The position numbers and the translations under genes were made by a program. A model generated the notes under the pieces. The model did not search any database, was not told where the DNA came from, and was given only the letters and a program-made list of their open reading frames with translations. From a virus, in the IMG/VR virus record IMGVR_UViG_3300047388_000335, positions 1 through 36,914 of that record: a DNA stretch of 36,914 bases, one strand, 5' to 3'. Shown here in pieces: positions 1 to 36,914 of this stretch; the first letter of the stretch is position 1, and each line of letters opens with the position of its first letter.

Positions 1-268
1 GGCCTTCTGGCCAGATATCCTTGCGTATGGATTTTTTAATTTTTAATTCTTCCAACGCCTCCACAAAATTCAATTCAACATTATCGCCATCAACTACTTT
101 CCATTTATTTGAAATAAGAATCTCGGCATTCACATAATATGCGCTATATTCACCGCGAAATGTGACTGCCTTATCATTGATAATTTTCACATGCATCAAT
201 GGTTCCCATTCTTTGCAACGAATCTTTTTACCACTTAATAATTCTTTATGTGCTTTATCGAAGTTCAT
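1..268 (-). CDS. Tad2-like (DUF2829) protein, C-terminus cut by window edge
   Basis: This is the first 89 codons of the gene that is complete at 35383-35760. The two copies are almost identical in protein sequence, and the missing C-terminus is present in the other copy. It holds the first DUF2829-like unit (start through KWKVVD) and the beginning of the second (NFVEALEEL onward). The gene lies 8 bases after the ssb-like gene in the leftward operon. DUF2829 includes Tad2, a phage protein that sequesters the Thoeris signal molecule. That role here is inferred from weak family resemblance only. Confidence 0.7.
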   Translation of the reverse strand, partial: MNFDKAHKELLSGKKIRCKEWEPLMHVKIINDKAVTFRGEYSAYYVNAEILISNKWKVVDGDNVELNFVEALEELKIKKSIRKDIWPEG

Positions 269-276
269 GTTAGTCC

Positions 277-726
277 CTAGAATGGAATGGAATCATTGAG
301 AAAATCATCTTTAGCATCTGGCAATGGTTTCATGAGTGAACCTGATGGAGTATTAATATAATCAACCACAATGTTTTTAGCTTTATACATTCCACCTTTC
401 CCATTTGGTTTTTCACCTTCAATATCAAGCACAACTTTACCGCCATTTTTATTCATAAATAAATGTTCTGGAATATTTCCAGATTTATATTCTTCTTGCA
501 TACCATTTACATCACAGAAATGTTTTAATAATTTAATGAGAGCCATATTGGTAAAGATTAAATGTTCTTTACCTTCATCATCCCAAACAATCATTTGTAT
601 CGCTGTATATTCATTGCCAGCTTGAGATATTTTATCTTCGCTCTTTACGACTTGATAAGAATAAATACCTTGTGGAACTAACAATGCAACTTGTAACTCT
701 TCATCACTTAATGGTTTAAAATTCAT
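277..726 (-). CDS. DUF669-like single-stranded DNA-binding protein (allele 1)
   Basis: A 149-residue protein with a beta-rich body and an acidic C-terminal tail ending in DDFLNDSIPF. That tail closely resembles the DDDIPF tip bacterial SSB uses to recruit partner proteins. Length, body and position directly after a Sak4-like ATPase fit DUF669 proteins of phage recombination cassettes. The likely role is to coat ssDNA and work with the neighbouring annealase/recombinase. The start overlaps the end of the ATPase gene (ATGA), so translation is probably coupled. A second allele (35769-36212) shares the ends of the protein but differs strongly in the middle. The SSB call rests on the tail and context. 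Confidence 0.7.
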   Translation of the reverse strand: MNFKPLSDEELQVALLVPQGIYSYQVVKSEDKISQAGNEYTAIQMIVWDDEGKEHLIFTNMALIKLLKHFCDVNGMQEEYKSGNIPEHLFMNKNGGKVVLDIEGEKPNGKGGMYKAKNIVVDYINTPSGSLMKPLPDAKDDFLNDSIPF

Positions 727-1601
727 GCTACTTCTCCTTGTACTTTTGCTTTATTTTCCATGTGTGTAATTAACTTTAAAATGACTGATTCATTTAATTC
801 ATCTAATGTCTCAGCATTCGCTTTGTCTAACCATTTCTGCACAACTTCTTCTGGTTCTTTATAAAGATCGATCAATACCTTTAATCTTCCCACTTGTTCA
901 CGTGTAGCAAGTTGTTCCGCCACTGCATCGCGTTCTAATACTTCGCGACCATAACGAGCTGCTATCTCATCATAAGAGAATGGGAATGTGTCAGTATCAG
1001 GAAATGTCTCGATGCGAGATTTCTTGATAAGACCAACTCTATCTTTGCCGCGTTTTTGAATTTCAAAGACTAAGTCAAAAAGATAATCTAACTTCTTATA
1101 ACAATCGAATGTTTGCCCAATAACCGTCATATCACCGCGATACTCATTTTTAGCGTGGGCGGTAATAATAACATTCATGTCCAATCGAACAAGCAAATTA
1201 AGCAAATGTTTAATTTTTTTATTCGCCTCCGCATAATGACCGCCAAAAGCTGTCCCCTCAGGATCATTTTTATTCATCCTTTTTTGAGCTGACTTATCCA
1301 AAAGATCCGCATAAAGTGTGGTCAATGGATCAATGATGAGGGTTTTGTATTCATGTTTCTCAGTCAATAATGCTTTGACTTCCTTCATTAACTCATCAAA
1401 ATCTGTTGTTTGAAATACCACCCCGCCATTCTTAGTAAGTGTTTTTACATATTGATCGTTCTCGCTTCCGCGCTCTGTATCAATTAGATATGGTTTAGGA
1501 AAGTTAATAGCTGCGGTTGTTTTACCCACACCGCTATGACCGTAAAATAATGCCTTCAATCTTTTTTGAATTGTATTTGGTTTAACTGCACGTAATGCCA
1601 T
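723..1601 (-). CDS. Sak4-like RecA-fold ATPase (AAA_24), phage recombinase
   Basis: A 292-residue protein with a Walker A motif GHSGVGKT at residues 21-28 and a Walker B strand in TLIIDPLTTLY (about residues 87-97). ITAHAKNEY fits a RecA-type motif 3. This is the layout of Sak4-like single-strand annealing/recombination ATPases, which commonly sit beside a DUF669/SSB gene, as here. The expected role is ATP-dependent ssDNA annealing or strand exchange in phage DNA recombination and repair. The start is the ATG at 1601, preceded by TTGAGGTGAG. The helical C-terminal part (about 230-292) is the segment repeated at the right end of the window, with a changed last few residues. Confidence 0.75.
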   Translation of the reverse strand: MALRAVKPNTIQKRLKALFYGHSGVGKTTAAINFPKPYLIDTERGSENDQYVKTLTKNGGVVFQTTDFDELMKEVKALLTEKHEYKTLIIDPLTTLYADLLDKSAQKRMNKNDPEGTAFGGHYAEANKKIKHLLNLLVRLDMNVIITAHAKNEYRGDMTVIGQTFDCYKKLDYLFDLVFEIQKRGKDRVGLIKKSRIETFPDTDTFPFSYDEIAARYGREVLERDAVAEQLATREQVGRLKVLIDLYKEPEEVVQKWLDKANAETLDELNESVILKLITHMENKAKVQGEVA

Positions 1602-1684
1602 AACTCACCTCAATTTGTTAAAATAATTAATATGTAATAAATCATCATAAAAAGTATCAGCATCCTTGCTGCGTTTATCATTAT

Positions 1685-1900
1685 TTATAATCCATCCCTA
1701 TAACAATCATGATGACAATACCAATCACCGCAATTCGTATATAAAATCTCAGATTGCTCGAGTACGTCTTCATGATCTTCTAATAATTTGTCATTTGTAC
1801 CGAACTTCTCATTAAATCTAGTTATCATGTCGTTATATTCTTCAAATAATTCTGATAAGCTTCGATCACAGCCAACACAATGCAATTGTTTATTACTCAT
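1685..1900 (-). CDS. Small cysteine-rich putative zinc-binding protein
   Basis: A 71-residue acidic protein with CVGC near the N-terminus (residues 8-11) and CGDWYCHHDC at the end, a split zinc-ribbon-like arrangement with a helical acidic middle. Its start overlaps the stop of the upstream gene by 4 bases (ATGA), so it belongs to the leftward early operon. No family recognised. Many small early phage proteins of this type bind a host protein or nucleic acid, but nothing specific is shown here. Confidence 0.65.
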   Translation of the reverse strand: MSNKQLHCVGCDRSLSELFEEYNDMITRFNEKFGTNDKLLEDHEDVLEQSEILYTNCGDWYCHHDCYRDGL

Positions 1901-2247
1901 TTATAAGCCCTCATTTCTTCCATGACATCGCGATAGACTTCATAACACTCATCATCTATTAATTTTTGAATATGATTTTTATGTTCAGAAAATAATGTTT
2001 GTGTTTTAAGATGAGATTCACATGCGTACTCGTACCATTCGGCAGATTCGAAATGTGAAATTAATAATCTTTTATCAGAAAGCGGTAATTGATCGACATC
2101 AAGATCAAAGTTATTGCTCTTGTATGCCCCATGTTCGCGTATGAGATTGTGTATCAACTGCATGAGAGAAAATCCCTTTTTTGTCACTATGCCTACCGTG
2201 GCGTCTTGCTTAATAATATTAACGTATGGTATTTTTGTGCTAATCAT
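1897..2247 (-). CDS. Hypothetical protein, first gene of leftward operon
   Basis: A 116-residue soluble protein with no recognised domain; it is mostly helical and has an acidic C-terminal half. It is the first gene after the leftward promoter near 2330 and has a good ribosome site (GGAG) before its ATG at 2247. The 5' untranslated region is about 80 bases long and contains a hairpin at 2277-2311. Being promoter-proximal, it should be among the earliest proteins made. Confidence 0.65.
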   Translation of the reverse strand: MISTKIPYVNIIKQDATVGIVTKKGFSLMQLIHNLIREHGAYKSNNFDLDVDQLPLSDKRLLISHFESAEWYEYACESHLKTQTLFSEHKNHIQKLIDDECYEVYRDVMEEMRAYK

Positions 2248-2276
2248 AACTCTGCTCCAAAGTATTGTTACTGATA

Positions 2277-2311
2277 GTTCCTGGCGGGATTGTCGAGATC
2301 CTGCCTAGAAC
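2277..2311 (-). promoter_or_regulatory. Hairpin in 5' leader of leftward operon
   Basis: GGCGGGAT (2283-2290) pairs with ATCCTGCC (2298-2305) with one G-T mismatch, and outer GTTC/GAAC extends the stem. It lies between the leftward promoter and the first start codon at 2247. There is no U-run after it, so it is more likely a leader structure than a terminator. Confidence 0.45.
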
Positions 2312-2329
2312 GCCTTAATTCATAAAAGC

Positions 2330-2357
2330 ATTATAGCATACTATAATTATAAATCAA
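2330..2357 (-). promoter_or_regulatory. Leftward sigma70-type promoter
   Basis: On the minus strand, TTGATT (2357-2352) is followed after 16 bases by TATAAT (2335-2330), close to the sigma70 consensus. It would drive the whole leftward early operon. The operator-like sequence 2331-2346 covers its -10 and spacer, so a repressor bound there would block it. Confidence 0.6.
2331..2346. promoter_or_regulatory. Putative operator 1 for the RHH repressor
   Basis: Near-palindrome TTATAGCATACTATAA. Its 13 bases at 2334-2346 reappear as a perfect inverted copy at 2557-2569, on the other side of the ribbon-helix-helix gene. It overlaps the leftward -10 box. RHH proteins bind short palindromic sites as paired dimers, which fits. 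Confidence 0.5.
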
Positions 2358-2517
2358 TTGATTTATTGTATTTGTTGATGACTTTATCGATAGCCTCTCT
2401 AGCTAGTTGGCTCATGCTTATTTCGTGATCATACGAAACCTTTCTTAATGCCTTCCACTGATCGTATTCGACAGGAACCACAATAGTCTTATCATAAACC
2501 GGTTTATTTTTTGTCAT
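2347..2517 (-). CDS. Ribbon-helix-helix (Arc/MetJ-type) repressor
   Basis: A 56-residue protein. The strand TIVVPVEYDQW is followed by two helices, WKALRKVS and SMSQLAREAIDKVINKY, the order of an RHH DNA-binding domain. RHH dimers insert the paired strand into the major groove. The gene starts at ATG 2517 (upstream AAGGAG) and lies at the divergence point of the leftward and rightward transcription units. It is flanked by two inverted 13-bp repeats that overlap promoter-like boxes, so it probably represses itself and the leftward operon. No toxin partner is adjacent, so an antitoxin role is less likely. Confidence 0.7.
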   Translation of the reverse strand: MTKNKPVYDKTIVVPVEYDQWKALRKVSYDHEISMSQLAREAIDKVINKYNKSIDL

Positions 2518-2556
2518 TCTTTACTCCTTGTTTATTTCTGTACTTCAATAAGTTAG

Positions 2557-2569
2557 TTATAGTATGCTA
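2557..2569. promoter_or_regulatory. Putative operator 2 for the RHH repressor
   Basis: TTATAGTATGCTA is the exact reverse complement of 2334-2346. On the minus strand it overlaps TATAAC (2561-2556), a likely -10 box for the repressor gene, with TTGGTA (2583-2578) 16 bases upstream. On the plus strand it lies just upstream of the 2603 gene and could also control it. Confidence 0.5.
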
Positions 2570-2586
2570 CATATATATACCAATAT

Positions 2587-2601
2587 AATCAAGGATTGAT
2601 T
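2587..2601 (+). promoter_or_regulatory. RBS hairpin with Shine-Dalgarno in loop (2603 gene)
   Basis: AATCA-AGGAT-TGATT: a 5-bp stem with the AGGA ribosome site in the loop, one base before the ATG. The core TCAAGGATTG resembles the CsrA consensus. Confidence 0.55.
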
Positions 2602-2602
2602 T

Positions 2603-2740
2603 ATGAATAATGATAATTTTGAATTATCTGCTAGATGGAAATTATATGAAGAGCAAAAAGCTAAGATCGCTCAGGAGAACTTAAACCCTGAAGAGTATAC
2701 TAGGAGGATAGTTGAGTTATGTAAGAAGTTAGAGTTGTGA
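2603..2740 (+). CDS. Small helical protein, first rightward gene
   Basis: A 45-residue charged, helix-rich protein; no family recognised. It starts at the ATG 2603, whose ribosome site is in a hairpin loop (2587-2601). It is the first gene of the rightward unit, divergent from the RHH repressor, and is followed directly by a terminator-like hairpin. The position suggests a small early regulator, but nothing in the sequence proves it. Confidence 0.55.
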   Translation: MNNDNFELSARWKLYEEQKAKIAQENLNPEEYTRRIVELCKKLEL

Positions 2741-2744
2741 AACA

Positions 2745-2770
2745 GGGGAGCTGAAGACTCCCCTTTATTA
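2745..2770 (+). terminator. Rho-independent-like terminator
   Basis: GGGGAG (2745-2750), a 7-base loop and CTCCCC (2758-2763), followed by TTTATTA. It is just after the stop of the 2603 gene and separates it from the replication genes. The T-tract is short, so termination may be partial. Confidence 0.55.
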
Positions 2771-2774
2771 ATCC

Positions 2775-2793
2775 ATTAACTAAGCGAGTTAAT
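2775..2793 (+). promoter_or_regulatory. Hairpin before the 2799 start codon
   Basis: ATTAACT (2775-2781) and AGTTAAT (2787-2793) form a perfect 7-bp stem around the loop AAGCG, five bases before the ATG. It has the geometry of the other RBS hairpins, but the loop lacks a normal AGGA, so it is a related or degenerate case. Confidence 0.45.
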
Positions 2794-2798
2794 TTTAT

Positions 2799-3137
2799 AT
2801 GAAGATTCCACCTTTTGGCAAGCCGCTTCAAGTTTTACTTCAATCAGGTCAAATACCTAACAATAGTGTTTATTTATATATTGGCAATTTAGCATGGGAT
2901 AAGGGTAGATCTTCCTCTATCTCTCGTTCAACTCGCACTCTAATATTACCCTTTGGTCACAATCCCTTGGAATATGACTGGCCAGTGAATGGCTGTGATA
3001 TTCTTATGATAGAAACCAGTCAAATCGATACGGAATTTATCGAAAGCTTTGCAGATTTATTACTTATAGAAGGCGCAACAAAAGTTACGCTTATTTCTAT
3101 TAATTTATTATCAACAATTTATAAAAAGGATTTTTAA
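2799..3137 (+). CDS. Hypothetical protein before replication ATPase
   Basis: A 112-residue protein without a recognised domain. It has alternating beta and helical segments and ends in a hydrophobic stretch (ATKVTLISINLLSTIY). It stops two bases before the start of the RecA-like ATPase gene, so the two are co-transcribed and probably act together in replication initiation. The start at ATG 2799 follows a 7-bp hairpin rather than a clear ribosome site. Confidence 0.6.
   Translation: MKIPPFGKPLQVLLQSGQIPNNSVYLYIGNLAWDKGRSSSISRSTRTLILPFGHNPLEYDWPVNGCDILMIETSQIDTEFIESFADLLLIEGATKVTLISINLLSTIYKKDF
3122..3136 (+). promoter_or_regulatory. RBS hairpin with SD in loop (replication ATPase)
   Basis: TAAAAA-GGA-TTTTTA: a 6-bp A/T stem with GGA in the loop, three bases before the ATG at 3140. 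It is the weakest pairing of the set because it is all A-T. Confidence 0.4.
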
Positions 3138-3139
3138 TT

Positions 3140-4285
3140 ATGTCAGGCAATCGTCGTCCAGATAAAATATTCACAAAAGAAGATTCTCAAAAACTTTTAC
3201 AAAAAATTGATCCTATAAAAAGAAAGCCATTAATTTATAAATCTGGAAAAGATATACAAAAACGACCTATCAAGTGGCTTTTTGAGGATATGATTCCGAT
3301 TGGAGAAGTAACTGTATTTGCTGGTGAGCCTGGAGTTAGTAAGTCTACATTATTAATGAAAATTGGCGCATTAGTAACGATTGGCGGGATATTTAAAGCA
3401 GGAATATTTAATTTTAAAATTCCTCAAGGGAAAGTTGTTATTTTATCTATGGAAGATGCATCTGATAGTGTTGTAGTCCCTAGATTTGAAGCATCTGGCG
3501 GTGATTTAGATAATTTAAGAATCATTGAGGGAGAAATAGAAAAAGATCATTTTGGTATTGAATATGAAGATGTGATTCGGTTTGATCGTGATTTAGGAAG
3601 GCTTGCTTTAACATTAGAAGAAATAAAAGATGTGAAATTAATTATCGTCGATCCAATTACATCTTACATTGGTGATATTGATGATAATAAAAATGTTGAA
3701 GTAAGAAAAATGTATTCAAAATTAATTGGTATCGCTAGAAAATATGGATGCGCAATTATTTTAAATACCCATTTAGCAAAAGGCGCTGTTGGAAAAGGTG
3801 GAAAGGCAGCTCATAAAGTTTTAGGAAGTATTGCTTATACTGCTGCTGCTCGTGCTGTTTATTTTGTTAATTTCGATGATGATTCAAAAACAAAAAGAAA
3901 AGTTGTTCCATCTAAAAATAATTATGGAAATGACAGAGATGGATTTGCATATACAGTTAACACAGTTCAAGACGGAGAAATCAAAACAACTTGCGTTGCA
4001 TTATCCGATGAAAAGGTTAGGGAATCGGTTGATGATCTCTTTAGTGATGAAGATTCTAAGTTTGAAAAGTCAGAAATTCACAGAGCTAAAGAATTTTTAC
4101 TCAGAATATTAAAAAATGGCAACGTTTTGCGCGATGAGATCATGAAAAAGGCAGCTCAAGAAGATGTTTCTGAATCCACTTTAAAAAGAGCAAAGAGCCA
4201 GCTCAAGATAAATCATGATAGTTCAACAATTAACAAATCTAAGACAATCTGGTTCTTATCTCCACAATCTCCCTCTGAAATATAA
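3140..4285 (+). CDS. RepA-like replicative helicase/ATPase (AAA_25, RecA fold)
   Basis: A 381-residue protein. GEPGVSKS (residues 62-69) is a Walker A motif, VVILSMEDA fits the conserved strand with SMED, and LIIVDPITSYIGD carries Walker B. INTHLAKG and VLGSIAYTAAARAVYFV match later motifs of RepA/AAA_25 hexameric ATPases. The C-terminal 80 residues look like a winged-helix tail (SESTLKRAKSQL). The expected role is unwinding or loading at the origin. This is supported by the repeat-rich, very AT-rich candidate origin that starts about 30 bases after its stop codon. No primase or polymerase was recognised, so host enzymes probably complete replication. Confidence 0.8.
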   Translation: MSGNRRPDKIFTKEDSQKLLQKIDPIKRKPLIYKSGKDIQKRPIKWLFEDMIPIGEVTVFAGEPGVSKSTLLMKIGALVTIGGIFKAGIFNFKIPQGKVVILSMEDASDSVVVPRFEASGGDLDNLRIIEGEIEKDHFGIEYEDVIRFDRDLGRLALTLEEIKDVKLIIVDPITSYIGDIDDNKNVEVRKMYSKLIGIARKYGCAIILNTHLAKGAVGKGGKAAHKVLGSIAYTAAARAVYFVNFDDDSKTKRKVVPSKNNYGNDRDGFAYTVNTVQDGEIKTTCVALSDEKVRESVDDLFSDEDSKFEKSEIHRAKEFLLRILKNGNVLRDEIMKKAAQEDVSESTLKRAKSQLKINHDSSTINKSKTIWFLSPQSPSEI

Positions 4286-4314
4286 TTTCTTCTCTCTATA
4301 CCGTGAGCTATGAT

Positions 4315-4543
4315 CTGGGTTTGGGTTTTATTACCTAAACCTATGATTATTAATAATAAAAACATAGTTCAAAAGGTAGATCAAACGTAGTTCATTTGGC
4401 AAAACCCAGTTCATGTTTACTTTTTGCACTGCAAGATCATTGTACAGTAGATGAGCTGGGTTTGAGCTGGGTATGAACTGTCTTTATTTATTATATATAT
4501 CATATATATATATATATATAATATAACATAGTTCATAGTTCAT
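4315..4543. other. Candidate replication origin (iteron-like repeats plus AT-rich region)
   Basis: This gene-free stretch holds repeats of AGTTCAT at 4389-4395, 4408-4414, 4530-4536 and 4537-4543 (the last two head to tail). There is a partial copy AGTTCA at 4366-4371 and an inverted copy ATGAACT at 4473-4479. GAGCTGGGT is repeated at 4453-4461 and 4464-4472, and CTGGGT also occurs at 4315, with the inverted AACCCAG at 4403. Between the repeat groups lies an almost pure A/T run (about 4482-4528). Iterons beside an AT-rich unwinding region, directly after a replication ATPase gene, are the usual form of a phage origin. Function is inferred. Confidence 0.6.
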
Positions 4544-4587
4544 CGTGGGTAATAGGGGTGTAATTAAAATTATTTAAGGGGAAGGAA

Positions 4588-4800
4588 ATGAAATTTTTAG
4601 AAACAATTACAGCTTTTGGCGATAATATTTTAATTCCAATAGACAGAATCCAATATATTGCTATTAGATATGGCGTTAATGGTTGGGAAATACATATTGT
4701 TGGTGATGATGAAATGGATATTGTTGAATGTTTTCAAAAAGATGATGATAAATTAAACAAAAGATATGAGATGATTAAGAAAATAATAGAAGCTAAATAA
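4588..4800 (+). CDS. Hypothetical small acidic protein
   Basis: A 70-residue protein with a beta-rich first half and a charged helical end. It has a strong ribosome site (GGGGAAGG) before the ATG at 4588. It is the first gene after the candidate origin. No family recognised. Confidence 0.65.
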   Translation: MKFLETITAFGDNILIPIDRIQYIAIRYGVNGWEIHIVGDDEMDIVECFQKDDDKLNKRYEMIKKIIEAK

Positions 4801-4828
4801 CTGTTCCACATAGAACCCAAGGATGCTC

Positions 4829-4993
4829 ATGAAAAAGGATTTTCAGGAGAATGACTTCTCCAGACGCTCCAAGAAATACCGTACCCGATACCTGGATGAA
4901 TTGGGTAAATTGTATGGTGAAGCTAAAAAAGCTCATATAGAGCCCCAGGTTGAATTTAAAAGTGACCCGTTACCTTTGTGTCAACCAAAGTAG
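4829..4993 (+). CDS. Hypothetical small basic protein
   Basis: A 54-residue Lys/Arg-rich protein; no family recognised. The ATG at 4829 is preferred over the ATG at 4823 because AAGG (4819-4822) is then 6 bases away. It lies between the small 4588 gene and the VRR-NUC gene, in the same direction. Confidence 0.5.
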   Translation: MKKDFQENDFSRRSKKYRTRYLDELGKLYGEAKKAHIEPQVEFKSDPLPLCQPK

Positions 4994-5026
4994 AAGTACG
5001 CGTATAAGTTAAATTTGGAGGCAAGG

Positions 5027-5392
5027 ATGGCTGATAAAGTACCGAGTGAGGATTACGAGCAAGCTTGTCTTGCTACATGGCTCACGAAGCAAGGAATTAT
5101 ATTCTTTGCAGTTCCAAATGGGGGTAAGCGTTCTTTGGCAGAAGGGGTGAAGTTTAAACGTACTGGCGTTCAGGCTGGAGTGCCAGATATTGTAATACCT
5201 ATTCCAAGTGGTGGATTTCATGGACTTTTCATAGAGATGAAGCGTTCTAAGGGTGGAATTTTATCTAACAGCCAGATATACTGGTTATCGCTTTTGAGAG
5301 ACAAAGGTTATTATGCAGAGGTTGCGCGGGGCTTTAATGAGGCTCGTGATATTATAACGCATTACCTTTCTCTTCATCCAAAAGCGGCGTAA
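5027..5392 (+). CDS. VRR-NUC domain nuclease
   Basis: A 121-residue single-domain protein. The conserved pattern is clear: EDYEQACLATWL near the N-terminus, FFAVPNGGKRS, then GVPDIVIP and LFIEMKRSKGG (catalytic D-ExK of the PD-(D/E)xK fold), and a helix starting SNSQIYWL. Stand-alone VRR-NUC proteins of this size in phages are structure-specific nucleases that can act on branched DNA. Here it would resolve replication or recombination intermediates before packaging. The start is ATG 5027, with GGAGG six bases upstream, rather than the in-frame TTG at 5015. Confidence 0.85.
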   Translation: MADKVPSEDYEQACLATWLTKQGIIFFAVPNGGKRSLAEGVKFKRTGVQAGVPDIVIPIPSGGFHGLFIEMKRSKGGILSNSQIYWLSLLRDKGYYAEVARGFNEARDIITHYLSLHPKAA

Positions 5393-5435
5393 CACTTTCC
5401 TGTTACACTCCTCGTTTTATGCATTTTATTTTCCT

Positions 5436-5461
5436 CCCCGTTCAACCACGGGGCCTTTTTG
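5436..5461 (+). terminator. Rho-independent terminator after nuclease gene
   Basis: CCCCG (5436-5440), an 8-base loop and CGGGG (5449-5453), followed by CC and a run of five T. It is a good intrinsic terminator separating the replication genes from the lysis genes. Confidence 0.75.
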
Positions 5462-5475
5462 CTTAGGATTTATGG

Positions 5476-5640
5476 ATGATTGTGAGTCGTTGTCATAAGG
5501 ATTATGTTTATGTTGAGTCAATTGAAGGGGATAGCTTTTATGTATGCGAGACATGCAATAAAGCGTGTGATACGATTTGTTCATTAGGATTTACGATGGA
5601 TGAGTGTCACGATGACCCCAGAAGGGAAGCTCAAGCTTAA
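5476..5640 (+). CDS. Small zinc-knuckle protein overlapping lysozyme start
   Basis: A 54-residue protein with CH near the N-terminus, CETC in the middle and further Cys/His residues, likely binding one zinc ion. It starts at ATG 5476 and ends 41 bases inside the lysozyme gene in another frame. The upstream AGGA at 5466 supports translation. Function unknown. Confidence 0.55.
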   Translation: MIVSRCHKDYVYVESIEGDSFYVCETCNKACDTICSLGFTMDECHDDPRREAQA

Positions 5641-6037
5641 GCAGTTATTGGTAAACCATGAGTCATATAAACAATTTCCTTACGTTGACACTACTGGGCA
5701 TCTCACTATTGGGATTGGGCGTAATCTTAATGATCGAGGCATCTCAACCTCGGAGGCTTTTTATCTTTTGGATGATGATATTATCTATTTCACTGGGAAG
5801 CTTAATCATTTTTTACCATTTTTTTCAAAACTAGATGAAAATCGTCAAATAGCCTTGGTTGATATGTGTTTCAATTTGGGTGTTCAAGGATTTCTTGGTT
5901 TTAGAAAAATGCTCTCAGCGCTTGAAAGAGGTGATTATCAAGAAGCAGCCGATCAAATACTCCAAAGTGAATGGTATAACCAAGTAGGGCAGCGAGCATC
6001 AACAATTTCAAATATTCTGCGTTCTGGGGAGATTTGA
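5600..6037 (+). CDS. Phage lysozyme, T4-type (GH24 endolysin)
   Basis: A 145-residue muramidase that cleaves the glycan strands of peptidoglycan at the end of infection. The catalytic triad fits T4 lysozyme exactly in spacing: E21, D30 and T36 (T4: E11, D20, T26). The TIGIGRNL glycine-rich turn and the helix ending in DMCFNLG (family NL/FNLG motif) are also present. Length is near normal for the family. No signal peptide or SAR segment is visible at the N-terminus, so release would need a holin, and none is clearly recognised nearby. ATG 5600 is used; ATG 5612 is an alternative. Confidence 0.93.
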   Translation: MSVTMTPEGKLKLKQLLVNHESYKQFPYVDTTGHLTIGIGRNLNDRGISTSEAFYLLDDDIIYFTGKLNHFLPFFSKLDENRQIALVDMCFNLGVQGFLGFRKMLSALERGDYQEAADQILQSEWYNQVGQRASTISNILRSGEI

Positions 6038-6125
6038 TTTTCTTACGATATTCAGCCCATATTTCTTCTGTTGTTGTGTTTTTATACATCATATTTGTCC
6101 AATAATTTAAACTAATGAGAAACAT

Positions 6126-6197
6126 TTAATCGAATAAAAGAATGAAACAATATAAACCACAAAAAATAAATCCTAACCACATTGCAACTACTAACAT
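6126..6197 (-). CDS. Possible 23-residue membrane peptide, antisense to lysis region
   Basis: A minus-strand ORF encodes a 23-residue peptide that is almost entirely one hydrophobic segment (starting MLVVAMWLGF). It lies in the 240-base gap between lysozyme and the next gene. A holin-like or small inhibitory role is conceivable, but there is no good ribosome site and the strand is opposite to its neighbours. Confidence 0.2.
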   Translation of the reverse strand: MLVVAMWLGFIFCGLYCFILLFD

Positions 6198-6199
6198 GA

Positions 6200-6228
6200 T
6201 TGCGTTTGCCTAATTAATAAACTATTAT
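6200..6228 (+). promoter_or_regulatory. Candidate promoter for packaging/late genes
   Basis: TTGCGT (6200-6205), a 17-base spacer and TATTAT (6223-6228). It lies in the gap after lysozyme, upstream of the rightward packaging genes. The -10 is good and the -35 is half matching. Confidence 0.35.
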
Positions 6229-6277
6229 CTAGATACTGTACATTAATAACCATGGATGGTCAATCATCCGAGGTTAT

Positions 6278-6493
6278 ATGATTAAATTTGAGAATAAAGA
6301 AAATGGAAGGTATTATTATTTAAGCATTGAGAGAGATTTATTCGATGATTACATTCTTTGTGTGCTCCGTGGTGGGCGGCATCATAGGCGCATCGTTCGC
6401 CAATTTGTTCATGTTGATAATCAAGCGATTCAAAAAGAAATCCAAAGATTGTCCCGGCTTCGATTACAACGAGGGTATACATTAGTGAATTAG
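6278..6493 (+). CDS. WGR-like domain small protein
   Basis: A 71-residue protein with the pattern RYYYLSIERDLFDDY, LRGGRHHRR and a final helix ending GYTLV. This follows the WGR fold (RYY-L-DLF-W-GR-GY), although the W of WGR is replaced. WGR domains bind nucleic acid or mediate protein contacts. Small phage versions are common next to terminase genes and have no settled role. A hairpin (GGATG/CATCC, 6254-6269) lies just before its ribosome site GAGG. Confidence 0.6.
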   Translation: MIKFENKENGRYYYLSIERDLFDDYILCVLRGGRHHRRIVRQFVHVDNQAIQKEIQRLSRLRLQRGYTLVN

Positions 6494-6516
6494 TGGTACA
6501 TAATATGGACAAAACA

Positions 6517-6531
6517 AGCAAAGGAATTGCT
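6517..6531 (+). promoter_or_regulatory. RBS hairpin with SD in loop (small terminase)
   Basis: AGCAA-AGGAA-TTGCT: a 5-bp stem with the ribosome site as the loop, two bases before the ATG at 6534. Confidence 0.55.
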
Positions 6532-6533
6532 AT

Positions 6534-6935
6534 ATGGCCGACATCGGAAGACCCTCAAAATTTACCCCTGAAAGACGAAAAGCTATTCTTTGCGCAATAG
6601 CTAAAGCTATTCCTTATCAATTAGCAGCTGAAGCCAACGGAATCCGTGAAGAAACTCTTTACGCTTGGATCAATCGCGGATGGCAAGAAGAAGCTGATGA
6701 AATTGATGGAGAATATTATGAGTTTTCTAAGTCCATAAAGAAGATTGAGATGGATAGAATCACTCATCACAAAGATAAAATTGCCTCAAATTGTGATCGT
6801 TGGCAAGCTGATGCATGGATATTAGAACGTCGCTGGTATAAGCATTATGGCAGCAATGTTCATTTGAATGAAATGGAAGATAGGCTTAAGAAAGTAGAGG
6901 AAAAAGCCAACAAGAAGGATGCTGAAAGTGCTTAA
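6534..6935 (+). CDS. terS: Terminase small subunit
   Basis: A 133-residue protein that should bind the packaging start site and hand phage DNA to the large subunit. The N-terminus starts RPSKFTPERR and carries a helix-turn-helix (AIPYQLAAEANGIREETLYAWINRG). It is followed by a helical oligomerisation part with DRWQADAWILERRWYKHYG, a pattern typical of this small-terminase group. The C-terminus is Lys/Glu-rich. The large subunit gene is about 340 bases downstream. Confidence 0.85.
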   Translation: MADIGRPSKFTPERRKAILCAIAKAIPYQLAAEANGIREETLYAWINRGWQEEADEIDGEYYEFSKSIKKIEMDRITHHKDKIASNCDRWQADAWILERRWYKHYGSNVHLNEMEDRLKKVEEKANKKDAESA

Positions 6936-7068
6936 CAAAGATCCCAAGAAAGAAGATAAGAAGCCTGCAAAGAAGAAACGTATTTTCAATCCTGATGTAT
7001 TGCCAATTAAAGCTAAGGTTTATTCAACGTCTATTCATCGAACATTGCGCGGTACTCGTAAATCATAA
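6919..7068 (+). CDS. Small Lys-rich protein between terminase genes
   Basis: A 49-residue, very basic protein (KKEDKKPAKKKR near the N-terminus). Its ATG lies 17 bases inside the end of the small terminase gene, with AGAAGG upstream. The charge suggests DNA or RNA contact, but no family is recognised. Confidence 0.55.
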   Translation: MLKVLNKDPKKEDKKPAKKKRIFNPDVLPIKAKVYSTSIHRTLRGTRKS

Positions 7069-7078
7069 GGAATATGAT
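7062..7078 (+). promoter_or_regulatory. RBS hairpin with SD in loop (7080 gene)
   Basis: ATCATA-AGGAA-TATGAT: a perfect 6-bp stem with the ribosome site in the loop, one base before the ATG at 7080. Confidence 0.65.
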
Positions 7079-7079
7079 C

Positions 7080-7268
7080 ATGGCTAAAGAAGCATTTGAT
7101 ATGCATACCTGTTCACTTGAAATGAAAGGTGGACTCGCACCTAATATCGATTATCCTGCTAAGTATCATCACGCACCTAAATCACTACTGCCAAAGCGAT
7201 ATAACCATGCTGAAGATATGGCAATACATGGCAATCCTGAGGCAATGAAGATTACGATGGGCAAATAA
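7080..7268 (+). CDS. Hypothetical small protein upstream of large terminase
   Basis: A 62-residue protein, His- and Met-rich (MKGGLAPNIDYPAKYHHAPK). ATG 7080 is preferred over 7074 because it follows the RBS hairpin with proper spacing. It ends 3 bases before the large terminase start. No family recognised. Confidence 0.65.
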   Translation: MAKEAFDMHTCSLEMKGGLAPNIDYPAKYHHAPKSLLPKRYNHAEDMAIHGNPEAMKITMGK

Positions 7269-7271
7269 TGG

Positions 7272-8846
7272 ATGAGCTTATCGAGCCTTCAATCACGACT
7301 TGAAAAGATAGAAATGTCTTTCAATGCTAGAACGCAACAACATATTACTTTCGAAAATGATAGGACAATTATTCATGGAAATGAAGCGGACAAGATGTAT
7401 ATCCCTTCTCCAACTGGCAAACTGTTTGCTACTAGTCGTGGTTTTGTGGACCTTGTTATCGGTCCATACGGTAGTGGAAAATCTACTATGTGCGCTCAGA
7501 GAATCGTCCAATCCACTTGTAATATGCCCTACTGGCACAATGGACGACGCAGAGCTCGATGGGCAATCGTTCGAAATACATCCGGGGAATTACATTCCAC
7601 CACTCTCCAAACATGGCTAACATGGTTTGGGGATCTAGGCGATATCAGAAAGCGTCAGAAACCTCTTTTAACATATGAACACATATTCAATGATGGTAAT
7701 GGTATAGTTGAGTTAGATCTCATTTTTATTGCACTTGATAGACCAGATGATGTACGCAAGATCAAATCTCTGGAGCTGACAGGAGTATATCTCAATGAAC
7801 TTTCTGAACTCCCTCAAAATGTACTTAGCCACTTCAAGGGACGTGTTAATGGTCGCTATCCTTCTCGTTCTTTTTGCCCTGATCCTTATTGGTCTGGCAT
7901 TATTGCAGACACTAACCCCCCTGATGAGGACCATTGGATCTTCAAAGATTTTGAAGTCAATGTTACCCCGAGTTATACCGTATTCCATCAGCCTTCAGGT
8001 CTCCTCGAAGACCAAAACGGATTCATTAAGGATAGTGATGGAAATTATTTACAGAATCATGAAGCTGATAATGCTTGCCATCTTAGTCGGGATTATTATC
8101 CTAAACTTGCCGAAAAGCAGTCAGAAGGATTTATTAAAGTATATTGCGGTGGTAAGTACGGTTTAGTCGAATCAGGTAAGCGCGTTTATCCTGAATTTAG
8201 TTATGACTTTCATTCAGTGCCTCATATTGATGCGATACAAGGTGAGCCATTGTATTTAGGATGGGATTTTGGATTGACACCCGCTTGCGTTGTGGTTCAA
8301 TTATCTTCACGTGGGCAAGTTCGTGTGCTCAAGGAATATCAAGCTGAGGATATGGGTATCAAAACATTCGCTAAGAATGTGGTGATACCTCAGCTTGCGA
8401 TTGATTTCCCATACAATAAAGTTGGAGGTAGCGAAGGTGATCCATCGGGTGCAAATGGCGATACGATTATGGAAGAATTATCTTGTATTGGTGAACTCAA
8501 TTCTTTGGGAATTGCTACCAATGCTGCTAGTACTAATGATCCTGATGTTAGGATTAATAGCGTACGGTATTTTCTTAATTTAATGATGGATGGCAAACCT
8601 GCATTCATTATCTCAAGACAAGATTGTCCGATATTAGTGAAAGGATTTATGAGTGGATATCATTTCAAGCGCATGATGATTTCAGGTGATGAAAGATATC
8701 AGGATAAGCCGAATAAGAATAAATACTCGCATTGTCACGATAGTTTACAATATATCATGATGAAATTAGCTGGACAGAATAGAGAGCCCGAGAAACCAAA
8801 GGTAGATCCATTTGCGAATAATTTAGTGATGAGATGGACGAATTAG
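7272..8846 (+). CDS. terL: Terminase large subunit
   Basis: A 524-residue packaging motor that pumps DNA into the prohead and cuts it. The ATPase half has Walker A GPYGSGKS at residues 64-71, and GVYLNELSELP carries the Walker B/catalytic Glu. The nuclease half begins at LYLGWDFG (first metal-binding Asp), continues with GDPSGAN and ends with HDSLQY, typical of RNase H-fold terminase nucleases. Length is normal. ATG 7272 has only a weak ribosome site, so it may be coupled to the gene before it. Confidence 0.93.
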   Translation: MSLSSLQSRLEKIEMSFNARTQQHITFENDRTIIHGNEADKMYIPSPTGKLFATSRGFVDLVIGPYGSGKSTMCAQRIVQSTCNMPYWHNGRRRARWAIVRNTSGELHSTTLQTWLTWFGDLGDIRKRQKPLLTYEHIFNDGNGIVELDLIFIALDRPDDVRKIKSLELTGVYLNELSELPQNVLSHFKGRVNGRYPSRSFCPDPYWSGIIADTNPPDEDHWIFKDFEVNVTPSYTVFHQPSGLLEDQNGFIKDSDGNYLQNHEADNACHLSRDYYPKLAEKQSEGFIKVYCGGKYGLVESGKRVYPEFSYDFHSVPHIDAIQGEPLYLGWDFGLTPACVVVQLSSRGQVRVLKEYQAEDMGIKTFAKNVVIPQLAIDFPYNKVGGSEGDPSGANGDTIMEELSCIGELNSLGIATNAASTNDPDVRINSVRYFLNLMMDGKPAFIISRQDCPILVKGFMSGYHFKRMMISGDERYQDKPNKNKYSHCHDSLQYIMMKLAGQNREPEKPKVDPFANNLVMRWTN

Positions 8847-9038
8847 ATGAATGATGAAAGAGTAAAAGAATTTCGTAATTTATTTAGTAACGTAATCGAT
8901 AGGTTTAGTAAAAGCGATCAAGATAAATGCGATTATGAAGAATGTATGCAGTCTTTACGTTATCTTGTTGGTGTATTGCTTGTATTTCATGACACATTAA
9001 TTAATCAGTATGAAGGATTAAAATATGAAACAAGATAA
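8847..9038 (+). CDS. Hypothetical small helical protein
   Basis: A 63-residue acidic helical protein that starts directly after the large terminase stop codon and shares the transcript. No family recognised. The following gene starts inside its last 14 bases. Confidence 0.55.
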   Translation: MNDERVKEFRNLFSNVIDRFSKSDQDKCDYEECMQSLRYLVGVLLVFHDTLINQYEGLKYETR

Positions 9039-9177
9039 CGACCCAAACAAACACGCATTTGATCCACAAATAAAGAAACAAGTATCATGGATTGATGAGC
9101 ATCTTGAGGCTAAAGGAAAGATGTTTAATCAAGAACAGGAAATGTTTTATCGTGCGACGGATTACAGGGGCTCATAA
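9025..9177 (+). CDS. Hypothetical small protein
   Basis: A 50-residue charged protein with AAGGA eight bases before its ATG (9025). It overlaps the end of the 8847 gene. No family recognised. Confidence 0.5.
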   Translation: MKQDNDPNKHAFDPQIKKQVSWIDEHLEAKGKMFNQEQEMFYRATDYRGS

Positions 9178-9178
9178 A

Positions 9179-9574
9179 ATGTTCTCGGGGCATCAGGTTT
9201 ATAAAGTAAAAAATGTAGATTTAATTAGAGACTGTAATTTTTTTATTGATCGTTTAAATGGTAAAACTTTTACCCAAATAGCTAATGAAAATAATTTTAG
9301 TACTTCTCGCGTTAGAAGTAGGATTTATGCTATTGAAAGAAGAACTAGAAATCTTGCTTGTAGGTTTGATGATAAATATAGAGATATATTTTACTTTAGA
9401 TTATATGAAGATAAAAATGATTCAGTGAGAAATGATTGTATTCGTATGGTAATTTGTATTGTTGAGGATTATAAACAATATATTTATGAGGCTTTGAAAA
9501 CTAACACTCTCTATAAGCCTTTTAAAAAGGATTTGATACCTGTTAGGCATATATGTCCTACGTGTGGAAAGTGA
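9179..9574 (+). CDS. HTH protein with C-terminal zinc knuckle half
   Basis: A 131-residue protein. Residues about 20-55 (LNGKTFTQIANENNFSTSRV and the following helix) look like a helix-turn-helix of the sigma-region-4/LuxR kind. The C-terminus ends in CPTCGK. A role as a small DNA-binding regulator of the late genes is possible but unproven. ATG 9179, shortly after AGGGGCTCAT, is preferred to the in-frame ATG at 9092 because the latter overlaps the 9025 gene. Confidence 0.5.
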   Translation: MFSGHQVYKVKNVDLIRDCNFFIDRLNGKTFTQIANENNFSTSRVRSRIYAIERRTRNLACRFDDKYRDIFYFRLYEDKNDSVRNDCIRMVICIVEDYKQYIYEALKTNTLYKPFKKDLIPVRHICPTCGK

Positions 9575-9602
9575 TTTAATTAATAATATTTAGGGGCTCA
9601 TG

Positions 9603-9884
9603 ATGGACGCGCACGATTACAATAAATGGATGGGCATGCCTAAGTTTAAGGCGTGGATTGTTGATCTCGATAGTCAACCTAAGATGATACAAATTCGATT
9701 TGGACATTTACAAAGTGAAAATGATTTTGTTAATGTTTGTTTTCAAATACCAGAAAATGTGGAAAATTTAGCAATACAATTACAAGATGCGATGAATACT
9801 TGTTTAAAATCATTTTATATCCCACAGAATAAAGGAATTGATTATGCCATTGAAGAAAGGAACGTCTCGAGCAACAATTGGTAA
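9603..9884 (+). CDS. Hypothetical protein
   Basis: A 93-residue protein with a beta-rich body. The ATG at 9603 is six bases after AGGGG; the ATG at 9600 is an alternative. The same AGGGGCTCAT leader is found before the 9179 gene. The end overlaps the next gene. No family recognised. Confidence 0.6.
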   Translation: MDAHDYNKWMGMPKFKAWIVDLDSQPKMIQIRFGHLQSENDFVNVCFQIPENVENLAIQLQDAMNTCLKSFYIPQNKGIDYAIEERNVSSNNW

Positions 9885-10005
9885 TAATATAAAAGAAATG
9901 GAAGCAAGCGGTCATCCGCGCAAACAGGCAATTGCTGCAAGTTTGAATGAGGCTAGAATGTCAGGCGCTAAAATTCCAAAGAAAAAGAAAGGTAAAAAGA
10001 AATAA
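9844..10005 (+). CDS. Small basic phage protein (DUF6496-like)
   Basis: A 53-residue protein with the pattern MPLKKGTSRATIGNNIKEME, GHPRKQAIAASLNEA and a poly-Lys tail. It resembles a widespread phage family (DUF6496) found in packaging/head gene clusters, whose function is unknown. It overlaps both neighbours (41 bases with the 9603 gene, TAATG with the next). Confidence 0.65.
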   Translation: MPLKKGTSRATIGNNIKEMEASGHPRKQAIAASLNEARMSGAKIPKKKKGKKK

Positions 10006-10121
10006 TGTGCGAAGAGTGTTCCAAATGCGGTGAATTAGGAACGCCTTGGTATTTTTGCCCCTTACTTGAGGGGCATATTTGTTACGATTGTTATTATGAT
10101 ATATATTTGGAGGATAAATGA
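10005..10121 (+). CDS. Very small zinc-knuckle protein
   Basis: A 38-residue protein with six Cys (CEECSKC, then C, then CYDC), enough for one or two zinc sites. TAATG overlap with the upstream gene and ATGA overlap with the downstream gene show translational coupling on both sides, which is the main support for it being real. Confidence 0.55.
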   Translation: MCEECSKCGELGTPWYFCPLLEGHICYDCYYDIYLEDK

Positions 10122-10690
10122 GCGGTTGTTATCCCAGTGAAACATTATCTTTGTGCGAACATGGAAAACCAATTAAATTTCCATGTTTACTTTGTGAACC
10201 TGCACATTCAGAAATTAATTTATTAGATATAGTTAATGATTTAAATTCTTTGCGAAATAGAATCGAAGCTCTTCATTGTAATAAGCTTTGGCAACTTGAT
10301 GAGAATAGAAAGATATCGAGAAGAATTGAAAGATTAGAATCTGAAAATAAAATGAGACAAGATACAATTGCTTGTTTAGATTCTGTTTATAATGATGCAT
10401 GTCGTAAAATTGAAAAGCGCCTCGAAGATATAGAAAAATGGTCAGCTCAAGTTGAATCTAATTGGGTATTTGCTAAAGTTAAGTTTATCGAAATCGATGA
10501 TTTAAACCGTAAGTTTGCAGATTTTATGCAGAAGTCGTGTTTAAACTGCGAAAAACGACCATTTAAGTGCCCAGTTTGCGATGGTTGTGGAAATGACAAA
10601 GGCACTCGAGAATCTAATCCTAATTATGATTTTTGTATGAAATATGCCTCATGCAATACCTGTGAAGGCAAAGGCATCATATGGTCTTAA
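10118..10690 (+). CDS. Coiled-coil protein with DnaJ-type zinc repeats
   Basis: A 190-residue protein. Residues about 45-115 form a charged coiled coil. The C-terminal part has CLNC, CPVCDGCG and CNTCEGKG, resembling the CxxCxGxG repeats of DnaJ zinc fingers. An N-terminal CEHG...CLLC pair may form another zinc site. It is in the packaging-to-portal interval; function unknown. It could be an assembly factor, but this is a guess. Confidence 0.6.
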   Translation: MSGCYPSETLSLCEHGKPIKFPCLLCEPAHSEINLLDIVNDLNSLRNRIEALHCNKLWQLDENRKISRRIERLESENKMRQDTIACLDSVYNDACRKIEKRLEDIEKWSAQVESNWVFAKVKFIEIDDLNRKFADFMQKSCLNCEKRPFKCPVCDGCGNDKGTRESNPNYDFCMKYASCNTCEGKGIIWS

Positions 10691-10818
10691 TCAAACGTTT
10701 CCTTTGCTGGATAAACGGCCATTACATTCCTGGACCACCCTCAATTAACAAAGATGGGTGTTTTACTGTAACTTGTGTAAAATGTGGTAAAAGTGAATCT
10801 CTAAAACCTAAATATTGA
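10681..10818 (+). CDS. Small zinc-ribbon protein (DUF1660-like)
   Basis: A 45-residue protein with C...GH near the N-terminus and CVKCGK near the end, as in DUF1660-type phage proteins. It starts inside the last codons of the previous gene. Function unknown. Confidence 0.5.
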   Translation: MVLIKRFLCWINGHYIPGPPSINKDGCFTVTCVKCGKSESLKPKY

Positions 10819-10831
10819 TAAGGATATCAAT
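10814..10831 (+). promoter_or_regulatory. RBS hairpin with SD in loop (10833 gene)
   Basis: ATTGATA-AGGA-TATCAAT: a perfect 7-bp stem with a four-base AGGA loop, one base before the ATG. It is one of the clearest cases. Confidence 0.7.
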
Positions 10832-10832
10832 C

Positions 10833-11096
10833 ATGCCAATTTTACGATTAACCACTAATACTCCTGGTTATAATCATCAGAATGCTAGATTAGTAACATT
10901 ATATTCCTCCGATACAATTTCTACCTGCACTGCTGCTGGATATTTAAACAATTATTTAGTAATGCAAAGTATCGCGCTTTCGGCTACAGATTTTATTCAT
11001 TTATCAGCCTCTAATGGCACTCAAATATATAAATGTGCATTTACTAATGGTACGCCTCAAAATGGCGGTTCTGTGCAATTGGTGGCTTTAAGCTAA
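10833..11096 (+). CDS. Small beta-rich probable virion protein
   Basis: An 87-residue Ser/Thr-rich beta protein ending in NGGSVQLVALS. Its composition fits the structural proteins of this phage rather than enzymes. It is the last gene before the portal. The start is ATG 10833, after the RBS hairpin, not the upstream in-frame TTG at 10815. A head decoration or minor virion role is inference. Confidence 0.55.
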   Translation: MPILRLTTNTPGYNHQNARLVTLYSSDTISTCTAAGYLNNYLVMQSIALSATDFIHLSASNGTQIYKCAFTNGTPQNGGSVQLVALS

Positions 11097-11100
11097 TTCC

Positions 11101-11141
11101 GACGACTATCCCTCGTCCCTTGTGGTTCGCCGTCGCCAAGG
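11101..11141 (+). promoter_or_regulatory. Two hairpins in the portal gene leader
   Basis: GACGA (11101-11105) pairs with TCGTC (11113-11117), and directly after it CCTTG (11118-11122) pairs with CAAGG (11137-11141). Together with the RBS hairpin at 11165 they make a structured leader for the portal gene. There is no U-run, so they are not clear terminators. Confidence 0.4.
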
Positions 11142-11164
11142 AATAATGACGGCACAATTTTATA

Positions 11165-11184
11165 ATTAACCACGGAAGGTTAAT
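11165..11184 (+). promoter_or_regulatory. RBS hairpin over SD (portal)
   Basis: ATTAACC-ACGGAA-GGTTAAT: a perfect 7-bp stem; the ribosome site GGAAGG spans loop and stem, two bases before the ATG at 11187. Confidence 0.65.
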
Positions 11185-11186
11185 AC

Positions 11187-13409
11187 ATGGAACGTGATCC
11201 TAATGACGTGAATCAGGATTTTGATCCTGAGAAACTGAATGAAATGGAAGAAAGGCGCATCAATCGCTTGAATGAAGCGGGAATTGATGAGCAAGCCGTA
11301 TTAACTCAATCCAAGAAACATCTTAATATCTGGCAATCCTATTTTGGTGAGAATATCACTCGCGGCAAAGATGATATGAATTTCGTCTTGCGTGATCAAT
11401 GGACTGCGGTTGAAAGGTCAGAGTTCACGCGTTTATTTAAGCCCGCGATGACGTTTAACAAACTTTACGATGCAACAAAAAAAATAGCTGGAGAACAGCG
11501 TAAAAACAAACCAGACTTAATAGTACGGTCCTTAACAGGGAAGGCCACGCAGGAACAGATAAACCTGAGAGCAGACCTAGTACGTACGATAAGCTATCAA
11601 AGTCAAAACGATCTCGTTTATCAAACTGCATTTAAGTCAGCCCTCATGATGGGTTTCGGCGCATTTCAAATTGTGCTAGATTATGAGTCACCAAAATCAT
11701 TTAATCAAATTATTCGATATGAGCTCATATCTGATCCCACTCGTACGGCATTTGATCCGACAGCTCTCAAACCTCATAAGGGTGATGGCAACTATTGCGC
11801 TCGCTATTACGTTTTTACTAGAGATGAGTTTTTTGCTACCTATCCGTATGTCACAGATCCTGTTAGTTACATTGATCCGTATATGCTCTTGGATTTCCAA
11901 TGGCAAACACGAGACACCATAACCGTATGTGATTATTTCGTGAAAGAATGGTTTCCATTAACCATTTACAAGTTATCGGATGGTCGAACGGTTAATGAAG
12001 TTGAGTGGGAAAAGATACAGGAAGATTATAAATTACAGTTATCCATTACTGAAGAGACACAAGAAGTTAAGAAGATGGTTAAAGCAATGCAACCTCGCAT
12101 TGTGAATGAAAGACAGACTCAAGATTATCGTATTATGCATTATCGTTTGATACGTGATCAGATTATCGAGTTTAGTGAATGGCCAAGCAAACAATTACCG
12201 ATTATCTTTGTCGATGGAGATAGCTATTTTATCGAAGGCAGACAATACACAAGGTCATTTATTCATGAAGCTCGTGATGCTCAAAAATGCGTTAATTATT
12301 TCGGAAGTGAGATTGCCGCAGAGGTTAAAAATAGACGCCGTGAGCAATGGCTTGGTACGCCGGACAATATTTCTGGATATGAACAAGATTGGCGCAATCC
12401 TGAGCTTCAAATGGGTATATTACGTGCGAAACCTGATCCTAAGACTGGTCAAATGCCAGTCAAACAACCACCCTGGGATCTTTCTCCTGCAATCATGCAG
12501 AATTTCCAACGAGCTACGCAAGATATTCGCGAAATCCTTGGATTCAGCGAAACTGAATCTTTGCAAGGCCGCGATATCTCTGGCAAAGCAAGACGTGAAC
12601 GTAAATTAGAAGGATCGATGTCAGCCTATGTTTATTTTGACAATATGAGCCAAGCTGTTGAGCAAGGCGGCCGTGTTGTTAATGACTTGCTACCTCACAT
12701 CATTGGCGAAGATGAACGCACCATGGTCATCAGTAAGCGTGATGGCAAAACAGATTCCGTTAATATTAATTCACGTGACAAAGAAGGCAATTTACAGAAT
12801 GATCTAGGTCAAGGCGATTTCGATGTTGAGATTAATGCCGGTCCATCCTTTGCTGTACAGAAAGAAATAGCGCTTGAATACTTTCAAACCACCGTTTCAG
12901 CTAATCCCCAAGTATTCAATCTCATTGCAGATTTGTGGAGTGACAATCTAGACATTGAACAGCGCACACAAATAAAGGAAAGACTTGAAAATCTTGTACC
13001 TCCTGAAATTTTAGCTAAAGAAAAAGGTGAGGCGCCACCACCACCAAAGCCAGACCCTCAAATGATGCTTATGCAGGCAGAAATACAAGGGAAACAGGCT
13101 GAAATACAAAATAAAATGAAAGAAATTCAATTAAAATCTCAAAAATTAGAATTAGAGGCTCAAGAATTAGAATTGAAAAAAGCAGAAATGTTTTTAAAAG
13201 CACAAGAAACGCAAGATAAGGCTCAAGCCGATGTTTACCGTCACCAACTTGATGTCAAGAAAGCTGAAATCGTGCATGGCATGGATCATAAAAAAACCGA
13301 TCTTGATTTTAGCCATAAGGTCTCATCTCTCTTAAGTGACATTTACAAACATGACTCAAAGCTTGATCATGAGAAACAATTGCATAGAGAAAAAAAGGCT
13401 ACCGATTAG
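11187..13409 (+). CDS. P22-like portal protein
   Basis: A 740-residue protein that should form the dodecameric DNA gate at one head vertex. The N-terminal third has the pattern of the P22 portal family: the LRDQW segment, RLFKPAMTFNKLYDATKKIAGEQRKNKP, then NDLVYQTAFKSALMMGFGAF and a DPTRTAFDPTA segment. The C-terminal 130 residues are a long Gln/Glu/Lys coiled coil, fitting the helical barrel of P22-type portals. It follows the terminase block and precedes scaffold and coat. An intrinsic terminator overlaps its stop codon, and two minus-strand genes follow before the scaffold gene. Confidence 0.9.
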   Translation: MERDPNDVNQDFDPEKLNEMEERRINRLNEAGIDEQAVLTQSKKHLNIWQSYFGENITRGKDDMNFVLRDQWTAVERSEFTRLFKPAMTFNKLYDATKKIAGEQRKNKPDLIVRSLTGKATQEQINLRADLVRTISYQSQNDLVYQTAFKSALMMGFGAFQIVLDYESPKSFNQIIRYELISDPTRTAFDPTALKPHKGDGNYCARYYVFTRDEFFATYPYVTDPVSYIDPYMLLDFQWQTRDTITVCDYFVKEWFPLTIYKLSDGRTVNEVEWEKIQEDYKLQLSITEETQEVKKMVKAMQPRIVNERQTQDYRIMHYRLIRDQIIEFSEWPSKQLPIIFVDGDSYFIEGRQYTRSFIHEARDAQKCVNYFGSEIAAEVKNRRREQWLGTPDNISGYEQDWRNPELQMGILRAKPDPKTGQMPVKQPPWDLSPAIMQNFQRATQDIREILGFSETESLQGRDISGKARRERKLEGSMSAYVYFDNMSQAVEQGGRVVNDLLPHIIGEDERTMVISKRDGKTDSVNINSRDKEGNLQNDLGQGDFDVEINAGPSFAVQKEIALEYFQTTVSANPQVFNLIADLWSDNLDIEQRTQIKERLENLVPPEILAKEKGEAPPPPKPDPQMMLMQAEIQGKQAEIQNKMKEIQLKSQKLELEAQELELKKAEMFLKAQETQDKAQADVYRHQLDVKKAEIVHGMDHKKTDLDFSHKVSSLLSDIYKHDSKLDHEKQLHREKKATD

Positions 13410-13417
13410 TAGCCTTT
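13394..13417. terminator. Bidirectional terminator at convergent gene ends
   Basis: AAAGGCTAC (13394-13402), loop CGATTA and GTAGCCTTT (13409-13417) form a 9-bp stem. A six-A run precedes it, so the minus strand reads into a T-tract. It contains the stop codons of both the portal gene and the convergent endonuclease gene. Confidence 0.65.
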
Positions 13418-14028
13418 AAATATTCTATAGCAGAACCAAGATACTCAATAGAATCCTTAAATGATCCAAGGCCAACATTGCATTTGTGACACAAAAGTCC
13501 TCTTATAATATTAGTACTATGACAATGATCTATGGCTAGCATTTTAGGTTTATTAGAATTTCTTTTTCGCATAGTTTCAGGACATTTGCATATCTTACAA
13601 ACATGATTTTGTTTTTCTAACATTTCATAATATTCTAAAGCAGTTATTTTAAATCGATTCAATATAGTATAAGCATGAATTTTGTCGTGTTTTTCATGTA
13701 TAAATTCAGGTAATTTGTGTTTTATATGTTTTCTTGGCGTTGTTAAGTATTTCGTTTTATTTAATCTATTTCTTTCTATTTCATTTCTGCAAATTTTACA
13801 TTTGTAATAATAATTATCATTATATGAAGATTTTTGTTTTCTTGTTTTCTCTATTGTTAATTCACCATGAACTTTACAAATATAAAATATTCCGTTTGTT
13901 AATTTTTTTATAGGACGCTCGTAACTTTTATATTTATACCAATTATATCTATGAATTTCACATAACTTGGAATATTTATTAGAAATACTTTTTTCACGAT
14001 TACATCCATCAACTTTACAAATTTTCAT
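13399..14028 (-). CDS. Endonuclease VII-like HNH homing endonuclease
   Basis: A 209-residue protein. The core is CKICKCPETM, LAIDHCHSTNIIRGLLCHKCNVGLG, the His-Me finger of recombination endonuclease VII with its two CxxC zinc pairs. Upstream there are two further Cys pairs (CKVDGC and CKIC). Such free-standing enzymes are usually mobile homing endonucleases; a Holliday-junction resolvase role, as in T4, is the alternative. It is on the minus strand, splitting the portal-scaffold pair that is normally adjacent, which suggests insertion. ATG 14028 follows a ribosome site in a hairpin loop; the in-frame ATG at 14091 adds 21 unlikely residues. Confidence 0.8.
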   Translation of the reverse strand: MKICKVDGCNREKSISNKYSKLCEIHRYNWYKYKSYERPIKKLTNGIFYICKVHGELTIEKTRKQKSSYNDNYYYKCKICRNEIERNRLNKTKYLTTPRKHIKHKLPEFIHEKHDKIHAYTILNRFKITALEYYEMLEKQNHVCKICKCPETMRKRNSNKPKMLAIDHCHSTNIIRGLLCHKCNVGLGSFKDSIEYLGSAIEYLKATNR

Positions 14029-14029
14029 A

Positions 14030-14047
14030 AATACCTCAGCTAGTATT
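14030..14047 (-). promoter_or_regulatory. RBS hairpin, longer loop (endonuclease VII-like gene)
   Basis: On the minus strand, AATAC-(8-base loop)-GTATT just before the ATG at 14028; the loop contains TGAG followed by the stem G. It is a weaker member of the set because of the long loop. Confidence 0.35.
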
Positions 14048-14135
14048 GTCAGCAATAAATGATCAAACCAAGCCGTTGCTGAAACGGCCATTCGGGAGCT
14101 ACCCTAGATTTGAGTGAAAAATTATAAAATATAAA

Positions 14136-14339
14136 TTATTTTTTATAAACAAGAATATTAGTTTTAAACCACTCTTTCAATTCTATTTCTGAATAATACA
14201 CTTTTCCTTTTCCCTGAATTTTTATGTATGGAGGAGGTTCATTTTTAAAACGTTGCTTTTGAAACCAGGATATTGAATATCCATAAATATGCGATGCTTC
14301 TTTATCGGTAAGGTATTTTTTACCATCAATTTCAATCAT
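14136..14339 (-). CDS. HTH_17/AlpA-like small DNA-binding protein
   Basis: A 67-residue protein. KYLTDKEASHIYGYSISWFQ is a MerR/excisionase-type helix-turn-helix and GKVYYSEIELKEWFK is the matching wing and final helix. Proteins of this size act as transcription regulators or excisionases. No integrase is present, so regulation is more likely. It is in the same minus-strand island as the endonuclease VII-like gene and may be cargo of the same insertion. Confidence 0.7.
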   Translation of the reverse strand: MIEIDGKKYLTDKEASHIYGYSISWFQKQRFKNEPPPYIKIQGKGKVYYSEIELKEWFKTNILVYKK

Positions 14340-14341
14340 AG

Positions 14342-14356
14342 ATCACTTCCTGTGAT
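14342..14356 (-). promoter_or_regulatory. RBS hairpin with SD in loop (HTH gene)
   Basis: On the minus strand ATCAC-AGGAA-GTGAT, two bases before the ATG at 14339. The core ACAGGAAGTG is the closest of all to the CsrA-type consensus. Confidence 0.65.
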
Positions 14357-14431
14357 TACGTTTCAATTAAATTATTCCCATTCAATTCGTATCAAATCCT
14401 AGCACCAATACTTTGTTAGATCCAGCGTCAA

Positions 14432-14511
14432 GAGTAAAATTTACTCATCACGGACATGGAGTCCGTTGGGCATCCGAGAATGCCTTAAGTCTCGCGGGCA
14501 AAAGAATTGCC
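14432..14511 (+). promoter_or_regulatory. Array of four short hairpins in scaffold gene leader
   Basis: Four successive perfect 5-bp stems with 5-6 base loops: GAGTA/TACTC (14432-14446), CGGAC/GTCCG (14451-14465), GGCAT/ATGCC (14469-14484) and GGCAA/TTGCC (14497-14511). They end 13 bases before the scaffold start codon. No T-run follows. This is a structured leader of unknown role; it could control scaffold translation or protect the 5' end of the transcript. Confidence 0.5.
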
Positions 14512-14524
14512 GAAGTGGAGTTTT

Positions 14525-15313
14525 ATGGATAGCGCACAGGATATGTCGGGTAACGACACGGAAAGTTTGACTGGTGAAGTGTTAGAAGGTTTAGGTGTGC
14601 CCAAGGATGCGATGAATGATGAAAGTCATGAGTCAAAGGGCGATGAGAACACGGGTGAAACGCTTGCTGTTCAGAAACGAATTAAGCAATTAAAGCGTGC
14701 TCACGAGCGGGAAATGCGTGAGATGCAATCCAGGATGGATGCGATGCAATCACAATCTCAACCTAATTTTATGCAAGACCAGCAAATGAATCCCAATGAA
14801 GCCAGTAATGGCGGAGTTGATGATGCGATTCACAAGGCAGTTAGTTATGCGCTTCAACATCGGGATATGGAAGAGCGCAAAGCTAAGGATATGCAGTCTC
14901 AGCAACATATTGCTAAGCAGTATCAAGAGTTACAAAAACATCTTGATAGTACTTCAGATAAATATGATGACTTTGACGATGTTGTGCGTGGAGATGCCCC
15001 GTTCACTGCACACATGCGTGATGCCGCATTAATGTTACCCAAAAAAGGCCCAGGCAGTGCAGGCGAAGTCTTGTACAAGCTAGGCAAAGATCCTGAATCA
15101 CTCGAGCGTATCTCAAAACTTCACCCTGTAGATCAAGCGTCTGAACTTGTTGCACTGAGTCATGCTTTGATTTCTGGTGGTGAGCAAAAAGGCTCTGCCA
15201 ATCGTCCATTAGGACAAATCAAGTCTAACCCAGTCGTCAATTCAGCCGGTGTAAACGATAAGACACCTGTTTCTGATATTAGAGCCAGGATGAAACAAGG
15301 CACTTTTAAATAA
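14525..15313 (+). CDS. Scaffolding protein
   Basis: A 262-residue, highly charged, mostly helical protein, between portal and coat as in P22. It has Gln/Met-rich helices in the middle (KRAHEREMREMQSRMDAMQ) and a basic C-terminus, as expected of an internal scaffold that directs coat assembly and then leaves. The start at ATG 14525, seven bases after GTGGAG, is preferred over the in-frame TTG at 14507. Identity rests on position, composition and size more than on motifs. Confidence 0.75.
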   Translation: MDSAQDMSGNDTESLTGEVLEGLGVPKDAMNDESHESKGDENTGETLAVQKRIKQLKRAHEREMREMQSRMDAMQSQSQPNFMQDQQMNPNEASNGGVDDAIHKAVSYALQHRDMEERKAKDMQSQQHIAKQYQELQKHLDSTSDKYDDFDDVVRGDAPFTAHMRDAALMLPKKGPGSAGEVLYKLGKDPESLERISKLHPVDQASELVALSHALISGGEQKGSANRPLGQIKSNPVVNSAGVNDKTPVSDIRARMKQGTFK

Positions 15314-15361
15314 GTTTCTTGATTCAAAACGGATGAATTATTCACGGATGGAGATGGCACG

Positions 15362-16573
15362 ATGCCTAATCAATTTATTACTACGCAATTGGTTTCAAAC
15401 ACCGCATTAGCAATGTTTGCTAACAATAGCCCTTTTGTCATGACTGGCTCAAGGATTTATCAAGATGACTTCCAAAACTCTGGCTATAAGATCGGCGATA
15501 CTTTGCAAGTTCGTAGACAGAACAACTTTATCGTTGGTGATGGTTCTACTGCTGTACCACAAGACATCATCGAGACGGTTGAAAACATTACTGTGGCACA
15601 CCAATACCATGCATTGATCGCTTATACCGTTCAAGATTTAACCTTGCGTATTGAAGATTTCTCTCGCATGTTTATTCAACCTGCAATCCAAAACATTATC
15701 ACCCAAATGGAGCGTGATATTTGTGCTGATGCCGAGCAAGAATTATATTTCTTCCAAGGTTCAGCTGGTTCGCCAATTAACTCATTCTCAACCGTCGATT
15801 TAGCTGGTGCTAAATTGTTGGAACAGGGTGTGAACATTGCGAGTGATGCCTACCTTGCTATGACGGTAAGAGACGGCTCGTCGTTGAAATCGGCATTGCT
15901 GAACAACTTCACTCCTGTTTTCAATGAAGAAATCGTACGACAATCAGCGATTGGTCACTTGTCATATTTTGACATCTTCCAATCTCAGAACATTGTTCGT
16001 CACCAAGCAGGTGCAGGCCCAACCTTACATCCTGGTGACACCTTAACTGTGAATGGTACGGTAGCTTCGGGTAATACAATTATATTAGCTGGTGCGACCG
16101 CTGGTGTAACAAATTATTTCTTACCTGGTGATTTAATCTCGATTGCTGGCGTTCATAGCGTCAATCCATTGAGTCGTCAATCAACTGGTCAGAACATGCA
16201 ATTTGTAATAACCGCAGCTGCTAACTCCTCTGGTGGTGGTGCTGTAACAATTACAGTCTCCCCAAGCATAGTAAGCTCAACATCAAGTCCATTACAAAAT
16301 GTCGATGGCCCAGTATTAACAACTTCCGCTGTCACAGTGGTTCCAAGCTATAACGTGAACGTTGCATATCCTGCACGCGCACTCGATATCGTTTGTCCTC
16401 CACTCTATAAGTTACAGGTTCCATATGCCTCCGTTGCTGTTGATCCTGAAACTGGTCTGTCACTCGCTGTCACGCAAACTGGCGATATCCTTGGATATCA
16501 AAACTTAATGCGTATCGACATCCTGTGCGGCTTTAAATGGCATCCTCAATATGCCGTTAAATTATTGTCATAA
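15362..16573 (+). CDS. Major capsid protein, P22 coat-like
   Basis: A 403-residue protein that forms the head shell. The N-terminus (FITTQLVSNTALAMFANN) and the KIGDTLQVRRQNNF segment fit the P22 coat family, an HK97-fold protein. A beta-rich, Thr/Gly-rich part (about residues 220-320) is probably the inserted surface domain. It directly follows the scaffold gene. The leader contains ACGGATG twice (15329 and 15344 regions) and GGAG before the ATG. Confidence 0.9.
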   Translation: MPNQFITTQLVSNTALAMFANNSPFVMTGSRIYQDDFQNSGYKIGDTLQVRRQNNFIVGDGSTAVPQDIIETVENITVAHQYHALIAYTVQDLTLRIEDFSRMFIQPAIQNIITQMERDICADAEQELYFFQGSAGSPINSFSTVDLAGAKLLEQGVNIASDAYLAMTVRDGSSLKSALLNNFTPVFNEEIVRQSAIGHLSYFDIFQSQNIVRHQAGAGPTLHPGDTLTVNGTVASGNTIILAGATAGVTNYFLPGDLISIAGVHSVNPLSRQSTGQNMQFVITAAANSSGGGAVTITVSPSIVSSTSSPLQNVDGPVLTTSAVTVVPSYNVNVAYPARALDIVCPPLYKLQVPYASVAVDPETGLSLAVTQTGDILGYQNLMRIDILCGFKWHPQYAVKLLS

Positions 16574-16583
16574 GGAGTGAGTC

Positions 16584-16868
16584 ATGAAAGACAGATACGA
16601 TGGTAATCCTGGTAAAGAAGCTCGAATTGCAAACGTTCGTCAAGGACGCCTTGAAGCCGAGCACATGGGAAAAGACAACTTTGTTAAAAAGCAACAACGC
16701 GAACTGGATAAATATGCAGGACGCAAACCAGAAATGAAAGCTGATATGTTTGAGTTCAATGCAAACATGCAGAACAACGGTGCTTGGGCACAAGAGTTCG
16801 GTAAGAAGCTGACATCTGGTTTAGACAAAGTCGCATTCCCTGTTGATGGCATGGGCGATGACTCCTAA
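16584..16868 (+). CDS. Small hypothetical head-region protein
   Basis: A 94-residue charged protein, with AAGGAG eight bases before the ATG. It lies between the coat and the tail accessory factor genes and is followed by a strong hairpin. No family recognised; a minor head or assembly role is possible from position. Confidence 0.65.
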   Translation: MKDRYDGNPGKEARIANVRQGRLEAEHMGKDNFVKKQQRELDKYAGRKPEMKADMFEFNANMQNNGAWAQEFGKKLTSGLDKVAFPVDGMGDDS

Positions 16869-16877
16869 TGTCTAATT

Positions 16878-16928
16878 TTTAAGGAAATCTGTACATGTCG
16901 TGGGTGTCATGTACAGAAAACCCTTAAA
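16878..16928. promoter_or_regulatory. Strong nested hairpin between head and neck genes
   Basis: Inner perfect 9-bp stem CTGTACATG/CATGTACAG (16889-16897 and 16908-16916) with a 10-base loop, inside an outer 7-bp stem TTTAAGG/CCTTAAA (16878-16884 and 16922-16928). There is no T-run, so a simple terminator is doubtful. It may be an RNA processing or attenuation site that sets coat versus neck protein levels. Confidence 0.55.
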
Positions 16929-16954
16929 TCTAATCATGACAGGGAGGACATGGA

Positions 16955-17992
16955 ATGTCCCAGCAAGTCAAAACGACTAATGACGTTATTATAAACGCCT
17001 TATATTTATTAGGCGAATTAGGTGTTGGAGAAACTCCTGATGGTTTTATGTTATCTACTGGTCTGGAACTTATTAATGAATTATTAGATAAGTTTGCAGC
17101 CGATAGTATTTATATCCCATTTCTCACAACCATTGATTTTAATTTAGTAGTTGGAAAAGATGTTTATTCTGTATCGGATATGATACCTGCGGATATTACC
17201 GCAGATAGAATCGTTGATTTGTCGTTTGCCAATTATTTTGTTCCGGCAAATGGGAACCCTGCTGGCGCACTTCCCATCTCAACGCCATTTACTGCTGACA
17301 GTGTTACGAATCTATTAACACTGGCATCAACGGTTTCATATCCTACTAATACACCTGTCACCATTTCTACTACGGGAATAGTACCTTCACCATTTGTCGC
17401 TGGTACCACTTACTATGCGATTCAAATAAGTGCTACGACAATGAAATTGGCCAGCACTTCAGCCAATGCATTGTTAGGGATTGGAATTGATATTTTAACA
17501 AATGGCTCAGGCCAAAATATATTAACGGCTTACAATTTTCCAACTCAACCAGTGAATGCTTCGCTTGTCTATCCTATGCGGATTATCAATAAAGCCACTT
17601 ATTGGAATGTCGTTAGACAGACAAATTTATTAGCACGTCCTGGATTTATCTTCTTGGATAAACAAGCGCAAGAATCTTTTATTACGGTTTATCCTGTTCC
17701 TGATCAACCTTATGCTTGTAAAATTCAAGTTAAATGCATGATTAATTATTTAAGCAATCAACAATCCATTGGAGAATTACCTCCTAATTATTATGGATTT
17801 TTGAAATATGCATTAGCTCGTAAATTCTTAGCTTATTATCCTTCTGGAAATTGGCCTGCTGCGAATGAAGCAGAATATAATGATTATTATGAGACATTCA
17901 AAAATTGCAATGAAACAGATTTAACGATTCGTCCTTCTGTGACTCTTACTGCTCCAGAGCCATTCTACTGGCCAAATATATTGAGCTACTAA
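16955..17992 (+). CDS. P22 gp4-like tail accessory/head-completion factor
   Basis: A 345-residue protein. The first 90 residues (TTNDVIINALYLLGELGVGE, INELLDKFAADSIYIPF) and the last 150 are typical of P22 gp4-like factors, which bind below the portal and start closing the head. An extra beta module (about residues 111-190, TTYYAIQISATTMKLASTSA) is inserted in the middle; P22 gp4 is only about half this length. The same module occurs in the next gene and in the collar-domain protein. Confidence 0.8.
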   Translation: MSQQVKTTNDVIINALYLLGELGVGETPDGFMLSTGLELINELLDKFAADSIYIPFLTTIDFNLVVGKDVYSVSDMIPADITADRIVDLSFANYFVPANGNPAGALPISTPFTADSVTNLLTLASTVSYPTNTPVTISTTGIVPSPFVAGTTYYAIQISATTMKLASTSANALLGIGIDILTNGSGQNILTAYNFPTQPVNASLVYPMRIINKATYWNVVRQTNLLARPGFIFLDKQAQESFITVYPVPDQPYACKIQVKCMINYLSNQQSIGELPPNYYGFLKYALARKFLAYYPSGNWPAANEAEYNDYYETFKNCNETDLTIRPSVTLTAPEPFYWPNILSY

Positions 17993-17993
17993 T

Positions 17994-19922
17994 ATGCCTA
18001 TTGAAAATTTTGAGATAGTAGGCAGTTACAACAACCAAAGATTCCCTAATATTGATGCGGAACGAACGATCAATATGTTTGAATACATTGATCTTAAGGG
18101 AAAGAAACCAAAATCTCTTATTAGTACTTCAGGTCTTCAAAATACCAATTTAGAATTTACTGGTAGCACAGGCGGCTTTAGAGCGGAATTTGTTTTAAAT
18201 GAATTTGAATATTTTGTTGTCGGCTCTGATATTTGGAGACGCGATCAATTTAATGTATTAACCAAATTAAATTCTACTCCAATCGCTACCACTTCTGGTT
18301 ATGTGGGAGTGGATGCAAATAATAATTCCAATGGCGAACAAATATTATTTGTTGATGGCATCCGTGGTTATGTATGGGATACAGGAACAAATCAATTTAC
18401 TCCCAATTTAGCATTGGTAGATCCTGCATTTCCTGTCGCTCCAGTTGATGTTTGTTTTTTAGATGGATTTTTAGTTGTTGCAAATGCTGGCTCTCAGACT
18501 AGTCAAATTCCAACAAATACGTTTCAATTATCAGCGTTAAATAATGTTTATAGTTGGGGTTTGGTTGCAAATACATTTACTGCTGATCCTGGGCCAGGCC
18601 CATTTGCTGATACATTGATTGTTAGTACTGTTATGCCTACAGGGATGCAATTTCAAATCACAGTGACTGGCGTCATCCCTCCTCCTTTGGTTGCCGCTAC
18701 TACTTATTATGCTATTTTTGTAGATTCTACTCATATTCGTGTTGCGACTTCTTTTACTAATGCACTTTCAAATACGTTTATCAATATCACAGGAACAGGC
18801 ACACCACCTAATACCATTACCAATGGTGGTATTATGGCGTCTCTCACGCAAGCATTTGCTCCTGGACAACTACAATTAGGCGCAATTAATTCACACCCTG
18901 GCGATATTGTTGCATGCCGCACATTGCATAGACGAATATTTTTCTTCTCAACCAATTACACTGAAGTTTGGGAAAATGCAGGTATTGGCACAAACCTTCC
19001 ATTCAGAAGAAATAATGGTTTGTTAATGGAATATGGAACTCCTTCTCGCGCATCCATTGTCACTGGTTTTGATATGCTTATTTTCTTATCGCAAGATAGA
19101 GATGGCTTAGGCGCAGTGATGCAAGTGACAGGAACAGAATCAATACCAATTAGTAATCGTGCATTAGATTTCCAGTTAGCACAATATGCTCAAGCAGGAC
19201 AAATTAGTGATTCTCGTGGAATATTTATTAAAGAAAATGGAATTATTTTTTATCGACTCAATTTTACTGCAGCTAATCATACTTTTGTTTATGACGTGAC
19301 TTTAAGTAATCCACAAACAGAAGAAGGTAAGTTGTGGCATGAAGAAGAAACTCTGCATGGAAACAGACATCCAGCACAAACACATGGATATTTTTTTGGA
19401 AACAACTACTACGGAAGTTTTGATCAGCCAGTTTTATATCAAGTGGATCAATCTTTTGTTACGAATGACGGTGAAGATATCCCAAGAATTAGAATAGGAC
19501 GAAGTTACGTTCCATCGACTTATAATCGAACTCGTATTGATCGTTTTATGTTAGATATTATACAAGGTCAGCCCGTTATTTTAAATCTTTCGAATATTTT
19601 AAATTTATTAACAGAAGATGGAAATATTATTGATACAGAAAATGATCTCGATCTTATTTTAGAAACTAGCACGATTACGCCTGTTTATGATTTATCTCAA
19701 CCACCTGTATTTTTATCTTATTCTAAAGATGGTGGAGTGACTTTTGGATATCGTCAAGCTGCGACAATGGGAGCATTAGGCGAAAGAAAGCATAGAACGA
19801 TATGGCGAAAATTAGGCGTTGTTCCTCGCGGTCAGGGATTTGTTCCTAAGATTGAATTTTTTAGTGAAGTGCCTTTTATTGTATTAGGCGCTGCATGGTT
19901 TTATGAAGTGTTGCCGGAGTAA
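17994..19922 (+). CDS. P22 gp10-like packaged-DNA stabilisation protein
   Basis: A 642-residue protein starting MPIENFEIVGSYNNQRFPNI and DAERTINMFEYIDLKGKKP, the N-terminal signature of P22 gp10-type tail hub proteins that plug the head after packaging. A repeated beta module (about residues 193-275, ATTYYAIFVDSTHIRVATS) is inserted; it resembles modules in two other virion proteins of this phage. The start codon lies one base after the gp4-like stop, so the two are coupled. Confidence 0.85.
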   Translation: MPIENFEIVGSYNNQRFPNIDAERTINMFEYIDLKGKKPKSLISTSGLQNTNLEFTGSTGGFRAEFVLNEFEYFVVGSDIWRRDQFNVLTKLNSTPIATTSGYVGVDANNNSNGEQILFVDGIRGYVWDTGTNQFTPNLALVDPAFPVAPVDVCFLDGFLVVANAGSQTSQIPTNTFQLSALNNVYSWGLVANTFTADPGPGPFADTLIVSTVMPTGMQFQITVTGVIPPPLVAATTYYAIFVDSTHIRVATSFTNALSNTFINITGTGTPPNTITNGGIMASLTQAFAPGQLQLGAINSHPGDIVACRTLHRRIFFFSTNYTEVWENAGIGTNLPFRRNNGLLMEYGTPSRASIVTGFDMLIFLSQDRDGLGAVMQVTGTESIPISNRALDFQLAQYAQAGQISDSRGIFIKENGIIFYRLNFTAANHTFVYDVTLSNPQTEEGKLWHEEETLHGNRHPAQTHGYFFGNNYYGSFDQPVLYQVDQSFVTNDGEDIPRIRIGRSYVPSTYNRTRIDRFMLDIIQGQPVILNLSNILNLLTEDGNIIDTENDLDLILETSTITPVYDLSQPPVFLSYSKDGGVTFGYRQAATMGALGERKHRTIWRKLGVVPRGQGFVPKIEFFSEVPFIVLGAAWFYEVLPE

Positions 19923-19924
19923 TC

Positions 19925-20233
19925 ATGGCAAATAGTATTGATCAATTAAATTATTATGATGATTTGGTAAGAGCTAAATCACTTAAAATGAGTGATGAAT
20001 GGATATCGCAAATTAGTTCTTTGATCGATGTTTTAGTTGGTTATCTACAGCCTTATGGAATATTAATTCCACAGGTAACAACAGCGCAAAAAGCTGAAAT
20101 ACAATCGCCTGTTGAAGGGCAAATGATTTATAATATTGATGCAACTGTTGGGCCACCTCGCAGTGCCGAGATTCAAATCTGGCAAGTGAAAGCGGGTGCG
20201 GGGGCATGGAGAACCGTAACAACAGTACCATAA
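19925..20233 (+). CDS. Small neck/tail-region protein
   Basis: A 102-residue protein starting two bases after the gp10-like stop. The N-terminal half is helical; the C-terminal half is a beta segment ending IQIWQVKAGAGAWRTVTTVP. Position suggests a virion protein. No family recognised. Confidence 0.6.
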   Translation: MANSIDQLNYYDDLVRAKSLKMSDEWISQISSLIDVLVGYLQPYGILIPQVTTAQKAEIQSPVEGQMIYNIDATVGPPRSAEIQIWQVKAGAGAWRTVTTVP

Positions 20234-20248
20234 TCATAAGGATATGAT
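20233..20248 (+). promoter_or_regulatory. RBS hairpin with SD in loop (20252 gene)
   Basis: ATCATA-AGGA-TATGAT: a perfect 6-bp stem with a four-base AGGA loop, three bases before the ATG at 20252. The stem is the same as that before the 7080 gene, although the genes are unrelated. Confidence 0.65.
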
Positions 20249-20251
20249 GAG

Positions 20252-20905
20252 ATGGATCCAGCAACGATGGCAATGATCGCTCAGATGATGGGCGGTGGTG
20301 GGGGAGGCGGCGGCCAAGGTGGCGGCATGGGAATGTTTGGCGGTGGTGGAATAGGCCAAATCCTAAGCGGATTATTTGGAAATTCTGGCGCTCCTTATAA
20401 AGACGCCATGAAGCAATATGAGAAATTCGGTGAAAAAGGTGCTGGCGTACAAAATCCATTTCTCAATATGGGAACCAGCGCTATTCCTCAATTCCAAGAA
20501 TGGCTAAAAGGTCAAAAAGATCCTTCTGGTTTCATCAATAAATTGATGGGCGGCTATTCTGAATCACCATGGGCTAAATATCAGCAAGATCAATCTGCAA
20601 GACGTTTTGGAAATGAAGGTTCGGCTGCTGGTTTAACAGGATCTACCCCTTTAGCTCAATTTGAACAACAAGGAATGCATGACATTTCTTCTCAAGATAT
20701 GAATCAATGGTTGAATCATGTCCTAGGAATTAATACTCAATATGGCCAAGGATTGGGAAATCAAATTACTGGCGGCCAAAATGCAGCAAATGCATTAACG
20801 AATATGTATAGTGATATGGGTAAGAATATGGCTGAAGCTGCTTATGGAAAGAAAGCAGGTCAACAACAAGATCGCAATAGTATTTGGGGCGGTTTGTTTG
20901 GTTAA
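20252..20905 (+). CDS. Putative ejection/internal virion protein (Gly-rich N-terminus)
   Basis: A 217-residue protein with a Gly/Met-rich N-terminus (residues about 13-38, including eight Gly in a row) and a Gln/Asn-rich helical remainder. It is the first of three similar-sized, low-hydrophobicity proteins after the neck genes. This is the position of P22 gp7/gp20/gp16, which are ejected into the host with the DNA. Assignment is by position and composition. Confidence 0.55.
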   Translation: MDPATMAMIAQMMGGGGGGGGQGGGMGMFGGGGIGQILSGLFGNSGAPYKDAMKQYEKFGEKGAGVQNPFLNMGTSAIPQFQEWLKGQKDPSGFINKLMGGYSESPWAKYQQDQSARRFGNEGSAAGLTGSTPLAQFEQQGMHDISSQDMNQWLNHVLGINTQYGQGLGNQITGGQNAANALTNMYSDMGKNMAEAAYGKKAGQQQDRNSIWGGLFG

Positions 20906-20918
20906 AAAGGATTAATTT

Positions 20919-22127
20919 ATGGCATTACCATTACCTAAAGTAGTCGCGGATGTTGAAGCAGGTGGGCCTTTTGTTACTTCAGCAAGAGGTTTAAATGCGC
21001 TTAGACAATCACAATTACAAAATAAAATATCTGGCATAGAAGCTCAATATAAACCATTAACAACACAAGCTGAGGCTGCATCAAAACTCGCTTATGCCAA
21101 TTTAATGGGCCCTCAATTCTTAGCAAAGATCATGCAAAGCGATCCAGCACTAGCGAATCTTACTGATGAGCAAAAAAAACAAGCTATGGCTTCTATCTAT
21201 CAAGCAGGTACGGGCCAAGGATCTGGAGCTAGTATTTTTGGGCAAATGAATATGCCTCAGCAAAATTCCAATCAAGGACAGGGCGTTGCTGGCAATGCGA
21301 TTAATTGGTTAATGAATAAATTAACCAATAATCAATCTGCGCCTCAACCACAAAATCAATTAATGCAACCATCTGGAGTTAGCCCGCAACCTTCGAATAT
21401 GGGCGCACCGATGCCAAATACTATTAAAAAGGGATTTGAGCCATTAAATCAATTACCTTATGACAATGGAATGGGTAATGATTTTACGGGAAATATTGCT
21501 GCATATAAGGGTCGGGTAAAAGAAGGTGAAGAAGCCGGCTCAATTAGAGCAAAAGATATTAAAGATTTAAATGATTCCTATTTTAGTGGTCAAAACACAC
21601 AGACTACATTAGATAGTCTATCTGATATTTTAGGATCTAAAGATTTTGAAAATATAAAACAAATGCCTTTAGCTGGCCATCATGAACTTTCCTATTATTC
21701 GAAATTCGGAACACCTGAACAGCAAAATATGGTAGGCCAATATTATACTTTGACAGGCAATGTCATCAAAGATTCTGCAAGAGATTTTGCAGGAGCCTTT
21801 AGAAAAGGTGAGCAGCAATTATTACAAGGCATGAAACCAAATCCTTCTGATACGGTTGATGCTGCACGTGGAAAAACAGAATCTTTATCTGTCATTAATA
21901 AAATGTTAATGGAAAGATCACGATTAACATCACAGTTGATGAATAAATATCATATCAATAAATTAGATGCGCAAGAGATGGCTGATAAACAAATTAATGG
22001 CCCTCAAATCAGAAAAGAAATTCATAATAAATTGAATCCAACCATTACCATTAGAAATAGAAAGACAGGAAAAACAATGACCATTCCTGCTGGACAAGCT
22101 TCTAAATATGGGGTGAATAATGTCTGA
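20919..22127 (+). CDS. Putative ejection protein
   Basis: A 402-residue protein, helical N-terminal 100 residues, a Gln/Asn/Pro-rich low-complexity linker (about 105-175) and a helical C-terminal half. It is in the ejection-protein position. A partial RBS hairpin (TTAA-AAAGGA-TTAA) precedes the ATG. The 3' end overlaps the next gene by 8 bases, so they are coupled. Confidence 0.55.
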   Translation: MALPLPKVVADVEAGGPFVTSARGLNALRQSQLQNKISGIEAQYKPLTTQAEAASKLAYANLMGPQFLAKIMQSDPALANLTDEQKKQAMASIYQAGTGQGSGASIFGQMNMPQQNSNQGQGVAGNAINWLMNKLTNNQSAPQPQNQLMQPSGVSPQPSNMGAPMPNTIKKGFEPLNQLPYDNGMGNDFTGNIAAYKGRVKEGEEAGSIRAKDIKDLNDSYFSGQNTQTTLDSLSDILGSKDFENIKQMPLAGHHELSYYSKFGTPEQQNMVGQYYTLTGNVIKDSARDFAGAFRKGEQQLLQGMKPNPSDTVDAARGKTESLSVINKMLMERSRLTSQLMNKYHINKLDAQEMADKQINGPQIRKEIHNKLNPTITIRNRKTGKTMTIPAGQASKYGVNNV

Positions 22128-23361
22128 TTGGGAATTGGTTGAAGATCAATCATCAAATAAAAAGATGCGGCCTTCATCAGATTGGGAAGTTTTACAAGAA
22201 CAACCTAAATCAATGAGACCACAAGAAAATGAAAGCTTGGGAGCAGCAGCTTTTAAAGCTCCATTTCGTGTCGGAGAAGATGTCATTAAGGGATTGTTTC
22301 ATACTATAAAAAACATTCCTGGTTATTATGAAAATATAAAACAAGGTGTTCCTTCTGCCATGGAGTCTGCAAGAGAAAATCCCATGGGAGCTTTAAAACA
22401 AGGAAGCGCCGGTGTCGCAGAATTAGGACAAAATGTATTTAATACTCCACATGATATTTCAAATTATTTATCAAATAGATTAAATCTTTTGCCAAAAGAT
22501 ATTAATCAAAAAATACAAATGGGAAGAATGCCATTAGATACTAATGAAATGATTAATAAACATTTCGGTGCGCCATCCAATGAAGGTGAACAATTTATAA
22601 AAGGGTTGGGACGAAATTCATTAAATCTATTGGGAGGCGCTCAATTAACTTCTATTTTTAATCCTTATAAGTTATCTGCAAAAGGGATTGCAAATGACAT
22701 TCTGAAAACAGAAAAGATGCAATCAAATGTTCATGGTAAAAAATACAATCAAATTTGGAAAGAAGCTGAAAAATCAGGATTTAATCAAGTTCCTATAGAT
22801 AAGAAATTATTATCGGACAATCTTGATATGATTAAAAAATACAAGACATCAAAAGAATATAAAGCGCTTGATGAATTTATTAAATCTCCTACATTAGAAA
22901 AAGCGCAACGCGCTCAAAGTGATATGGGCGTTGTGAAAAGAGCCTTGGAAGAGAAATCACGAAAAGGGTCTTTGTTATCTGAAGAAAAGAATTTATATGA
23001 AGCTGCAAAAGATGCTGAAAAACATATTGAAGAAAATATGTTTAAAAATAATAAAGGTGAAGTTAATCAATCTTTACAAAATAAATATTCAAAACTCACA
23101 AAGAGTTATCGAGAGAATGTTGTTCCTTATAAATATAATAAAGATATTCAAGCATATAAAAATAAGGAAATGTTACCAAAAGAATTAGTGAATGCTCTAT
23201 CAAGAGGTGAATTTGCTGCTAAAAAAGGTAACCAGCATCCTGCCATGACGATTAGAAATAATCTGCTACCTGCGGTTAAAACATTAGGTGCTGGCGGAGT
23301 ATTGGCATTACTTTATGAGAATATGATGGGAAATAAACCAGTGTCAGAACAGGGACAATAA
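22120..23361 (+). CDS. Putative ejection protein (Lys-rich)
   Basis: A 413-residue protein. Its N-terminus contains a tandem short motif (SDWELVEDQ then SDWEVLQEQ), followed by amphipathic segments and a Lys-rich helical C-terminal half with a hydrophobic Gly/Ala stretch near the end (GAGGVLALLYENMMG). Charged helical composition and position fit a protein delivered through the tail into the cell. The start overlaps the previous gene. No enzymatic motif seen. Confidence 0.55.
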   Translation: MSDWELVEDQSSNKKMRPSSDWEVLQEQPKSMRPQENESLGAAAFKAPFRVGEDVIKGLFHTIKNIPGYYENIKQGVPSAMESARENPMGALKQGSAGVAELGQNVFNTPHDISNYLSNRLNLLPKDINQKIQMGRMPLDTNEMINKHFGAPSNEGEQFIKGLGRNSLNLLGGAQLTSIFNPYKLSAKGIANDILKTEKMQSNVHGKKYNQIWKEAEKSGFNQVPIDKKLLSDNLDMIKKYKTSKEYKALDEFIKSPTLEKAQRAQSDMGVVKRALEEKSRKGSLLSEEKNLYEAAKDAEKHIEENMFKNNKGEVNQSLQNKYSKLTKSYRENVVPYKYNKDIQAYKNKEMLPKELVNALSRGEFAAKKGNQHPAMTIRNNLLPAVKTLGAGGVLALLYENMMGNKPVSEQGQ

Positions 23362-23362
23362 A

Positions 23363-25237
23363 ATGGCAAAAGTCTATACGATTCAACCTAACCCACATTG
23401 GGTAATTATTGATAATTTTTCAAAATTACCGAATGGCGCTGCGATTTATACTTATAGCAGTTTAAATCCTTCTGTTTTTAAACCTGCTTTTCAAGATGAA
23501 GGCGGAACATTGGCTTATGGTCAGCCTATTGTGGGATTTGGTAATGGCACTATGCCTCCTATGTTTTGGGAATTTGATGATACTGCGCCTGATGATCTTT
23601 ATTACATTCGTGTTTATGATTCTGATGATCCAGCGACTCAAAACTTTTTATGGGATTTTGACGGATTATCAGGCGCTACAAGTGGCGGCGGTGGGGTAGT
23701 TACATCAAATAATGACATCCAGAATTTGATTACTAATGGTGAATTTTATCGAAACATTGGAACTATTGTTAGTCCGGTACCTGTCTTTAGTGTTTTAGCG
23801 CCTAGCAATAACGCTGGTTTTGTTGGCAATCTTGCAGATCCTAGTGGGCCAGCAGCGCCTGATATTATCTTTGCTAAAAATAATAATACGGCGACTGATA
23901 CTATCTCATTTCCAAATGTTCCAGATACAAATCCACCCGGGATAAGCTCTCTTGCTCCAAATCCTACGCCACCTCAATATTTTAATTATACTTGTTCCGG
24001 GGCTGGTGCTGCTGAAACCTATAAATATCTTCAGTTACCTATTGGTCAAGGACTGCAAAATTTTAGCGGTCAAACGGTTAGTATTAAAATTTTCATGAGA
24101 TTAAACAGTGGTACGAATAATGTCTCTCTTACATTAAGACAATTTTTTGGAAATGGTGGTTCACCTAGCGCTGATGTCACAACTCAAGTCAGTGGTGGCC
24201 CTGTTGGTGGATTAAATAATACTTGGAAAGGATTTATATTTAATGCGATTGTAATTCCAAGCATTGCGACCAAAACATTAGGAACTTGTGGTAACGATGC
24301 CTTATTTCTACAGGTCAATTTACCTTTATCGCCATCATTAATTAATATCGATATTTCTTTACCACAGTTTTATTTAATTAATGCTTTATCACCAACTGCA
24401 ATTGATTTTAAAACGAATGATCAAATTGATTCGATTATCAGTCTACCTAGAACAGGTGATATTAGAACAAGCTTAAATGCATTTTATCCATTTGGCTGGG
24501 TGTTAATGAATGATGGAACGATTGGTAGTTCTTCATCTAATGCGACGGCTCGCGCTCACAAAGATACGTTTCCATTATTCGATTTGATTTGGCGCACCTT
24601 TCAGACAAGCCCAGCACTCGCACCGATTTATACCAGCGCAGGTGTACTATCTACTTATGGTGCTGATTCATTCACTGACTTTAATGCGAATAAACAATTA
24701 TCTCTAACTCGCAATCTTGGCCGTGTCATGGCTGGTGCTTTGCCTGTACAAGTGACTCAACCGTTTACGACTCCGGTTGCGAATACTTTGACAGTGGCAT
24801 CCACCACTTCATTTATCACTGGTGCGCCAGTGACGGTTTCATCCAGTACAGTGCCCGCATTAGTGAATGGTACGACTTACTACGCTATTGTTTTGACAAG
24901 CACAACTATGTCCCTCGCCTCATCCGCAGCTAATGCTATTGCTGGCACCCCAATTACATTTGGTATTGGCGCTGGCACTGGTAATGTGATCATTGCGGCA
25001 CATGCTTTAGGATCATTCTTGGGTGAAGAAACTCATATTCAAACCATTGCTGAAATGCCAGCTCATAACCATCCAGGATCTACTGTTCAAGCAGGCGTTG
25101 GTGCTGGCACCACTGGATTTGGTGAAAATCTTTTCTCAGGCGTGACTCATCCTGTAACAGTCGCATCTCAAGGTGGAGGAGCTGCTTTTAATGTAATGCA
25201 ACCAACCGTCTTTATGAATGTATTTATTAAACTTTGA
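23363..25237 (+). CDS. Tail appendage protein with split tail-collar domain
   Basis: A 624-residue protein starting two bases after the previous stop. The first 110 residues look like a virion-binding head; the middle is a beta-rich carbohydrate-binding-like domain. The C-terminal part is a phage tail-collar domain (GWVLMNDGTIGS, RNLGRVMAGA, LGSFLGEETHIQTIAEMPAHNHPGS). The collar domain is interrupted between RVMAGA and LGSFLGEE by an 80-residue beta module (TTYYAIVLTSTTMSLASSAA) also present in the gp4- and gp10-like proteins. A receptor-binding role is likely. Confidence 0.75.
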   Translation: MAKVYTIQPNPHWVIIDNFSKLPNGAAIYTYSSLNPSVFKPAFQDEGGTLAYGQPIVGFGNGTMPPMFWEFDDTAPDDLYYIRVYDSDDPATQNFLWDFDGLSGATSGGGGVVTSNNDIQNLITNGEFYRNIGTIVSPVPVFSVLAPSNNAGFVGNLADPSGPAAPDIIFAKNNNTATDTISFPNVPDTNPPGISSLAPNPTPPQYFNYTCSGAGAAETYKYLQLPIGQGLQNFSGQTVSIKIFMRLNSGTNNVSLTLRQFFGNGGSPSADVTTQVSGGPVGGLNNTWKGFIFNAIVIPSIATKTLGTCGNDALFLQVNLPLSPSLINIDISLPQFYLINALSPTAIDFKTNDQIDSIISLPRTGDIRTSLNAFYPFGWVLMNDGTIGSSSSNATARAHKDTFPLFDLIWRTFQTSPALAPIYTSAGVLSTYGADSFTDFNANKQLSLTRNLGRVMAGALPVQVTQPFTTPVANTLTVASTTSFITGAPVTVSSSTVPALVNGTTYYAIVLTSTTMSLASSAANAIAGTPITFGIGAGTGNVIIAAHALGSFLGEETHIQTIAEMPAHNHPGSTVQAGVGAGTTGFGENLFSGVTHPVTVASQGGGAAFNVMQPTVFMNVFIKL

Positions 25238-25240
25238 TAG

Positions 25241-25246
25241 TATAAT
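25241..25246 (+). promoter_or_regulatory. Possible -10 box before fibre gene
   Basis: A perfect TATAAT a few bases after the preceding stop codon and 53 bases before the 25299 start. The -35 region is poor, so this may be weak or factor-dependent. A 6-bp hairpin (ACAAAT/ATTTGT) follows at about 25258-25272. Confidence 0.3.
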
Positions 25247-25279
25247 ATGCACGTTAACAAATGGAATTTGTGATCACAT

Positions 25280-25295
25280 TTTAAAAGGAATTAAA
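25280..25295 (+). promoter_or_regulatory. RBS hairpin with SD in loop (25299 gene)
   Basis: TTTAA-AAGGAA-TTAAA: a 5-bp stem with the ribosome site as the loop, three bases before the ATG. Confidence 0.5.
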
Positions 25296-25298
25296 CTC

Positions 25299-26309
25299 AT
25301 GGCTTTCCAACAATACAATGTTTATGACGGTTTAACTGCTTGCCGTGTTGCTGATACTGCAAATCTCGCAGGAACTTACTTTAATGGCCCTGTTAATAAT
25401 GGCGTTAAAGCGACTTTAACCATTGCTGCATCTTCTCTCACTATCGATAGCGTCCTTTTAGTCGAAGGCGATCGTGTATTATTGATGGCTCAAACCAATG
25501 GTTGGGAAAATGGTATTTACGTTGTATTAACAATCGGCTCTACAGTTGTATTACAACGTGCTGCCGATATGCAATGCATTGAACAAATCAAAGCGGGTCA
25601 ATATGTTTCGATTGGTGCTGGTTCAGTTGAAGCGGGTAATATGTTTACCATTGTTGAGCCTTTACCAGCTCATTTTGGTATTGATGCATTAGTCATTAAT
25701 GCTGATCCTTCCGCTGGTGGTGTCGCATTCTCAGGCCCTGCATCGACTGCAAATGCTATTCCAGTATTTTCAAATACTGCTGGCGATATTAAAGCAGCTT
25801 CTGGCGCCTCCACATTTGGCCAAGATTTAGCAATCACTGGCAATCTAACCGTATCAGGCTCCATTACATCAACTGCTGGTAATGTGACATCAGGTTCTTC
25901 TGGCGATGCAGGTACCTTTATAGCCTTTCCGGCGACCGCTGCTAATGGAACTATGATTATTGCTGCTGGTAATGCAGGTGGCGCATTCAATACAACCATC
26001 ACAAGCGGAACCATTGGTCAATCAACTGTTTATACCGTTCCTGATATTGGTGCAGCAACCGGTGGCGTTGTAGTTTCAACTGCTGCTGTTCGTATGAAAT
26101 CGGTTGCCGCTGCTGCTGCTGCGGGTGGTGCTGCTGCACAATCCTTTACTGATGCATTCTGTACTTCTGGAAGCAATGTCATTGGTAATTGGAACACTCA
26201 AGCAAATGCTGCAAGCGTTCTCAAAATCGTTCCTGGTAACGGTTCATTTGTTGTCACATCAAGCGCGGATGCTGGTGTTGGAACATTTAACTACGTCATC
26301 ATGAAGTAA
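25299..26309 (+). CDS. Tail fibre-like protein
   Basis: A 336-residue protein. Residues about 15-130 (ANLAGTYFNG, VEGDRVLLMAQTNGWENGIYVV, then LQRAADM and IKAGQYVSIGAG) form a module also found in the 30281-31711 fibre protein. The rest is Ala/Gly/Thr-rich beta sequence with a poly-Ala stretch, typical of trimeric fibre shafts. ATG 25299, after the RBS hairpin, is used instead of the in-frame ATG at 25218 that overlaps the previous gene. Likely host recognition. Confidence 0.7.
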   Translation: MAFQQYNVYDGLTACRVADTANLAGTYFNGPVNNGVKATLTIAASSLTIDSVLLVEGDRVLLMAQTNGWENGIYVVLTIGSTVVLQRAADMQCIEQIKAGQYVSIGAGSVEAGNMFTIVEPLPAHFGIDALVINADPSAGGVAFSGPASTANAIPVFSNTAGDIKAASGASTFGQDLAITGNLTVSGSITSTAGNVTSGSSGDAGTFIAFPATAANGTMIIAAGNAGGAFNTTITSGTIGQSTVYTVPDIGAATGGVVVSTAAVRMKSVAAAAAAGGAAAQSFTDAFCTSGSNVIGNWNTQANAASVLKIVPGNGSFVVTSSADAGVGTFNYVIMK

Positions 26310-26320
26310 AAGCTAAAAAA

Positions 26321-26345
26321 AGGGGAGGGCATGATGCTCTCCTCT
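26321..26345 (-). terminator. Terminator-like hairpin, best read on the minus strand
   Basis: AGGGGAGGGCAT pairs with ATGCTCTCCTCT with two wobble pairs. A seven-A run lies on the 5' side, so the minus-strand transcript gives a hairpin followed by a U-tract. It would stop leftward transcription coming from the 26854-27342 endonuclease gene. In the plus direction it lacks a T-run. Confidence 0.5.
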
Positions 26346-26371
26346 AAATTTAATGAAAAGGAATTCACTGC

Positions 26372-26692
26372 ATGTCATTGCCTTATTGTTTAATTCCGCC
26401 TCTTGATCCAGGTTTATATACAGCCCAAGTTCGTACTTTGGGTGGCCCTGCGCGTACAGGAACGGTGACTTATGACACTGGTTTTACTAATGGCAATACT
26501 CCTCCTGGTGTCTTGGAATTCGCCAGATGGATTTATGTAGGAGTCACAGGAACACTTGCCTATACGAAATGGGATGGGACAACTGAAACATTACCAAATC
26601 TTGCCGCTGGTATTTGGCATCCAATTTATGCGGTAAATATCTTAACCGCAGGTAGCACTATCGCTGCGAATATGTTGCGCTGGGGAAGCTAG
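26372..26692 (+). CDS. Small virion protein, spike-base-like
   Basis: A 106-residue beta-rich protein. The second half (ARWIYVGVTGTLAYTKWDGT, LAAGIWHPIYAVNI) resembles small spike-base proteins of tailed phages and gene transfer agents, where a RALYVGT...GD segment is followed by PLRV. The resemblance is by eye. A short RBS hairpin (TGAA-AAGGAA-TTCA) precedes the ATG. It lies between two fibre genes. Confidence 0.55.
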   Translation: MSLPYCLIPPLDPGLYTAQVRTLGGPARTGTVTYDTGFTNGNTPPGVLEFARWIYVGVTGTLAYTKWDGTTETLPNLAAGIWHPIYAVNILTAGSTIAANMLRWGS

Positions 26693-26839
26693 ATGTGGGC
26701 ATACGGAAGTATTGCCATACTTTATTATCCTTTGGCTGCGGATGAAGTTCCTCATCCACCGACTGGATTTTTACTTATTACTGATGGGAGCGACCTGCTG
26801 TTGAGTGATAACACACCATTAGAAACAGCAGGTGCTTGA
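26693..26839 (+). CDS. Small virion-cluster protein
   Basis: A 48-residue protein starting one base after the preceding stop codon. It contains FLLITDGSDLLLSDNTPLE, a short repeat of the LLxxDGxxLLL kind seen in small phage structural proteins. Too short for a firm assignment. Confidence 0.5.
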   Translation: MWAYGSIAILYYPLAADEVPHPPTGFLLITDGSDLLLSDNTPLETAGA

Positions 26840-26853
26840 TATGTAAAAAACAG

Positions 26854-27342
26854 TTAAAAGCTTATATGCTTCCATGTATTACCACTTTTTATATTAGTAA
26901 CTATGCAATAATTAATATTTAAATCATGAGCTATCTTTGTCATTGGTTCACCTGAAACTATTCTTTGTTTAATTTCTTTTGCAATTTTTTCTGTTATTTT
27001 TGTCATTCCATTTTTTTCACCTTTTAATGCAACAAACCTTCCTTTTTTATCTCTATCTTCATTATTTTCTTTTACTGTGCCTAACCATAAATGGTTAGGG
27101 TTTACGCATTCTCTATTATCGCATGAATGACAAACTAGCAATCCTATTGGTATTTTTTTTACATATAATTCATATGAAACTCTATGCGCGGGAAATGATT
27201 TATTCGCTCCGATATTAAAATATCCATACCCTTTAATATTTTTTCTTCCCAACCATAACCAGCATTCATGTTCTTCTCCGCGCTTAAATCTCATTTCAAA
27301 TCTATAGCGAATAGAGTCAATTTTGTTTACTTTAATCTTCAT
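26854..27342 (-). CDS. HNH_3 homing endonuclease 1
   Basis: A 162-residue site-specific DNA endonuclease. The HNH core is ECWLWLG, then GYGYF, HRVSYELY, CHSCDNRECVNPNHLWLGT and ENNEDRDKKGR. The last 50 residues are a helix-turn-helix ending TNIKSGNTWKHI, used to recognise the target. It is one of three relatives in this window, all on the minus strand among plus-strand or split genes. It sits between a 48-residue gene and the main fibre gene. Confidence 0.88.
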   Translation of the reverse strand: MKIKVNKIDSIRYRFEMRFKRGEEHECWLWLGRKNIKGYGYFNIGANKSFPAHRVSYELYVKKIPIGLLVCHSCDNRECVNPNHLWLGTVKENNEDRDKKGRFVALKGEKNGMTKITEKIAKEIKQRIVSGEPMTKIAHDLNINYCIVTNIKSGNTWKHISF

Positions 27343-27366
27343 TTTTATGCCTATTTTTTAATATTA

Positions 27367-27394
27367 TTGATATAATTGTTATAATAATTATTAT
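27367..27394 (+). promoter_or_regulatory. Candidate promoter for fibre gene
   Basis: TTGATA (27367-27372), a 16-base spacer and TATTAT (27389-27394); an alternative TATAAT is at 27380. It lies between the divergent endonuclease gene and the fibre gene. Confidence 0.45.
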
Positions 27395-27428
27395 TGTCGT
27401 AAGTATATATTAATTAATTACGGCAATA
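27392..27428 (+). promoter_or_regulatory. Leader hairpin of the fibre gene
   Basis: TATTGTCGTAA (27392-27402) pairs with TTACGGCAATA (27418-27428) over 11 bp with one G-T. It stands just upstream of the RBS hairpin. No T-run, so a leader structure is more likely than a terminator. Confidence 0.4.
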
Positions 27429-27431
27429 CAA

Positions 27432-27452
27432 CTATCAAAAGGAATTTGATAG
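27432..27452 (+). promoter_or_regulatory. RBS hairpin with SD in loop (main fibre gene)
   Basis: CTATCAAA (27432-27439), loop AGGAA, TTTGATAG (27445-27452): a perfect 8-bp stem, the longest of the set, one base before the ATG. Confidence 0.75.
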
Positions 27453-27453
27453 C

Positions 27454-29709
27454 ATGTCGATGACAGTTGCCCAAATATTTGCGACAAATCCTACAACCGT
27501 TGTGTCTGATACTGATCTTTATTACCTTGTGCAATCGCCTTATACACCTGGAGCGGATGCTGCGATTACTGGGGCAAGTCTTAAAGCTGCATTTGGTTCA
27601 GGCGGAACTATTAATTCTGGATTAGCTAATCAATTAGCTTATTATGCGGCTCCTGGCACGACATTAAGTGGATTAACGACCATCGCATCTGGTGTTTTAG
27701 TTACATCGGCTGGTGGTGCTCCATCGATTAGCACAACACTACCCGCAGGATTGACTATCCCAGGATATGCGCATAGTGGTGCTAATTCCGATATTACGTC
27801 TATGACAGGCTTGACTGGTAAATTAGAAGCCCCTACCGCTATTGCTGATACTGGCGGAAGAAATGCATTGTCATTCTCCTATGCGGGCGCCGCAGTTAAT
27901 TACATTGATATTGCCAATAATAATACGGGTGCCGAGCCTAATATTTCCGCACAAGGGACTGATTCCGATATTACGATGCGCATTCAATCCAAAGGTAATA
28001 AATGGCTTGAATTGATATCGCAAACTGGCACGACGGTTATTAAGTTATGGCCTAATACGTCGGGGTTAAATTTATTTAAAGTTGGTTTTGATATTCCAAC
28101 TATTACTAACAATAGAACCCTTACTATCCCTGATGCTAGCGGAACAATAGCGCTCACCTCTGGATTGTTAACGTCTCCTTTAACCACCAAAGGTGATCTG
28201 TGGGGATGGTCAACAACAAATGATCGCCTTCCTGTTGGATCAACCAATGGGCAAGTATTACAAGTTAATTCTGCTGCATCTTTAGGCTTATCTTATTCCA
28301 CCGCTACTTATCCAACTGTTGCAACCAGTGCGGCAAGAATATTGCGAGCAGACGGTACAAATTGGGTTCAGACAACTTCTACCTTCGCTGATACCTATGC
28401 AGCTAGTGGTTTTCTTTATGCGAATGGTGCGAACAATGTTGCTGGCCTTGCAACCGCCAATAATGGATTGCCTGTAACAAGTAATACTGGCGTTCCATCT
28501 ATTCTGGCAGGCCCAGGCACTACCGGGAACATGCTGATATCGAATGCTGCTGCGGCTCCTTCCTTTACGACATTTACCTATCCAACGACAGTAGGTGCCA
28601 CAGGCTCTATCCATATTTCAAATGGAACGAATATCGTTTCCTCGACTTCTATTTGGCCAAATACAGTGGGCACGGCTCGTAAAGTTGTGATTAGTGATGG
28701 CACATCGAATGTTTATTCCACTGAGACTTATGCAGTCCCTGGAAGTTCCGGCAATATAATGACATCGGATGGTACCAACTGGACGAGCGCAGCTCCTGCC
28801 GCTGGGGGAGTAGTAAACTCTGGTACAGCAGGTCAGATGACTTATTATCCCGCAACTGCTGCCGCTGTTTCAGGAAATGCTAATGCAAATATAAGTTCAG
28901 GCGCCTTAACGCTCGGTATTGCAACCTCTGTCATTGGACAATTAAAACTAGCGGGTAATACTTCTGGAACTGTCACTATCACTCCACAAGCTGCTGCTGG
29001 CACGTTTAACTTTAACTTGCCCATTACTGCTGGCAGTACAGGTCAAGTATTACAAAGTGGCGGTGGTGGCGCAGCCGCTATGACTTGGTCGACGCCAACT
29101 TTTCCAAGTACATCTGGTAGTGCTGGAAAAATTATTATTAGTGATGGCACTAATAATGTGTATAGCACTCCGACATATCCTAATGCTTCAGCAACTACAA
29201 GAAAAATTATTGTTTCAGATGGAACTAACTTTGTAGCTTCTACTGAAACATGGGCTGTGCCTGGAACTAATAAAAACCTTCTTCAATCGGACGGTACAAA
29301 TTGGGCTTCTGTTGCAGCTATCGCAGCATCCAATCTTTTGCCATTGGGTAATAGTGGAGTAAGCGCAATTGGAACAACTACATATGATGTAAGCACTGCA
29401 TCAGGAACAAAAACCATAACTGGCTTAGCATTTCAACCTTCACTAGTACTGTTTATGACATGTATATCGGCAACCAATGCAGCTTCATGGGGATGGGATA
29501 ATGGAACAAACAAATTTTCAATCAGCAGACGTGGAACAACGGCTGACTTTGTGACCTCTTCTGTCAATTCAGTGACCGCAATTGTTTCATCTGGTAACAG
29601 CCAGACAGGAAGCATCTCTTCCTTCACAAGTGATGGCTTCGTCATAACATTTGTTAAAACCGGAACGCCAACGGGAACAGCGGATATTGCTTATTTGGCT
29701 TTTAAATAG
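27454..29709 (+). CDS. Tail fibre protein with tandem repeats
   Basis: A 751-residue, Gly/Ser/Thr/Ala-rich fibre. After an N-terminal attachment part (MTVAQIFATNPTTVVSDTDL) come many loosely repeated units of about 25-40 residues with SDGTN, YSTPTY and SDGTNWxS patterns, typical of beta-rich shafts. The last 110 residues (GTKTITGLAFQPSLVLF onward) are a compact tip domain. Likely receptor binding. Repeats make it prone to recombination. Confidence 0.8.
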   Translation: MSMTVAQIFATNPTTVVSDTDLYYLVQSPYTPGADAAITGASLKAAFGSGGTINSGLANQLAYYAAPGTTLSGLTTIASGVLVTSAGGAPSISTTLPAGLTIPGYAHSGANSDITSMTGLTGKLEAPTAIADTGGRNALSFSYAGAAVNYIDIANNNTGAEPNISAQGTDSDITMRIQSKGNKWLELISQTGTTVIKLWPNTSGLNLFKVGFDIPTITNNRTLTIPDASGTIALTSGLLTSPLTTKGDLWGWSTTNDRLPVGSTNGQVLQVNSAASLGLSYSTATYPTVATSAARILRADGTNWVQTTSTFADTYAASGFLYANGANNVAGLATANNGLPVTSNTGVPSILAGPGTTGNMLISNAAAAPSFTTFTYPTTVGATGSIHISNGTNIVSSTSIWPNTVGTARKVVISDGTSNVYSTETYAVPGSSGNIMTSDGTNWTSAAPAAGGVVNSGTAGQMTYYPATAAAVSGNANANISSGALTLGIATSVIGQLKLAGNTSGTVTITPQAAAGTFNFNLPITAGSTGQVLQSGGGGAAAMTWSTPTFPSTSGSAGKIIISDGTNNVYSTPTYPNASATTRKIIVSDGTNFVASTETWAVPGTNKNLLQSDGTNWASVAAIAASNLLPLGNSGVSAIGTTTYDVSTASGTKTITGLAFQPSLVLFMTCISATNAASWGWDNGTNKFSISRRGTTADFVTSSVNSVTAIVSSGNSQTGSISSFTSDGFVITFVKTGTPTGTADIAYLAFK

Positions 29710-29718
29710 ACTATATTG

Positions 29719-29732
29719 ATTCAAGGATGAAT
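29719..29732 (+). promoter_or_regulatory. RBS hairpin with SD in loop (interrupted fibre gene)
   Basis: ATTCA-AGGA-TGAAT: a 5-bp stem, two bases before the ATG at 29735. The core TTCAAGGATGAA contains CARGGAUG, a strong CsrA-type match. It marks the original start of the interrupted gene. Confidence 0.6.
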
Positions 29733-29734
29733 TT

Positions 29735-29764
29735 ATGGCAGGAATTATATATGGTACCAAGTAA
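29735..29764 (+). pseudogene. Cut-off 5' end of second fibre gene
   Basis: ATG GCA GGA AT starts as in the downstream fibre body, which resumes with GCC GGA ATA AAA at 30281, then runs into endonuclease sequence and stops at 29762-29764. It has an intact RBS hairpin. It is best read as the original start region, separated from its gene by the HNH insertion. Confidence 0.65.
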
Positions 29765-30224
29765 ATCTTTTTTTAATATGAAGAATTGTACTTCGGTGAA
29801 GTCCATATATTTTTGCGATGTTTTTTTGAAGCTCGCCAGATTCTATTAATTTTCTAATATTAAGGACATCTTCTTTGGATAATTTTGCATTAGGTAGAAG
29901 TTTCATAGGAAGCCCCGCTAAATTATTTTTAGCTCCTCTTCCTTTTTTTGACCTATCTAAAGCATTATCTTTTTGTGTGCCTAAAAATAAATGTTTTGGA
30001 TTAACACAAGATGGATTATCGCAGTTATGACAAATAAGCATTCCGTCAGGAATTTTTCCATATTCTTCTTGATAAGCATAGCGATGCGATCTAATTCTTT
30101 TTTGATCATATGGTTTAAATCTGCCATATCCGTTTTTATCCAATCCGCCAACCCAATTGATACAACCATTCTCATCTGGAGGGGTTGTTCTAAATTGAAA
30201 TCGTTCTTGATTAGTTTTTTTCAT
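29745..30224 (-). CDS. HNH_3 homing endonuclease 2, inserted in a fibre gene
   Basis: A 159-residue protein of the same family as the genes at 26854 and 36212: GCINWVGGLDKNGYGRF, HRYAYQEEYG, CHNCDNPSCVNPKHLFLGT, DNALDRSKKGRG, then a C-terminal helix-turn-helix ending ILHIKKRFTWYHI. It is antisense to the fibre gene and its stop codon overlaps the fragment carrying the original fibre start. No clear ribosome site is visible before its ATG. Confidence 0.88.
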   Translation of the reverse strand: MKKTNQERFQFRTTPPDENGCINWVGGLDKNGYGRFKPYDQKRIRSHRYAYQEEYGKIPDGMLICHNCDNPSCVNPKHLFLGTQKDNALDRSKKGRGAKNNLAGLPMKLLPNAKLSKEDVLNIRKLIESGELQKNIAKIYGLHRSTILHIKKRFTWYHI

Positions 30225-30288
30225 AATCAGATTATATTGCTTATGGACGGCAATATCAACATACGGAGCATGCCATCATCGCCGGAAT
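29746..30288 (-). mobile_element. Putative endonuclease insertion in fibre gene
   Basis: Short direct repeats GCAGGAAT (29738-29745) and GCCGGAAT (30281-30288) flank a 543-base segment that is nearly all endonuclease gene. This leaves too little room for a normal group I intron core. It is most simply a free-standing endonuclease element inserted in the first codons of a fibre gene. Boundaries are inferred from the repeat. Confidence 0.5.
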
Positions 30289-31711
30289 AAAAATATCAGC
30301 TTTACCCGCAATCCCATCATCAGCATTAACGGATGTTGCACCTTTTGTTCAAAGTGGTGTTACTTATAAAGCAACTAACTCTCAATTAACTACCTTATTT
30401 AATTCTAATATTCAATTATCAAGTGTCGCTCAAGTTACTGGTTTGCCAGCCGCCTTAGCCTCATTCTTACCATTAGCTGGTGGCACCATGTCAGGTGTTA
30501 TTGATATGGGAAATAATTTTATCCAGAATTTAACAGATCCTATCAATCCACAAGATGCTGCAACAAAAGCCTATGCTGATTTGGCAGGCGGTGGATTTAC
30601 CGTTATCTTAGCTGCTGATTATGCAACAACTGCAAATTTAAATGCGACTCAAGCAGGTGCTGGAGTTGGAGCAACACTTACTAATGCGGGAGTAATGGCT
30701 GCATTTTCCGTGGATGGGGCGTCACCTACTATTAATCAGCGTATTTTAGTTAAGAATCAAACTTTAACTCAGCACAATGGTGTTTATAATTTAACGACAA
30801 TTGGATCAGCTATTGCAAATTGGGTTTTAACTCGAGCAACTGATTATGATCAAGCAGCTGAAATTCAACCTGGCACTTTAATCGCAGTGAATGGCGGTAC
30901 AGTTAATGCCAATACTTCATGGCTTGAGACTGCTACAGTAGTCGTGGTTGATACAGATCCTGTTTTATTCTCACAATTCACTTTTGCACCTTCTTCATTC
31001 TTCCTGATAGCTAATAATTTATCGGAAGGTGTGCCAGCAACCATGCGCACTAATTTAGGTCTGACGGGCGCTGCCACAATGACGTTGCCCGTATCTGCCG
31101 CTAATGGTGGTACCGGTATTGCTAACTCTAATACCATTACATTGGGTGGTAATGTTATTACAGCAGGCGCTCATACATTGGCAGGTGCTTTTGCTTCAAC
31201 ATTTACATTTACTGGCGCAACATCTGTTACATTTCCAACCTCCGGAACATTGATTACCGATGCACAACCAACTATCAATCAACCGAATATTGTGGGTACG
31301 ACGACAAATGATAATGCGGCGACCGGATCTGTTGGTGAATTTGTATCAGCGCAAGTGCTTTTTGCTGCAAGATTAAATATTACATCAACTGGCGTTGCAA
31401 GAAACGTCACGACCATTTCTCTGACAGCAGGTGATTGGGATGTGCAAGGCGGTGTTTATTTCCTAGGTAATGGATCAGCATCAACAGCTTATCACTCCTG
31501 GTGTTCATTGACTTCAGCAACAGAACCGGATTTATCTTTGATTGCTCAGGTGGGTATTTCTGGAGGAAATGTGGTTAATAATGCTCTTACTACTCAACCT
31601 TTGCGAGTCAGTATTGCTGGAACAACGACCGTTTATTTATCATGCTTAGCTACTTTTACTGCTGGGACGCCTCAATGTTGTGGTTTTATAAGAGCAAGAC
31701 GAATAAGATAA
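30281..31711 (+). CDS. Second tail fibre protein, 5' end displaced by insertion
   Basis: The frame is open from 30227 and clearly coding from 30281 (AGIKISALPAIPSSALTDVA), but has no ATG upstream of the coding part; the nearest candidate is a TTG at 30443 without a good ribosome site. Inside are an attachment-like start, LPLAGGTMSGVIDMGNNFI (common fibre motif), a module shared with the 25299 protein (ILVKNQTLTQHNGVYNLTT, LTRATDYDQAAEI), and a C-terminal domain (GDWDVQGGVYFLG to the end) like C1q/TNF-type fibre tips. It may be inactive, start internally, or be joined to its start by splicing. Confidence 0.65.
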   Translation, partial: AGIKISALPAIPSSALTDVAPFVQSGVTYKATNSQLTTLFNSNIQLSSVAQVTGLPAALASFLPLAGGTMSGVIDMGNNFIQNLTDPINPQDAATKAYADLAGGGFTVILAADYATTANLNATQAGAGVGATLTNAGVMAAFSVDGASPTINQRILVKNQTLTQHNGVYNLTTIGSAIANWVLTRATDYDQAAEIQPGTLIAVNGGTVNANTSWLETATVVVVDTDPVLFSQFTFAPSSFFLIANNLSEGVPATMRTNLGLTGAATMTLPVSAANGGTGIANSNTITLGGNVITAGAHTLAGAFASTFTFTGATSVTFPTSGTLITDAQPTINQPNIVGTTTNDNAATGSVGEFVSAQVLFAARLNITSTGVARNVTTISLTAGDWDVQGGVYFLGNGSASTAYHSWCSLTSATEPDLSLIAQVGISGGNVVNNALTTQPLRVSIAGTTTVYLSCLATFTAGTPQCCGFIRARRIR

Positions 31712-31735
31712 TGATTTTATTTAAGGGATTAACAC

Positions 31736-32002
31736 ATGGAACAGCAAGAAATTGATAATTTAATCGCAGATAAAATCGCATTAGATCAAATGTATACCGC
31801 TTCAATTAAAGAATTACATGAATGTAAGAAACAGCTTATTTTAAAAGATGATTCGGTTAGAAGATTAATTCAGCAATGTCAGAATCATTTAGCTGAAATC
31901 GAGAAGTTAAAGAAAGAAGTAGAAGAAGCCAAAGAATCTCAGATGCATATCATTGCATTGGAGTCTAAAGATGCTCCAATCTCACCAGAAACTATTTACT
32001 AA
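31736..32002 (+). CDS. Short coiled-coil protein, last rightward gene
   Basis: An 88-residue protein, almost all heptad-like helix (residues 5-72, Leu/Ile/Lys/Glu), ending in a short flexible tail. A weak RBS hairpin (TTAA-GGGA-TTAA) precedes it. It follows the fibre gene and converges with the leftward operon, overlapping the next gene's end by four bases. It could be a fibre chaperone or a spanin-like factor without a membrane anchor; unproven. Confidence 0.6.
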   Translation: MEQQEIDNLIADKIALDQMYTASIKELHECKKQLILKDDSVRRLIQQCQNHLAEIEKLKKEVEEAKESQMHIIALESKDAPISPETIY

Positions 32003-32166
32003 CGAAATATAATCTTTTTGGGCTTCAGTTTTTTGGACTGTTGCCCAAAAGCTTTAGCAATCTCAGTGGTTAGTTTAATCGCGTTAGTTTCAGCGCTACC
32101 AACATGCTTGATAACCTTAACGCCTCTCGGGACAAGAGGGCGACTCTTGCCTAGAATGACTGGCAT
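31999..32166 (-). CDS. Small basic protein, last gene of leftward operon
   Basis: A 55-residue Lys-rich protein with an excellent ribosome site (AAGGAGG) six bases before its ATG at 32166. It is downstream of the antitoxin-like gene and converges with the rightward unit. No family recognised. Confidence 0.55.
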   Translation of the reverse strand: MPVILGKSRPLVPRGVKVIKHVGSAETNAIKLTTEIAKAFGQQSKKLKPKKIIFR

Positions 32167-32180
32167 GTTTGCCTCCTTAA

Positions 32181-32220
32181 TTTAGGCCCGGTAATGTTTA
32201 TTATCGGCCATTGGCCTAAA
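32181..32220. promoter_or_regulatory. Nested inverted repeat upstream of 31999-32166 gene
   Basis: TTTAGGCC (32181-32188) pairs with GGCCTAAA (32213-32220), and inside it CGGTAAT/ATTATCG forms a second stem with a four-base loop. It lies 15 bases upstream of the leftward start codon at 32166. Possible terminator of the upstream gene or leader of the small one. Confidence 0.4.
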
Positions 32221-32230
32221 ATCATTGTTA

Positions 32231-32246
32231 ATCAATCATGATTGAT
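32231..32246. promoter_or_regulatory. Perfect 16-bp palindrome, possible operator
   Basis: ATCAATCATGATTGAT reads the same on both strands. It lies in the gap after the antitoxin-like gene. It may be a binding site for a dimeric regulator; no protein is assigned. Confidence 0.35.
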
Positions 32247-32318
32247 CATACATTGTTTAGACAAATAAAATACACAACATATTCACGACACATTTTCTAT
32301 ATATAGTATGGATGACAT

Positions 32319-32528
32319 CTATTTGCACATCTGAATAAGTCTAACCAATTTTCTTCCTTTTCCCATTTTCACTAATTCAAATGGTGATTTATCGCCTAAT
32401 ATTTTTTGCCTGCTTATCCACCAATGATTCGTCTTGTCTCTGTTGTATTGAAACATCTCTAATGCATAATTATAAACTTTTGCGTAAGTTAAATTTTTAG
32501 GTGAACGTTTATATTCTTGCAAAATCAT
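32319..32528 (-). CDS. MbcA/ParS/Xre antitoxin-domain (DUF2384-like) protein
   Basis: A 69-residue protein whose second half (HWWISRQKILGDKSPFELVKM and the following helices) matches the W...LGG.SP.ELL pattern of the toxin-binding domain of MbcA/ParS/Xre antitoxins. The N-terminal Xre HTH of those proteins is missing and no RES-type toxin is adjacent. It could neutralise a host toxin or be a regulator. The ATG at 32528 overlaps the upstream stop (ATGA), which is preferred to the in-frame TTG at 32555. Confidence 0.55.
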   Translation of the reverse strand: MILQEYKRSPKNLTYAKVYNYALEMFQYNRDKTNHWWISRQKILGDKSPFELVKMGKGRKLVRLIQMCK

Positions 32529-32608
32529 TCTTTGCAACCTTTCATGAACAAACAAGCAAATACGGTAATAACTGTGCTAATTGCAAAAACGCTTAAGGCT
32601 AATAACAT
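32525..32608 (-). CDS. 27-residue single-span membrane peptide
   Basis: MLLALSVFAISTVITVFACL followed by a short polar end. The ORF fills exactly the gap between the secreted-protein stop (1 base away) and the antitoxin-like start (ATGA overlap), the strongest support for it being real. It could be a small membrane regulator or holin-like peptide. Confidence 0.5.
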   Translation of the reverse strand: MLLALSVFAISTVITVFACLFMKGCKE

Positions 32609-32609
32609 T

Positions 32610-33005
32610 TTAATTCCCTACTTTAATTGAATATTTATTCTCTACTTTTGCATAATTATACACTTCCGTTTCTACTGTGTAATGGAACTGTGATGCAGCA
32701 GAAAATGTTGGTTTTGACCAACTTTCGTGATGATTATTCCATTGTGAATTAGGTGCAACCGTAATTGTATTTTCGGCATAGTTGCAATCAGTTCGATCCG
32801 TATACTTCAATGCGCAAAGTGTATAACGATATTTGTAAGTCTGCGGCTTGCTCGATTCATTGATAATTTGAATATCATGAGCGCCTTTAAGATCGCAACG
32901 ATGATCGACGCGACAATTTGCAATATCATGCCCAACGGCAGATAGGAGTATTTGATCGGAAAAACAATTGCTCGATAACAAAAATAGTAAGATTAATTTT
33001 TTCAT
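32610..33005 (-). CDS. Secreted/periplasmic protein with signal peptide
   Basis: A 131-residue protein. Residues 1-16 (MKKLILLFLLSSNCFS) form a Sec-type signal peptide; the mature part has four Cys that could make two disulfides, and a beta-rich sequence. In the periplasm it could change the infected cell envelope, for example superinfection exclusion, or assist lysis. No family recognised. It overlaps the upstream gene by four bases (ATGA). Confidence 0.65.
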   Translation of the reverse strand: MKKLILLFLLSSNCFSDQILLSAVGHDIANCRVDHRCDLKGAHDIQIINESSKPQTYKYRYTLCALKYTDRTDCNYAENTITVAPNSQWNNHHESWSKPTFSAASQFHYTVETEVYNYAKVENKYSIKVGN

Positions 33006-33199
33006 TCAATTTCATTCCATTTATTTTCTATTAAAAATAGACTAGCTATTTCATCATCACATACCATCATTTTTAATTTTTCTTTCATATATCCTAAGTT
33101 GTGTTGACCTTCTAATAATGGTTTCATCATCAAATACCAATCGCCAATTTGATAACATATCCATTCTTTTTGTTCCTGTGTAAATTCAGGTTTTTTCAT
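33002..33199 (-). CDS. Small hypothetical phage protein
   Basis: A 65-residue helical protein (FTQEQKEWICYQIGDWYLMM) of a type common in early regions of proteobacterial phages, function unknown. It has GAAGGA upstream and overlaps both neighbours by 1-4 bases, as expected for a tight operon. Confidence 0.65.
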   Translation of the reverse strand: MKKPEFTQEQKEWICYQIGDWYLMMKPLLEGQHNLGYMKEKLKMMVCDDEIASLFLIENKWNEIE

Positions 33200-33411
33200 T
33201 ATTCTATTTCCTTCGCATCTTCATAAATTTGTTTTCGATACATTTCTAAGTTATCCATAACTGGTGGTTCTAATGCGATTTGATTACGAGGATCGTCTGA
33301 ATATCCATTATGTGTTTCTAAGATAATATGATAGCCATCGAAACGAGCATAAACAGAATCATCTATATATATTTTTTGTTCGTATTTTCTTATAAAATCT
33401 TCACGTTTCAT
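33199..33411 (-). CDS. Small hypothetical phage protein
   Basis: A 70-residue beta-alpha protein (IYIDDSVYARFDGYHIILET, NQIALEP) resembling small conserved phage proteins without known function. ATG 33411 with AAGGA upstream is preferred to the in-frame ATG at 33438. Confidence 0.65.
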   Translation of the reverse strand: MKREDFIRKYEQKIYIDDSVYARFDGYHIILETHNGYSDDPRNQIALEPPVMDNLEMYRKQIYEDAKEIE

Positions 33412-33565
33412 CACACAAATCCTTATACATATATTCAAATTCTTTTAATCTTTCCCAACATACAGAATGCAAAAGTGTAGGTTCTTCAACACCCATAGTA
33501 AGTTGAATATGAGATATTCCCCATATTTCTTTATGACATTCTTGGCAGAGAGGGTGTTCGGTCAT
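33401..33565 (-). CDS. Small zinc-knuckle protein
   Basis: A 54-residue protein with CQECHKE near the N-terminus and two further Cys; probably zinc binding. It starts immediately after the stop of the upstream membrane protein gene (TAAATG) and overlaps the next gene by 11 bases. Confidence 0.55.
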   Translation of the reverse strand: MTEHPLCQECHKEIWGISHIQLTMGVEEPTLLHSVCWERLKEFEYMYKDLCDET

Positions 33566-33745
33566 TTATAAAATCCACAAAATAAATAATTTTAATGTAA
33601 CTAAAATTCCAATACCGATAGCTAAGATTATCGAAAACCATACTAAGAATGTAGCTAAACATTTTAAAAATGTTTGCCTTAAAATATCTATTGTATTTTC
33701 CAGTTGGAAACAAAAGTTACTAATTATTGTTTTGTAATCTTTCAT
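33566..33745 (-). CDS. 59-residue membrane protein
   Basis: The N-terminal half is amphipathic; residues about 29-58 are a continuous hydrophobic segment (LATFLVWFSIILAIGIGILV) that can span the inner membrane once or as a hairpin. Size and topology could fit a holin or a small membrane effector, but it lies among early genes far from the lysozyme. It overlaps the upstream gene (ATGA) and abuts the downstream one. Confidence 0.5.
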   Translation of the reverse strand: MKDYKTIISNFCFQLENTIDILRQTFLKCLATFLVWFSIILAIGIGILVTLKLFILWIL

Positions 33746-33903
33746 TTCTCGCTCATCTCTTTAATTGCCATACATTTTTTACATTGTATTTTTCCAGGCA
33801 AACTCAATAAAATATAATCCATCCACTCATGCTCACATTCGGATTGATCTTTAGCTAATTTATATTTTAAGAAGTCTATATAATTTTCTGGGTAATCATT
33901 CAT
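33742..33903 (-). CDS. Small zinc-knuckle protein
   Basis: A 53-residue protein with CEHEW and CKKC, likely one zinc site (Cys-His-Cys-Cys). It overlaps both neighbours by four bases (ATGA). Similar small proteins are frequent in phage early operons; role unknown. Confidence 0.6.
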   Translation of the reverse strand: MNDYPENYIDFLKYKLAKDQSECEHEWMDYILLSLPGKIQCKKCMAIKEMSEK

Positions 33904-34049
33904 TTCGCGGTCAACTTTCTCAATGCAAGTTTAAGATCTTCTATTTTCACGCATGCACAAATTCCAGCTATACAAATATTAACTAAACTTTCATCTTCAA
34001 TATTATTTTCTAATTTTATGTTTTCAGTTAATTCGATTATCACTTTCAT
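33900..34049 (-). CDS. Small hypothetical protein
   Basis: A 49-residue acidic protein with an ICIAGICACV segment in the middle. It is the first gene after the tRNA-like region and its ribosome site lies in a hairpin loop. No family recognised. Confidence 0.5.
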   Translation of the reverse strand: MKVIIELTENIKLENNIEDESLVNICIAGICACVKIEDLKLALRKLTAK

Positions 34050-34066
34050 TATTCACCTTTAATAAT
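34048..34066 (-). promoter_or_regulatory. RBS hairpin with SD in loop (33900-34049 gene)
   Basis: On the minus strand ATTATT-AAAGGTG-AATAAT; a 6-bp stem whose 3' end overlaps the first two bases of the start codon, so opening of the stem would be needed for initiation. Confidence 0.5.
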
Positions 34067-34168
34067 TTGGGCTATTTTCACTTATTAGGATATCTTCATA
34101 TGGACTTTCGCCATGCTAATAAACTATCTTCACCCACATTCTCCGCACTTGGACGAGCGGGAATTCGT

Positions 34169-34249
34169 TGGCAATCACCCAGAATCGAACTGGGGTCTGT
34201 AGATGAATGCATTCAGAGCTACTATCTTTCCACTTGACGATGATTGCCA
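34169..34249 (-). tRNA. tRNA-like gene with abnormal anticodon arm
   Basis: The ends pair perfectly over nine bases (TGGCAATCA/TGATTGCCA), and the T-arm is canonical (CCCAG-TTCGATT-CTGGG). A small D-arm (GTC/GAT with GG in the loop) can be drawn. The anticodon region does not fit: the only good stem, GTAG/CTAC, encloses 16 bases (CTCTGAATGCATTCAT) instead of 7. Removing nine bases at the usual intron position would leave CTCTGAT, the loop of a tRNA-Gln with anticodon CTG. No 3' CCA of normal form is encoded. It may be a degenerate tRNA, a tRNA with an insertion, or a tRNA mimic. Confidence 0.5.
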
Positions 34250-34254
34250 TAAAT

Positions 34255-34428
34255 CTATTTCTTAAACCCTGCGTAAGCGATCTCACCCAACATTAAAGCT
34301 CCATGTAATACCTTTGATATAGCAGTGCCTTCTCCGCTTTTCAACTCCATAAATATGACAAGCGCATCATTAACTAACTTTAATCCTTCTTCAAATAAAT
34401 GATCGTGTTCTGGTTTTATGTCTGACAT
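34255..34428 (-). CDS. Small hypothetical protein
   Basis: A 57-residue mostly helical protein. AAGGAG precedes the ATG at 34428. It ends just before the tRNA-like gene. No family recognised. Confidence 0.6.
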   Translation of the reverse strand: MSDIKPEHDHLFEEGLKLVNDALVIFMELKSGEGTAISKVLHGALMLGEIAYAGFKK

Positions 34429-34438
34429 AGTAATCTCC

Positions 34439-34687
34439 TTATGGTGCTTTCGGTAAATATTGCCAATGCGTTACGCCATTTACAGTTTCGCCGTTCTTTT
34501 CTTGTGAGCAAAATGAAAATCCTACATCTTCAGATTTTGGAACATCGACACCTTTCATCCTCAATTCATTCATTGCTGTTTTATTGTCGATATAAATTAC
34601 TACAGCCATGGCGCCTTTCACTGTTAATGCCAATACATGCGTTGCATGACGAGGTAGTTTTTTATCTATTGGTATCCACTCATTCAT
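34439..34687 (-). CDS. DUF551-like protein 1
   Basis: An 82-residue protein beginning MNEWIPIDKKLPRHATHVLA and ending VTHWQYLPKAP. The pattern W(I/V)...LP...VL... near the start and VTHW..LP.AP at the end is that of DUF551, a family common in phages and prophages with unknown function. ATG 34687 overlaps the end of the upstream gene and is preferred to 34708. A paralogue lies at 35180-35386. Confidence 0.75.
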   Translation of the reverse strand: MNEWIPIDKKLPRHATHVLALTVKGAMAVVIYIDNKTAMNELRMKGVDVPKSEDVGFSFCSQEKNGETVNGVTHWQYLPKAP

Positions 34688-35183
34688 ATTTAATAATCTC
34701 TTGCTCAATAAGATGAATAAGAATTTTCGCTAAGGCATTAGCGCAATTTTCATCTGCAAACTCAGAATAGCCAACTAAAAGTCTACGCAACCAAGCGTCT
34801 TGTCCTTCTAGCTCTGTTGAATCACATTCAAAATTCACAAGATATTGTGTCTTTGCTATTAAATTAAGCATATTGCCTTCAACAATAAATGTTTTCTTTA
34901 AAATAAATCTAAATAGATTAAATGGTTCATTTTTCTTTATATCAATAATTCTTGGAATTAAATCTAATAGTTCAGCGACGGTGAAAGCTGAATATTCAGC
35001 TATTGATTCGCTATGAAAAGTAGATGGATTAAATGTTAAGTAACTTCTAATTTCATTTTTTTCATTAATATTATTTTTAGTCCAATATCTTTCTGACCAG
35101 ATAAATAAACTTTCCTGTTGAACGCCCAATTCTTTTAATCGCTTGGCTAATTCTAACGAGCAAACTTGATCACTCAGGTTCAT
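34680..35183 (-). CDS. Hypothetical protein between DUF551 genes
   Basis: A 167-residue protein beginning MNLSDQVCSLELAKRLKELG. This N-terminal pattern (SDQVCSLELAKRLKELGVQQESLFIW) is familiar from uncharacterised proteins of many phages. It overlaps both DUF551 genes by a few bases, so the three are co-translated. Confidence 0.65.
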   Translation of the reverse strand: MNLSDQVCSLELAKRLKELGVQQESLFIWSERYWTKNNINEKNEIRSYLTFNPSTFHSESIAEYSAFTVAELLDLIPRIIDIKKNEPFNLFRFILKKTFIVEGNMLNLIAKTQYLVNFECDSTELEGQDAWLRRLLVGYSEFADENCANALAKILIHLIEQEIIKYE

Positions 35184-35386
35184 TTAGGCGGTTCCGGCAG
35201 TGGCATCCAGTGAGTAATATTTTCTAAAATATTACTATCCTCTTTCCAAGTATCAGCTATTACCCATAGATATTTTCCAGACAAAGTATCTTCATATTGA
35301 CCACAATAAGAATCATTTCCATCTGTGAAAATTATCATCTCTTTCACAGGGGGAAATCTATCTTTAACACCTATCCATTCATTCAT
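35180..35386 (-). CDS. DUF551-like protein 2
   Basis: A 68-residue protein beginning MNEWIGVKDRFPPVKEMIIF and ending ENITHWMPLPEPPK, a clear DUF551 pattern. The ATG at 35386 overlaps the Tad2-like stop codon (ATGA), which decides the start over the in-frame ATG at 35401. Paralogue of 34439-34687. Confidence 0.78.
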   Translation of the reverse strand: MNEWIGVKDRFPPVKEMIIFTDGNDSYCGQYEDTLSGKYLWVIADTWKEDSNILENITHWMPLPEPPK

Positions 35387-35760
35387 TTCATCAATTCCCA
35401 ATTATTCCCAACCATGTCTTTCCAGCTCGGCATAAAATCATACTCAACAGGTTTGCATAGTGCTAATTGATCTTTGTCGACAAAAAGAAACTGGCCTTCT
35501 GGCCAGATATCCTTGCGTATGGATTTTTTAATTTTTAATTCTTCCAACGCCTCCACAAAATTCAATTCAACATTATCGCCATCAACTACTTTCCATTTCG
35601 TAGAAATAAGAATCTCAGCATTAACATAATAGGCGCTATATTCTCCACGAAATGTAACAGCCTTATCATTGATAATTTTCACATGCATCAATGGTTCCCA
35701 TTCTTTACAGCGGATCTTTTTACCATTTAATAATTCTTTATGTGCTTTGTCGAAGTTCAT
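35383..35760 (-). CDS. Tandem DUF2829 (Tad2-like) protein, candidate anti-Thoeris factor
   Basis: A 125-residue protein made of two related units. Unit 1, residues 1-60: MNFDKAHKELLNGKKIRCKEW to KWKVVD. Unit 2, residues 66-125: LNFVEALEELKIKKSIRKDIW to MPSWKDMVGNNWELMK. Each has the DUF2829 shape: F.eAl..Lk.Gk.i.r..W at the start and a final W.(D)..(N)W(E/K)(V/L). DUF2829 contains Tad2, which binds the cyclic-nucleotide signal of Thoeris defence. Whether pocket residues are kept cannot be judged by eye. The partial copy at 1-268 is nearly identical. Confidence 0.65.
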   Translation of the reverse strand: MNFDKAHKELLNGKKIRCKEWEPLMHVKIINDKAVTFRGEYSAYYVNAEILISTKWKVVDGDNVELNFVEALEELKIKKSIRKDIWPEGQFLFVDKDQLALCKPVEYDFMPSWKDMVGNNWELMK

Positions 35761-35768
35761 GTTAGTCC

Positions 35769-36212
35769 TTAAAATGGGATTGAATCATTGAGAAAATTAT
35801 CTTTAACATCTGGCAATGGTTTCATTAGCGATCCAACTGGAGTTGTAATATAGTCAACCACAATATTTTTATCTGGATATTGTCCACTCTTATCAACTTG
35901 AATACCAATTTTTACAGATCCGCATTTTCCTATACAGTCATAGGAATTTAGAGTTTTACTATTATATTGATCCATAAGGCCAACAACGTCTGCAAAATGT
36001 CCTAATTTATATTCTAATGCTTCAAGAAGATAATCAAATACTATTCTCTCTCGACCATCTTCTAACCATATTTTTATTTGCAATTTAATCATATCATTGC
36101 CTGATTTACTTATAGTATCCTCAGCATTTAAAATTTCAAACTTGTAAATTCCTTTTGGTATTAAATCACCTTGCTTTAATTCTTGGATTGATAATGGTTT
36201 GTTAATGTTCAT
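35769..36212 (-). CDS. DUF669-like single-stranded DNA-binding protein (allele 2)
   Basis: A 147-residue protein matching allele 1 (277-726) at both ends: NIVVDYI.TP.GSLMKPLP and the acidic DNFLNDSIPF tail are nearly the same, while the middle (about residues 15-110) is strongly diverged. The SSB-like tail again argues for ssDNA binding and partner recruitment. Its start overlaps the HNH stop (TAATG). The change of allele coincides with the HNH gene next to it. Confidence 0.7.
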   Translation of the reverse strand: MNINKPLSIQELKQGDLIPKGIYKFEILNAEDTISKSGNDMIKLQIKIWLEDGRERIVFDYLLEALEYKLGHFADVVGLMDQYNSKTLNSYDCIGKCGSVKIGIQVDKSGQYPDKNIVVDYITTPVGSLMKPLPDVKDNFLNDSIPF

Positions 36213-36736
36213 TATAAATGTCTCCAGCTTTTATTAGATTTTATAAAGTAAATATTTTGACGTGTAACTCCATATTGTTTAGCTATTTTGTTTCCGGCTT
36301 CACCTTTTTTTAATTTTTCTTTTATTTCTAAAACATCCCTTTCACACAGCTTTGATAAATTACTTTTAGAACCTCTAGCAATAGGAGGGCTACTATTTCT
36401 ATTTTTCTTTATACAATCATTTATATTATCCTTGGCAGTTCCTAAAAATAAATGTTTTGGATTAATACAAGGAGGATTATCACAATGATGACAAACATGA
36501 ATATTTTTAGATATTTTTCCATAATAAAATTCATAGGATTTTCTATGAGCTAAATATTCTTTATTTTTAAATGAAATAGATCCATATCCATTTTTCTTAA
36601 TTGTTCCAGTATATATTATACAGTCATTGTCCATTTTTTTAGATTTATATCTAAGGATATTTTCTAACGTATATGGAATTTTTGTATTTTTAATAAATAT
36701 ATTTCTTTCTAATCCTTTTATTTTATGGAGTCCCAT
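36212..36736 (-). CDS. HNH_3 homing endonuclease 3, between sak4 and ssb genes
   Basis: A 174-residue protein: DCIIYTGTIKKNGYGSI, HRKSYEFYYG, CHHCDNPPCINPKHLFLGT, DNINDCIKKNRN and a C-terminal helix-turn-helix ending NIYFIKSNKSWRHL. It is related to the genes at 26854 and 29745. It fits between its neighbours with TAATG overlaps on both sides, so translation of the operon is not broken. The left-end copy of the locus lacks it, so it is polymorphic in the population. Confidence 0.88.
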   Translation of the reverse strand: MGLHKIKGLERNIFIKNTKIPYTLENILRYKSKKMDNDCIIYTGTIKKNGYGSISFKNKEYLAHRKSYEFYYGKISKNIHVCHHCDNPPCINPKHLFLGTAKDNINDCIKKNRNSSPPIARGSKSNLSKLCERDVLEIKEKLKKGEAGNKIAKQYGVTRQNIYFIKSNKSWRHL

Positions 36737-36914
36737 TATGCCACCTCACTTGTGGCTTTTGCTTTATTTTCCATGTGTGTAATTAACTTTAAAATGACTG
36801 ATTCATTTAATTCATCTAATGTCTCAGCATTCGCTTTGTCTAACCATTTCTGCACAACTTCTTCTGGTTCTTTATAAAGATCGATCAATACCTTTAATCT
36901 TCCCACTTGTTCAC
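36736..36914 (-). CDS. C-terminal fragment of the Sak4-like ATPase (cut by window edge)
   Basis: The last 58 residues of the ATPase that is complete at 723-1601. Coding bases 36756-36914 are identical to 743-901; only the last residues differ (KATSEVA instead of KVQGEVA), next to the HNH gene. The stop codon overlaps the HNH start (TAATG). Confidence 0.8.
   Translation of the reverse strand, partial: EQVGRLKVLIDLYKEPEEVVQKWLDKANAETLDELNESVILKLITHMENKAKATSEVA

Follow-up and report, generated by a model that had tools for sequence, protein, structure and literature searches.

A viral tail-fibre gene separated from its start codon by an antisense HNH endonuclease gene with a sigma-70-like promoter

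Organization of the fibre locus

The window analysed is a 36,914-nucleotide stretch of viral DNA (IMG/VR record IMGVR_UViG_3300047388_000335). It carries a tail-fibre gene on the plus strand in two parts, which are separated by an antisense HNH gene. The left part is the native translation start (29719-29737, plus strand), a hairpin (ATTCA-AGGA-TGAAT) with the Shine-Dalgarno sequence in its loop, followed by ATG at 29735-29737. AAGGA precedes the ATG GCA GGA AT beginning at 29735, and the native start region extends over 29719-29745. A relic frame, MAGIIYGTK-stop (29735-29764, plus strand), arises where the opening 11 bases of the fibre (ATGGCAGGAAT) run into the end of the HNH cassette. The body of the fibre (AGIKISALPA..., 30281-31711, plus strand) begins with GCC GGA ATA AAA at 30281, matches tail-fibre PHROGs and comprises 476 open codons without a canonical start. 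Its frame is open from 30227 to 31711 and contains no ATG, GTG or TTG before TTG 30443. In-frame stops are numerous from the left start up to 30224, the first at 29762. A preceding sequence-only reading had described a ribosome-binding-site hairpin with ATG GCA GGA AT at 29735 and a fibre frame at 30281 lacking its own ATG, and both descriptions hold. It had also placed repeats of GC(A/C)GGAAT around 543 bases. The offset from 29738 to 30281 is exactly 543 bases, but the flanking direct repeat is really ATGGCAGGAAT / ATCGCCGGAAT, with 9 of 11 bases matching. This repeat is more than a chance match, because orthologues start with MAG[IV]KIS and both halves of the start are recognisable.

The antisense gene between the start halves (29745-30224, minus strand) is intact, as had been noted before, and encodes a homing-type endonuclease of 159 aa with an HNH_3 domain and a C-terminal resolvase-like helix-turn-helix (HTH). 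Pfam assigns HNH_3 above the cut-off (1.6e-12) and HTH_7 just below it (E 1.1e-4); the PHROG match is HNH endonuclease. Relatives of the HNH in 1480 phage records include T7-like free-standing HNHs among the best. Solved structures compared with the HNH profile yielded none matching, and an NCBIfam search gave no match. The cassette as a whole (29745-30262, minus strand) is shared with one related contig, L156, in a DNA alignment from TTATATATGRTACC, where the HNH coding region ends, to CAACAT(A). A search of viral contigs for the cassette end or the subfamily motif KNNLxGLPMK found further copies only in the L156 contig. An HNH antisense to the genes on both sides was counted in 9 of 117 HNH neighbourhoods, three of them being the window's two and that of L156, a figure from naive, rough gene calls that serves as an indication only.

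A sigma-70-like promoter of the HNH gene, TTGATA-17-TATAAT (30231-30259, minus strand), ends 6 bases before the HNH ATG and is the only 11/12 sigma-70 match in the window. L156 has identical hexamers and spacing. In the HNH leader stretch, 30 of 32 aligned bases are identical to L156 (94%), against 70% in the coding DNA. The HNH message from the predicted promoter would be almost leaderless. A dyad, ATATTGC...GCAATAT, spans the spacer and hexamers and is kept in L156. Its role as an operator is only a suggestion, made by analogy to I-TevI autorepression (T4 td intron) as a possible parallel. Unlike I-TevI, the window HNH has no intron, and binding of the dyad by the HNH is putative.

The hairpin of the left start, which is missing from the leader to the right of the cassette, has an unexceptional fold energy when taken alone. 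As a class, hairpins of this kind are real. Of 17 window genes with an AGGA Shine-Dalgarno, 8 have it in the loop of a stem of at least 4 bp, with 1.0 expected for permuted arms. These 8 genes start at 3140, 6534, 14339 (minus strand), 20252, 25299, 26372, 27454 and 29735. Among MAGxKIS starts, 7 of 16 have a Shine-Dalgarno-loop hairpin, with 1.9 expected (permutation p <= 2e-4); the fibre starts of L142, L005, L150 and L160 follow the design at 29719-29737. The window, these four contigs and L158 have AGGA in the loops of short, perfectly paired hairpins immediately 5' of ATG, and the stem sequences differ from gene to gene. Judged from these starts, the Shine-Dalgarno hairpin is a predicted translation-start design common to the whole family.

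Empty and occupied sites in related viruses

No close relative of the fibre or the portal was found among annotated phages; the fibre N-terminus has close relatives in IMG/VR. The 35.5 kb contig L142 encodes a fibre N-terminus 86% identical to that of the window, with the same neighbour genes and no insert. Its upstream fibre gene ends in ...AAATAA, followed by AAAAAGGATTTTAT ATG GCAGGTATAAAG. The L142 fibre begins ATG GCA GGT ATA AAG (MAGIKIS), and the empty site reads ATGGCAGGTATAAAG. L005 likewise starts with MAGIKIS and L004 with MAGVKIS. Among the non-identical MAGxKIS sites compared, the 25 others have ATG and the window alone has ATC; the site in L166 is an apparent internal domain of a longer protein. 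The insert is absent from the other MAGxKIS phages examined, as it is from L142. The left half-start is taken as native and the insert as derived, because L142, L005, L004 and the 25 MAGxKIS starts use ATG and the gene is uninterrupted in L142. Purifying selection acts on the fibre, with dN/dS relative to L142 of 0.055 in codons 1-75 and 0.18 in codons 75-270. In L143 (4001), a fibre relative starts with the non-ATG sequence TTG TCG GGC ATA AAA after AAAGGAGAG.

L156 represents the occupied site. An antisense HNH, 61% identical, lies directly upstream of its MAGIKIS gene. The upstream end of the cassette, which includes the promoter, is common to both (TATATTGC..ATGGACGGCAATATCAACATA), and in L156 AGGGAG and ATG follow. 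The comparison of relatives with and without the insert thus bears out the earlier proposal that an HNH gene entered a tail-fibre gene within its opening codons.

Further endonuclease genes are present in the window. A second antisense HNH_3 gene (26854-27342, region 26840-27453) lies just upstream of a 751-aa fibre gene (ATG 27454). To its left a relic, ...GCTTGATATG-TAA, is found, and to its right the 8-bp hairpin of the fibre gene with the Shine-Dalgarno in the loop. L142 lacks this second HNH, and there the gene end and the ATG nearly touch. The motif ACGGCAATA is common to the second HNH locus and the first cassette. The two ends of the contig (1-901 and 35493-36914) carry a single locus in different versions: 743-901 equals 36756-36914 exactly, and 1-395 is 91% identical to 35493-35887. 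The version at the end has an HNH gene (36212-36736) between a Sak4-like gene and a diverged partner of gene 277-726; the version at the start has no HNH. Their sequences suggest a circular genome whose assembly ran through two alleles present in the population. An antisense endonuclease VII-like gene (Pfam Endonuclease_7) and a 67-aa HTH gene (13399-14339, minus strand) lie between the portal and the next plus-strand gene. This locus is possibly another homing-type insertion, of the F-CphI sort.

Insertion reading and alternatives

The locus very probably arose when a free-standing antisense HNH homing endonuclease gene, equipped with its own promoter, inserted where translation of the tail fibre begins. 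As in the class of free-standing HNHs, the protein combines a catalytic domain with a separate DNA-binding domain, one site is polymorphic for its presence (empty in L142, occupied in L156), and the gene is located outside any intron or intein. Its function as a homing endonuclease, with cleavage and preferential inheritance, is putative and deduced from sequence. The endonuclease would cut empty fibre alleles near the conserved MAGIKIS start. Repair would then copy the cassette in, guided on its right side by homology to the fibre gene and joined on its left through short homology after ATGGCAGGAAT. One-sided, microhomology-joined double-strand-break repair has been described for T4 homing elements (PMC2988022). 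The left cassette edges differ, the window retaining 11 fibre-gene bases and L156 none, and fit one-sided repair. After insertion, the fibre would rely, as it does in L156, on the leader that borders the cassette on the right; the origin proposed for this leader is drawn from one relative only.

The replacement leader (30263-30280, plus strand) contains GGAG at 30265-30268 and two in-frame ATC codons at 30275-30280. The window thus has CGGAG and ATC, L156 AGGGAG and ATG at the matching place. With GGAG and ATC instead of ATG, the fibre would be silent or translated only very weakly from AUC, unless an ATG variant is masked in the assembly. Within the insertion reading, a fibre gene that is silent or hardly expressed is the most likely sub-case, held with about even confidence. 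The state of the fibre gene counts against disruption: it has not decayed, its 476 codons are open, and dN/dS against L142 is 0.055 over the first 75 codons. Accordingly, the insertion happened recently or synthesis of the N-terminus continues; the open frame likewise points to a recent event or to a product that is still of use. Inactivation, a weak internal start and repair at the RNA level had all been considered in the sequence-only reading. Disruption or a near-cognate AUC start is preferred. TTG 30443 has no Shine-Dalgarno, and a start there removes residues 1-54, within the most constrained part; nothing indicates RNA repair.

Use of AUC and a hidden ATG variant both fall within the insertion reading and do not compete with it. 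Normal expression from the near-cognate AUC at 30278 (or 30275), the cassette side having supplied a working start, is rather doubtful. The two in-frame ATC codons lie 6 and 9 bases after GGAG, L156 has GGGAG and ATG at the corresponding place, the fibre N-terminus is strongly conserved, and L143 uses a non-ATG codon (TTG) at the same gene. However, AUC is expected to be a poor start codon, the 25 other MAGxKIS starts are all ATG, and the usual hairpin is missing from the replacement leader. AUC forms a third-position C-C mismatch with the CAU anticodon; strong third-position pairs are favoured by IF3 (PMC10158994). A wrong or mixed metagenome consensus at the start, with part of the population having ATG or lacking the HNH, is considered unlikely. 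The ends of this 36.9 kb contig, two versions of one locus with and without an HNH, make a strain mixture plausible, and at the ATC a one-base difference in the assembly or within the population is possible. However, the HNH cassette is coherent and matches L156 over its full length, and consensus errors of short reads are rare.

Other origins of the insert have far lower probabilities. A transposable element with target-site duplication, to which the short direct repeat would correspond, is very improbable: two copies of the fibre start explain the repeat, and L156 has a different left edge. There is no transposase and the edges have no terminal inverted repeats, and an insertion sequence was rejected. 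A self-splicing intron or another RNA-level element that carries the HNH and restores the fibre mRNA has only the slightest likelihood. In its favour are a reading frame that stays intact on either side, an insert length divisible by three and plus-strand folding of z = -2.75. However, control windows of the genome go down to z = -3.1, the L156 insert has -0.05, and the consensus folding energy collapses; the folding excess was dropped as within the genomic control range and not common to L156. Rfam gave no match beyond chance even at E = 10, and covariance models at permissive thresholds found no group I ribozyme core. Folding of the insert with intron models, proposed earlier, yielded no matching model. 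L156 needs no splicing, since its insert lies upstream of an intact start. The unusual splicing element considered in the earlier reading is thus rejected on the absence of Rfam matches, the many in-frame stops, folding like the rest of the genome and the intact start of L156. An intein was rejected as well, the insert not being translatable in frame past its many stops (first at 29762). Ribosomal bypass from GGA (29741) to GGA (30284), as in T4 gene 60, has matching GGA codons at both edges in its favour and is next to negligible: L156 does not need it, the gap of T4 gene 60 is about 50 bases and the gap here about 540 (543 bases inserted), and the codon after the take-off GGA is ATT, not a stop. 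A mobile HNH gene is also found near T4 gene 60.

Known systems and biological meaning

As a mobile gene, the element is of an ordinary kind; its position is unusually disruptive and its details are mildly unusual. Free-standing HNHs of the T7 gp7.7 type resemble it in their HNH_3-type core, C-terminal helix-turn-helix, similar size and location among structural genes; T7-like free-standing HNHs are about 43-46% identical to the window HNH over most of its length. Unlike these, the window HNH is antisense to its neighbours and lies inside the start region of a gene, not cleanly between genes. The free-standing GIY-YIG gene segD of T4 is likewise antisense between late structural genes, and it is the only T4 homing gene in this orientation (PMC2988022). 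It belongs to another nuclease family. A dedicated promoter was not found for segD; the window HNH, by contrast, has a consensus sigma-70 promoter. The ShiLan domain is an HNH concealed within the gene of a phage methylase (PMC11855218). In both cases the HNH is inserted into a protein-coding gene, and no splicing element is detectable. The host frame of ShiLan stays open, whereas the window insert contains many stops and sits at the start codon.

It is conceivable, though improbable, that the cassette takes over the translation start of the invaded gene, so that the fibre depends on the leader left behind, here with AUC. If so, the phage would produce little fibre, or would regain it when the cassette is lost via the flanking repeats. 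For annotators, the consequence is that the fibre will be called from the false internal start TTG 30443. A promoter whose message would be almost leaderless may be what lets the gene work in antisense orientation. The locus offers a clear example from nature of a homing gene inside a translation start, which can be compared with an empty site and with a benign occupied one; the example shows how homing genes can damage a structural gene.
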